Shown here in pieces: positions 1 through 35,944 of a stretch of 35,944 bases of DNA. Under the pieces are notes generated by a model. That model was not told where the DNA came from and did no database searches. It saw nothing but the letters and a program-made list of their open reading frames with translations. The DNA comes from a virus, in IMG/VR virus record IMGVR_UViG_3300047480_000525, positions 1-35,944 of that record. One strand, given 5' to 3'. A program made the position numbers and the translations under genes. Within the stretch, counting starts at the first letter, position 1; the number at the start of each line of letters is the position of its first letter.

Positions 1-602
1 CCCTGAGAAGAATCACCTTCACCTTGAGTGGGCATTGCCTGAACCTCTTGCTTTTTATACTTCACATACTCAGTGATTTCACGAGCAAGTTTCAGAACTT
101 CATCAAAAGTTTCAGTCAGAGAAGCACGAGTCAAAAACTCATTTTCATCATCATTGAAAGAAATGTTATGAAAAGCACCAATCTTGTAGTAAAGATTGAT
201 TCGGTCAATGAAAGTCAGTTCATCCAAGTTCTCTTCCTTGGTTGAAAAGAAGTCATCGTTGTTCAGTTCATTATAACCATTGTAGAAAGTCCGAGAAAGA
301 CCAGGATACTTTTTCTTCATCAGACGTTCCACACGAACATCCTCAAGAACGTTCACAAAATCTTTAGGAACTTCAGGATATTCTTTAGTCCAGTCAATAT
401 TATCAGTGAAGAGTGCGTGTCCCACTTCATGACCCACCAGAAGGTCATAGACAGTTGCAGATGCTTTATCCCAACTCGGAAGAGTCAGCACACGACGGTC
501 CACATCGAACATTGCAGTCGAAACTTTCTTGTGCTCGATAATCAGATTCTCAGTTGCCAGACATTTGGCAAGAGACCCCTTGACTTCTAGGTTGACGGAC
601 AT
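1..602 (-). CDS. Metallopeptidase-like protein (HEVGH motif), 3' end beyond window
   Basis: Open frame on the minus strand from ATG at 602 to the window edge, about 200 codons visible and no stop, so the C-terminus is missing. It begins MSVNLEVKGSLAKCLATENL. At about residues 66-70 it has HEVGH, a zincin-type HExxH motif, inside LLVGHEVGHALFTD. Next comes NVLEDVRVERLM, which resembles the acidic helix that often supplies the third metal ligand. An in-frame TGA lies shortly upstream, and GGAG lies about 15 nt before the ATG. Its GC content looks higher than that of the tail genes, like gp32 at the other end, which suggests early or middle expression. The fold and the xEDxRVE segment recall the CobT/NorD-type partners of MoxR/CobS ATPases that cyanophages carry, but the VWA part would lie outside the window. 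The metallopeptidase label rests on the motif; the CobT link is inference. Confidence 0.75.
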   Translation of the reverse strand, partial: MSVNLEVKGSLAKCLATENLIIEHKKVSTAMFDVDRRVLTLPSWDKASATVYDLLVGHEVGHALFTDNIDWTKEYPEVPKDFVNVLEDVRVERLMKKKYPGLSRTFYNGYNELNNDDFFSTKEENLDELTFIDRINLYYKIGAFHNISFNDDENEFLTRASLTETFDEVLKLAREITEYVKYKKQEVQAMPTQGEGDSSQ

Positions 603-636
603 CTGGTGTGCTTTTGAACTCCGTTCATCATAGCAG

Positions 637-662
637 AAAAAAGGGGGGTCACCACTCCCCCC
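637..662 (-). terminator. Strong intrinsic terminator
   Basis: In the minus-strand sense a six-G arm (662-657), an 8-nt loop and a six-C arm (648-643) are followed at once by six T (642-637). This is a textbook rho-independent terminator. It lies about 35 nt upstream of the ATG of the metallopeptidase-like gene, so it either ends a short upstream RNA or attenuates that gene. Confidence 0.85.
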
Positions 663-738
663 TAGACACTGCGTAAACCGTCCACCACTAAAGACGGGTC
701 TTTTTGGTTTCTCAAAGCTACAAAGAAAACCTCAAGAC
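637..738 (-). ncRNA. Candidate small RNA or attenuated leader
   Basis: A sigma70-like promoter (773-745) predicts transcription starting near 738, and an intrinsic terminator ends at about 637. The product would be about 100 nt and contains no ATG. Within it GGTTT pairs with AAACC, AAAGA with TCTTT, and the terminator hairpin comes last, so it could be well structured. It may be a free-standing phage small RNA, or the leader of the downstream metallopeptidase-like gene with read-through at the terminator. No known RNA family was recognised. The boundaries are predicted from the promoter and terminator only. Confidence 0.45.
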
Positions 739-768
739 TTGTATAGAATACCATACGGTCTTGAGGTT
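728..768 (-). terminator. 11-bp perfect inverted repeat: late-gene terminator and possible operator
   Basis: Arms at 728-738 and 758-768 are perfectly complementary over 11 bp (AACCTCAAGAC and GTCTTGAGGTT) with a 19-nt loop. On the minus strand the stem is followed by TTTTCTTT, so it can terminate transcripts coming from the tail-fibre genes. The arms also bracket the -10 element of the promoter at 745-773, about 30 bp centre to centre, which is operator-like geometry. Both uses are possible. Confidence 0.6.
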
Positions 769-773
769 GTCAA
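745..773 (-). promoter_or_regulatory. Sigma70-like promoter with extended -10
   Basis: On the minus strand TTGACA (773-768) is followed by a 17-bp spacer and TATTCT (750-745), preceded by TGG, which gives an extended -10. The -35 is a perfect consensus match and the spacing is optimal. It faces the small-RNA region and the metallopeptidase-like gene. Similar promoters lie upstream of gp32 and of the small-gene cassette near 10350. Confidence 0.65.
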
Positions 774-805
774 CTATTGACTTATGTGCGATTTCTTCGT
801 TAAAA

Positions 806-982
806 TCACTCTGCTGAGCTTGATGATGAATCTTTATCTAGCTCACTAAGAGCTTCTAATGCTCCTTGAATTTTTAAATACTGTTCTTTTTTTATATTAA
901 AATCTTGTTCCAATTGAATAAGATCATTCTTAAGTTCTTCTGCTTTTGCTAGAAGAGTGTCATTCATTGTTTTCGCATCCAT
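806..982 (-). CDS. Small coiled-coil protein, possible tail-fibre chaperone
   Basis: A 58-aa ORF directly downstream of the fibre genes. It starts MDAKTMNDTLLAKAEELKND and continues as one Leu/Glu/Lys heptad-rich helix to about residue 50, then ends in a Ser/Glu tail. Size, helix and position after the adhesins recall T4 gp57A, the small coiled-coil chaperone needed for trimeric fibre folding; the phrase KIQGALEAL faintly resembles a gp57A segment. A GATAAATA element lies 30 bp upstream, and the 728-768 stem-loop lies downstream, so it is probably the last late gene of the block. Coding is supported by the uninterrupted helix and by position. The chaperone role is inference. Confidence 0.6.
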   Translation of the reverse strand: MDAKTMNDTLLAKAEELKNDLIQLEQDFNIKKEQYLKIQGALEALSELDKDSSSSSAE

Positions 983-1012
983 GAGTTTATTAATTTAAAA
1001 TAACTACAAAAA

Positions 1013-1020
1013 TATTTATC
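1013..1020 (-). promoter_or_regulatory. Late promoter-like GATAAATA
   Basis: Minus-strand GATAAATA differs at one base from the T4 late -10 TATAAATA. It lies about 30 bp before the ATG of the 58-aa gene and overlaps the stop of the 266-aa fibre gene, a typical place for a late phage promoter. Confidence 0.45.
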
Positions 1021-1819
1021 AGGTTTTCATAATGAAGCAAAGTGCGTAGTATGGTGGTCTATTTTCATGAGATTGTCCACCTCCTGTTGAAGATAAAGAG
1101 TGTACATGCCCCCCAACACCATTAATTGAAACACTATGAGAGTGTCCACCACCACTAAGAGATACATTATGTGCGTGAGCATTACTTGCACCACTGGTTG
1201 TAAATGAATGTGCATGATCTCCTGCTCCATCTGTTACACCACCTTGAGGATTAGCTCCATCACGAGCACCTCCACCACTAGTTCCTCTTTGAGGTAAAGT
1301 TAAAACATAACCATGTTGGTGAAATCCAGAGGGATTTGTACTTCCAGTATGTGTATGATTTGCAGTTTCTCCAGAAGTTTGTCCACTATGACTATGAGAA
1401 CCATCACCACTTGTTGAACCAGAGTGACTGTGATCACCAGCACTACTCATTGAGTGACTGTGAGATGGAATTTGAGACTCATTTAGTGAAACAGAATCTG
1501 CACCACCAGTTGCATTTGGGTTATAATTTCTTCCAGCACCAACAATAAATCTATCTCTTAAATCTGGTGTTCCATTAGATCCATCACATAATGCCCAACC
1601 AGATGGAATATTTAATGTAGTCCCAGACCACATTACAATTCCACCAGTTGGGAAAAAATTAATTGAAGCATCTAATTTTTGTGCTGTTACAGAACGATCC
1701 GCAATTTTAGAAGTTGTTACTTGGAGATTTCCAATTGCATCAGTTAAGATGCAACCAGATGAAAAATCACCAGAAACAATTTTTCCATCTCTGATAATTT
1801 CTACTTCTGTTCTTGCCAT
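1019..1819 (-). CDS. Short tail-fibre tip protein with collar domain and HxH array
   Basis: 266 aa. Residues 1-55 form a short N-terminal adapter (MARTEVEIIRDGKIVSGDFS). Residues 55-120 match the phage tail-collar pattern, with PSGWALCDGSNGTPDLRDRF and GATGG-like turns. From about 118 to the end there are nine HxH motifs, usually after Gly or Asp (GDHSHSG, GSHSHSG, GGHVHSL), ending in ENRPPYYALCFIMKT. In T4 gp37 similar HxH pairs line a trimeric needle and bind iron, so this is probably the receptor-binding tip of a trimeric fibre. The C-terminal half is paralogous to that of the adjacent 2574-aa protein, with a 19-bp identical stretch near the 3' ends. AAGG lies 9 nt before the ATG. Confidence 0.85.
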   Translation of the reverse strand: MARTEVEIIRDGKIVSGDFSSGCILTDAIGNLQVTTSKIADRSVTAQKLDASINFFPTGGIVMWSGTTLNIPSGWALCDGSNGTPDLRDRFIVGAGRNYNPNATGGADSVSLNESQIPSHSHSMSSAGDHSHSGSTSGDGSHSHSGQTSGETANHTHTGSTNPSGFHQHGYVLTLPQRGTSGGGARDGANPQGGVTDGAGDHAHSFTTSGASNAHAHNVSLSGGGHSHSVSINGVGGHVHSLSSTGGGQSHENRPPYYALCFIMKT

Positions 1820-1837
1820 TTTGTAAACCTTTTTAAG

Positions 1838-1845
1838 TATTTATT
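1838..1845 (-). promoter_or_regulatory. Late promoter-like AATAAATA
   Basis: Minus-strand AATAAATA, one mismatch from the T4 late consensus, in the 33-bp gap between the 2574-aa and 266-aa fibre genes. It is only 19 bp from the ATG, so the leader would be very short. Confidence 0.4.
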
Positions 1846-1852
1846 TTAATTA

Positions 1853-4800
1853 TCAATACTTGATTACAGGAAGAAGTGCAACAAAAGGTGGTCTATTTTC
1901 ATGAGCATTTCCAGAACCAGCAGAACTTGTTGTAAATGAGTGAGTATGGTCTGAAGCACTATTAATGCTTATTGAGTGAGAGTGACTTCCCGCAGAATTC
2001 AATGACATTGAGTGAGAGTGATCTCCTGCTGGGTTTAACGACATACCATGTGAGTGATTTCCTGCTGGGTTTAATGACATACCATGAGCATGATCACCTG
2101 CGGTATCAGTGTTTCCACCAGTATCCCCTCTGTTTGCTTCTGGACCACCACCTGGTTGCTTAGGTGTATTATTTGTTTGTGTTCTTGAGTATCCATGTCT
2201 GTGAGAACCTGCAGGACTAGTCGAACCACTATGAGAGTGATCACCTGCCGCACTTGTTGAACCACTATGAGAGTGCCCACCAGCACTGCTAGTTGAACCA
2301 CTATGGGTGTGATCTCCAGCACTAGTTGTTGAACCAGTGTGAGAGTGAGATCCACCAGAACCAGTGGTTCCATTATGACTATGTGAAGGCATTTCACCTT
2401 CTGTCAATGCAACTGTATTGGAACCACCAGTAGAACCAATTGCATAAGAACTTCCAGAACCAGCAGTAAAGTAATTTCTTAGGTCTGGAATTTTACCTGC
2501 TGCTCCATAAGTTGTTCCCAACATTGCATATAGTGAAGCAAAGTTTGCAGTTATTCCTTGGACAGTTCCAACTCCATTCGGAACAATTGAACCATCACAA
2601 ATAAGATAACCAGAAGGTGCAGATGAAGTTGCAAAATAAAATACAGAACCAGTTGGAACACCAGGAGGAATTGATTTCCACGCAACACCTGTTTGTGATT
2701 GAGAATCGGCAGTTAATACTGAACCATCAGCACCAACTTCTTGCATAACCGCAGCATTGTCACGAATACCAACAGGAATCTGACCTTTTCTATCCCATGC
2801 TGGGTCAGAAAGAAGTGCTCCTTGTCCTCCAAGTGCAATAATGAAGCAACTTAATCCAGCAGTAGGTGCTGTAGTAAATCTAATTTTTGCAGTGTATTCA
2901 CCAGATTCATTTGTCGGAACCAGATAGTCAGTATTTCCTTTTTGAATTACACCACCAATAGAAACAATCAAGTTGATTGGTCCAACAGGGACAAAAGGAG
3001 TGCCACCATCTCTGGTTAGATTAAATTCTAATGTTGAACCATTAAATGAACCAGAAATATCATCAAGAAGAATCGAGTTTCCTACAGGGAATGTTGAAAC
3101 TGTAATTGGGGGTCCAGGAATAAATCCTAGAGAATCAATAAAATCTTGACCAGTTAAAATACTATCAGTTCCATTTGCCCTTAAGAAATTAGTTGGTCTT
3201 CCTGGATTCTTCTTAATATAGGAACGTGCAAACACATCACCATCAATATCAGCACTTCCAGTGAGGTCAAAATCACCACCAACCAATAATCCCTGAGTAA
3301 TTGTAGTAATACCAGAAACATTTAGGTTTCCACCAACTAACGCATGACTTGCTAGTGATAATTTACCACCGAGAGTTGTGTCACCACTAGCACTTAATGT
3401 TCCTTGGATGGTGGTATTTCCATGATAACCACCAACATATAAATTCCCTGCAATACCAACACCACCACCAACAATAAGAGCACCAGTTCCAGTGCTGTTG
3501 GATTGTGTAGTTCCTCTTATGGTAACACTAGCATTTGATGCGTTGCTTCCGATATTTAAAGTAGTTGCTGCCTGGAAAGCATTTACAATTACTGCGTTAT
3601 TGTTCAGCAAACTAAATGTTGGGCTTAATGTCTCTAGAGTATTTCCTCCGAGGGTAAGTGTTCCAGAAATAATTGTATTTCCATTTGATGCAATTTTTAG
3701 TTTTGTTTCTGCTGGGTTGTCAAAACTCTCAGAACCGTATGCAAGAGATGCTTCTGGATTTGCGAGTTTCCATGAATAACCATCACTTGCATCAATACCA
3801 GCATACCAACGACGATTTGCATTATTATTGGTGATGTCCCATGATAATGCAACGTCACCAGAACCACTTTGAGTTAGTTTAAAGTGATTTCCTTTTAATT
3901 CAGTTCCACTATTATTTTGGAATACTGTAACTGTTCCAGAAGAACCAACTAAAACTCTTTCAGTATTATTTGTTAAAATTGAAACACTACTATCTGCATC
4001 AACTGCGTTAATACTTAGTTTTGATGAACCCCTATGAATTAGATCTGTACCCTCACCTGAGATTGTATCATTCTTTCTTATGATAAAACCACCATTCGGA
4101 TATAATCTATCATCACCATGTAAAGAAATTGATGTTAGTCCATCGGTATTTCCGATACCAATATCAAATGTTCTAGAGTTTGACAATCTAGAAGTGATTG
4201 TTCCTCCAATTGAAACTGAATTTCCAGTATTCAGTTCAATCACATTTCCATCAACAACTAAATTATCAATAATTCTAGTTGTTCCAGAATCACTATCAAT
4301 GGTTAAATCACCTATTACAGAGTCGATAGTATTATCATCTCTAACTGCTATACGAATATTTCCAAATTTTGCTCCAACACCAAATACATTAGTATTAAAG
4401 TCTACTCTTTTTGCAAATGTTGATATACCAGTTACTTCCAAGTCATTCAATAGAGAAATGCCAGCAAGATGAACTTGAGTATACGATGAAGTAAGTCCAG
4501 TAATTGGGTCCAATCCTAGCCCAGTGAATACTGCAGTTCTTTGAATTGTTGCATTTTGGAAAGTTACGTTTCCGAGACTTTGTGGTTGAGTAAAAACAAC
4601 TTGACCGTCTACGATTAAGTTTTGAACTTTTGATTCACCACGAACTTCAAAATCAAATGAACTATTATCTACAGTGTTTACATGTAATTTATCTGTTCTA
4701 ATATCAATAATGTCTGGTTGTCTGCTAATTACTCCAAATGGTCTCCACTCATTATTAATTCTTACATGTCCAATATAATTGGATGGGTTGGATAATAAGG

Positions 4801-7800
4801 AGATATCACCAGAACGAGGTGCTGCAATAGTTAGAGATGTTGGTGTAGAAATTCCTACAGTAACTAATTTCGATTGTGCGGCAGTTCCCTTAAGATATAG
4901 ATTTTTGGTCTCTATACCGAAGTCTGAAAGATTTGTTACCTTTTGTGTAAAGTTTACTGGACCATAGAACTGAGATGCTTGGTTGTTATTCTCACCACCC
5001 TCAACAGTAAGTCTTTGACGAACTAAAAGTTCATCAAAAATTCCACTTGAAACTGTGGAAGATTCCCCTTGAGAGTCGTCACCAGTATAAGTTAATATTG
5101 GTGCTTCAATTACACTCTCTTCTCCAGTTGCCGAACTCAATTTCTTGCTTCCAGAGAAAAATTCTCCAAGGTCGTTCATACCAGTATAAACTACTGAACC
5201 ACCTCTTTGTTCTTTTGCCTGTGAAGTTAGAACTTCATCTTCAGACAGAATTCTATTCTGTCTTTGTGGCATACCAGTGGAATAGTTACCAGGACCAAAT
5301 CCCAGATACTCAAATGTATGTCCAGATGCCCTCATGAATGATGGTCGTCTGACTTCTGTTGGAATTATCTTTATTTTTCTTGCAGAGGAACCAATAGGAG
5401 CACTTGTTTTAAATGTTCCAAATTGACCACGAAGAACTGTGAATGGATTTGACGAACTTGCAATTCTAATAATTTCAGAATTTATAGCATAATAATCACC
5501 TCTTCTTACTGAAGATGCATCTGAAAAACTTATTGTATTACTATTTCCGTCAAAAAGTTGATCCGTGTATACAGTTACTTTATCATATAGTGTTGAACCA
5601 CGAGAACCAAGATTTTCCTCCCCTCTTCCAATATTTCTGGAGTTTGGTGATAAAGTTCTCCTTAAAACAAAACCAGATGAAGTGGATGCGGTTTGTGTCA
5701 ATCCATAGGAGACTACACTAAATGTAGTGATTCCAATGGAATCTCGTACAACAAATTCACCATTTAAAATATTTGAACCAGTTTGTATAATTCTTACTTT
5801 ATTTCCTGGAAGCAATCCATGAGCAGTAGAAGTTGTATATGTTATGATTCCAGTTTGAGTATCAGAAGCTACTGCAGAGACTATACCACAAGATTCTGAC
5901 GATGTAATTGCAAATGGTAATTCTCCAGTTGTATTGGGTTCATATGTACTAATTCCAACTGGAGCATCCAGAACTACTGACTTTGAATCTGGAATAGAAA
6001 TTACTTTAAATACATTATTAAGATCATCTTGAGAGAATCCATTTAACTCAATAATAGTATTTCTATTATCATTAATTCCAGTTACTGTTACAACGCTAGC
6101 AGTTGAACCACCAGGAATGCTCAATGTATCATTGACACTATAAGCAGAACCTGGGTCCAAAATCTCAACATTTGATATATTTCCCGAGGCATTTGTTGTT
6201 ACTTTTACTGTTGCACCTTCTCCACTGGAAATTATTGGAAAAAGTTGTCTTGAGTATAGAGTTTGGGAAGCAGGATATCCAGAACCAGGTGTAAATGAAA
6301 CACTCTTAATAGAATTTAAATTATGTTGTACATCGGTGTTGATGGTTATAGTTGTATTTCCTACACCACTCAAAGAAACATAAGTTAGACCATAACCAAT
6401 TTTACTATTTTTTGCAAAGAAATTAATTGCTTCTCTTGTAATAGAGTGTCGTTTGTCACTTGTGGTGATTTTTCCAATAGTTCTTAGTTCAGCATGACTT
6501 ACTGCTGCTTTTGGATTTGTTTCAAAATTATCTCTATCTAATTGTGGGTATAGATTTTTTACGTCCTGATTGAATTCTTTCGAATCAAGACCAAATCCAA
6601 CGTTTGATGAGGGGGAAACATTAGAACTCAAACAAATCAAGTGGTAGATACCATCCTGTCCATCAGCACCAGGAATGTGTCTCTTTACCTGGGAAACACG
6701 GTAAATGAAGAAGGTATTTTTATAAGAATCTCTTGAAAATACTGGTAGTGCTTCTCTTTGCTGTCTTGTGTTTCTCGAATCTATGTCATTACTAAAGGTT
6801 CCAGGATTTGTGGAAACACCACTAATGGTATATTGGAATTGCTTTGAGTTTAAGATAGAATCAACTGTGTATATTCCATTGTAAGTTGATACTATTCCCG
6901 AAGCACTTGGATTGTTGGTGCTTCTTACTTTCTGAATGTTTACAGAATCCCCAGAAAAAAGTCCATGAGGTAGTTCTGTTGTTATTGTTACTATTTGATT
7001 ATTATTAATAATAGAACCAGCACTAGCATTAACTATTACCTTCTCGTTCCTTAAATCTTTCGAACTAAGTAAAGTATCATTTGTATATGAAATACTAGTT
7101 ACACCAACAGTTTTAGATTCCTGTATTACATATCCAGCTTCTGGTTGCTTTGCATTTTCATATTCTTTTGGAATAACATAACGAATTTTATAAATTTTAT
7201 CATCAATTGAACGATTGTCTAGCTTTCTCTTAATAAATGTGGACGATGTTTCTGTTCCAATTACAGAAGTGCCAATTCCAACTATTGCATTATAAATTTG
7301 ATTTTCTACTGCTGACGCAGAACCAGTAATATACCAATTACTTTCAGATTCATCATATTGAATTGGGTGTCCAATTTCACCTGGGAGTTTATCTGATACC
7401 CTACTGCTAATTGTTAGGACTCCACCAGTGTTTGTTAGCCCCAAAATTGGAACATCGGCAATAGCATCATTAAGTGATTGTGCTAATTTTATTTGGTTTG
7501 CTCCAACACCAGTTGTTATAGCATAATAAATCCCTTCATTTTCAAGTCCATCTGGAGTTTGTCCAGTATCACTAAAAATTCTAATCTTCTCACCATTGAT
7601 TAGTTGGTGATTTGAAGAGAATGATAGAATATTATTTACGATATTATTTTGCCCATTTATTCTTGTTACTTTATATTCTTTCTTTGCAGAGGTTCCAATA
7701 CCACCAGATACTGGCATTAAAATTGGGGAGCTGTATGTAGTTTGTGCAGTACCTATAGTTATAGTTAAATATAATTTATCCTCGTTTCTTGCACCAACTC

Positions 7801-9577
7801 TATATCCATCAACTTGGAATGCTGGGACAATTTCTACATTATCCGCACCATAAATGTATAGCTTATCTGGGCTTACCGAGTTTATTACTTTTAATGCATC
7901 TAATGACAACCAAGTAACTTCATTTTCCTCAACATTAACCTCTTTTGGTGGAATAATGTGAGTAATATAACCAGTATCATCTCTATCGAATGATTCTGGT
8001 TTAAATCCAATTGATTCTAGAGAAGTATTACCAAAGTTTGAGTTGGAGTTGGTAATAGACATATCTGCACCAGACTCCGTTAAAAAGTGTCTGGCAAAAC
8101 CAATAGCAAATACTGAAACTGCTTGTATAAAAGCATTATTAGATGCTCTTATGTGGAAGTTCTCATACGAAGGTTTAAATATTGCTCTAGAGTTTGTGTG
8201 AAGTGGTTTTTCTAAACTATTAGATGGAAGAGTATTTTCATCATAGAAAATACCATTATCATATAAAATAAATGCGTTATTATCTTTCTGGAGAGAAACT
8301 CCAGTATACTGAGCAACAACGATCGATTTAAATCCAGTTGCTCTGCTTCCATCTGCCCACAATCCGTTCATTCCATAAACAGATCTTAATGAACAGTTGA
8401 AGATGTATGGAGATGCAGAACTTACTGTATCCGATCCAATTGTTAATGATGCGGTGTCGATTTCATTTGTATTTGGTAAATACTCTGTTGGTGCAGTGTT
8501 AGTTACGAATGTAAATGTATTAATACCAACAATTTCTTTTACAGTGAAAGACCCATTATAAGAACCAGAGTCAATAGTTACTCCATTAATTAAAAAGGGA
8601 CTATCGACAAAGAGATTATGTGGTACTGTTTCTCCAGTTTGCTTGTTTGATGTTGTTACTGTAATTAAATTTAAATCTCCAGTTCCATCACCATTACCAG
8701 CACGAATGCTTGAAATTCCTAATGGATTTGGATCTAAAGAACCAACAATTCTAAATTCATCTACTGATGGTTCAAAATCTTTACCAACTGGGAAATCTAC
8801 TAATCCCCTTCCAGTAATATCTCCATATGCCTTGGCAACCTTGTAATAATACATGTCAAGGTCTGTGATATATGTCTGGTAATTGCCAAGTTTTACCTTG
8901 TTAACCCCGTCTGCATATGCAAATGATACCAATTTGTGGTGCGAAAAATTTGGTACTACCTTGCTTGATGTATAATCTAAAAATACTGTTTTAGTTGGGT
9001 CTGCATCAAAAATACTAAAAGCAGTAAAATAGCAAGTACCAGTTACGTTAAAAATGCTGGTATATTCTACATTATCATCCTTAGGATTTGGTACAAATAG
9101 TGGACGAATCTTAGTCTTTCTTAGATCTAATCCAATAATTGATGTACCACGAGGTAAAATTACCCCACCCAAAACAGAATTATATTTGTATAGATCATTT
9201 GATGAATCTAAAATATCATAATTTGTGGTTAATCCAAATTGGTCTAGTGTAGTTTCTTCCCAGGTATCTTTTCCAGTTTTTCTTTTATATACAGCATTCC
9301 CATTAATTTCTTCAATGGAAAATCCTGGTCTATTGTCAATATAGTGTGTTCCAGGATAAACAAGAATTGTTGTTCTATCAATTCTGTCGTTGTTTTTTCC
9401 TTGTTGATATGAAAATCTTGCTGCTTCTATTAATGCCCTTTGAATTGTTTTGAATGGTCTTGATAACGAATTACCTTGGTTCTCAAAACTATCAGTAGCA
9501 TCAAAATCAGATGGATTTACATAAAGGATATTACCTTCAGCATTTTTGAGAAAATTCTCTAACCTTGAAAGGGGCAT
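1853..9577 (-). CDS. Giant tail-fibre/adhesin protein, 2574 aa
   Basis: The largest gene in the window. The N-terminus contains ILYVNPSDFDATDSFENQGN and RPFKTIQRALIEAARF, the opening usual for right-handed beta-helix (pectin-lyase-like) virion proteins, and helix-type repeats run on for several hundred residues. The middle holds GSGY-type modules (TPGSGYPASQ, DPGSAYSVND) and many VTGISTF-like beta repeats. From about residue 2306 there is a phage collar domain (APSGYLICDGS, KIPDLRNYFTAG). From about 2395 to the end come eleven HxH motifs in 12-residue repeats, then ENRPPFVALLPVIKY. The first part probably attaches to the baseplate and the tip binds the host. No ribosome binding site stands out before the ATG. 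T4 fibres split these parts among several genes; here they are one chain. Confidence 0.88.
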   Translation of the reverse strand: MPLSRLENFLKNAEGNILYVNPSDFDATDSFENQGNSLSRPFKTIQRALIEAARFSYQQGKNNDRIDRTTILVYPGTHYIDNRPGFSIEEINGNAVYKRKTGKDTWEETTLDQFGLTTNYDILDSSNDLYKYNSVLGGVILPRGTSIIGLDLRKTKIRPLFVPNPKDDNVEYTSIFNVTGTCYFTAFSIFDADPTKTVFLDYTSSKVVPNFSHHKLVSFAYADGVNKVKLGNYQTYITDLDMYYYKVAKAYGDITGRGLVDFPVGKDFEPSVDEFRIVGSLDPNPLGISSIRAGNGDGTGDLNLITVTTSNKQTGETVPHNLFVDSPFLINGVTIDSGSYNGSFTVKEIVGINTFTFVTNTAPTEYLPNTNEIDTASLTIGSDTVSSASPYIFNCSLRSVYGMNGLWADGSRATGFKSIVVAQYTGVSLQKDNNAFILYDNGIFYDENTLPSNSLEKPLHTNSRAIFKPSYENFHIRASNNAFIQAVSVFAIGFARHFLTESGADMSITNSNSNFGNTSLESIGFKPESFDRDDTGYITHIIPPKEVNVEENEVTWLSLDALKVINSVSPDKLYIYGADNVEIVPAFQVDGYRVGARNEDKLYLTITIGTAQTTYSSPILMPVSGGIGTSAKKEYKVTRINGQNNIVNNILSFSSNHQLINGEKIRIFSDTGQTPDGLENEGIYYAITTGVGANQIKLAQSLNDAIADVPILGLTNTGGVLTISSRVSDKLPGEIGHPIQYDESESNWYITGSASAVENQIYNAIVGIGTSVIGTETSSTFIKRKLDNRSIDDKIYKIRYVIPKEYENAKQPEAGYVIQESKTVGVTSISYTNDTLLSSKDLRNEKVIVNASAGSIINNNQIVTITTELPHGLFSGDSVNIQKVRSTNNPSASGIVSTYNGIYTVDSILNSKQFQYTISGVSTNPGTFSNDIDSRNTRQQREALPVFSRDSYKNTFFIYRVSQVKRHIPGADGQDGIYHLICLSSNVSPSSNVGFGLDSKEFNQDVKNLYPQLDRDNFETNPKAAVSHAELRTIGKITTSDKRHSITREAINFFAKNSKIGYGLTYVSLSGVGNTTITINTDVQHNLNSIKSVSFTPGSGYPASQTLYSRQLFPIISSGEGATVKVTTNASGNISNVEILDPGSAYSVNDTLSIPGGSTASVVTVTGINDNRNTIIELNGFSQDDLNNVFKVISIPDSKSVVLDAPVGISTYEPNTTGELPFAITSSESCGIVSAVASDTQTGIITYTTSTAHGLLPGNKVRIIQTGSNILNGEFVVRDSIGITTFSVVSYGLTQTASTSSGFVLRRTLSPNSRNIGRGEENLGSRGSTLYDKVTVYTDQLFDGNSNTISFSDASSVRRGDYYAINSEIIRIASSSNPFTVLRGQFGTFKTSAPIGSSARKIKIIPTEVRRPSFMRASGHTFEYLGFGPGNYSTGMPQRQNRILSEDEVLTSQAKEQRGGSVVYTGMNDLGEFFSGSKKLSSATGEESVIEAPILTYTGDDSQGESSTVSSGIFDELLVRQRLTVEGGENNNQASQFYGPVNFTQKVTNLSDFGIETKNLYLKGTAAQSKLVTVGISTPTSLTIAAPRSGDISLLSNPSNYIGHVRINNEWRPFGVISRQPDIIDIRTDKLHVNTVDNSSFDFEVRGESKVQNLIVDGQVVFTQPQSLGNVTFQNATIQRTAVFTGLGLDPITGLTSSYTQVHLAGISLLNDLEVTGISTFAKRVDFNTNVFGVGAKFGNIRIAVRDDNTIDSVIGDLTIDSDSGTTRIIDNLVVDGNVIELNTGNSVSIGGTITSRLSNSRTFDIGIGNTDGLTSISLHGDDRLYPNGGFIIRKNDTISGEGTDLIHRGSSKLSINAVDADSSVSILTNNTERVLVGSSGTVTVFQNNSGTELKGNHFKLTQSGSGDVALSWDITNNNANRRWYAGIDASDGYSWKLANPEASLAYGSESFDNPAETKLKIASNGNTIISGTLTLGGNTLETLSPTFSLLNNNAVIVNAFQAATTLNIGSNASNASVTIRGTTQSNSTGTGALIVGGGVGIAGNLYVGGYHGNTTIQGTLSASGDTTLGGKLSLASHALVGGNLNVSGITTITQGLLVGGDFDLTGSADIDGDVFARSYIKKNPGRPTNFLRANGTDSILTGQDFIDSLGFIPGPPITVSTFPVGNSILLDDISGSFNGSTLEFNLTRDGGTPFVPVGPINLIVSIGGVIQKGNTDYLVPTNESGEYTAKIRFTTAPTAGLSCFIIALGGQGALLSDPAWDRKGQIPVGIRDNAAVMQEVGADGSVLTADSQSQTGVAWKSIPPGVPTGSVFYFATSSAPSGYLICDGSIVPNGVGTVQGITANFASLYAMLGTTYGAAGKIPDLRNYFTAGSGSSYAIGSTGGSNTVALTEGEMPSHSHNGTTGSGGSHSHTGSTTSAGDHTHSGSTSSAGGHSHSGSTSAAGDHSHSGSTSPAGSHRHGYSRTQTNNTPKQPGGGPEANRGDTGGNTDTAGDHAHGMSLNPAGNHSHGMSLNPAGDHSHSMSLNSAGSHSHSISINSASDHTHSFTTSSAGSGNAHENRPPFVALLPVIKY
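1929..2366 (-). repeat. 36-bp in-frame tandem repeats encoding 12-aa HxH units
   Basis: Two arrays within the 3' end of the giant fibre gene have an exact 36-bp period. One shows matching landmarks at 2004, 2040 and 2076 (units like GDHSHSMSLNPA). The other has them at 2223, 2259, 2295 and 2331 (units like GDHSHSGSTSPA). An HRHGY and Gly-rich segment separates them. Copies differ mainly at silent or conservative positions. They are coding repeats, likely able to change copy number by recombination. Confidence 0.9.
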
Positions 9578-9590
9578 TTTATGACTACAG

Positions 9591-9614
9591 TAACTTAATC
9601 TTAAGTTATTTAGC
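9591..9614 (-). promoter_or_regulatory. Palindrome and late promoter-like element upstream of the giant fibre gene
   Basis: Minus-strand GCTAAATA (9614-9607) is a weak T4-late-like element 30 bp from the ATG of the 2574-aa gene. Directly after it, TAACTTAA and TTAAGTTA (9591-9598 and 9601-9608) form a perfect 8-bp inverted repeat with a 2-bp centre, AT-only in the arms. It could fold in the leader or bind a protein. Confidence 0.35.
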
Positions 9615-9636
9615 TATCAAAATTGTCTTAAATTTA

Positions 9637-9900
9637 CTAATCTGAGGGAAGTTCTTCTGGGTTTTCTAAATCCAATTCAAACATAAGAGGGTGACACTCC
9701 TCCATCATCAAGTAACTAGACCAGGCATACATATCTTCTGCAGAATAATCGAGTTTCTCTTCTGCTTCCATTTGGACGTATGGATCTTCTTGCATTTCTA
9801 TGGGAATGTCATCGAATGTAAATGGAATTCCATTTATGAAATACATATCGACTATCACCCCTTCGTGATAGCAATAGTTTGACGTGATTTTGTATTTCAT
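9637..9900 (-). CDS. Acidic small hypothetical protein
   Basis: 87 aa from ATG at 9900 (MKYKITSNYCYHEGVIVDMY). A GTG at 9912 would add four residues, but it would fall almost at the predicted start of transcription from AATAAATA at 9920-9927, so the ATG is preferred. The protein is strongly acidic in its C-terminal half (EMQEDPYVQMEAEEKLDYSAEDMY, given here only as a landmark region, residues about 34-57) and ends in ENPEELPSD. I recognise no family. It is the last of three small genes placed between fibre genes and is unlikely to be a virion protein. It might be a host-takeover or anti-host protein, by analogy with small acidic phage proteins; that is inference. Confidence 0.65.
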   Translation of the reverse strand: MKYKITSNYCYHEGVIVDMYFINGIPFTFDDIPIEMQEDPYVQMEAEEKLDYSAEDMYAWSSYLMMEECHPLMFELDLENPEELPSD

Positions 9901-9919
9901 TATACAACCCACTACATTA

Positions 9920-9927
9920 TATTTATT
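9920..9927 (-). promoter_or_regulatory. Late promoter-like AATAAATA
   Basis: Minus-strand AATAAATA lies 20 bp before the ATG at 9900, in the gap between the 68-aa and 87-aa genes. One mismatch from the T4 late -10. Confidence 0.4.
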
Positions 9928-9944
9928 TTTAAAAATACAGTGTT

Positions 9945-10151
9945 CTATTGATTGTAAGTTGCTGGATTGTATTTAAGGTATTCAAGAAATGTCATTTTCA
10001 TTTCTTTAGTTGTCATTCCGCAGTGCTTAGCTGCTTCTGGCAATGTCATCGTACAATAAAACAAACCATCATTTGCTTCTTTAACATTTTCTGGGGTTGT
10101 TTTGATTTTTTCTTCTTTTAGCATTTTATAGTCAATTTTGTACGGGTTCAC
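9945..10151 (-). CDS. Small hypothetical protein, GTG start
   Basis: 68 aa (MNPYKIDYKMLKEEKIKTTP). The GTG at 10151 is chosen because GGAG lies 9 nt upstream, inside the end of the previous gene. The alternative ATG at 10124 has no visible ribosome binding site. The gene overlaps the 60-aa gene by 20 bp, which suggests translational coupling. Residues about 36-60 (LPEAAKHCGMTTKEMKMTFL) have the spacing of a helix-turn-helix, so a small DNA-binding protein is possible, but the match is weak. No family recognised. Confidence 0.65.
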   Translation of the reverse strand: MNPYKIDYKMLKEEKIKTTPENVKEANDGLFYCTMTLPEAAKHCGMTTKEMKMTFLEYLKYNPATYNQ

Positions 10152-10314
10152 TATTCAATTCTCCACGAAGTTCTGCCAATTTTGCCTCTGCAAGACATTG
10201 AACGCATGTCCAATATGTTTCACCACTAATTGGAAAGTGCTCATCTGTAAAATGCTCTGCGATATCTTCTTGAATTCCACGCAATTCGTTCAAACTTTCT
10301 CTTGAAATAAACAT
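10132..10314 (-). CDS. Small hypothetical protein, first gene of cassette
   Basis: 60 aa (MFISRESLNELRGIQEDIAE). It contains a CVQC pair, with HFTDEHF upstream, so binding of a metal is conceivable. It is the first gene after the extended -10 promoter at 10342-10369. Its AGG ribosome binding site lies in the right arm of a short inverted repeat (10317-10322 with 10338-10343). It is followed by the 68-aa gene with a 20-bp overlap. Not recognised. Confidence 0.65.
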   Translation of the reverse strand: MFISRESLNELRGIQEDIAEHFTDEHFPISGETYWTCVQCLAEAKLAELRGELNSEPVQN

Positions 10315-10341
10315 TAATACCTGATATGGAAGTCCTGAGGT

Positions 10342-10369
10342 ATCCTAGCACAGAAAGATGACCCGTCAA
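10342..10369 (-). promoter_or_regulatory. Sigma70-like promoter of the small-gene cassette
   Basis: Minus-strand TTGACG (10369-10364), a 16-bp spacer and TAGGAT (10347-10342), preceded by TGC as an extended -10. The 6-bp inverted repeat ATACCT/AGGTAT (10317-10322, 10338-10343) straddles the predicted start and touches the -10, like an operator. The architecture matches the gp32 promoter and differs from the late promoters of neighbouring tail genes. Confidence 0.55.
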
Positions 10370-10388
10370 TGCCACAGTGGACAGAAAA

Positions 10389-10958
10389 TTAATTGGCAAA
10401 GTATGTAACAGTTTCTGCAGTAAAATCTACAATTACTCTAGAATGTCTTTGTCCATCGGTATCAACGTTTGATGATTGAAATTCTATACTTCTTCTAATA
10501 GATTTTGATGAAGGAAATGAGTTTATTGCTGTTGGATTGCTAAATGTATGAGTGGAAGTATTTAAAACCATTGTACCTCCTTGATACGCATCCATACTTA
10601 CGATTACTTCGTCACCTTTGACTGCGTTCCAAAAGCATCTAAGATCTAATGTAAATGAAGTTGCAGATGGGTAAACTTGTTTAAATTTTGCCCTATCAAT
10701 ATATACTGCTTCAATACCAACACCAGTATTATCACCTCCCCAATAAGCAAAAGTAATTCCATTTCTGCTTATTACATTATCTCTACCCCAACCAAGAACT
10801 GCGGAAGTTCCTGTTGGATCTAAAAGTGATGCTCTTATATCCAAGTCAGCACCAGTGGTAACTAGGTAATTAAAAACAAAAAAATCACCATAGGTAACAG
10901 CAGGGTCACGGAATTCACCAGAACGAAATGCTTTTGCAACACCAAATGAAGTAGGCAT
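10389..10958 (-). CDS. Virion structural protein, fibre-associated
   Basis: 189 aa, beginning MPTSFGVAKAFRSGEFRDPA. It is predicted to be mostly beta-strand (FTLDLRCFWNAVKGDEVIVS, SRVIVDFTAETVTYF), with no signal peptide or membrane segment. It lies 15 bp downstream of the 787-aa fibre protein, in the same direction, in what reads as one late transcript. It is probably a small tail or fibre accessory protein. I recognise no named family. It is the last structural gene before the small non-structural cassette. Confidence 0.7.
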   Translation of the reverse strand: MPTSFGVAKAFRSGEFRDPAVTYGDFFVFNYLVTTGADLDIRASLLDPTGTSAVLGWGRDNVISRNGITFAYWGGDNTGVGIEAVYIDRAKFKQVYPSATSFTLDLRCFWNAVKGDEVIVSMDAYQGGTMVLNTSTHTFSNPTAINSFPSSKSIRRSIEFQSSNVDTDGQRHSRVIVDFTAETVTYFAN

Positions 10959-10973
10959 AATTTGTAAACAATA

Positions 10974-13337
10974 TTAACTGAAGTTTAGTGCAGATGAACC
11001 GTAAACACGTATAGTTCCAGAAGAATCTCTAGCAATAGTAAAGCTCAAAATATCTTCATTGTTTGTTGGTAATGGTGCAATACCACCACCCCATCTAACT
11101 CCACCAGGAATAGTTGTTCCGTTGACTGTGCAGGTTTCACCATATCCCAAAAGTGAATCGGAGTCAATAATTAACGTAACAGTAGTTGCTTTTGCTGCTT
11201 CTGTATTGACACCAGTAAATGCCCATGTTGAAACGGATTGAGTTAATACCCCAACAACAACTGTTCCCAAGTTGACATCAATATTTAATACTCCATTAGT
11301 TGAGGGGATATTTGTTCCAAACGTACTTACTATTTTTTCAGTAATTGCACCCTCGAAGTGAGTTATTCCATTAAGTCTTCCATCTCCAACAACTTCAAGA
11401 GTAGAACGTGGATCTGTTGTTCCAAGACCCATTCTTCTAGTGGTTTCTGAAATCGAAACTATTGTTCCTGCAGTTCCAACATTAATATTAGATGCTGTTA
11501 TAACACCAACATTCAAAAATCCACCATTTATTAATGTAACTCCATCAAGGAATGTCGTTCCTTTAACATTAAATTTGCTATTTAATACGCTGGTTCCAAT
11601 ACCAACGTTCCCATTTAATCTCCAAATATTACTACTTAATTCATCAATTGCCCATCTAGATGCAACATATAGTTCACCATTTTGATATAGTGTTCCCGTA
11701 AAGTTAATATCACCAAGAACATCAACATTGAATGATGGAGAAGTGCTCCCTATTCCCAATCTATTTGTAAATGGATTATATACCAATCCATTCGTATCAA
11801 CATTTAAATATCCAACATCAGAACTTGATGAAGAGAATGTTAGGAACTGAGTGGAATTTGTATTATCATTTGTTAGGTAAATTGACTGAGCAGCACCAAC
11901 AGTAACTGCATCAGGTGCTCCCCATACTGGAGGATTGGGACCTTGAGATATTAAAACTTGTCCAGTAATTCCTCTTCCGTTACTTACATATACTAAATCA
12001 CTAACTCTAAAGTCTCCTTCAACATGAAGTTTATGTCCTGGAGTTGTTCCCAATCCCACACCATTAAATACTGAATCTACTATTAAAGTATTAGTATCTA
12101 CTGTTAAACTTGCACCAATCGAAACGTTAGAAGTCGTTGTTACGGTGTTTGTATATACACTTCCTGTTGAAGTTAGTCCCGATACAGTTGCATTAGTTGC
12201 AAAGAAATTTGCTATCGTTCCTGCAGTGGAAACGTTTGCATACTTTGTCTTTAGGTCATTTGTCGTTGTAATTCCAGATATGAGTGCATCTGCACCTTTC
12301 AACGAAACAATTTGAGAATTTGTTGCATATATTGTTGTTATTGTTGCAATTCCAATTGTAGCAATTCCTGTAATGGTTGCATCAGTGGCAGATAACCTAT
12401 TTGTAGTGGTTACACCACTAACATTAACTCCAGTTGCCTGAATAAAACCAAATGTGGAAATGCCACTAACAGACAAACTTGCTAAACTGGAACCACCTCC
12501 AATTTGAAGTCCACCATTAGCAACAACGAGGCCATTAAAGGTGGAAACCCCACTAACTGTTAAGTCAGTGAAAGTATTTGGAGCATTTGCTATTGCTGCC
12601 TCTATAGTTTCTGTTGTTACTGCATCAAGTGATACAATATTTTTTAATTGTCTGGTTGAACTAATTACTTCTGTGCTACCGATTGATAGTCTATTTACTG
12701 ATGCTAAATTATTAATTAAAATAGTATCAGAAGTAAGAGAAGATGAGAAAAGAGTTGTTATTGTTGAAACGCCAGTTGCTTTAATTGCTCCATTAACATC
12801 TAAAGCAACTCCAGGTAGAGTTGACCCAATTCCAACTCTATTGGTTGAGTAATCAAATATAAAGTTAGAAGAACCTGCAAGTTGACCATCAGAACCATGA
12901 TATTGAATATTTCTCAGTGTTCCAGCCGCAGGAGAGGTGATTCTTACAGTTGCAACTCCTGTCTGCTCTTCTGGATCATTGCTGACAAAATCTACAGAAA
13001 CGCCTGGACCAATAAAGTTTAAAGTTGTAAAACTACTTGCAGCACCAACAAGAACATTTTCATCCCTAATTGTAAATGCCCCAGGTATAACACCTAGTCC
13101 CAAACCAGATAGTGCAGATGGAGGAACCCAATATCTATCTGATCTATCTGTTTGAGCAAAGGATGCAAGAATATATGCACCACCATTTGGATAAGGTTTT
13201 GCCCCAATGGATGATGGTCCAACTAGTGGATTCCCTAAATCAGGCTCTGCTTGGTCTAAAGAAAGGTAATCATATCTTGTAGATGATATGCCAGTACCAA
13301 ATTTCTTCTTAACTCTATTACTTAAATACTCAGCCAT
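10974..13337 (-). CDS. Repetitive tail-fibre-like structural protein, 787 aa
   Basis: The N-terminal region, about residues 1-140, looks like an attachment domain (MAEYLSNRVKKKFGTGISST, DRYWVPPSALSGLGLGVIPG). After that come many degenerate beta repeats of the form VSGVSTFNGL or ATITGIATIG, typical of cyanophage trimeric fibres, with 'NRLGIGSTSPSFNVDVLGD' cassettes. The last 100 residues form a different globular-looking domain ending RVYGSSALNFS. One block (IGSTEVISSTRQLKN) is nearly repeated in the adjacent 1120-aa protein (VGSTQIISQSRQLQN), which shows shared ancestry or module exchange. The gene starts 6 bp after the 118-aa gene. Exact role unknown; a side or tail fibre is likely. Confidence 0.8.
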   Translation of the reverse strand: MAEYLSNRVKKKFGTGISSTRYDYLSLDQAEPDLGNPLVGPSSIGAKPYPNGGAYILASFAQTDRSDRYWVPPSALSGLGLGVIPGAFTIRDENVLVGAASSFTTLNFIGPGVSVDFVSNDPEEQTGVATVRITSPAAGTLRNIQYHGSDGQLAGSSNFIFDYSTNRVGIGSTLPGVALDVNGAIKATGVSTITTLFSSSLTSDTILINNLASVNRLSIGSTEVISSTRQLKNIVSLDAVTTETIEAAIANAPNTFTDLTVSGVSTFNGLVVANGGLQIGGGSSLASLSVSGISTFGFIQATGVNVSGVTTTNRLSATDATITGIATIGIATITTIYATNSQIVSLKGADALISGITTTNDLKTKYANVSTAGTIANFFATNATVSGLTSTGSVYTNTVTTTSNVSIGASLTVDTNTLIVDSVFNGVGLGTTPGHKLHVEGDFRVSDLVYVSNGRGITGQVLISQGPNPPVWGAPDAVTVGAAQSIYLTNDNTNSTQFLTFSSSSSDVGYLNVDTNGLVYNPFTNRLGIGSTSPSFNVDVLGDINFTGTLYQNGELYVASRWAIDELSSNIWRLNGNVGIGTSVLNSKFNVKGTTFLDGVTLINGGFLNVGVITASNINVGTAGTIVSISETTRRMGLGTTDPRSTLEVVGDGRLNGITHFEGAITEKIVSTFGTNIPSTNGVLNIDVNLGTVVVGVLTQSVSTWAFTGVNTEAAKATTVTLIIDSDSLLGYGETCTVNGTTIPGGVRWGGGIAPLPTNNEDILSFTIARDSSGTIRVYGSSALNFS

Positions 13338-13342
13338 TTTTA

Positions 13343-13699
13343 TTATTGATTAAATGTTTCAAGGATGCTGGATAGGAATTTTAAATCTGTTCCCGAACTT
13401 CCACTTATAGAAAGAGTATCTCCTGTTTCTATAACCAATTTTCCAGATAATAAGTTTGAAGTGTCATTTGCTGGAATTGGATAATCCTTAAGTAGTTCTG
13501 TAGTTACAGTTCCAAAACCAATTGTTGTTCTATTGTGATATAAACTAAGAGTCTGTTCAGTATTTCCAACGTTTGCGCATTGTGCTAAAAGAATAACACC
13601 AACAAATCCTACTGGTGCTTCATAAATTGTTTCTGTGGTAACACCAACTACTTTTGTTATAGTTCTAAAGTTATTGACTGCTGCGGCTGCTACTGCCAT
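13343..13699 (-). CDS. Small structural protein, conserved-looking tail accessory
   Basis: 118 aa, MAVAAAAVNNFRTITKVVGV at the start, with beta-rich sequence throughout and an ending SSILETFNQ. It has the strongest ribosome binding site in the block, AGGAGG 10 nt before the ATG, which suggests high copy number. It sits between two long fibre genes (18 bp and 5 bp gaps). It reads like a small beta-sandwich decoration or joint protein (GDTLSISGSSGTDLKFL), but I recognise no named family. Confidence 0.75.
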   Translation of the reverse strand: MAVAAAAVNNFRTITKVVGVTTETIYEAPVGFVGVILLAQCANVGNTEQTLSLYHNRTTIGFGTVTTELLKDYPIPANDTSNLLSGKLVIETGDTLSISGSSGTDLKFLSSILETFNQ

Positions 13700-13717
13700 T
13701 TGTTAGTTTCCTCCTAA

Positions 13718-16700
13718 TTATGAGAGTGCAAGGATGAATGGTGTCATGGTTGTGAATAATGCTTTTGTGAAATCTCTACCAGAAACAGCACCAGTTGCCT
13801 GATTAATTGTTACTCCATCACCAATTCTAAAGTTTCCTGCTTGGTCGGTGCTTGTATAAACAACGTCACCACCATTCAGTTTAACAACCTCATTTTCTTG
13901 AATTGTTACACCACCAAGTGCTGGTTTTGCTTTTAGTATCTCAACACCAGAACCAATAAATTCAAATGCATGAGAAGAAGCAAGTTGTAAACTTATTCTA
14001 GAGAAATATGCAGTTGTTCCAAAACTTACTGTATTATTTAGATTCTGTGCGAGAGTTACTGTTGCAATTCCTGCTGATGGGAGAGTTGACTCAAGAACTC
14101 TGTAATAGATTGGATCTATTCTTGAAACTTGTGCAGTTGCTGTAGTGCCAGAATCTGGTGATTGAATTGTCACATTTGGAATGCCAGAATATTGACTACC
14201 AGCAGTAACAACTGTGACTGCGGTAACTCTTCCATCTTCAACAGTTGCCGATGCCTGTGCTGTAATTCCGTTAGGACCAGTAGGAGCATCTATTGTTACT
14301 CTTGGGACAGCAGTGTACCCAGAACCACCATCAGTAATCTGAATTTCTTGGACGGAATAATAGAGTTCATCGAAATAAACAACTTGACCATCATAAGGTC
14401 TATAACTTCCAATTCCAGAAATTACAACTTCATTTTGACCAGTTGGGGTTGTCGTTGCCGCAACTCCAGTCATAGTATAAATTGACTTAGTATTATTATT
14501 TCCAACTCCAATCGATACTAATCCAAAATTTCCAAATGATGAATTGGAGTTTGTGATGTCACACTGACCACCAGATTCGGTATAAATCGCAGTATCACAG
14601 CAAATAGTGAAAATAGACACCAACTGAGCATATGCACCATTTGTAATTGATACTCCGATTCCACCCTGATTGTATTGAGTATAAGAATCAACCGACATAG
14701 AACCAGTAACACCAACATCATCCTGGTCTCCAGGTTCTGCAGTAAATCCATCCACTTTCATACCAATGCTCTTTGGTATAAAGTTGGTGCAGTTTCTAAT
14801 ATATGGTCCCTGTAAAATGGGTCCTACACCAGGAGAGTATGATGGGTCATTTGGAATTGTACTTCCTGCTCCCGCATTTCCTGGATAGGTAGTATTAATG
14901 CCCACCCCAAGTATTGATACTCCAACACCAACGATAGTAGTAACAATTCCAGCACAAGTGTTAACGGCAGATAGAACATTTGCGCATGAAGCAATATCCT
15001 TATTGGACCCAGTTTCTGGATCTGGCAAGATTCCCAAATCTTTTACTTGTGTAAATTTATTTTGATAATTTTTATCCCAAGAAACATTGTTAATGCAAGA
15101 GAATGCAATTCCAACTGCATACTTAATTGCATCTATTGTTGCCTCTTTTACACTATATCCATTTACATCAGTTCCAGTGATATGTTGAAGTGTATTCCCA
15201 TCATAATATGATTTTCCTGCTCCAACGCACTTAGAATTACCACCCCTGGTTATATCATGGCAAATTGCTTTAAAAATATCTTTGATATCATCACTGCAAT
15301 CTTTAGAATTGCCAGTCGGAACAACAAATGCTGGAGATTTATAATCAGTACTTGTTAAATATCCAACTGCTTCATTTGCTATAAAATCAAGATTCATTCT
15401 AATCATTCTTGCTGCATCAAAAAATCGATTACTTGATACACCAACTAATGGTTGGAATGCAATAACAGCAGCACCATTTGTTGAATCACCACCAACAAAA
15501 CTTAAGTCCGTAATGTGGACTGCATTATTAACATGGAATAAATCTTTATCTGAATTTATTGGACTTACTAAACAGTTTCTTAATTCTGTTCCTTCTACCG
15601 CAACATTTTTTGAAAGAATAATTGGATTATTCTCTGCATAATAACCAGGGAAAACTTTAATGGTATCCCCAGGTAGTGCAATTGCTGCTGCTGCTTTTAT
15701 AGTTTTCTTTGAATCATTTTCGGTTAGTCCACTATTTAAATCATTCCCACTTTGAGTGACAAAAATTGTCTTACCAATTGGTTTATATGCATCTATCTTA
15801 ACACTTCCCTTTCCATTTATTGGGGTAATTGTGATTCCAATTCCAGGAATAATTGACGTAACAATTCCAGAAAGTTGAGCACCAGATCCAAGGAAAGTAG
15901 TTGCATTTATTGTCTGGAATGTTGCAGCACCAGAGACATTAACATTGTTTAATGTAGTTATGCCAGCAACATTTACATCCTGAAATGTACTTAGTCCAGT
16001 TACATTAATACTTGTTAATGCATTTAACCCAAGATCTGCTCTAAATGCTGCTGCAGTAGTTGAATCTATTCCAGATAAATTTTGAAGTTGTCTTGATTGA
16101 CTAATAATTTGTGTTGAACCAACACTAATAGTGCTTACTGTTGTAACACCAGAAATATTTACTCTTGTTGCATTTAAATTGGTAATATTCGATGTTACTT
16201 GTGTTGATACACCAGTTACATTTAAATTATTTAATGTTGTTATTCCAGTTACTCTTAGGGCATCAAATGTACTTAATCCAACAACTGTTAAGTCATTTAA
16301 TACATCCAATCCTAGTGAAACTTCTATAGTATTTTTTGTTGTTTCATCAATAGAAGTTACACCTTGTAGGGTAGGTATTCTTGCACTTAGGGCAAATAAA
16401 TTATTTGTTGTTGTTAATCCAACAGTTCTTGAAATACCACGAACATCTAAATTTGCTAGTGGGTCATTTGTGCCAATTCCCACATAATTTAGAGCTGGAT
16501 TATAAACTAAACCAGATGGATTTACAAATGCACTTGTATCCTTATCAAAATCTTTTGTATAAGTTAAAAATTGAACTTGATTATCTGTTTGCTCATTAAT
16601 CGTCAATGAAGCAGCAGCACCAACTGCCTGATAAGCAGTTCCAGTAATATCAATGTTATATACACCACTAAGTCTTTCTGCTGGAACTATTCCTCCAGTT

Positions 16701-17080
16701 ATATTTGATGCATTTGTTAAAGAATTTGAAGTTGCTGCAACACCAGTAATACTAATATCATATAAACCGTTGAGTCTTGCTCTAGGTACAATACCACTTA
16801 AAATATTAGTTGCATTACTTAAAACATTAGCAGTTGATACACCAATAGGGTAAAAACCACTTAACCTATTGGGGTTAATTATACCACTTAAGATATTTGC
16901 ACCATCAAAAAGAAAGGTTGATGTAGTAGCAGAACCAGCTAAATTTCCAATGAATTGGGTTGCAGTAATAGTAGAAGCACCAACAATACTATTTCCCAAC
17001 AAACTTAAATTGTCATTTTCTGCCAATTCCTCTATCTGTTTTGAATTCGGATTGGCAATTAAAGGATATCTGTCCGCCAT
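13718..17080 (-). CDS. Tail-fibre/beta-helix structural protein, 1120 aa
   Basis: Residues 1-25 (PNSKQIEELAENDNLSL) form a short attachment segment. Residues about 25-410 contain many beta repeats such as VTGITTLNNLNVTGVST. At about 415 a pectin-lyase-like right-handed beta-helix starts (GKTIFVTQSGNDLNSGL, TIKAAAAIALPGDTIKVFPG). A helical Cys-rich insert lies near 570-690 (CSDDIKDIFKAICHDITRGG, SKCVGAGKSYY). Near 890-960 are two GSGY modules (DGGSGYTAVPRVTIDAP). The C-terminus has GDVVYTSTDQAGNFRIGDGV. It is probably a large baseplate-attached fibre or spike, possibly glycan-binding. It has no collar domain or HxH tip, so a partner may carry the receptor-binding end. Confidence 0.82.
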   Translation of the reverse strand: MADRYPLIANPNSKQIEELAENDNLSLLGNSIVGASTITATQFIGNLAGSATTSTFLFDGANILSGIINPNRLSGFYPIGVSTANVLSNATNILSGIVPRARLNGLYDISITGVAATSNSLTNASNITGGIVPAERLSGVYNIDITGTAYQAVGAAASLTINEQTDNQVQFLTYTKDFDKDTSAFVNPSGLVYNPALNYVGIGTNDPLANLDVRGISRTVGLTTTNNLFALSARIPTLQGVTSIDETTKNTIEVSLGLDVLNDLTVVGLSTFDALRVTGITTLNNLNVTGVSTQVTSNITNLNATRVNISGVTTVSTISVGSTQIISQSRQLQNLSGIDSTTAAAFRADLGLNALTSINVTGLSTFQDVNVAGITTLNNVNVSGAATFQTINATTFLGSGAQLSGIVTSIIPGIGITITPINGKGSVKIDAYKPIGKTIFVTQSGNDLNSGLTENDSKKTIKAAAAIALPGDTIKVFPGYYAENNPIILSKNVAVEGTELRNCLVSPINSDKDLFHVNNAVHITDLSFVGGDSTNGAAVIAFQPLVGVSSNRFFDAARMIRMNLDFIANEAVGYLTSTDYKSPAFVVPTGNSKDCSDDIKDIFKAICHDITRGGNSKCVGAGKSYYDGNTLQHITGTDVNGYSVKEATIDAIKYAVGIAFSCINNVSWDKNYQNKFTQVKDLGILPDPETGSNKDIASCANVLSAVNTCAGIVTTIVGVGVSILGVGINTTYPGNAGAGSTIPNDPSYSPGVGPILQGPYIRNCTNFIPKSIGMKVDGFTAEPGDQDDVGVTGSMSVDSYTQYNQGGIGVSITNGAYAQLVSIFTICCDTAIYTESGGQCDITNSNSSFGNFGLVSIGVGNNNTKSIYTMTGVAATTTPTGQNEVVISGIGSYRPYDGQVVYFDELYYSVQEIQITDGGSGYTAVPRVTIDAPTGPNGITAQASATVEDGRVTAVTVVTAGSQYSGIPNVTIQSPDSGTTATAQVSRIDPIYYRVLESTLPSAGIATVTLAQNLNNTVSFGTTAYFSRISLQLASSHAFEFIGSGVEILKAKPALGGVTIQENEVVKLNGGDVVYTSTDQAGNFRIGDGVTINQATGAVSGRDFTKALFTTMTPFILALS

Positions 17081-17133
17081 TATAGAATGAGATGTTCTTT
17101 TTTTCTTATACTATATAGGTTCATTTTTTTATT

Positions 17134-18834
17134 CTACTTTTCATATTTCGACCAATCTGTGTTTTCTATTGCACTAATTTGTTCTCTTAAATTTTTAATA
17201 TCTTCTCTTGTTTTCGAAGCAGATTGTAAAAGTGACCACGCATATTTTTCTTTTTCTGCTCTTTTGTCTCTTAGCACTTTAGATTTAGTTGCAACATCCC
17301 TTGCTAAGGGTTCATACTTAGATTTGTTTGCATTATGAGTTGCTTCTGCAGAAGATATTGCAGAGTCATAACTAGAACAATTTGCTGGAGTATTTGGACC
17401 AGTGCTAGCATAAGAAATTGTAGGACCAGTTGTTCCTCCAATGGTTACTGTTGTTCCTCTAGAAGCATATGTAGTAGAGCAAATAATAGGAGACTCCCCT
17501 CCACCACTACATGTAGTTATTGTTGGCCATTGAGTAGTTCCTATCCAATATTCTGCTCTACCTGCCCCAACAAAAGGTTCTTTAATTGCTGGAAGATCAT
17601 CTGCTCCCTTTATTTTTATTCTTTCTCTTGCAGTTTCTGGTTTCCATGAACGAGATTTATTTGGATCTCCATTTGAACTGTATGTCAAACTATGTCCAAT
17701 TCCCAAGTTAGATGCATTCAGCATTCCAATCTCCTCTGGACTATTTGGATTACTTGTATAATCAAATCCCGCATCAATTTCTCCTTGAGTTCTAAGTACG
17801 TACATGTCGGAAGTTGTTGAAGATGCCAAAGCAACTGTAGATATTGAAACTGCTGGAATCGTTGTTACTATACCAACTCTAAAATCTCCTTCCTCTAACC
17901 CAACCAATGCTGGATTGCTTAGAGTTATTGTATTCACAGTAAGTGTTGTGGTAGTTAAAATTCCAGCAGAGTCGTAATATTCAATAACTTGAGTTCCTGT
18001 TCCAAATCCCGTTATCTCCGTATAACTACTTGATGTAAAAATTCCAACAAAATTAGTTCCAAGTCCTGTTACTTCTGGTTCCAACAGTACCATTCCAACA
18101 GTAACTATTCCAATATTTCCAGCACCAAAATGATAAAAAACATTGCTACCAGTTGATATACCACCAACTAAAGTTGTCAATATTCCAACAACATCGGTTG
18201 TACCAAATCCAGTTACTTCTGGCAAATCTCCAGTAGTGAATAGTTGGGGATTATCCAAATCGTCAGTTAAAGTATCACCTATCTGTATTTGTGATGGTAT
18301 TGTTGGAATAACGTCTCCTAAAAAATTGACTGTGGATATTCCAACCCAAGTGGACCCAAGTGAAACATGGGCAGTAAACTGGGTTACTAAATCTGAACCG
18401 TAGTCTTTATTTGAAGGTCTTTTATGGTATTTGAGACCATGGTATGAAGTATATCCATATGTTCCTGTACCAGCACCTCTCCCATCATCTGGTGGTCCCC
18501 CATTTAATACGACTTTCCAAGTTTCGAAAGTTGTAGATGTTGCTCCATCCCCAGAACCAGAGAATCCAGTCCAAGAACTTTTCTTTTCCCAAATTAAGTT
18601 TGTCCTACATCCAGAAGAAATCCTTGCATCATATGCTTGTTTTATAGCAGGAATTGTTGTATTTACATTTTGAACTAATCCCAATGCTTCGGCATCTACA
18701 GATTTAATTAATCCAGTATATCTATCTATTTCAATATCAACCAATGCGAGTCTATCGAGAATTCCTTCTCTTTGCTTGATTTTGCTTTCCAACTCTTCCT
18801 TTAAATTTTCAAGTATTTCTTGCGATACGGTCAT
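17134..18834 (-). CDS. Structural protein with terminal coiled coils, 566 aa
   Basis: Residues 1-75 are a charged helix (ILENLKEELESKIKQREGIL). Residues 75-480 are beta-rich, with many VTGFGTT / VGILTT segments and two Trp-rich patches. Residues about 480-566 form a second long helix (ANKSKYEPLARDVATKSKVL ... EKEKYAWSLL). The two helices could pack against each other as an antiparallel stalk with the beta part as a head. AATAAATA 22 bp upstream suggests its own late start. Position among tail genes makes it a likely virion protein; no named family was recognised. Confidence 0.75.
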   Translation of the reverse strand: MTVSQEILENLKEELESKIKQREGILDRLALVDIEIDRYTGLIKSVDAEALGLVQNVNTTIPAIKQAYDARISSGCRTNLIWEKKSSWTGFSGSGDGATSTTFETWKVVLNGGPPDDGRGAGTGTYGYTSYHGLKYHKRPSNKDYGSDLVTQFTAHVSLGSTWVGISTVNFLGDVIPTIPSQIQIGDTLTDDLDNPQLFTTGDLPEVTGFGTTDVVGILTTLVGGISTGSNVFYHFGAGNIGIVTVGMVLLEPEVTGLGTNFVGIFTSSSYTEITGFGTGTQVIEYYDSAGILTTTTLTVNTITLSNPALVGLEEGDFRVGIVTTIPAVSISTVALASSTTSDMYVLRTQGEIDAGFDYTSNPNSPEEIGMLNASNLGIGHSLTYSSNGDPNKSRSWKPETARERIKIKGADDLPAIKEPFVGAGRAEYWIGTTQWPTITTCSGGGESPIICSTTYASRGTTVTIGGTTGPTISYASTGPNTPANCSSYDSAISSAEATHNANKSKYEPLARDVATKSKVLRDKRAEKEKYAWSLLQSASKTREDIKNLREQISAIENTDWSKYEK

Positions 18835-18855
18835 TATTATAATAACAGTTTTTAA

Positions 18856-18863
18856 TATTTATT
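18856..18863 (-). promoter_or_regulatory. Late promoter-like AATAAATA
   Basis: Minus-strand AATAAATA in the 32-bp gap after the oxygenase gene, 22 bp before the ATG of the 566-aa structural gene. One mismatch from the T4 late consensus. Confidence 0.45.
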
Positions 18864-18866
18864 TTG

Positions 18867-19550
18867 CTATAGTTGCTTCCATTGGGATGGATGAGTACAA
18901 CCCTGATGATGCTTATAATGTTCTGGCTTAAGAGTTACTCTCAAATCTCCCGCAATCGCACATCTTTCATTGACTCTGGGAATTGTTTTTTTAGTATGAT
19001 GATAAGTTCCTGTTGGCATCAATAATACAGTACCCTCATGTGGAGTTATGGTATAATGATTACAGTTAAATTTATTAAATCCAGTCATTACATTATGTTT
19101 ATCCGCAACATCAAACCACCCCTCACATACTTGATTTGCATTATCATCTGGAACTCTGCTTACAACGAACTTATCAGAGGTTTCGTCAGTATTTAAATAA
19201 TAGACAAAACTTATATTTGCTTCATTGTGTTTATGGAATGCTAATGGTGGAGTTGTATCATCACGATGATATACAACCCAAGACTTTATAATATGATAAT
19301 TCATTAAATCATAATCAATTCCTAAAACTTCTAGATATTCATCTAGAGCAGTTTTGAGTGATTCGAAAAATTGATTATATTCCTCTTTTAGGTGAACGAA
19401 TATTCGTGAAGATGCTTCTGGTGATTCGTATTCATATCCATTAAACCAATATTTTTTTAAACTTTCATAATGTTTTTGTTTAAATTCTTTATGGCAGTCT
19501 ATTGTCGTTTGATAAATTGCTAATGGAAAAATTTCATGGGTTTTTTTCAT
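18867..19550 (-). CDS. Putative 2OG-Fe(II) oxygenase
   Basis: 227 aa, MKKTHEIFPLAIYQTTIDCH at the start. It has the features of the small 2-oxoglutarate/Fe(II) dioxygenases common in cyanophages: AFHKHNEANISFVYYLN holds an HxE motif (H108, E110), VLLMPTGTYHHTKK supplies the distal His (H184 or H185), and R196 in NERCAIAGDLRV is placed to bind 2-oxoglutarate. These enzymes hydroxylate proteins or small molecules; the substrate here is unknown. It lies between fibre genes, 8 bp after the 290-aa protein, in the same transcript. That suggests it modifies a tail protein or is packaged with the tail, which is inference. Confidence 0.75.
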   Translation of the reverse strand: MKKTHEIFPLAIYQTTIDCHKEFKQKHYESLKKYWFNGYEYESPEASSRIFVHLKEEYNQFFESLKTALDEYLEVLGIDYDLMNYHIIKSWVVYHRDDTTPPLAFHKHNEANISFVYYLNTDETSDKFVVSRVPDDNANQVCEGWFDVADKHNVMTGFNKFNCNHYTITPHEGTVLLMPTGTYHHTKKTIPRVNERCAIAGDLRVTLKPEHYKHHQGCTHPSQWKQL

Positions 19551-19558
19551 AATTTAAA

Positions 19559-20431
19559 TTAAAAACCATATTCACTATTATCTCCTGGATAATCCTCTGG
19601 TGTCAAACCTTTATACTCTGGGATATTTTTAGCAACATCTTTTCTTTCTGCAGTTACCGTATAATAACACTTAATTGTTCCACCAGTATTATTTTTAATA
19701 TGAATTGCATTTTCGTCTTCTATTCTATCTACGTATAATTCTTGGTGCATTCTAATTGGAGTCAACTGAACACCAATTGTATTCATATCAACTAGACCTT
19801 TCCAATAATCTGGTAGTTCTATTTTATTGGTTCCATCAAGATAACCACGAACATAAACTTCTGCTGCTGGACCCTCCAAGCAAACATAACGAAGTCTATG
19901 ATCTTTTTTAGTTGGATGGAGAATATCAAATGGTTTCTTCGAAAGTGCTATCCCATAAGTTTGGACTAGAGATGTTCCTCCAGCAAAGAAATCAGCAGCA
20001 GTGCAAATGCCATCAATGGTTACTGCCCCATGAAAAATCCCTGGAGCATTATTTAAGCATAAAGCATTTCCAATATTAATTGCATTTTTTAAGTCAACTC
20101 CATTCTTTAGACTTAATGCATTCTTAATAGTTATTCCATTTTTTGTAGTAACACCAGTAAATAAACTTACTGCAAATACATTTAAAGAACCAATAATATT
20201 GGTAATTCCAGTTACCTCTAATGATGCTGGAACTGCAAGTGAACCTAACGGTGGTCCTATCATGCAAGTGGCACGAGCAATTCCGAGCTGTGCAGTTGCA
20301 CCAATATATACTGGACCATTTAAAACTGCAGTTCCTGGAGTTACTCTACTGGAAGCAGTCAAAAATGAAGTATCAATTTGTCCAACTACTAGTTTATCAC
20401 CAACTGTAGAAATAGAAGATAGTGCTGGCAT
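19559..20431 (-). CDS. Short fibre/spike-associated protein with conserved C-terminal domain
   Basis: 290 aa. Residues about 1-70 (VTPGTAVLNGPVYIGATAQL) and 70-160 (NGITIKNALSLKNGVDLKNA and similar) are short beta repeats with Ile/Leu/Asn ladders like a beta-helix. From about 175 the C-terminal domain KKPFDILHPTKKDHRLRYVC followed by LEGPAAEVYVRG and ending near ERKDV is a compact module I recall from several cyanophage and cyanobacterial fibre-like proteins; its function is not established to my knowledge. The gene starts 1 bp after the stop of the beta-helix spike gene and precedes the oxygenase gene. It may be a tip or trimerisation protein near the spike. Confidence 0.75.
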   Translation of the reverse strand: MPALSSISTVGDKLVVGQIDTSFLTASSRVTPGTAVLNGPVYIGATAQLGIARATCMIGPPLGSLAVPASLEVTGITNIIGSLNVFAVSLFTGVTTKNGITIKNALSLKNGVDLKNAINIGNALCLNNAPGIFHGAVTIDGICTAADFFAGGTSLVQTYGIALSKKPFDILHPTKKDHRLRYVCLEGPAAEVYVRGYLDGTNKIELPDYWKGLVDMNTIGVQLTPIRMHQELYVDRIEDENAIHIKNNTGGTIKCYYTVTAERKDVAKNIPEYKGLTPEDYPGDNSEYGF

Positions 20432-20432
20432 A

Positions 20433-20984
20433 TCAAATTAACTGTAAGAATTTCTTTAAGTTTCCAAGTGAGTTTAATATTTGACCAATAAAAGAACCTT
20501 GAAAAATATCAACCAAAGATGAACTAGATTCCTGAACTCCTGCTGCAGTCTCTACATATTGACCCATTATATTTACTGAATTTTGAGCAGGAATGTCAAT
20601 ATTTGTTCCTTTTATTCTACTAGTTGGTCCATCTATCTCAATTACCTTTCCTGCTTGAATAGTAACTTCTCCCTCACCATCTTCTGCCACAAGACGAATG
20701 CTTCTTGCTTTTAGGGTAATTTGACCATTAACTGCTTCAAAATGAATATCTCCATTTTTTGCATAGATTATTTTTGCTGGTTCCTTTTCATTTGTCTTTC
20801 TTCCGCAAACTTCTAATGAAGTTTTTAATGAAATATCTAATTTATCCCCATTTTTGTAATAAGAATATCCAGTATGCTCGTCAGTTATCATGGCATACCC
20901 AACTTCTTTACCATTTATTTGCGTTCCAGATTGGACTTTAAATCCAAATCCTTGCTGCCACCATTCTTTCTTTTGTTCAGCCAT
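20433..20984 (-). CDS. Beta-helix spike (cell-puncturing needle) protein
   Basis: 183 aa from ATG at 20984 (MAEQKKEWWQQGFGFKVQSG). The frame is open 41 codons further upstream, but that part overlaps gp5 and would add a spurious hydrophobic N-terminus. Residues about 75-145 alternate hydrophobic and polar residues (GDIHFEAVNGQITLKARSIR, VTIQAGKVIEIDGPTSRIKG), as in the C-terminal triple beta-helix of T4 gp5 and phage P2 gpV. It directly follows gp5, whose own chain has no such repeats, so hub and needle seem to be separate proteins here. A weak TAAATA-containing element overlaps the gp5 stop. Confidence 0.75.
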   Translation of the reverse strand: MAEQKKEWWQQGFGFKVQSGTQINGKEVGYAMITDEHTGYSYYKNGDKLDISLKTSLEVCGRKTNEKEPAKIIYAKNGDIHFEAVNGQITLKARSIRLVAEDGEGEVTIQAGKVIEIDGPTSRIKGTNIDIPAQNSVNIMGQYVETAAGVQESSSSLVDIFQGSFIGQILNSLGNLKKFLQLI

Positions 20985-21003
20985 TATGCAGAGAGTTTTT
21001 TTT

Positions 21004-23595
21004 TTATTTAGTAATACAATCAATGATGTTGATAACACCAAACTGATTAACAACAGTAATCTTGTTAAATGATGGGGTGTATTGAATAACTGGATATGCA
21101 GATGCACCTTCTCCTGTTGTTGTTATTATGTCCGCAGATCCTGGATTTTCAGAAAAATTATTACTACAAATACCAGCAATAGAAGTAACACCAACTATAG
21201 AACCAGTTGGTGTTACTATTACATTATAGGTACACTCACCAAATCTAATAGTATCACCAGATGTATATCCAAATCCAGGATTTTTAATAACGATATTGGT
21301 TATTATTCCTACAACATTAGTTCCTATTCCAGCAAATGTTCCTATTCCAGCAAATGTTCCTATTCCTGGGAATGGAACTAAATTACCAGAAATTGAGGTA
21401 GTTCCAATTCCAGTATTTCCACCAAAATCATCTGGAATTGGAGTTCCAGGTGGAGATTCATTTGGTTGATTAAGTGCTGGTGAAAGAGTTGGAGCAAGTC
21501 TATTTCCTATAATTATTGTTGTTTTTGCAACATAATCTTCATCTGGATCATATAAATTAAATACCATTGTTTCGACAGGTTCTGTCAAACTATCTTGTCT
21601 AATTTTTACTGGTATTTGAGCAGTATTATTGACTATTTTTATTTTTCCAGAAAGTGACAATAAATCCAAATCTTCTATCTTTACGTCACCAGTTATTTCA
21701 TAATACAATTCTATATTATCTGCGACATTGGTAGTGGTTATGGTAAAGTTTACTGTTTCTCCCTCAAATACTGTATACCTATCAGCAGAAACCACATAAG
21801 TTGGAGAAACAAGGAAACTTGAATAGTCTCCTGGACAATACCCAGACCCAGGATTTAGTACATAGATAGATTCAATTCTTCCATCGACAATTTTTGCCTC
21901 AAGTTCAGCACCAGAACCATGATTTGTGTTATCTATTACATTTACTGATGGTGGACTAGTATATCCCTTCCCTGGATTTAATACCTGAACAGTAAGTACA
22001 GAACCATCATTTCCAACAATCGGAACTGCCTGTGCATTTATTCCTGTGCCAAATATTTCTATAACTGGTGGAATACATGTTGATGATTTCACTCCAGGAG
22101 GCATTGGAGTTTTTTCATCCTGAGATGTTGGATTTATTGCCTTTTGAGAACAATCTCTGAATGGTGATGGTCCTGTATAACCAAATAAGGAAGTAGAACC
22201 AAATGCTTGGTCAATGTCAGAATTTATTCCCTTCATAAAGTTCATTTTTTTGAGGGTTCTTGTCCAACTATCTTTTCCATTTTTGGATGGTCCAGTGTTT
22301 GAACACCATTGAGAAGCAGTCTCACATTTTAATTGATCGCAACCTATAAAATTGAGAATTTGCTGAGCAACTGAAGATACTTGGCTGAGAACTGATGTAA
22401 TTTGTCCAATCCCCCCCAACAACCAATCAAGACCAGACATAACTGGTCCTAACAAATCATCAATAAAATCCATCAACTTGGATAAAATACCAGCAACAAA
22501 TTCTTCTACAGCACATAATGGGGCATTAATTGCCCTACCAATCATGTTAGTTAAAAGGTTAACGATGTAGTCAATAATTAGGGGAATTAATTTTTCAAAT
22601 AAGCAAAATATAATATTAATAATATTCTTTGTTGCCTCTGCTACAGGAGGATGTTGGGGAAGTGGAAGAACCTTTGCGATGAAATCCCGAAATAGATTAG
22701 TAACCAGTTTAATTATTGCTCCTCTTAAATTATTAACTATAAACTTTACAACACCAACAATTCTTCTTGCAAATCCCCTTATCTCATTTACTATATCTAC
22801 AAATTCATTCAATATTGGATCAACATAAGTTCCAATAAAATCTTGTATTCTCCCAACAAATTGAATAAACTCTTGTAGTATTTTTGATATTTTTCCAATT
22901 AAATTATCATTGCATCCATTTTCTCTTGTAATGCATATATTTCCCTCTGCTGCAAACTGCTGAGATGCTAAATCTTCTCTAATTGCTTGGTCTGCGCCTG
23001 GTTTATTTTCTTCTCTTGCTGTCTCTACTAAATTTCCAATTTCTTTCGAAAATGCAATATCTGTTATTGAACTTGATGATGTTTTGGGTTCTCCCTGAAC
23101 ACCATCATTCTGTTTTCTTATTTGGGTTGCACCTTGTCTTAGTGGACCAGTGTGACCAGTGAATGGTCTCATCTGGTCTCCAATTGATTCTTCTGGAAAA
23201 TTTACGACACTTTCATTTCTATGAAGACATCCAACAATAACTGGTTGCTGCCCGTCATCACCATCAAGAAAAAATCCAAAGGCAGTTTCCCCACCAGTTA
23301 ATCTTAATGTTTGACCCACACCTCCTTGGTATGTTCCTTCTGCACCAGTTGCCATTACATGTGCCCACGGCAAATCATTATCGGGGAGAACATTTCTATC
23401 AAATGGATGATATCCAATAATTCTTACTTTGCATCGATATGCCCAACTGCCACCAGTCTTGCCTTTTTTGTTTTCACCAGCATCTAGTGCAGACTTTTCA
23501 TCTCTCCATACCTTTGCAGGGGCAACCTGACCAATCCACCAAATGAATCCGTCTTTGCCCAAATAATTTGATTTTAATAAAGAACCTTCAATCAT
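21004..23595 (-). CDS. gp5: Baseplate hub protein gp5-like, no lysozyme domain
   Basis: 863 aa from ATG at 23595 (MIEGSLLKSNYLGKDGFIWW), overlapping the preceding stop as ATGATTGA; a further upstream ATG lies inside the 69-aa gene and is rejected. Residues about 1-150 match the OB-fold N-terminus of gp5 (WAYRCKVRIIGYHPFDRNVL, DGDDGQQPVIVGCLHRNES). Residues about 215-420 are a long run of hydrophobic and amphipathic helices. The C-terminal third has GSGY modules (NPGKGYTSPPSVNVID, NPGSGYCPGD) and a Calx-beta-like domain (YTVFEGETVNFTITTT). No T4-lysozyme domain or beta-helix is visible. As in T4 it should sit below gp27 in the hub; both gp27 and a spike protein are next to it. Confidence 0.82.
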   Translation of the reverse strand: MIEGSLLKSNYLGKDGFIWWIGQVAPAKVWRDEKSALDAGENKKGKTGGSWAYRCKVRIIGYHPFDRNVLPDNDLPWAHVMATGAEGTYQGGVGQTLRLTGGETAFGFFLDGDDGQQPVIVGCLHRNESVVNFPEESIGDQMRPFTGHTGPLRQGATQIRKQNDGVQGEPKTSSSSITDIAFSKEIGNLVETAREENKPGADQAIREDLASQQFAAEGNICITRENGCNDNLIGKISKILQEFIQFVGRIQDFIGTYVDPILNEFVDIVNEIRGFARRIVGVVKFIVNNLRGAIIKLVTNLFRDFIAKVLPLPQHPPVAEATKNIINIIFCLFEKLIPLIIDYIVNLLTNMIGRAINAPLCAVEEFVAGILSKLMDFIDDLLGPVMSGLDWLLGGIGQITSVLSQVSSVAQQILNFIGCDQLKCETASQWCSNTGPSKNGKDSWTRTLKKMNFMKGINSDIDQAFGSTSLFGYTGPSPFRDCSQKAINPTSQDEKTPMPPGVKSSTCIPPVIEIFGTGINAQAVPIVGNDGSVLTVQVLNPGKGYTSPPSVNVIDNTNHGSGAELEAKIVDGRIESIYVLNPGSGYCPGDYSSFLVSPTYVVSADRYTVFEGETVNFTITTTNVADNIELYYEITGDVKIEDLDLLSLSGKIKIVNNTAQIPVKIRQDSLTEPVETMVFNLYDPDEDYVAKTTIIIGNRLAPTLSPALNQPNESPPGTPIPDDFGGNTGIGTTSISGNLVPFPGIGTFAGIGTFAGIGTNVVGIITNIVIKNPGFGYTSGDTIRFGECTYNVIVTPTGSIVGVTSIAGICSNNFSENPGSADIITTTGEGASAYPVIQYTPSFNKITVVNQFGVINIIDCITK
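21323..21366 (-). repeat. 18-bp tandem repeat in gp5
   Basis: Two perfect 18-bp copies (21323-21340, 21341-21358) plus an 8-bp partial copy encode GIGTFAGIGTFAGIGT. In frame, so length changes would keep gp5 open. Confidence 0.85.
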
Positions 23596-23797
23596 CGAAA
23601 ATTTTACACTCAGGTGCGTCTGGATTTGTATGACAATATAATTCAAAATTTGTTGGACAATCAAAAACATCTGGATTGTGTTTTTGATAGTCTAAAAGTT
23701 CAGATAGATATGTTTCCAAATATCTTTTTCTTTGTTTATTTATTGCGGGACTTTCCAGTTCCTCGCATACATCATTAATTACTTGTTGAAGTTCCAT
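23588..23797 (-). CDS. Small Cys-containing protein between gp27 and gp5
   Basis: 69 aa (MELQQVINDVCEELESPAIN). The N-terminal half is helical; the C-terminal half has FDCPTNFELYCHTNPDAPEC and ends KIFDD. Four Cys residues suggest a metal site or disulphides. It starts 6 bp after gp27 and its stop overlaps the gp5 start by 8 bp, so translation of the two is probably coupled. The constant place between hub genes suggests a hub assembly factor, but I recognise no named family. Confidence 0.75.
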   Translation of the reverse strand: MELQQVINDVCEELESPAINKQRKRYLETYLSELLDYQKHNPDVFDCPTNFELYCHTNPDAPECKIFDD

Positions 23798-23802
23798 TGT
23801 TT

Positions 23803-25113
23803 TTATTTGTTAGAAGACCCATAAAGACCATAACTATCACGAATCAATTTTAAACTCGTTACTGTTTGAGTTGCTTCAAAATGGTGTCTTAATTCTTTGA
23901 TTAAATAATTTCCACTTTGTTGTTTATCTACTTGTTTTTTGTCAGTTACTTCGATTGCGGGAAATTCAGCATGAATTATGTCACCAGCTTTTAAGTTGAT
24001 ATTGCATGGTACTACCATATTTAGTGCCTGTGTGAACAAAATATTATATCTTGATGCAGATTTTGCCATATCAGCAACATCTCTTCCAGACTCCTTAATA
24101 ACGGTCTCTTTATCCAGTACTCCTCTATCGGAAGTACGAACCATCATTCTTGTCCAAGATTCTCCCAATTCTTTTGATACGGCAATAGTATCATCTGTCC
24201 CTAAAGTATTTTTAATTTGCTCTTTTAATTTATAGATGTATATGTCCATCTTGCCAGTATATAAATCGTAAAAATAAGTTTTATTCGAATACATTCCAAC
24301 TCGCAATCCCTTCAATAAATCAATATTTTTTTCTATATTGTAATTCAAAATTATAAAAGGATTCTCAGTTTTTCCTGCTTCTACGGCACCTGTAAATACA
24401 TATTTTGGAATATTCTTTAAGTCTGCAGAAGAAGAACCAAGTTGTGTATTGGATACTAAACTGTCGGCACTTTTAAAATTAAATCCATCTTTATTCTCAT
24501 AAAAGAGGTAACCAGAAGTTCCCTTTGCCTCACCATTATTTCCTTCCCCAGAAACTCCACCAGAAGATAGTGGAGATGCTTTTGGTCCTAACCAAGTTAA
24601 TACTGTAAATGGTTTTCTTGTATTACCAATAAAACTATAACTATTTGAAGTACTTTCGATATTTTCAGATTTATATTTTGTTGTTTTTAAATCATCCTTT
24701 AATATAGTTTCAACAGTTGTCTTTATATTGCCCTCATATCGCCTAAAGCATCTTGTTGTTTCATTGGTAATACCTTCTCTGGAAATTAAATGCAAAGTGA
24801 ATGTTTCTTTAGTGTCCTTTGCCATAACATCACTAACCTTAAACACATACATTGAATATTCTTCATCCAAAGAAAATTCACCAGAACCAGTGTTAATACT
24901 AAAGGCAACTCTTTCTCCACCACGTATTGGTAAAAAATTATAAATCGAAGTGGAATTGGAAATCATCATACTCATAGTTATACATGGGGATAAAATATCC
25001 TCAAAGTAATCTACAAATAAAATTGAATTGGTAATATCAATTTTTTTAGAACCATCAAGTGATTCTATAACTGCATAATTATAACTTAAACCTTCTATTG
25101 CTGGATTTGACAT
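23803..25113 (-). CDS. gp27: Baseplate hub protein gp27-like
   Basis: 436 aa (MSNPAIEGLSYNYAVIESLD). The early part, DITNSILFVDYFEDILSPCI and FTLHLISREGITNET, and the end, GNYLIKELRHHFEATQTVTS followed by LKLIRDSYGL, fit the tube-like domains of T4 gp27, the trimeric hub on which gp5 docks and from which the tail tube grows. Length is close to the T4 protein (about 390 aa). The start codon shares a base with the stop of the M23/SGNH gene (TAATG), and gp5 follows after the 69-aa gene, matching the expected hub cluster. Confidence 0.82.
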   Translation of the reverse strand: MSNPAIEGLSYNYAVIESLDGSKKIDITNSILFVDYFEDILSPCITMSMMISNSTSIYNFLPIRGGERVAFSINTGSGEFSLDEEYSMYVFKVSDVMAKDTKETFTLHLISREGITNETTRCFRRYEGNIKTTVETILKDDLKTTKYKSENIESTSNSYSFIGNTRKPFTVLTWLGPKASPLSSGGVSGEGNNGEAKGTSGYLFYENKDGFNFKSADSLVSNTQLGSSSADLKNIPKYVFTGAVEAGKTENPFIILNYNIEKNIDLLKGLRVGMYSNKTYFYDLYTGKMDIYIYKLKEQIKNTLGTDDTIAVSKELGESWTRMMVRTSDRGVLDKETVIKESGRDVADMAKSASRYNILFTQALNMVVPCNINLKAGDIIHAEFPAIEVTDKKQVDKQQSGNYLIKELRHHFEATQTVTSLKLIRDSYGLYGSSNK

Positions 25114-27218
25114 TATGTTTGAGATAAATTGGTAAGAAGAAGAGTTTTCATCAAACTATTTACCATCTGTGATTCTGGTTTTCCTATTATAGTTGGTGCT
25201 TGAGGTGAACCTTGAGGTAAGGTTATTGAAGGAGTGCTGCTGCCAACTGGTGCGGATGGAGTTTTAATTGGAATGAGAACTATCGATGAACCTGGTGAAT
25301 TGTATTCTGGATAATTAGAAATATTCTTTTGCAATTTTGATAGTTCTTCTGGAGCAAACATAGAAACGTCAACTCCCATACCACCATATCCACCTCCCAT
25401 CATATCCTGTAATTTTTTACTATACTTTTGGTAATTTGGATGAACTTTATCCGTAGCATTAAAACCTCCAGCAAATTGAACGAATCCAGGGAATTCATTT
25501 GCCAATGCTTGAAGTTTTGAATTTATGGGAGATAAATCTGATCTATCAACACTAGTTCCCATTAATTGAACACCCTTTGCTCCCATAGATTTGGCATACT
25601 GCAATTGCTGTCTAACTGTTGCTAAATCGGATGGTTGATTTGAAATTCCAGAAGATAACCTAATTAGTTTTCCGCTCATATCTTGGGATTGCATCATTTG
25701 CAATACATCTTTTGGACTTGCTCCAGATTTTGCATAACCAGCACTTCCAGTTTTGTCTTTCACTCCCTGTGCAATACTATCACCAATTGTTAGCATGGGT
25801 GCAGACATAATATCATTTGCACTGAATTTTCCTGCTTGTCCATTTGATGTTGGTGCCACTGCTGGTGTTCCAGTTTTTATTGGTGATACTTTTGGAGTTT
25901 TGGGAGAAGTTCTTAAAAATGGTCTTGGGTCAATGATTTTTCCAGACGTATTATATAATTCAAAATGTAGATGTGGAAAATCCTTTGAACTTGCAGTATC
26001 TGCAGGTGAAACTGTTCCTATTTTTTCTCCTGTTTTAACTTCTTTTCCAACAGAAACGTTTGATAGTACATGCACATATCTTGTTTTTGTGCCATCTTTG
26101 TGTAATATTCCAATAGTTTGACTACTTCCACCTCCTTTTTGGAATGGATAACCACGACCAACTTCAACTACAGTTCCTGCCATTGCTGCTAAAACTGGAT
26201 CTCCTGCATTTTGGTCTGCAATATCTTGTCCAGCATGTCTTCTTCCACCACCCCTGTCTGCTCCAAATTGTGCCCCACCATACGTGCTCACATGCCCAGT
26301 CACAAATGGAGCAACCCGTTCTACGTTATCAAATCCAGGATAATTTGCATCTGTTGTTCCTTGGTCATCTACTCCAGGTCCAATATCGTTTTGATCCGCT
26401 GATATTATATCTGTTTCTGTTCCTTCACCTATTGGACTACTAGAATCTAAAGAAAACCCCATAGCAAAATCACTAAATTTGTTAACAACACTTTCAAACT
26501 TATCCATTGCATTTTTAAAACCACCAGAATCTTCTGATAATCCTTTTTGTTTCTGCTCTTGTGCTTTTAGTCTTTCTTTTTGTTTTTGTTCTAATGACTT
26601 CTCCCCAGTTACTCCTTCATATGCCCTATCTGCTGCGTATCCACCAATAAAATTTCCTGCCATACTTCCAATTACAAATCCAACTCCTGGGATTGGTATG
26701 AGTGTTTGTCCAATTGCACCACCAAGTAAACTACCAGCAAGAGCACCACCAGTACCAGCAGCAGATTTTCCTATACTTTCACCACTTGCAAGACCCGTGG
26801 CAAAATCCAATCCAGCAAATATACTATTAACAATTCCTATACTTCTTAATCCAGTAAATCTCAGACTCTTTCCTTTGGGGATTGGATTCTTTGGTTTTTT
26901 TGTTGATTCTCCAGGTTGTTTTCTTCCAGAAAACATATTTCCAAGGAATCCAGCAACATCAAAAGAACCACCAATCAATGACCTCAACAAATTACCAATA
27001 TTCCCAAAAGAACTAGCAACATTTAAATTTGCCAATTCTTTTATTTTTCTTTTTGTTGGTAATTTTATGGTTTGAAGTTCTTTAGTTTCTTTTAATAAAA
27101 AAGATGAGAATGATTTGTATTCTGACTGCATTTTAGTCAGACTTCTCTTAGTGCTACTATTAAGTGCAGCAATGCTATTAAAAGATGTAATTAGAGGTGA
27201 AGAAATTGTTTTTGCCAT
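25113..27218 (-). CDS. Tail protein with M23 peptidase and SGNH hydrolase domains
   Basis: 701 aa. Residues 1-100 are helical. About 145-200 is a Gly-zipper membrane-active stretch (GTGGALAGSLLGGAIGQTL). About 320-430 is an M23 (LytM) endopeptidase with all metal and catalytic motifs: RRHAGQDIAD, RYVHVL and HLHFELY. About 475-605 resembles an SGNH/GDSL hydrolase: MLTIGDSIAQGV at the start and DKVHPNYQKYSKKL as the Asp-x-x-His block. Near 612-635 is GGMGVDVSMFAPEELSKLQK, almost the same as in the neighbouring 625-aa protein. Stop and start codons overlap on both sides (TAATG). Likely role: tape-measure or hub protein that opens peptidoglycan or glycan as the tube enters the cell. The SGNH substrate is unknown. 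Confidence 0.82.
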   Translation of the reverse strand: MAKTISSPLITSFNSIAALNSSTKRSLTKMQSEYKSFSSFLLKETKELQTIKLPTKRKIKELANLNVASSFGNIGNLLRSLIGGSFDVAGFLGNMFSGRKQPGESTKKPKNPIPKGKSLRFTGLRSIGIVNSIFAGLDFATGLASGESIGKSAAGTGGALAGSLLGGAIGQTLIPIPGVGFVIGSMAGNFIGGYAADRAYEGVTGEKSLEQKQKERLKAQEQKQKGLSEDSGGFKNAMDKFESVVNKFSDFAMGFSLDSSSPIGEGTETDIISADQNDIGPGVDDQGTTDANYPGFDNVERVAPFVTGHVSTYGGAQFGADRGGGRRHAGQDIADQNAGDPVLAAMAGTVVEVGRGYPFQKGGGSSQTIGILHKDGTKTRYVHVLSNVSVGKEVKTGEKIGTVSPADTASSKDFPHLHFELYNTSGKIIDPRPFLRTSPKTPKVSPIKTGTPAVAPTSNGQAGKFSANDIMSAPMLTIGDSIAQGVKDKTGSAGYAKSGASPKDVLQMMQSQDMSGKLIRLSSGISNQPSDLATVRQQLQYAKSMGAKGVQLMGTSVDRSDLSPINSKLQALANEFPGFVQFAGGFNATDKVHPNYQKYSKKLQDMMGGGYGGMGVDVSMFAPEELSKLQKNISNYPEYNSPGSSIVLIPIKTPSAPVGSSTPSITLPQGSPQAPTIIGKPESQMVNSLMKTLLLTNLSQT

Positions 27219-29095
27219 TATCCGTCAACGATATTATAAACTATTTTAGAATACATTGTTAAGAAATTAGCAGGATCTGATGATGATAGTAATGGAACCG
27301 TTGGACCCTCATTTTCTGGTGGGACTACTATTTGTCCACCTCCACCTGTTGATTGTTGTGGTTGCTGCCCACCCGACATATCACCAATTGGAAGCATAGA
27401 AATTGTTGATTTTGCCTGAGATGGTGGTGGTTGAGAAATATTCATTGCCAATTTTGCTCGTTCTTCTGGAGCAAACATTGATGGATCAACACCAAGACCA
27501 CCCATTCCTTTATCTGGTTTTGCTTGTGGTTTTCCATAAAACTGGTTATAAATTCTTAAACTATCTGCTACAGTTCTAGAGGTTTGTCCCGTTGCTTCTC
27601 CATGGACACCTGCCCAACCAGCACTTCCACCAGCTTTCCTAATTGTTGCTTCTGTAGCTCTCTTTGATGGGTCAATTCCAATTGCTTGTAAGTGTGCTAA
27701 TGCCAGTTTATCTTGTATTTCGGGAGTCATGGGGGTATTTAAATCTACTCCTGCTCTACGTGCCGCTGCCCTCAACGTATCTGGCATAAACTGATATGCA
27801 CCAGTAGCACCACTCACTCTACCTCGATATTTTCCATATGCTATTTGCTTTCCACCAAGTCTATCTGGAAGTTTTCCAGTTTCGGACATTCTTGCAGCTT
27901 CTTCAATCGTTAATTTACCTTCTGCCAATTCTTTAACTACTTGCCCACCAAAAACTTTACCGTATCCGTCTTGTCCAGCAGTTCCCTCTGTGGCACGAAG
28001 AGTCTGCAACCATGCCTTTTCTTCTTGTGTATCAGCAGTAACATCTGATGCTCCACCTGTCATTCCACCACCAGAAGTAGATGGTGGTTTTGGTGTAGTT
28101 GTGCCACCCCCAGGAGCAGATGTTGATGGGGAAGATTTATCTTTTTTGGGACTTCCTTTTATCATCTCTTCAACTGCATTTGCAAATTTTTCAACAATAA
28201 AAGCAAACCTATCTGCAATACCCATTGGTATGTTAGTTACTTGTGGCATCGATTGGAGTCTGTCACTATCAGCAAGTGCATTTACTGCCAATCCTCCACC
28301 AACAGCACCCAAACCCAAACCAAGGAGACCAGCACCTTTACGACCAAACTTTACATTTCTTGGTGCAGTTCTTCGTAATGGTCCACCAGGAACATCGACA
28401 TCTAAATTTATTCCAGGACTACCTCCTGAAGATACTTGTGGTAAGTTTGATAACTGGGAAACTATTTTTAAAATTGTTTGTCTTATTAATTTTGCAATCT
28501 CAAAGCTTTCAGTAAAAGATGTTTTAAGTGTTTGTAATCCTTCTCTTAATTGTTTTATATTTTTTCCACTTCCAAAAAATTGAATAAATCCAACAGCATT
28601 TTGATATGCTTTTAGGAATTTATCCAATATTCCTATTGGTTTAGCACTATCAATATCTTCAGTTCTTTTTTTATAATTATCAGTTAACTGCTCTACAAAA
28701 TTTTTAGTTTGTTGTTGAATATTTTGTACTACAGTTTGAAGTTGAGTTACTTGATTTGTTTGTTGTTGTTTTATCTGCTGTATTTGATTTGTTATATTTG
28801 ATGATACTTGTTGTATTTTATCATCTGTTTGCTTATTAGTTATGTTAGTGGCATTTCTAACGCTATTATCTACTTGATTTAAAATATTTGACGATATTGT
28901 ACTTACAATACTATTAATATCTGGAGTTACTGGTTTTACTGCTGCACGTTGAAATCCTACAATTTTATTTGCTGCCGAAGAAACAACAGAAGACCCAAGT
29001 GGAACACCGCCAGATATAAAATTCTGTGCAGATTCAACACTTTTTGGACTTCTTCCTACTATTGTTTCTGGTCTAAGGGCAGACTTAATTGCCAT
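27218..29095 (-). CDS. Tape-measure-like tail protein with lambda-R-type muramidase domain
   Basis: 625 aa. About 60-150 is a Gln/Asn-rich coiled coil (VSSNITNQIQQIKQQQTNQV). About 245-275 is Gly-rich and membrane-active (GAGLLGLGLGAVGGGLAVNA). About 365-520 follows the phage lambda R transglycosylase closely: WLQTLRATEGTAG (catalytic Glu), GYGKVFGG, SGATGAYQFMPDTLRAAARR, DKLALAHLQAIG. Then GGLGVDPSMFAPEERAKLAM repeats a motif of the next protein. It starts 11 bp inside the 59-aa ORF, right after gp26, the usual place of a tape measure behind tail chaperone genes. Whether this or the 701-aa protein sets tail length cannot be read from sequence alone. Confidence 0.8.
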   Translation of the reverse strand: MAIKSALRPETIVGRSPKSVESAQNFISGGVPLGSSVVSSAANKIVGFQRAAVKPVTPDINSIVSTISSNILNQVDNSVRNATNITNKQTDDKIQQVSSNITNQIQQIKQQQTNQVTQLQTVVQNIQQQTKNFVEQLTDNYKKRTEDIDSAKPIGILDKFLKAYQNAVGFIQFFGSGKNIKQLREGLQTLKTSFTESFEIAKLIRQTILKIVSQLSNLPQVSSGGSPGINLDVDVPGGPLRRTAPRNVKFGRKGAGLLGLGLGAVGGGLAVNALADSDRLQSMPQVTNIPMGIADRFAFIVEKFANAVEEMIKGSPKKDKSSPSTSAPGGGTTTPKPPSTSGGGMTGGASDVTADTQEEKAWLQTLRATEGTAGQDGYGKVFGGQVVKELAEGKLTIEEAARMSETGKLPDRLGGKQIAYGKYRGRVSGATGAYQFMPDTLRAAARRAGVDLNTPMTPEIQDKLALAHLQAIGIDPSKRATEATIRKAGGSAGWAGVHGEATGQTSRTVADSLRIYNQFYGKPQAKPDKGMGGLGVDPSMFAPEERAKLAMNISQPPPSQAKSTISMLPIGDMSGGQQPQQSTGGGGQIVVPPENEGPTVPLLSSSDPANFLTMYSKIVYNIVDG

Positions 29096-29264
29096 TTGAT
29101 TGTTGTTGTTTTAATTTTTCTTCTTCAATATGCTGCTGCAATAATCCAACGTAAATATCCCTTTCCCAGGGTATCATATTTTCAATCTCAGTCAATGAGT
29201 ATTTATGGAACTGCATGAGGGCAAAATTGATTCTAAAATAAGCCTCAAGATCCATATGAGACAT
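29085..29264 (-). CDS. 59-aa tail-chaperone-like ORF downstream of gp26
   Basis: MSHMDLEAYFRINFALMQFH, then KYSLTEIENMIPWERDIYVG and a Lys/Gln/Glu-rich helical tail. The helical 'ENMIPWERDIY' pattern is what short tail-assembly chaperone extensions look like in other phages (P2 E', lambda T). The ATG lies 2 nt after the gp26 stop and has no close ribosome binding site: the nearest GGAGG is 25 nt upstream. It is also in frame with a -1 frameshift from gp26 at 29273-29279. It overlaps the tape-measure-like gene by 11 bp. In T4 the position after gene 26 is held by gene 51, also an assembly factor. It may be made alone, as a gp26 fusion, or both. Confidence 0.75.
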   Translation of the reverse strand: MSHMDLEAYFRINFALMQFHKYSLTEIENMIPWERDIYVGLLQQHIEEEKLKQQQSNGN

Positions 29265-29266
29265 AA

Positions 29267-29998
29267 TTAGCCGAAAAAACTCGTTAACCCCTCCAACGTC
29301 ACTTCATTTACTACTCCAGTTTTAGGATTTTTTACTTTTAAAGTATGAGAAAGTTTTGGCATGGTCTCAAAGAAATGCTCAATTTTCTTAAATTGAGAAG
29401 AATTCATTTGCTCAATGAACTCAATTAATTCTTTTTTTGTGCAGTCTGATGCTGCCCAGGATTCCTCATCATTATACACCATATCAATACAGGAAGAAAT
29501 AATATCAAAAGACTTTTCAATATTGTTTTCACTTTGAACTTCACTAAAATCAAAATTATTTTTAATGAATTGGTCCAAAGATGGATACTTCATCTTCATA
29601 ATCAAATTGTCATCCAATTTTATATCAGAAGAATGTTCTGGATTTTTTTGAACTTTTATTTCATCAATATAAACTGTCACTGGAACTTGTGTGTTCTCAT
29701 TATCATCATAGCACGTAACAATCAAATCAATATTTTCTCCTACAGATTTCCCCCTAACATTTAGAAATACATATTCAATATCAAAAGTTGGAAGATCCTC
29801 TACTTTAACTCCTTTAGTGAGGATGCATTCTTTTAATACCTGCTTTATTGCATTTGTAATTTGTTTGGTGTCTTTAGATTCTAATGCAATAATTAAAATT
29901 TTTTCTTCTTTAACTAAAAATGGTCGGTATTTAATTATTTTCCCATTTGATGGTAATTCCAACTCATATGTTGGTGTAGAAATCTTCGGTAAAGGCAT
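29267..29998 (-). CDS. gp26: Baseplate hub/tail assembly protein gp26-like
   Basis: 243 aa. The N-terminus YELELPSNGKIIKYRPFLVK followed by EEKILIIALES is the signature of the T4 gp26 baseplate family (Pfam T4_baseplate). Residues 60-110 contain VEDLPTFDIEYVFLNVRGKS, also typical. It ends EGLTSFFG, where the final Phe codons form T TTT TTC. T4 gp26 works in hub assembly and is not clearly a virion component, fitting a chaperone role. It lies 34 bp downstream of the gp54-like gene with AATAAATA in between, and directly before the 59-aa ORF and the tape-measure-like gene. Confidence 0.8.
   Translation of the reverse strand: MPLPKISTPTYELELPSNGKIIKYRPFLVKEEKILIIALESKDTKQITNAIKQVLKECILTKGVKVEDLPTFDIEYVFLNVRGKSVGENIDLIVTCYDDNENTQVPVTVYIDEIKVQKNPEHSSDIKLDDNLIMKMKYPSLDQFIKNNFDFSEVQSENNIEKSFDIISSCIDMVYNDEESWAASDCTKKELIEFIEQMNSSQFKKIEHFFETMPKLSHTLKVKNPKTGVVNEVTLEGLTSFFG
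29273..29294 (-). promoter_or_regulatory. Candidate -1 ribosomal frameshift site
   Basis: Minus-strand T TTT TTC (29279-29273) sits in the gp26 frame as AGT TTT TTC GGC TAA, which is the X XXY YYZ arrangement. GGAGG (29294-29290) lies 10 nt before it, the spacing at which internal Shine-Dalgarno sequences stimulate -1 shifting in dnaX. After a shift, CGG CTA ATT ATG runs open into the 59-aa ORF. P2 E/E' uses T TTT TTG. Confidence 0.6.
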
Positions 29999-30026
29999 AA
30001 TAACCCAATAAAATATTCAGTATAAT

Positions 30027-30034
30027 TATTTATT
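30027..30034 (-). promoter_or_regulatory. Late promoter-like AATAAATA
   Basis: Minus-strand AATAAATA in the 34-bp gap between the gp54-like gene and gp26, overlapping the gp54-like stop and 29 bp before the gp26 ATG. Confidence 0.45.
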
Positions 30035-30818
30035 ATGCTCCACGAATCGTTCCCCTATTGTGCTCATAAACATATCTAGAGTAACTAAATTCCACAGTAG
30101 TTTTTGTTATCGTACTTCCTTCATATGATACTGGCAACGCAGTAATGTTTGTTGGAAATGCTTCTATCAATCTATAAGTAATTGATGGCACATTTCCCAA
30201 TTCACCTCCAGGTATAGTTGGGTCTAACTTAAAATTTCTTTCAAATTTAACAATACTAATAGTTCTCTTGTAATCATCTGGATACTTCATTCTAAAAAAA
30301 TCATTTCTGTTTTTTCCATTTCCAAAACCATTTGTACTTGGACCAAATCTACCACCTGCTTCATTACCATCAAGTCCATATAGTGGATTAATAAAATTCA
30401 TCCACTCCTCAAATAAACGAAGTAACTTATAATCATTATCAACATAAAAGGTTAATGTTATTGGTGCATATACCCTTCTTGTCGGAAACCTTTCGATTAT
30501 TCCCTGACGACTTCCAGATTCTTCCGTAACTTCAAAAGTTGCTCCAGGAATTACTGCTTCTGAGCAATAAAAATCATAGTAAGTATTTTGTGCCAAATCA
30601 GTTGTAAGTCCAGAAGAACTCAACCACTGCATTAATTTATCTTCACTAGAATTTGAGTTTGTTAAATGTAGAGAAACTTTAAATTGACTAGTTAATGATA
30701 AAGCACCAAAAATATCTCTAGCACTATCAAGTTGAACTGCCCCATCACTTCTTGGGGTAGTCATCTTAACATACAAAGGACCTATTTCTGGAAATCCTCT
30801 GGAGTTTGTTTGTGCCAT
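30033..30818 (-). CDS. gp54: Tail tube initiator, gp54-like
   Basis: 261 aa (MAQTNSRGFPEIGPLYVKMT). YAPITLTFYVDNDYKLLRLF with EEWMNFI, and a late block, LIEAFPTNITALPVSYEGST with TVEFSYSRY, match the tail-tube fold shared by T4 gp19, gp48 and gp54. Length is nearer to gp54 (about 320 aa) than to gp19 (163 aa), and the genes of the hub follow, so gp54, the baseplate protein on which the tube starts, is the best choice. Tube protein gp19 itself cannot be excluded. It is divergent from gp4, with a 35-bp shared control region. Confidence 0.6.
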   Translation of the reverse strand: MAQTNSRGFPEIGPLYVKMTTPRSDGAVQLDSARDIFGALSLTSQFKVSLHLTNSNSSEDKLMQWLSSSGLTTDLAQNTYYDFYCSEAVIPGATFEVTEESGSRQGIIERFPTRRVYAPITLTFYVDNDYKLLRLFEEWMNFINPLYGLDGNEAGGRFGPSTNGFGNGKNRNDFFRMKYPDDYKRTISIVKFERNFKLDPTIPGGELGNVPSITYRLIEAFPTNITALPVSYEGSTITKTTVEFSYSRYVYEHNRGTIRGA

Positions 30819-30819
30819 T

Positions 30820-30827
30820 TATAAATA
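30820..30827 (+). promoter_or_regulatory. Consensus T4-type late promoter TATAAATA
   Basis: An exact TATAAATA on the plus strand, 27 bp before the gp4 ATG, in the divergent gap. It is the only perfect late element found and should drive the five-gene plus operon. Confidence 0.7.
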
Positions 30828-30853
30828 TTTTTAAAAAAATACCTATACTATGT

Positions 30854-31321
30854 ATGCCACATAAAGATGATTCGGGTTACCGACAGGGTAAATTTAAACC
30901 ACAAAAACCAGAAAAATATAAGGGTGATCCAACAAAAATAATTTATAGGTCATCATATGAATTGAAATTTATGCAATATTGTGACCTAACAGAAAGTGTA
31001 AACGAATGGAGGTCAGAGGAATTTTTTATTCCATATATTTCTCCTATAGACAATAGAGTACATAGATATTTTCCAGATTTCTTTGTTAAGTATACTGATA
31101 AAAATGGCAACAATAGAACTTTGGTTATAGAAATTAAACCAGAAAAGGATTTAAAAATGCCAGAACAAAATCCAAAAAGAAAAACAAAGTCTTGGGCATT
31201 TCGAGTTAAAACGTGGGCAGTTAATCAAGCAAAATGGAAAGCAGCCAAAGAATTCTGTGAGGATAGAAAATACGAGTTCAGAATTTTAACCGAAAAGGAA
31301 TTGGGAATACCAGTAAAATGA
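30854..31321 (+). CDS. gp4: Head completion protein gp4
   Basis: 155 aa from ATG at 30854 (MPHKDDSGYRQGKFKPQKPE). An upstream in-frame ATG at 30806 lies inside the divergent gene and is rejected. KYKGDPTKIIYRSSYELKFM, EWRSEEFFIPYISP and HRYFPDFFVKY align with T4 gp4 along most of its length. E36, D75 and E93-x-K95 (VIEIKPEK) form a PD-(D/E)xK nuclease-like set, as in TnsA-type folds. In T4 gp4 completes filled heads before tails join; whether it cuts DNA is not settled to my knowledge. First gene of the plus operon, overlapping the next by 4 bp (ATGA). Confidence 0.92.
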   Translation: MPHKDDSGYRQGKFKPQKPEKYKGDPTKIIYRSSYELKFMQYCDLTESVNEWRSEEFFIPYISPIDNRVHRYFPDFFVKYTDKNGNNRTLVIEIKPEKDLKMPEQNPKRKTKSWAFRVKTWAVNQAKWKAAKEFCEDRKYEFRILTEKELGIPVK

Positions 31322-31815
31322 TTTCAGAAGAAGTAAAAAAACAAGCAGGGAAAAAATTTAGAAGCACAAATTGGTGGACCAATGCCACCATGAATGAACT
31401 AAGAAATTATCAAAGAAGAAATATAAATGAACTTGATACAAATTTTATAGTACCAGGTGATTTAGTATTCTTTCTTTATTCTGCAAAATATCCTCAAAAA
31501 TATGAATGGTGGGATAGGCATCCACTATCTTTTATAGTTGATGTAAATCCAAGAGAAGGAAGTTTTGTTGGAATAAATTTACATTACTTAAATCCCCAAT
31601 ATAGAGGGGGATTTGCCAAATCACTCCTAAATAAAACAGGAGTTTCCAATGCCCCAAAAAAGACTATTCACAAATATCTTTTTTCTGGAGTAATGAGTGA
31701 ATTATTTAAGGTCCCAAAAAAAGATTGGGTTGGCGTTTCATTATTACCGACAGAACAATTTGTCGATAAAAACGGGCAATCCGTACCAAAATACAGAGTC
31801 TGGGACGCACCTTAA
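31318..31815 (+). CDS. Conserved-looking structural or assembly protein, unassigned
   Basis: 165 aa. The N-terminal helix carries WWTNATMNELRNYQRRN. Then PGDLVFFLYSAKYPQKYEWW with DRHPLSFIVDVN, and FVGINLHYLNPQYRGGFAKS. The 'WDRHPL...GINLHYL' pattern seems familiar from minor proteins near baseplate genes of marine T4-like phages, but I cannot name it with confidence. It is coupled to gp4 (ATGA overlap) and directly abuts gp48 (no gap), so it probably acts in baseplate or head completion. T4 has gp53 after gp4; the real gp53 here is two genes further on. Confidence 0.8.
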   Translation: MISEEVKKQAGKKFRSTNWWTNATMNELRNYQRRNINELDTNFIVPGDLVFFLYSAKYPQKYEWWDRHPLSFIVDVNPREGSFVGINLHYLNPQYRGGFAKSLLNKTGVSNAPKKTIHKYLFSGVMSELFKVPKKDWVGVSLLPTEQFVDKNGQSVPKYRVWDAP

Positions 31816-33345
31816 ATGGGATATGAATTATTAAAAGATAATTATTACGTATCGGGGATTGCTCCTTTAGGAGTTCCTTTAGGATTTGGATTAAGATATG
31901 ATCCAAATACTGGTGATTACGAATTAAAGCAAAAGGGTCTTGGTGGAAGTTATGATATTGGAATAGGGTTGGCAGTATTCTACAAAAATGGAAGTTGGTA
32001 TGGAGATGCACTAAGAGACCCAAAATTATTTAAAGATGGAAAACCAACAGCGTTAGCAAACCAATTAAGTGAAGATATTAGAAGAAAAGTTAATGCTGCG
32101 TATATAAAAGGTGGTGGATCAAACTCTGGACTAAAAATAAACAAAACTGCAATAGATCCCACAGGAACTGCGGGGATTAATAATTTTTTCCCAGGAAATA
32201 ACGCAGGACTTGCCACTGCTGTTCCTGGAGGTACAATTCTTTCATCACCACCTGGGTCTCTACCGAAATTCAGTGAACCTTTAGATTTTCCAAGTGCCAA
32301 TGAAGAACCTTTATTTGGAACACAGTCAACAAAAGACAGCAGAAGTAAATTACTAGTGTATCCAGTTGATATCCTTGAAAATAGACAAGATACACTTAGA
32401 ATAACCATGTATAATTATTCTTCTCCAAGTGGAGAATCTTTGTTTGGTGGACAAGACCCTGGAAAAATTGTAGTAGATGGACTTCAGCGTTTATCTGGTG
32501 CCAAATTTGGAAAAGAAGAATTCAAAGGAACTGTGATTTTGCCAATTCCAAATAATGCTTCTGACGCAAACTCAGTTGCTTGGGCAGAAGACTCCATGAA
32601 TAATATTACTGCTGCACTGCTTGCAAAGGCATCTGGAAATTTAGCACTCGCTGCTGGTGGTGCTCTTGCTGGAGCATTGACTAAAGCAGTTGCTGGAGTA
32701 AATCCATCACAAGCAATTTACTATCTTACATTATTACAAGAAATAAATCCAGATCTAAAAGACCCAAAAGTTCTCAAACAAGTAAATTCCCTAGTAGCAT
32801 CACTATCATTAAAACAAGCAGGAATTGACATCTCACCAGAAACTATACTTTCCAGAGGTTTTGGTGTAGTGCCAAATTCTAATATGGAACTTCTATTTAA
32901 TTCACCAAAATTAAGAAGTTTTGAATTTTCTTGGAGATTAAGTCCAAGAAGTGCAAATGAGGCAAAAACAGTAAAAAGAATTATAAGATTCTTCAAGCAG
33001 GGAATGGCAGCAAGAAAATTAAGTGCAAGTTCGGGAGCAGGTGCAGCATCAGCGCTTTTGGGAACTCCAAATGTATTTAAGTTGCAATATAAAACTGCAG
33101 ATGATAAAGCAATCTCTGGATTAAATAGATTTAAATTATGTGCTTTAACAGGATTTTCGGTAAATTACACTCCAGATGGTCAGTGGTCTGCATATGATGA
33201 GGGACAACCAGTATCTGTAAATTTAGGTATGGGATTCACGGAACTAGAACCAATATTTGAATCCGATTATCAAGATAAAATATTTAAAGATTTGAAGGGT
33301 GCTCCAGATCTAGATGAAATTGGTCCAGACGACGTAGGTTACTAA
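31816..33345 (+). CDS. gp48: Baseplate tail tube cap gp48-like
   Basis: 509 aa (MGYELLKDNYYVSGIAPLGV). The C-terminal half, with LLFNSPKLRSFEFSWRLSPR, AKTVKRIIRFFKQGMA, GFSVNYTPDGQWSAYDEGQP and FTELEPIFESDYQ, is the tube-fold block typical of gp48, which caps the baseplate hub and starts the tail tube with gp54. A central Ala/Gly-rich segment (ALAAGGALAGALTKAVAGVN) looks helical and could be membrane-active or flexible. It is longer than T4 gp48 (364 aa), with an N-terminal addition of about 150 residues. It abuts its neighbours on both sides, with gp53 beginning 1 bp after its stop. Confidence 0.82.
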   Translation: MGYELLKDNYYVSGIAPLGVPLGFGLRYDPNTGDYELKQKGLGGSYDIGIGLAVFYKNGSWYGDALRDPKLFKDGKPTALANQLSEDIRRKVNAAYIKGGGSNSGLKINKTAIDPTGTAGINNFFPGNNAGLATAVPGGTILSSPPGSLPKFSEPLDFPSANEEPLFGTQSTKDSRSKLLVYPVDILENRQDTLRITMYNYSSPSGESLFGGQDPGKIVVDGLQRLSGAKFGKEEFKGTVILPIPNNASDANSVAWAEDSMNNITAALLAKASGNLALAAGGALAGALTKAVAGVNPSQAIYYLTLLQEINPDLKDPKVLKQVNSLVASLSLKQAGIDISPETILSRGFGVVPNSNMELLFNSPKLRSFEFSWRLSPRSANEAKTVKRIIRFFKQGMAARKLSASSGAGAASALLGTPNVFKLQYKTADDKAISGLNRFKLCALTGFSVNYTPDGQWSAYDEGQPVSVNLGMGFTELEPIFESDYQDKIFKDLKGAPDLDEIGPDDVGY

Positions 33346-33346
33346 T

Positions 33347-34198
33347 ATGTCATATTTCAGAGAACTTCCCAACTTACAATACCCATCACAATTTCAAGTA
33401 AGAAATTACATTGATGAATATGTAAGTGCAAAAAATCTTTTCAGAAGAGCAAAACTAAGAGGTGATGTGGCAAACTATGCCACTGCATTTACATACTATC
33501 AAATAGTAGATAGAGAAAGACCAGACCAAATTGCTCAAAAATTATATAATGATTCAAATTTAGATTGGATTATTTTACTTACAAATAATATTAAAAATTT
33601 GAATAATGAATGGCCCCTAGATAATGATTCACTTTATAAGTACATGATTGAAAAATATGGATCAGATGAAGAACTGGCAAAAGTTCATCATTATGAAACA
33701 GTAGAATATAAAGATGAATTTGGACGAATAATTATTGAAGGTGGTCTTCAGGTAGATCCTGGAAAATCAGAAACAATACAAACAAGAGAAGATACAAATG
33801 AGTATCTGCTAGAATCTTTCCCAAGTGCAAAAAGCAATACTGTTATCAGTATAAATCTTTGTCAAAAATTAACAGTATATGGAAGGGACATTAAAACAAG
33901 TGAATATTTGATTACAGATATTCAAACTAATATATCATACTTAAAAATCAAATCCAAAACTTCCAATGGATTTGGTGATGTAACTGTGTTAAATAGTTTA
34001 GCAGATTGGCCTTTTAGTTGGGGTGGAATTTTAAAATTGAAACAAAGAAATGGCAATGAAGTTGAAGTAAAATTAACCGATGCCATAACAGATACAAAAA
34101 TAAGAATACCAGAAAGACTTTATGAAATCACTGGAACACTAGTCGATGGTATTCTACAACCAACATTTAAGTTCACTAACGAGTTACCAGCAGCATAA
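33347..34198 (+). CDS. gp53: Baseplate wedge protein gp53
   Basis: 283 aa (MSYFRELPNLQYPSQFQVRN). YYQIVDRERPDQIAQKLYND with SNLDWIILLTNNI matches the T4 gp53 segment with RPEELANAIYGNPQLYWVLL, a LysM-like fold that joins neighbouring wedges around the hub. WPLDNDSLYKYMIEKYG and the following HHYETVEYKDEFGRIIIEGG also fit. It is longer than T4 gp53 (196 aa), with a beta-rich C-terminal addition. It is placed between gp48 and a 96-aa gene with essentially no gaps. Confidence 0.85.
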   Translation: MSYFRELPNLQYPSQFQVRNYIDEYVSAKNLFRRAKLRGDVANYATAFTYYQIVDRERPDQIAQKLYNDSNLDWIILLTNNIKNLNNEWPLDNDSLYKYMIEKYGSDEELAKVHHYETVEYKDEFGRIIIEGGLQVDPGKSETIQTREDTNEYLLESFPSAKSNTVISINLCQKLTVYGRDIKTSEYLITDIQTNISYLKIKSKTSNGFGDVTVLNSLADWPFSWGGILKLKQRNGNEVEVKLTDAITDTKIRIPERLYEITGTLVDGILQPTFKFTNELPAA

Positions 34199-34489
34199 AT
34201 GAAATTCCCATTTCCTGGAATGAAAGTCTTTATCGAGTCCGATAGTCAAATATTGGAGTACCTTGATACGACAGGAAGCATACAAACAGTAAAAAATGTA
34301 GTGAATCCAGTCACAAATTATGAATATGAAGTAAAAGAAAATGAAAGAAAGAGAACAATACTCGTATTGAGACCAGAGTATATTGGTGCAGTTACTTATG
34401 ATATGAGAAATATGATGAAATATGATAGATCGTCTCAGTATGTAGACTCATCAACTAAGAAAACATATAACCCAAGAAATAACATATAA
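34199..34489 (+). CDS. Small protein after gp53, hypothetical
   Basis: 96 aa, MKFPFPGMKVFIESDSQILE at the start. The first half is beta-like; the second has ERKRTILVLRPEYIGAVTYD followed by MRNMMKYDRSSQYVD. Directly abuts the gp53 stop (TAAATG) and is the last gene of the plus operon before a strong terminator. It is probably a baseplate protein or a domain that in other phages belongs to gp53. No family recognised. Confidence 0.75.
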   Translation: MKFPFPGMKVFIESDSQILEYLDTTGSIQTVKNVVNPVTNYEYEVKENERKRTILVLRPEYIGAVTYDMRNMMKYDRSSQYVDSSTKKTYNPRNNI

Positions 34490-34492
34490 AAA

Positions 34493-34535
34493 TCCCGCAA
34501 AACCTTCATAGAGAAAATTTTGCGGGAAATTTTTT
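34493..34535. terminator. Bidirectional intrinsic terminator
   Basis: A perfect 10-bp stem TCCCGCAAAA/TTTTGCGGGA (34493-34502, 34518-34527) with a 15-nt loop. T-runs follow in both directions (TTTTTT at 34530-34535 on plus; TTTTTA on minus), so it ends both the plus baseplate operon and the minus gp32 transcript. Confidence 0.9.
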
Positions 34536-34565
34536 CGGACCCTTTTTTAATTTAAAGGTGATTTT

Positions 34566-34805
34566 TCAACAAGGGTAGTATTGAACTTCTTTAAATGTTC
34601 TTACGTATGGTTCTACCCTACCTTCACCAGAGACTACTTCTTCACGAAAGATTTCTCTTTTGCAATTTCCATTATATCCATAATATCTTGGATAGTAATT
34701 TGTGTAATATCCACCATATCTAAATGGTCTCCAAAATTGATCCCATGTTATTGCATAAGATGGGGATATTGTAAAAATTACAGAAAGAAAAATCAAGTAT
34801 TTCAT
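34566..34805 (-). CDS. Small exported protein coupled to gp32
   Basis: 79 aa. Residues 1-18 (MKYLIFLSVIFTISPSYA) form a classic signal peptide with Ala at the cleavage site; no lipobox Cys follows. The mature part is rich in Tyr, Gly and Arg (FRYGGYYTNYYPRYYGYNGN), then REIFREEVVSGEGRVEPYVR. It has two Cys (48 and 79), with the last residue being Cys. Its ATG overlaps the gp32 stop (TGATG), so it is translated with gp32, and the terminator lies just beyond. Probably periplasmic or envelope-located during infection. Function unknown; superinfection exclusion or envelope modification are guesses. Confidence 0.75.
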   Translation of the reverse strand: MKYLIFLSVIFTISPSYAITWDQFWRPFRYGGYYTNYYPRYYGYNGNCKREIFREEVVSGEGRVEPYVRTFKEVQYYPC

Positions 34806-35746
34806 CAGGATTCTGCAAGTTTTTGGAAGTAGCTCAGGGCATCATCATCTTCGTCTTCATCATCACTAGAACTTGAAGACGAAGTACTGACATCATCATA
34901 AGATGCGGAACGAGATGAGGACGAACTTACAGATTCACCACGACGTTCACGTTCCCACTCTTCCTCCTCGGCAACAACTTCTGGGTCTTGGTTCTTAGGA
35001 ACACCACGGAGACCAAGAGTGTATTCAAGACGCTTCTTGAGGTCATCATAAGACTTAAACTCTTTGGGGTCTGTAAAGTCATTCAGGTTGTTGAGGGACT
35101 TATAAATTCGTTCCAGTTCATCATCATCACCATCAAGAAGAGCAGAAGGTGCAGCAAACTCAGACTTGTCGTAGTTCCAGTATCCATCTTTCTTAACAAG
35201 TTTCAGCTTGAAGTGAGCACCAGTCCAGAAATCGAAGGGATTAATGGGAGTTTCATCTTCAAACTCAGGTTGCATTGCCGCAAGAATCTTATCATAGATT
35301 TTCTTACCAAACTTATAGAGGAAGACTTTACCCTCATTGTCAGGATTGGCAGGATCACGAACAACATAAATGTTTGCGTAGTAAGAAAGTTTACGCTTTT
35401 GCTTACGTGCTTCTTCTTTATCACGATCAGAACCAGAGTTCCAGAGAACACGGTTCTTTTCACACACAGGACATTGCTGACCAAGAGTGGTGAGGCAGTT
35501 GTCAATCAACCAACCACCAGGACCTTGGAATGCGTGAGACCATACTTGTGCCCAAGGCAATTCACAACCTTCGGGGGCAGGAAGGAAACGGATAACTGCG
35601 GAACCTACACCGCTCTTATCCATAACAGGTTTCCAAAAACGGTCGTCATCCTTGGAACCAGAATCGTTGAGTTTCTCGACTTGTTTGATGAGTTTTTCGG
35701 TGAGGGAACCCATCTTAGATTGCTTTTTAAGATCAGCAAAAGACAT
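34805..35746 (-). CDS. gp32: Single-stranded DNA-binding protein gp32
   Basis: 313 aa (MSFADLKKQSKMGSLTEKLI). The N-terminal basic part gives cooperative binding. The core has FWKPVMDKSGVGSAVIRFLP and a zinc site H71, C84, C92, C95 with nearly the T4 spacing (H64, C77, C87, C90 in T4), including CPVC. YYANIYVVRDPANPDNEGKV and FKLKLVKKDGYWNYDKSEF are also typical. The C-terminus is Ser- and Asp/Glu-rich and acidic, as expected for the region that recruits other replication proteins. It coats ssDNA in phage replication, recombination and repair. GGAG lies 6 nt before the ATG, inside an array of AATACG repeats. Base composition looks GC-richer than the late genes. Confidence 0.97.
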   Translation of the reverse strand: MSFADLKKQSKMGSLTEKLIKQVEKLNDSGSKDDDRFWKPVMDKSGVGSAVIRFLPAPEGCELPWAQVWSHAFQGPGGWLIDNCLTTLGQQCPVCEKNRVLWNSGSDRDKEEARKQKRKLSYYANIYVVRDPANPDNEGKVFLYKFGKKIYDKILAAMQPEFEDETPINPFDFWTGAHFKLKLVKKDGYWNYDKSEFAAPSALLDGDDDELERIYKSLNNLNDFTDPKEFKSYDDLKKRLEYTLGLRGVPKNQDPEVVAEEEEWERERRGESVSSSSSRSASYDDVSTSSSSSSDDEDEDDDALSYFQKLAES

Positions 35747-35747
35747 T

Positions 35748-35799
35748 CGTATTCTCCGTATTAATCGTATTTGAAGTGTGTGCCGTATTGGTACGTATT
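35748..35799 (-). promoter_or_regulatory. Five AATACG repeats in gp32 leader, possible autogenous operator
   Basis: On the minus strand AATACG occurs at 35799-35794, 35789-35784, 35771-35766, 35762-35757 and 35753-35748. Starts are 10, 18, 9 and 9 nt apart, close to multiples of 9. The GGAG ribosome binding site lies between the last two copies and the last copy precedes the ATG by 1 nt. T4 gp32 represses its own translation by binding an unstructured, repeat-containing leader, so these are candidate gp32 binding units. Confidence 0.6.
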
Positions 35800-35800
35800 A

Positions 35801-35829
35801 AGTCTAGCAGCAGAAGGGTCAATCGTCAA
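35801..35829 (-). promoter_or_regulatory. Sigma70-like promoter of gp32
   Basis: Minus-strand TTGACG (35829-35824), a 17-bp spacer and TAGACT (35806-35801), with TGC before it as an extended -10. The predicted start near 35794 places the mRNA 5' end at the AATACG array. The -35 overlaps the end of the 40-aa ORF. Confidence 0.6.
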
Positions 35830-35941
35830 GAGTTTTCTCAAGATACTCAATCTGAGATTCTAAAATCTTGAAAAATTCATCCACTGTTCCATTTTTACCC
35901 AACCCAAAAAGTTGGGCAGAATCAAGTATTCTATTTTTCAT
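35819..35941 (-). CDS. 40-aa ORF upstream of gp32, possibly 5'-truncated
   Basis: Reads MKNRILDSAQLFGLGKNGTV followed by an acidic helix ending LEKTLDD. The ATG is 3 nt from the window edge, so this may be only the C-terminal part of a longer gene; no ribosome binding site can be judged. In T4 the genes before 32 are dsbA, 33 and 59, all small replication or transcription factors, but nothing here identifies one of them. Confidence 0.5.
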   Translation of the reverse strand: MKNRILDSAQLFGLGKNGTVDEFFKILESQIEYLEKTLDD

Positions 35942-35944
35942 TTC

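Follow-up and report, generated by a model that had tools for sequence, protein, structure and literature searches.

The question raised by this locus is whether the gp26 gene of a T4-like phage encodes one protein or two. The DNA analyzed here (the window), a virus record of 35,944 bases, carries T4-like tail genes. On its minus strand, gp26 (29267..29998; 243 aa; PF12322 at a Pfam E-value of 5e-73, phrog_150 at 5e-79) ends in a TAA stop codon at 29267..29269. The ATG of a 59-aa ORF (29085..29264, minus strand), which is annotated elsewhere as gp51 or 'baseplate hub assembly catalyst' and matches phrog_634 of the latter name (E 2e-27), lies 2 nt past this stop. A sequence-only reading of the window had proposed that a -1 frameshift joins the two. 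It placed a T TTT TTC heptamer in X XXY YYZ phase at the end of gp26, and the minus-strand codons there (TTG GAG GGG TTA ACG AGT TTT TTC GGC TAA) bear this out to the base: the heptamer occupies 29273..29279 on the minus strand, and the stop follows one codon past it. The GGAGG that had been located exactly 10 nt 5' of the heptamer is found at 29290..29294 (minus strand), and the -1 frame, claimed to be open into the 59-aa ORF, reads FF-R-L-I-M-S-H-M... through 64 open codons, which include that ORF, to a stop at 29085-29087. It had also been stated that the ATG of the 59-aa ORF has no properly spaced ribosome binding site, and we found no SD at the normal distance. The -1 frame extension, a proposed TAC-C (29085..29279, minus strand), consists of FF, 62 aa and the stop, carries the phrog_634 match, and would give, together with the short form of gp26 as the proposed TAC-N, a predicted fusion product of ~304 aa.

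About 120 in-phase X XXY YYZ heptamers occur in the window, and those of the T TTT TTN type number 8 in 11,565 codons. The gp26 site is the sole in-phase heptamer in the window that lies 12 codons or fewer from the end of a gene and has a long -1 extension past the stop. The conservation analysis covered 178 usable loci, reduced to 96 representatives that are non-redundant at 90% amino acid identity. An in-phase T TTT TTN is kept in 89 of the 96 (T TTT TTC in 80, T TTT TTT in eight and T TTT TTG in one), leaving seven without a canonical site. The taxa with an in-phase heptamer are Kyanoviridae, the KVP40-like and Emmerichvirinae Straboviridae, phiM9, pf16, DLP6, ACP17, Milchi and Yut3. The extension is open and in the -1 frame in 96/96 representatives, and none has it in an incompatible phase. 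The sequence-only reading had suggested that related phages be checked for the heptamer, the frame and GGAGG; heptamer and phase are kept, as is an upstream GGAGG or GAGG in the Kyanoviridae, and its overall interpretation, a putative frameshift pair, came through its sequence-based refutation tests and is supported. Two other explanations were set aside. The motif alone in one genome could be luck, which the conservation could not be, because the heptamer is retained as T TTT TTN in 89 of the 96 representatives and the -1 extension in every one; a +1 shift does not apply, since the extension is always in the -1 frame.

The codons at the site also point to constraint on the nucleotides. Among 80 viral contigs and the named phages, all close relatives read NNT TTT TTC. 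Within a set of 73 close relatives, the Phe codon pair is TTT in 73/73 and TTC in 70/73, compared with gene-wide frequencies of 65% for TTT and 35% for TTC, and the residue before the pair is S, D, A or N while its codon is NNT throughout. The log10 P of this codon constraint is about -38 on the assumption of independent representatives, which they are not. Given that TTT TTC is frozen while the preceding residue varies around a fixed final T, the constraint acts on nucleotides and not on protein. Apart from this site, synonymous conservation is unusually high in columns 70-75 of the gp26 codon alignment, where the mean codon identity is 0.82 vs 0.54 gene-wide.

The seven representatives without a canonical heptamer, namely six Ackermannviridae and Vibrio phage K452, retain the extension in the -1 frame. 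Their sites read ATT TTC, GTT TTC or CTT TTT, which would allow full re-pairing for the A-site tRNA only, and the extension often falls in a stretch annotated as intergenic. In Ackermannviridae loci (L093:3235-3410; also L084 and L166-L183), a gp51-like extension annotated as intergenic directly follows gp26 with ATT TTC or GTT TTC.

Next to the heptamer are two elements that may stimulate slippage. The upstream GGAGG, a proposed 5' stimulator, recurs as GGAGG or GAGG, again exactly 10 nt away, in 62 of the 74 Kyanoviridae representatives, and a further 10 have AAGG at 9 nt, so that 72/74 carry the SD part of a dnaX-type signal at ~10 nt 5' of the heptamer. The Glu of the EG motif is encoded by GAG in 63/75, compared with 30% gene-wide. 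We also scanned for RNA folding in 60-nt windows with z-scores against shuffles. In the relatives, one offset stood out as a lone peak, the base directly 3' of the heptamer (mean z -1.67; other offsets +0.51 to -1.07). A hairpin of up to 11 pairs lies 5-8 nt 3' of the heptamer across most of the window's clade; at least 7 pairs, counted from a first pair 5 nt past the heptamer, form in 51/74 Kyanoviridae representatives, a stem-loop part present for the clade although these 51 rows were selected for pairing and hairpin counts are inflated by sequence kinship. In the 74-row alignment, which was not selected, 74% of hairpin cells pair vs 26-46% with the partners slid, the covariation is 0.213 vs at most 0.109 when slid, and 0/500 shuffles reached the score; the within-clade tree is too weakly resolved for independent compensatory events to be counted from these values. 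In the stem, synonymous choice in one arm follows amino-acid change in the other: the 5'-arm Ala codon GCT, GCG or GCA tracks its partner GAG (Glu), GCG (Ala) or GTG (Val). The corresponding region of the window (29237..29267, minus strand), a proposed 3' stimulator whose first pair lies 5 nt 3' of the heptamer, is degenerate, with 9/11 pairs, two mismatches and a z-score of +0.65, no more stable than shuffles. An Rfam search found no RNA family, with one sub-threshold chance match. A second, weaker predicted structure peak (mean z -1.07) lies ~210 nt 3' of the heptamer in the relatives, close to where the next gene begins.

This arrangement resembles the frameshift signal of E. coli dnaX, which likewise combines an upstream SD, a slippery heptamer and a downstream stem-loop (PMC5600365). 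However, dnaX is another gene with A AAA AAG as its heptamer, and the dnaX shift shortens its product whereas the gp26 shift would lengthen it. The RNA structure peak just 3' of the heptamer and the dnaX-like layout of SD, heptamer and hairpin are new here. Because both the hairpin and the SD are conserved, we suggest that the ratio of the two protein forms is tuned.

PF12322 matches most of both T4 gp26 (208 aa, E 9e-64) and T4 gp51 (249 aa, E 4e-52). T4 gp26 contains PF12322 only, whereas T4 gp51 contains PF12322 followed by ~48 residues that match phrog_634 (E 1e-23). This gp51 tail aligns with the cyanophage extension, the junction being at FF, and the comparison of the extension with the T4-type gp51 C-terminus gave an hhalign value of 96.5% (E 9e-10). 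The window's pair therefore has its place in the gp26/gp51 family, with the PF12322 N-domain present and the phrog_634 extension in the long form. The sequence-only reading had offered T4 gp26 and gp51 as possible counterparts of the pair; this stands as far as the domains are concerned, but the T4 proteins come from two separate, paralogous genes on opposite strands that no frameshift joins. The opposite-strand layout of 26 and 51 in T4 recurs in phiAS4, Krischvirus and a Proteus phage; in RB43 they are adjacent. The 51-like and 26-like genes of RB43 lie on one strand with an 8-nt overlap (L191:2501-3794), in contrast to the divergent pair of T4. In an unrooted N-domain tree, a branch (support 100/99.6) places all 20 rows of gp26 and gp51 on one side, and gp51 forms one group. 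The simplest reading, with which this grouping is consistent, would be that a single duplication in the T4 lineage took the place of the frameshift and gave each form, short and long, a gene of its own; on this unrooted tree, we infer the direction from frameshift to duplication from how widely the frameshift form is distributed.

We propose the following mechanism. Most ribosomes would read to the TAA and produce the short form of gp26. Some ribosomes almost certainly slip back one base at the end of the gene and add the 62-residue tail; at T TTT TTC, the two phenylalanine tRNAs would re-pair with TTT TTT, presumably aided by anti-SD pairing with the GGAGG 10 nt upstream and, in the window's lineage, by the hairpin 5-8 nt downstream. 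As with the slippage itself, we infer the rate at which ribosomes would pass the stop and continue into the extension, which present annotations treat as a separate 'gp51'. The outcome would be a short TAC-N form and a long TAC-NC form, encoded just 5' of a candidate tape-measure gene, while in T4 and its close relatives the two forms would be supplied by the paralogous genes 26 (short) and 51 (long). The lambda G/GT and P2 E/E' proteins are tail assembly chaperone pairs made by -1 slippage just 5' of the tape measure gene, the slip site of P2 being T TTT TTG. We consider it highly probable that the gp26 gene yields two proteins by -1 slippage, and that the pair is the T4-like counterpart of these chaperones.

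The resemblance lies in a short protein, a -1-extended long protein and a slip site placed where the short gene ends; P2 and the window differ only in the last base of the heptamer. The gp26 gene of Sinorhizobium phage phiM9 (L187:1501-1689) ends in exactly T TTT TTG, the P2-type heptamer. Unlike the lambda and P2 proteins, the pair described here belongs to PF12322, resembles no solved chaperone detectably in sequence or significantly in fold, and has a slip site accompanied by an SD-like element and a downstream hairpin. Lambda G and GT are made at a ratio of about 30:1, are both absent from virions and load the tail tube onto the tape measure, and the tail frameshift has been described as widely conserved in long-tailed phages 'except T4' (PMC5009743).

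The alternative that survives best accepts the frameshift and concerns the role of its products, which would act only in assembly of the baseplate hub, the usual role given to T4 gp26 and gp51, and not as chaperones of a tape measure. Both T4 proteins are listed as hub assembly chaperones, gp51 being essential and of unknown function (PMC3004832). In favor of a hub-only role, we found no fold match to known tail chaperones: with predicted structures of good quality (pLDDT 88 for gp26 and 90 for T4-type gp51), Foldseek against the PDB gave no match at E<=0.001 for either protein, the HK97 entry 2ob9 appearing only at E 3.5, and neither sequence profiles against the PDB (no informative match) nor a Pfam search of the pair (no match to a TAC model) added any. 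Known chaperones diverge widely, so this lack of a match is not decisive; the proposed chaperone role accordingly draws on architecture and literature and not on fold. In addition, the tape-measure signature of the next gene (27218..29095, minus strand; 625 aa, 11-nt overlap with the extension) is weak. This gene had been called tape-measure-like, and it does match tape-measure PHROGs (E 4e-4 and 2e-3), but its strong match is to a phage endolysin family (phrog_90, E 1e-23) and it contains a lysozyme/SLT-like region. Two long genes follow the pair, one with an M23 peptidase domain (25113-27218) and the other with the endolysin/SLT-like region (27218-29095), and either could be the tape measure. 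Against a hub-only role, short and long forms related by -1 slippage just 5' of a long gene are the architecture of tail chaperones, and a published analysis names T4-like TACs in its title (Vladimirov 2022). The short/long design and the gene position thus fit a tail assembly chaperone, and we regard an exclusive hub role as unlikely. The T4 tape measure gp29 is itself a hub protein, so that hub and chaperone roles can both be true.

We also considered termination-reinitiation, in which ribosomes that terminate at the TAA would start again at the ATG two bases further on, giving a separate gp51 with little or no fusion. The position of this ATG in the window, the first start codon at extension index 6 or earlier in 67/95 complete representatives, and the two proteins annotated in databases are all in line with such a process. 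However, ATG, GTG and TTG are absent from the first seven extension codons in the other 28/95, and in four of these (C48C1, Vibrio D479, Aeromonas Aswh_1 and cyanophage contig L100) no start codon occurs before codon 28, yet the heptamer and the extension are kept. Conservation of the extension protein begins at FF. In the start-less representatives, therefore, fusion is the only plausible route, and an ordinary start could not yield the extension predicted from their sequences as an intact protein of its own. In Syn19, the extension has its first start codon only at codon 20. Furthermore, an SD at the right distance is absent, the ATG lies inside the hairpin stem in relatives, T4 gp51 is a fused protein, and reinitiation leaves the frozen T TTT TTC unexplained. 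We therefore judge it quite improbable as the main route, while low-level reinitiation could take place alongside frameshifting. Slippage of RNA polymerase on the T6 run (present in nearly all representatives, with T7 in eight) is hardly credible as the way in which the frames are joined, because T6-7 does not reach the 9 consecutive A or T given for transcriptional slippage in bacteria (PMC5009743), and a polymerase-based process would need neither X XXY YYZ phase nor an upstream GGAGG nor a hairpin.

Ribosomal slippage at gp26 should be seen against earlier work. In Virology in 2022, Vladimirov, Gautam and Davidson reportedly identified tail chaperone genes in T4-like phages, and their title refers to a mechanism other than frameshifting. 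Where that study is cited, it is credited with separate short and fused long genes in some T4-like phages (PMC10885494) and with poly-T slip signals in the TAC-N genes of T4-like phages (PMC12846349). Going by these citing passages, frameshifting in T4-like chaperones is at least partly known, and the idea of a chaperone pair in T4-like phages is not new. The passages of PMC12846349 on tail chaperones of Vandenendeviridae and Andersonviridae describe a similar -1 frameshift with a poly-T slip motif (GTTTTT) and an extension earlier annotated as separate or missing; those are other phage families with another motif, and the same passages mention no upstream SD or hairpin. In the open-access papers searched, we found no reports of Kyanoviridae-wide conservation of the site, of start-less lineages or of an SD/hairpin cassette.

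These results bear on how T4-like phages solve the short/long chaperone problem. We see about an even chance that it has been solved twice: in the cyanophage and KVP40 groups by a frameshift whose dnaX-like cassette of SD, heptamer and covarying hairpin would be set to give a long:short ratio that is regulated or exceeds that of lambda, and in T4 by gene duplication and in-frame fusion of the extension, the frameshift being ancestral and later replaced. In public annotations of the locus, the second gene is present, truncated or missing, and no joined CDS was present among the public records examined for gp26 relatives; 785 phage records have a gp26 relative and 572 have the extension. Hundreds of public T4-like genomes thus appear to list two proteins or to omit the second, which is most likely the tail of a fusion. 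For T4 itself, gp51 gains a concrete hypothesis, namely that gp26 and gp51 may be the short and long versions of one chaperone.
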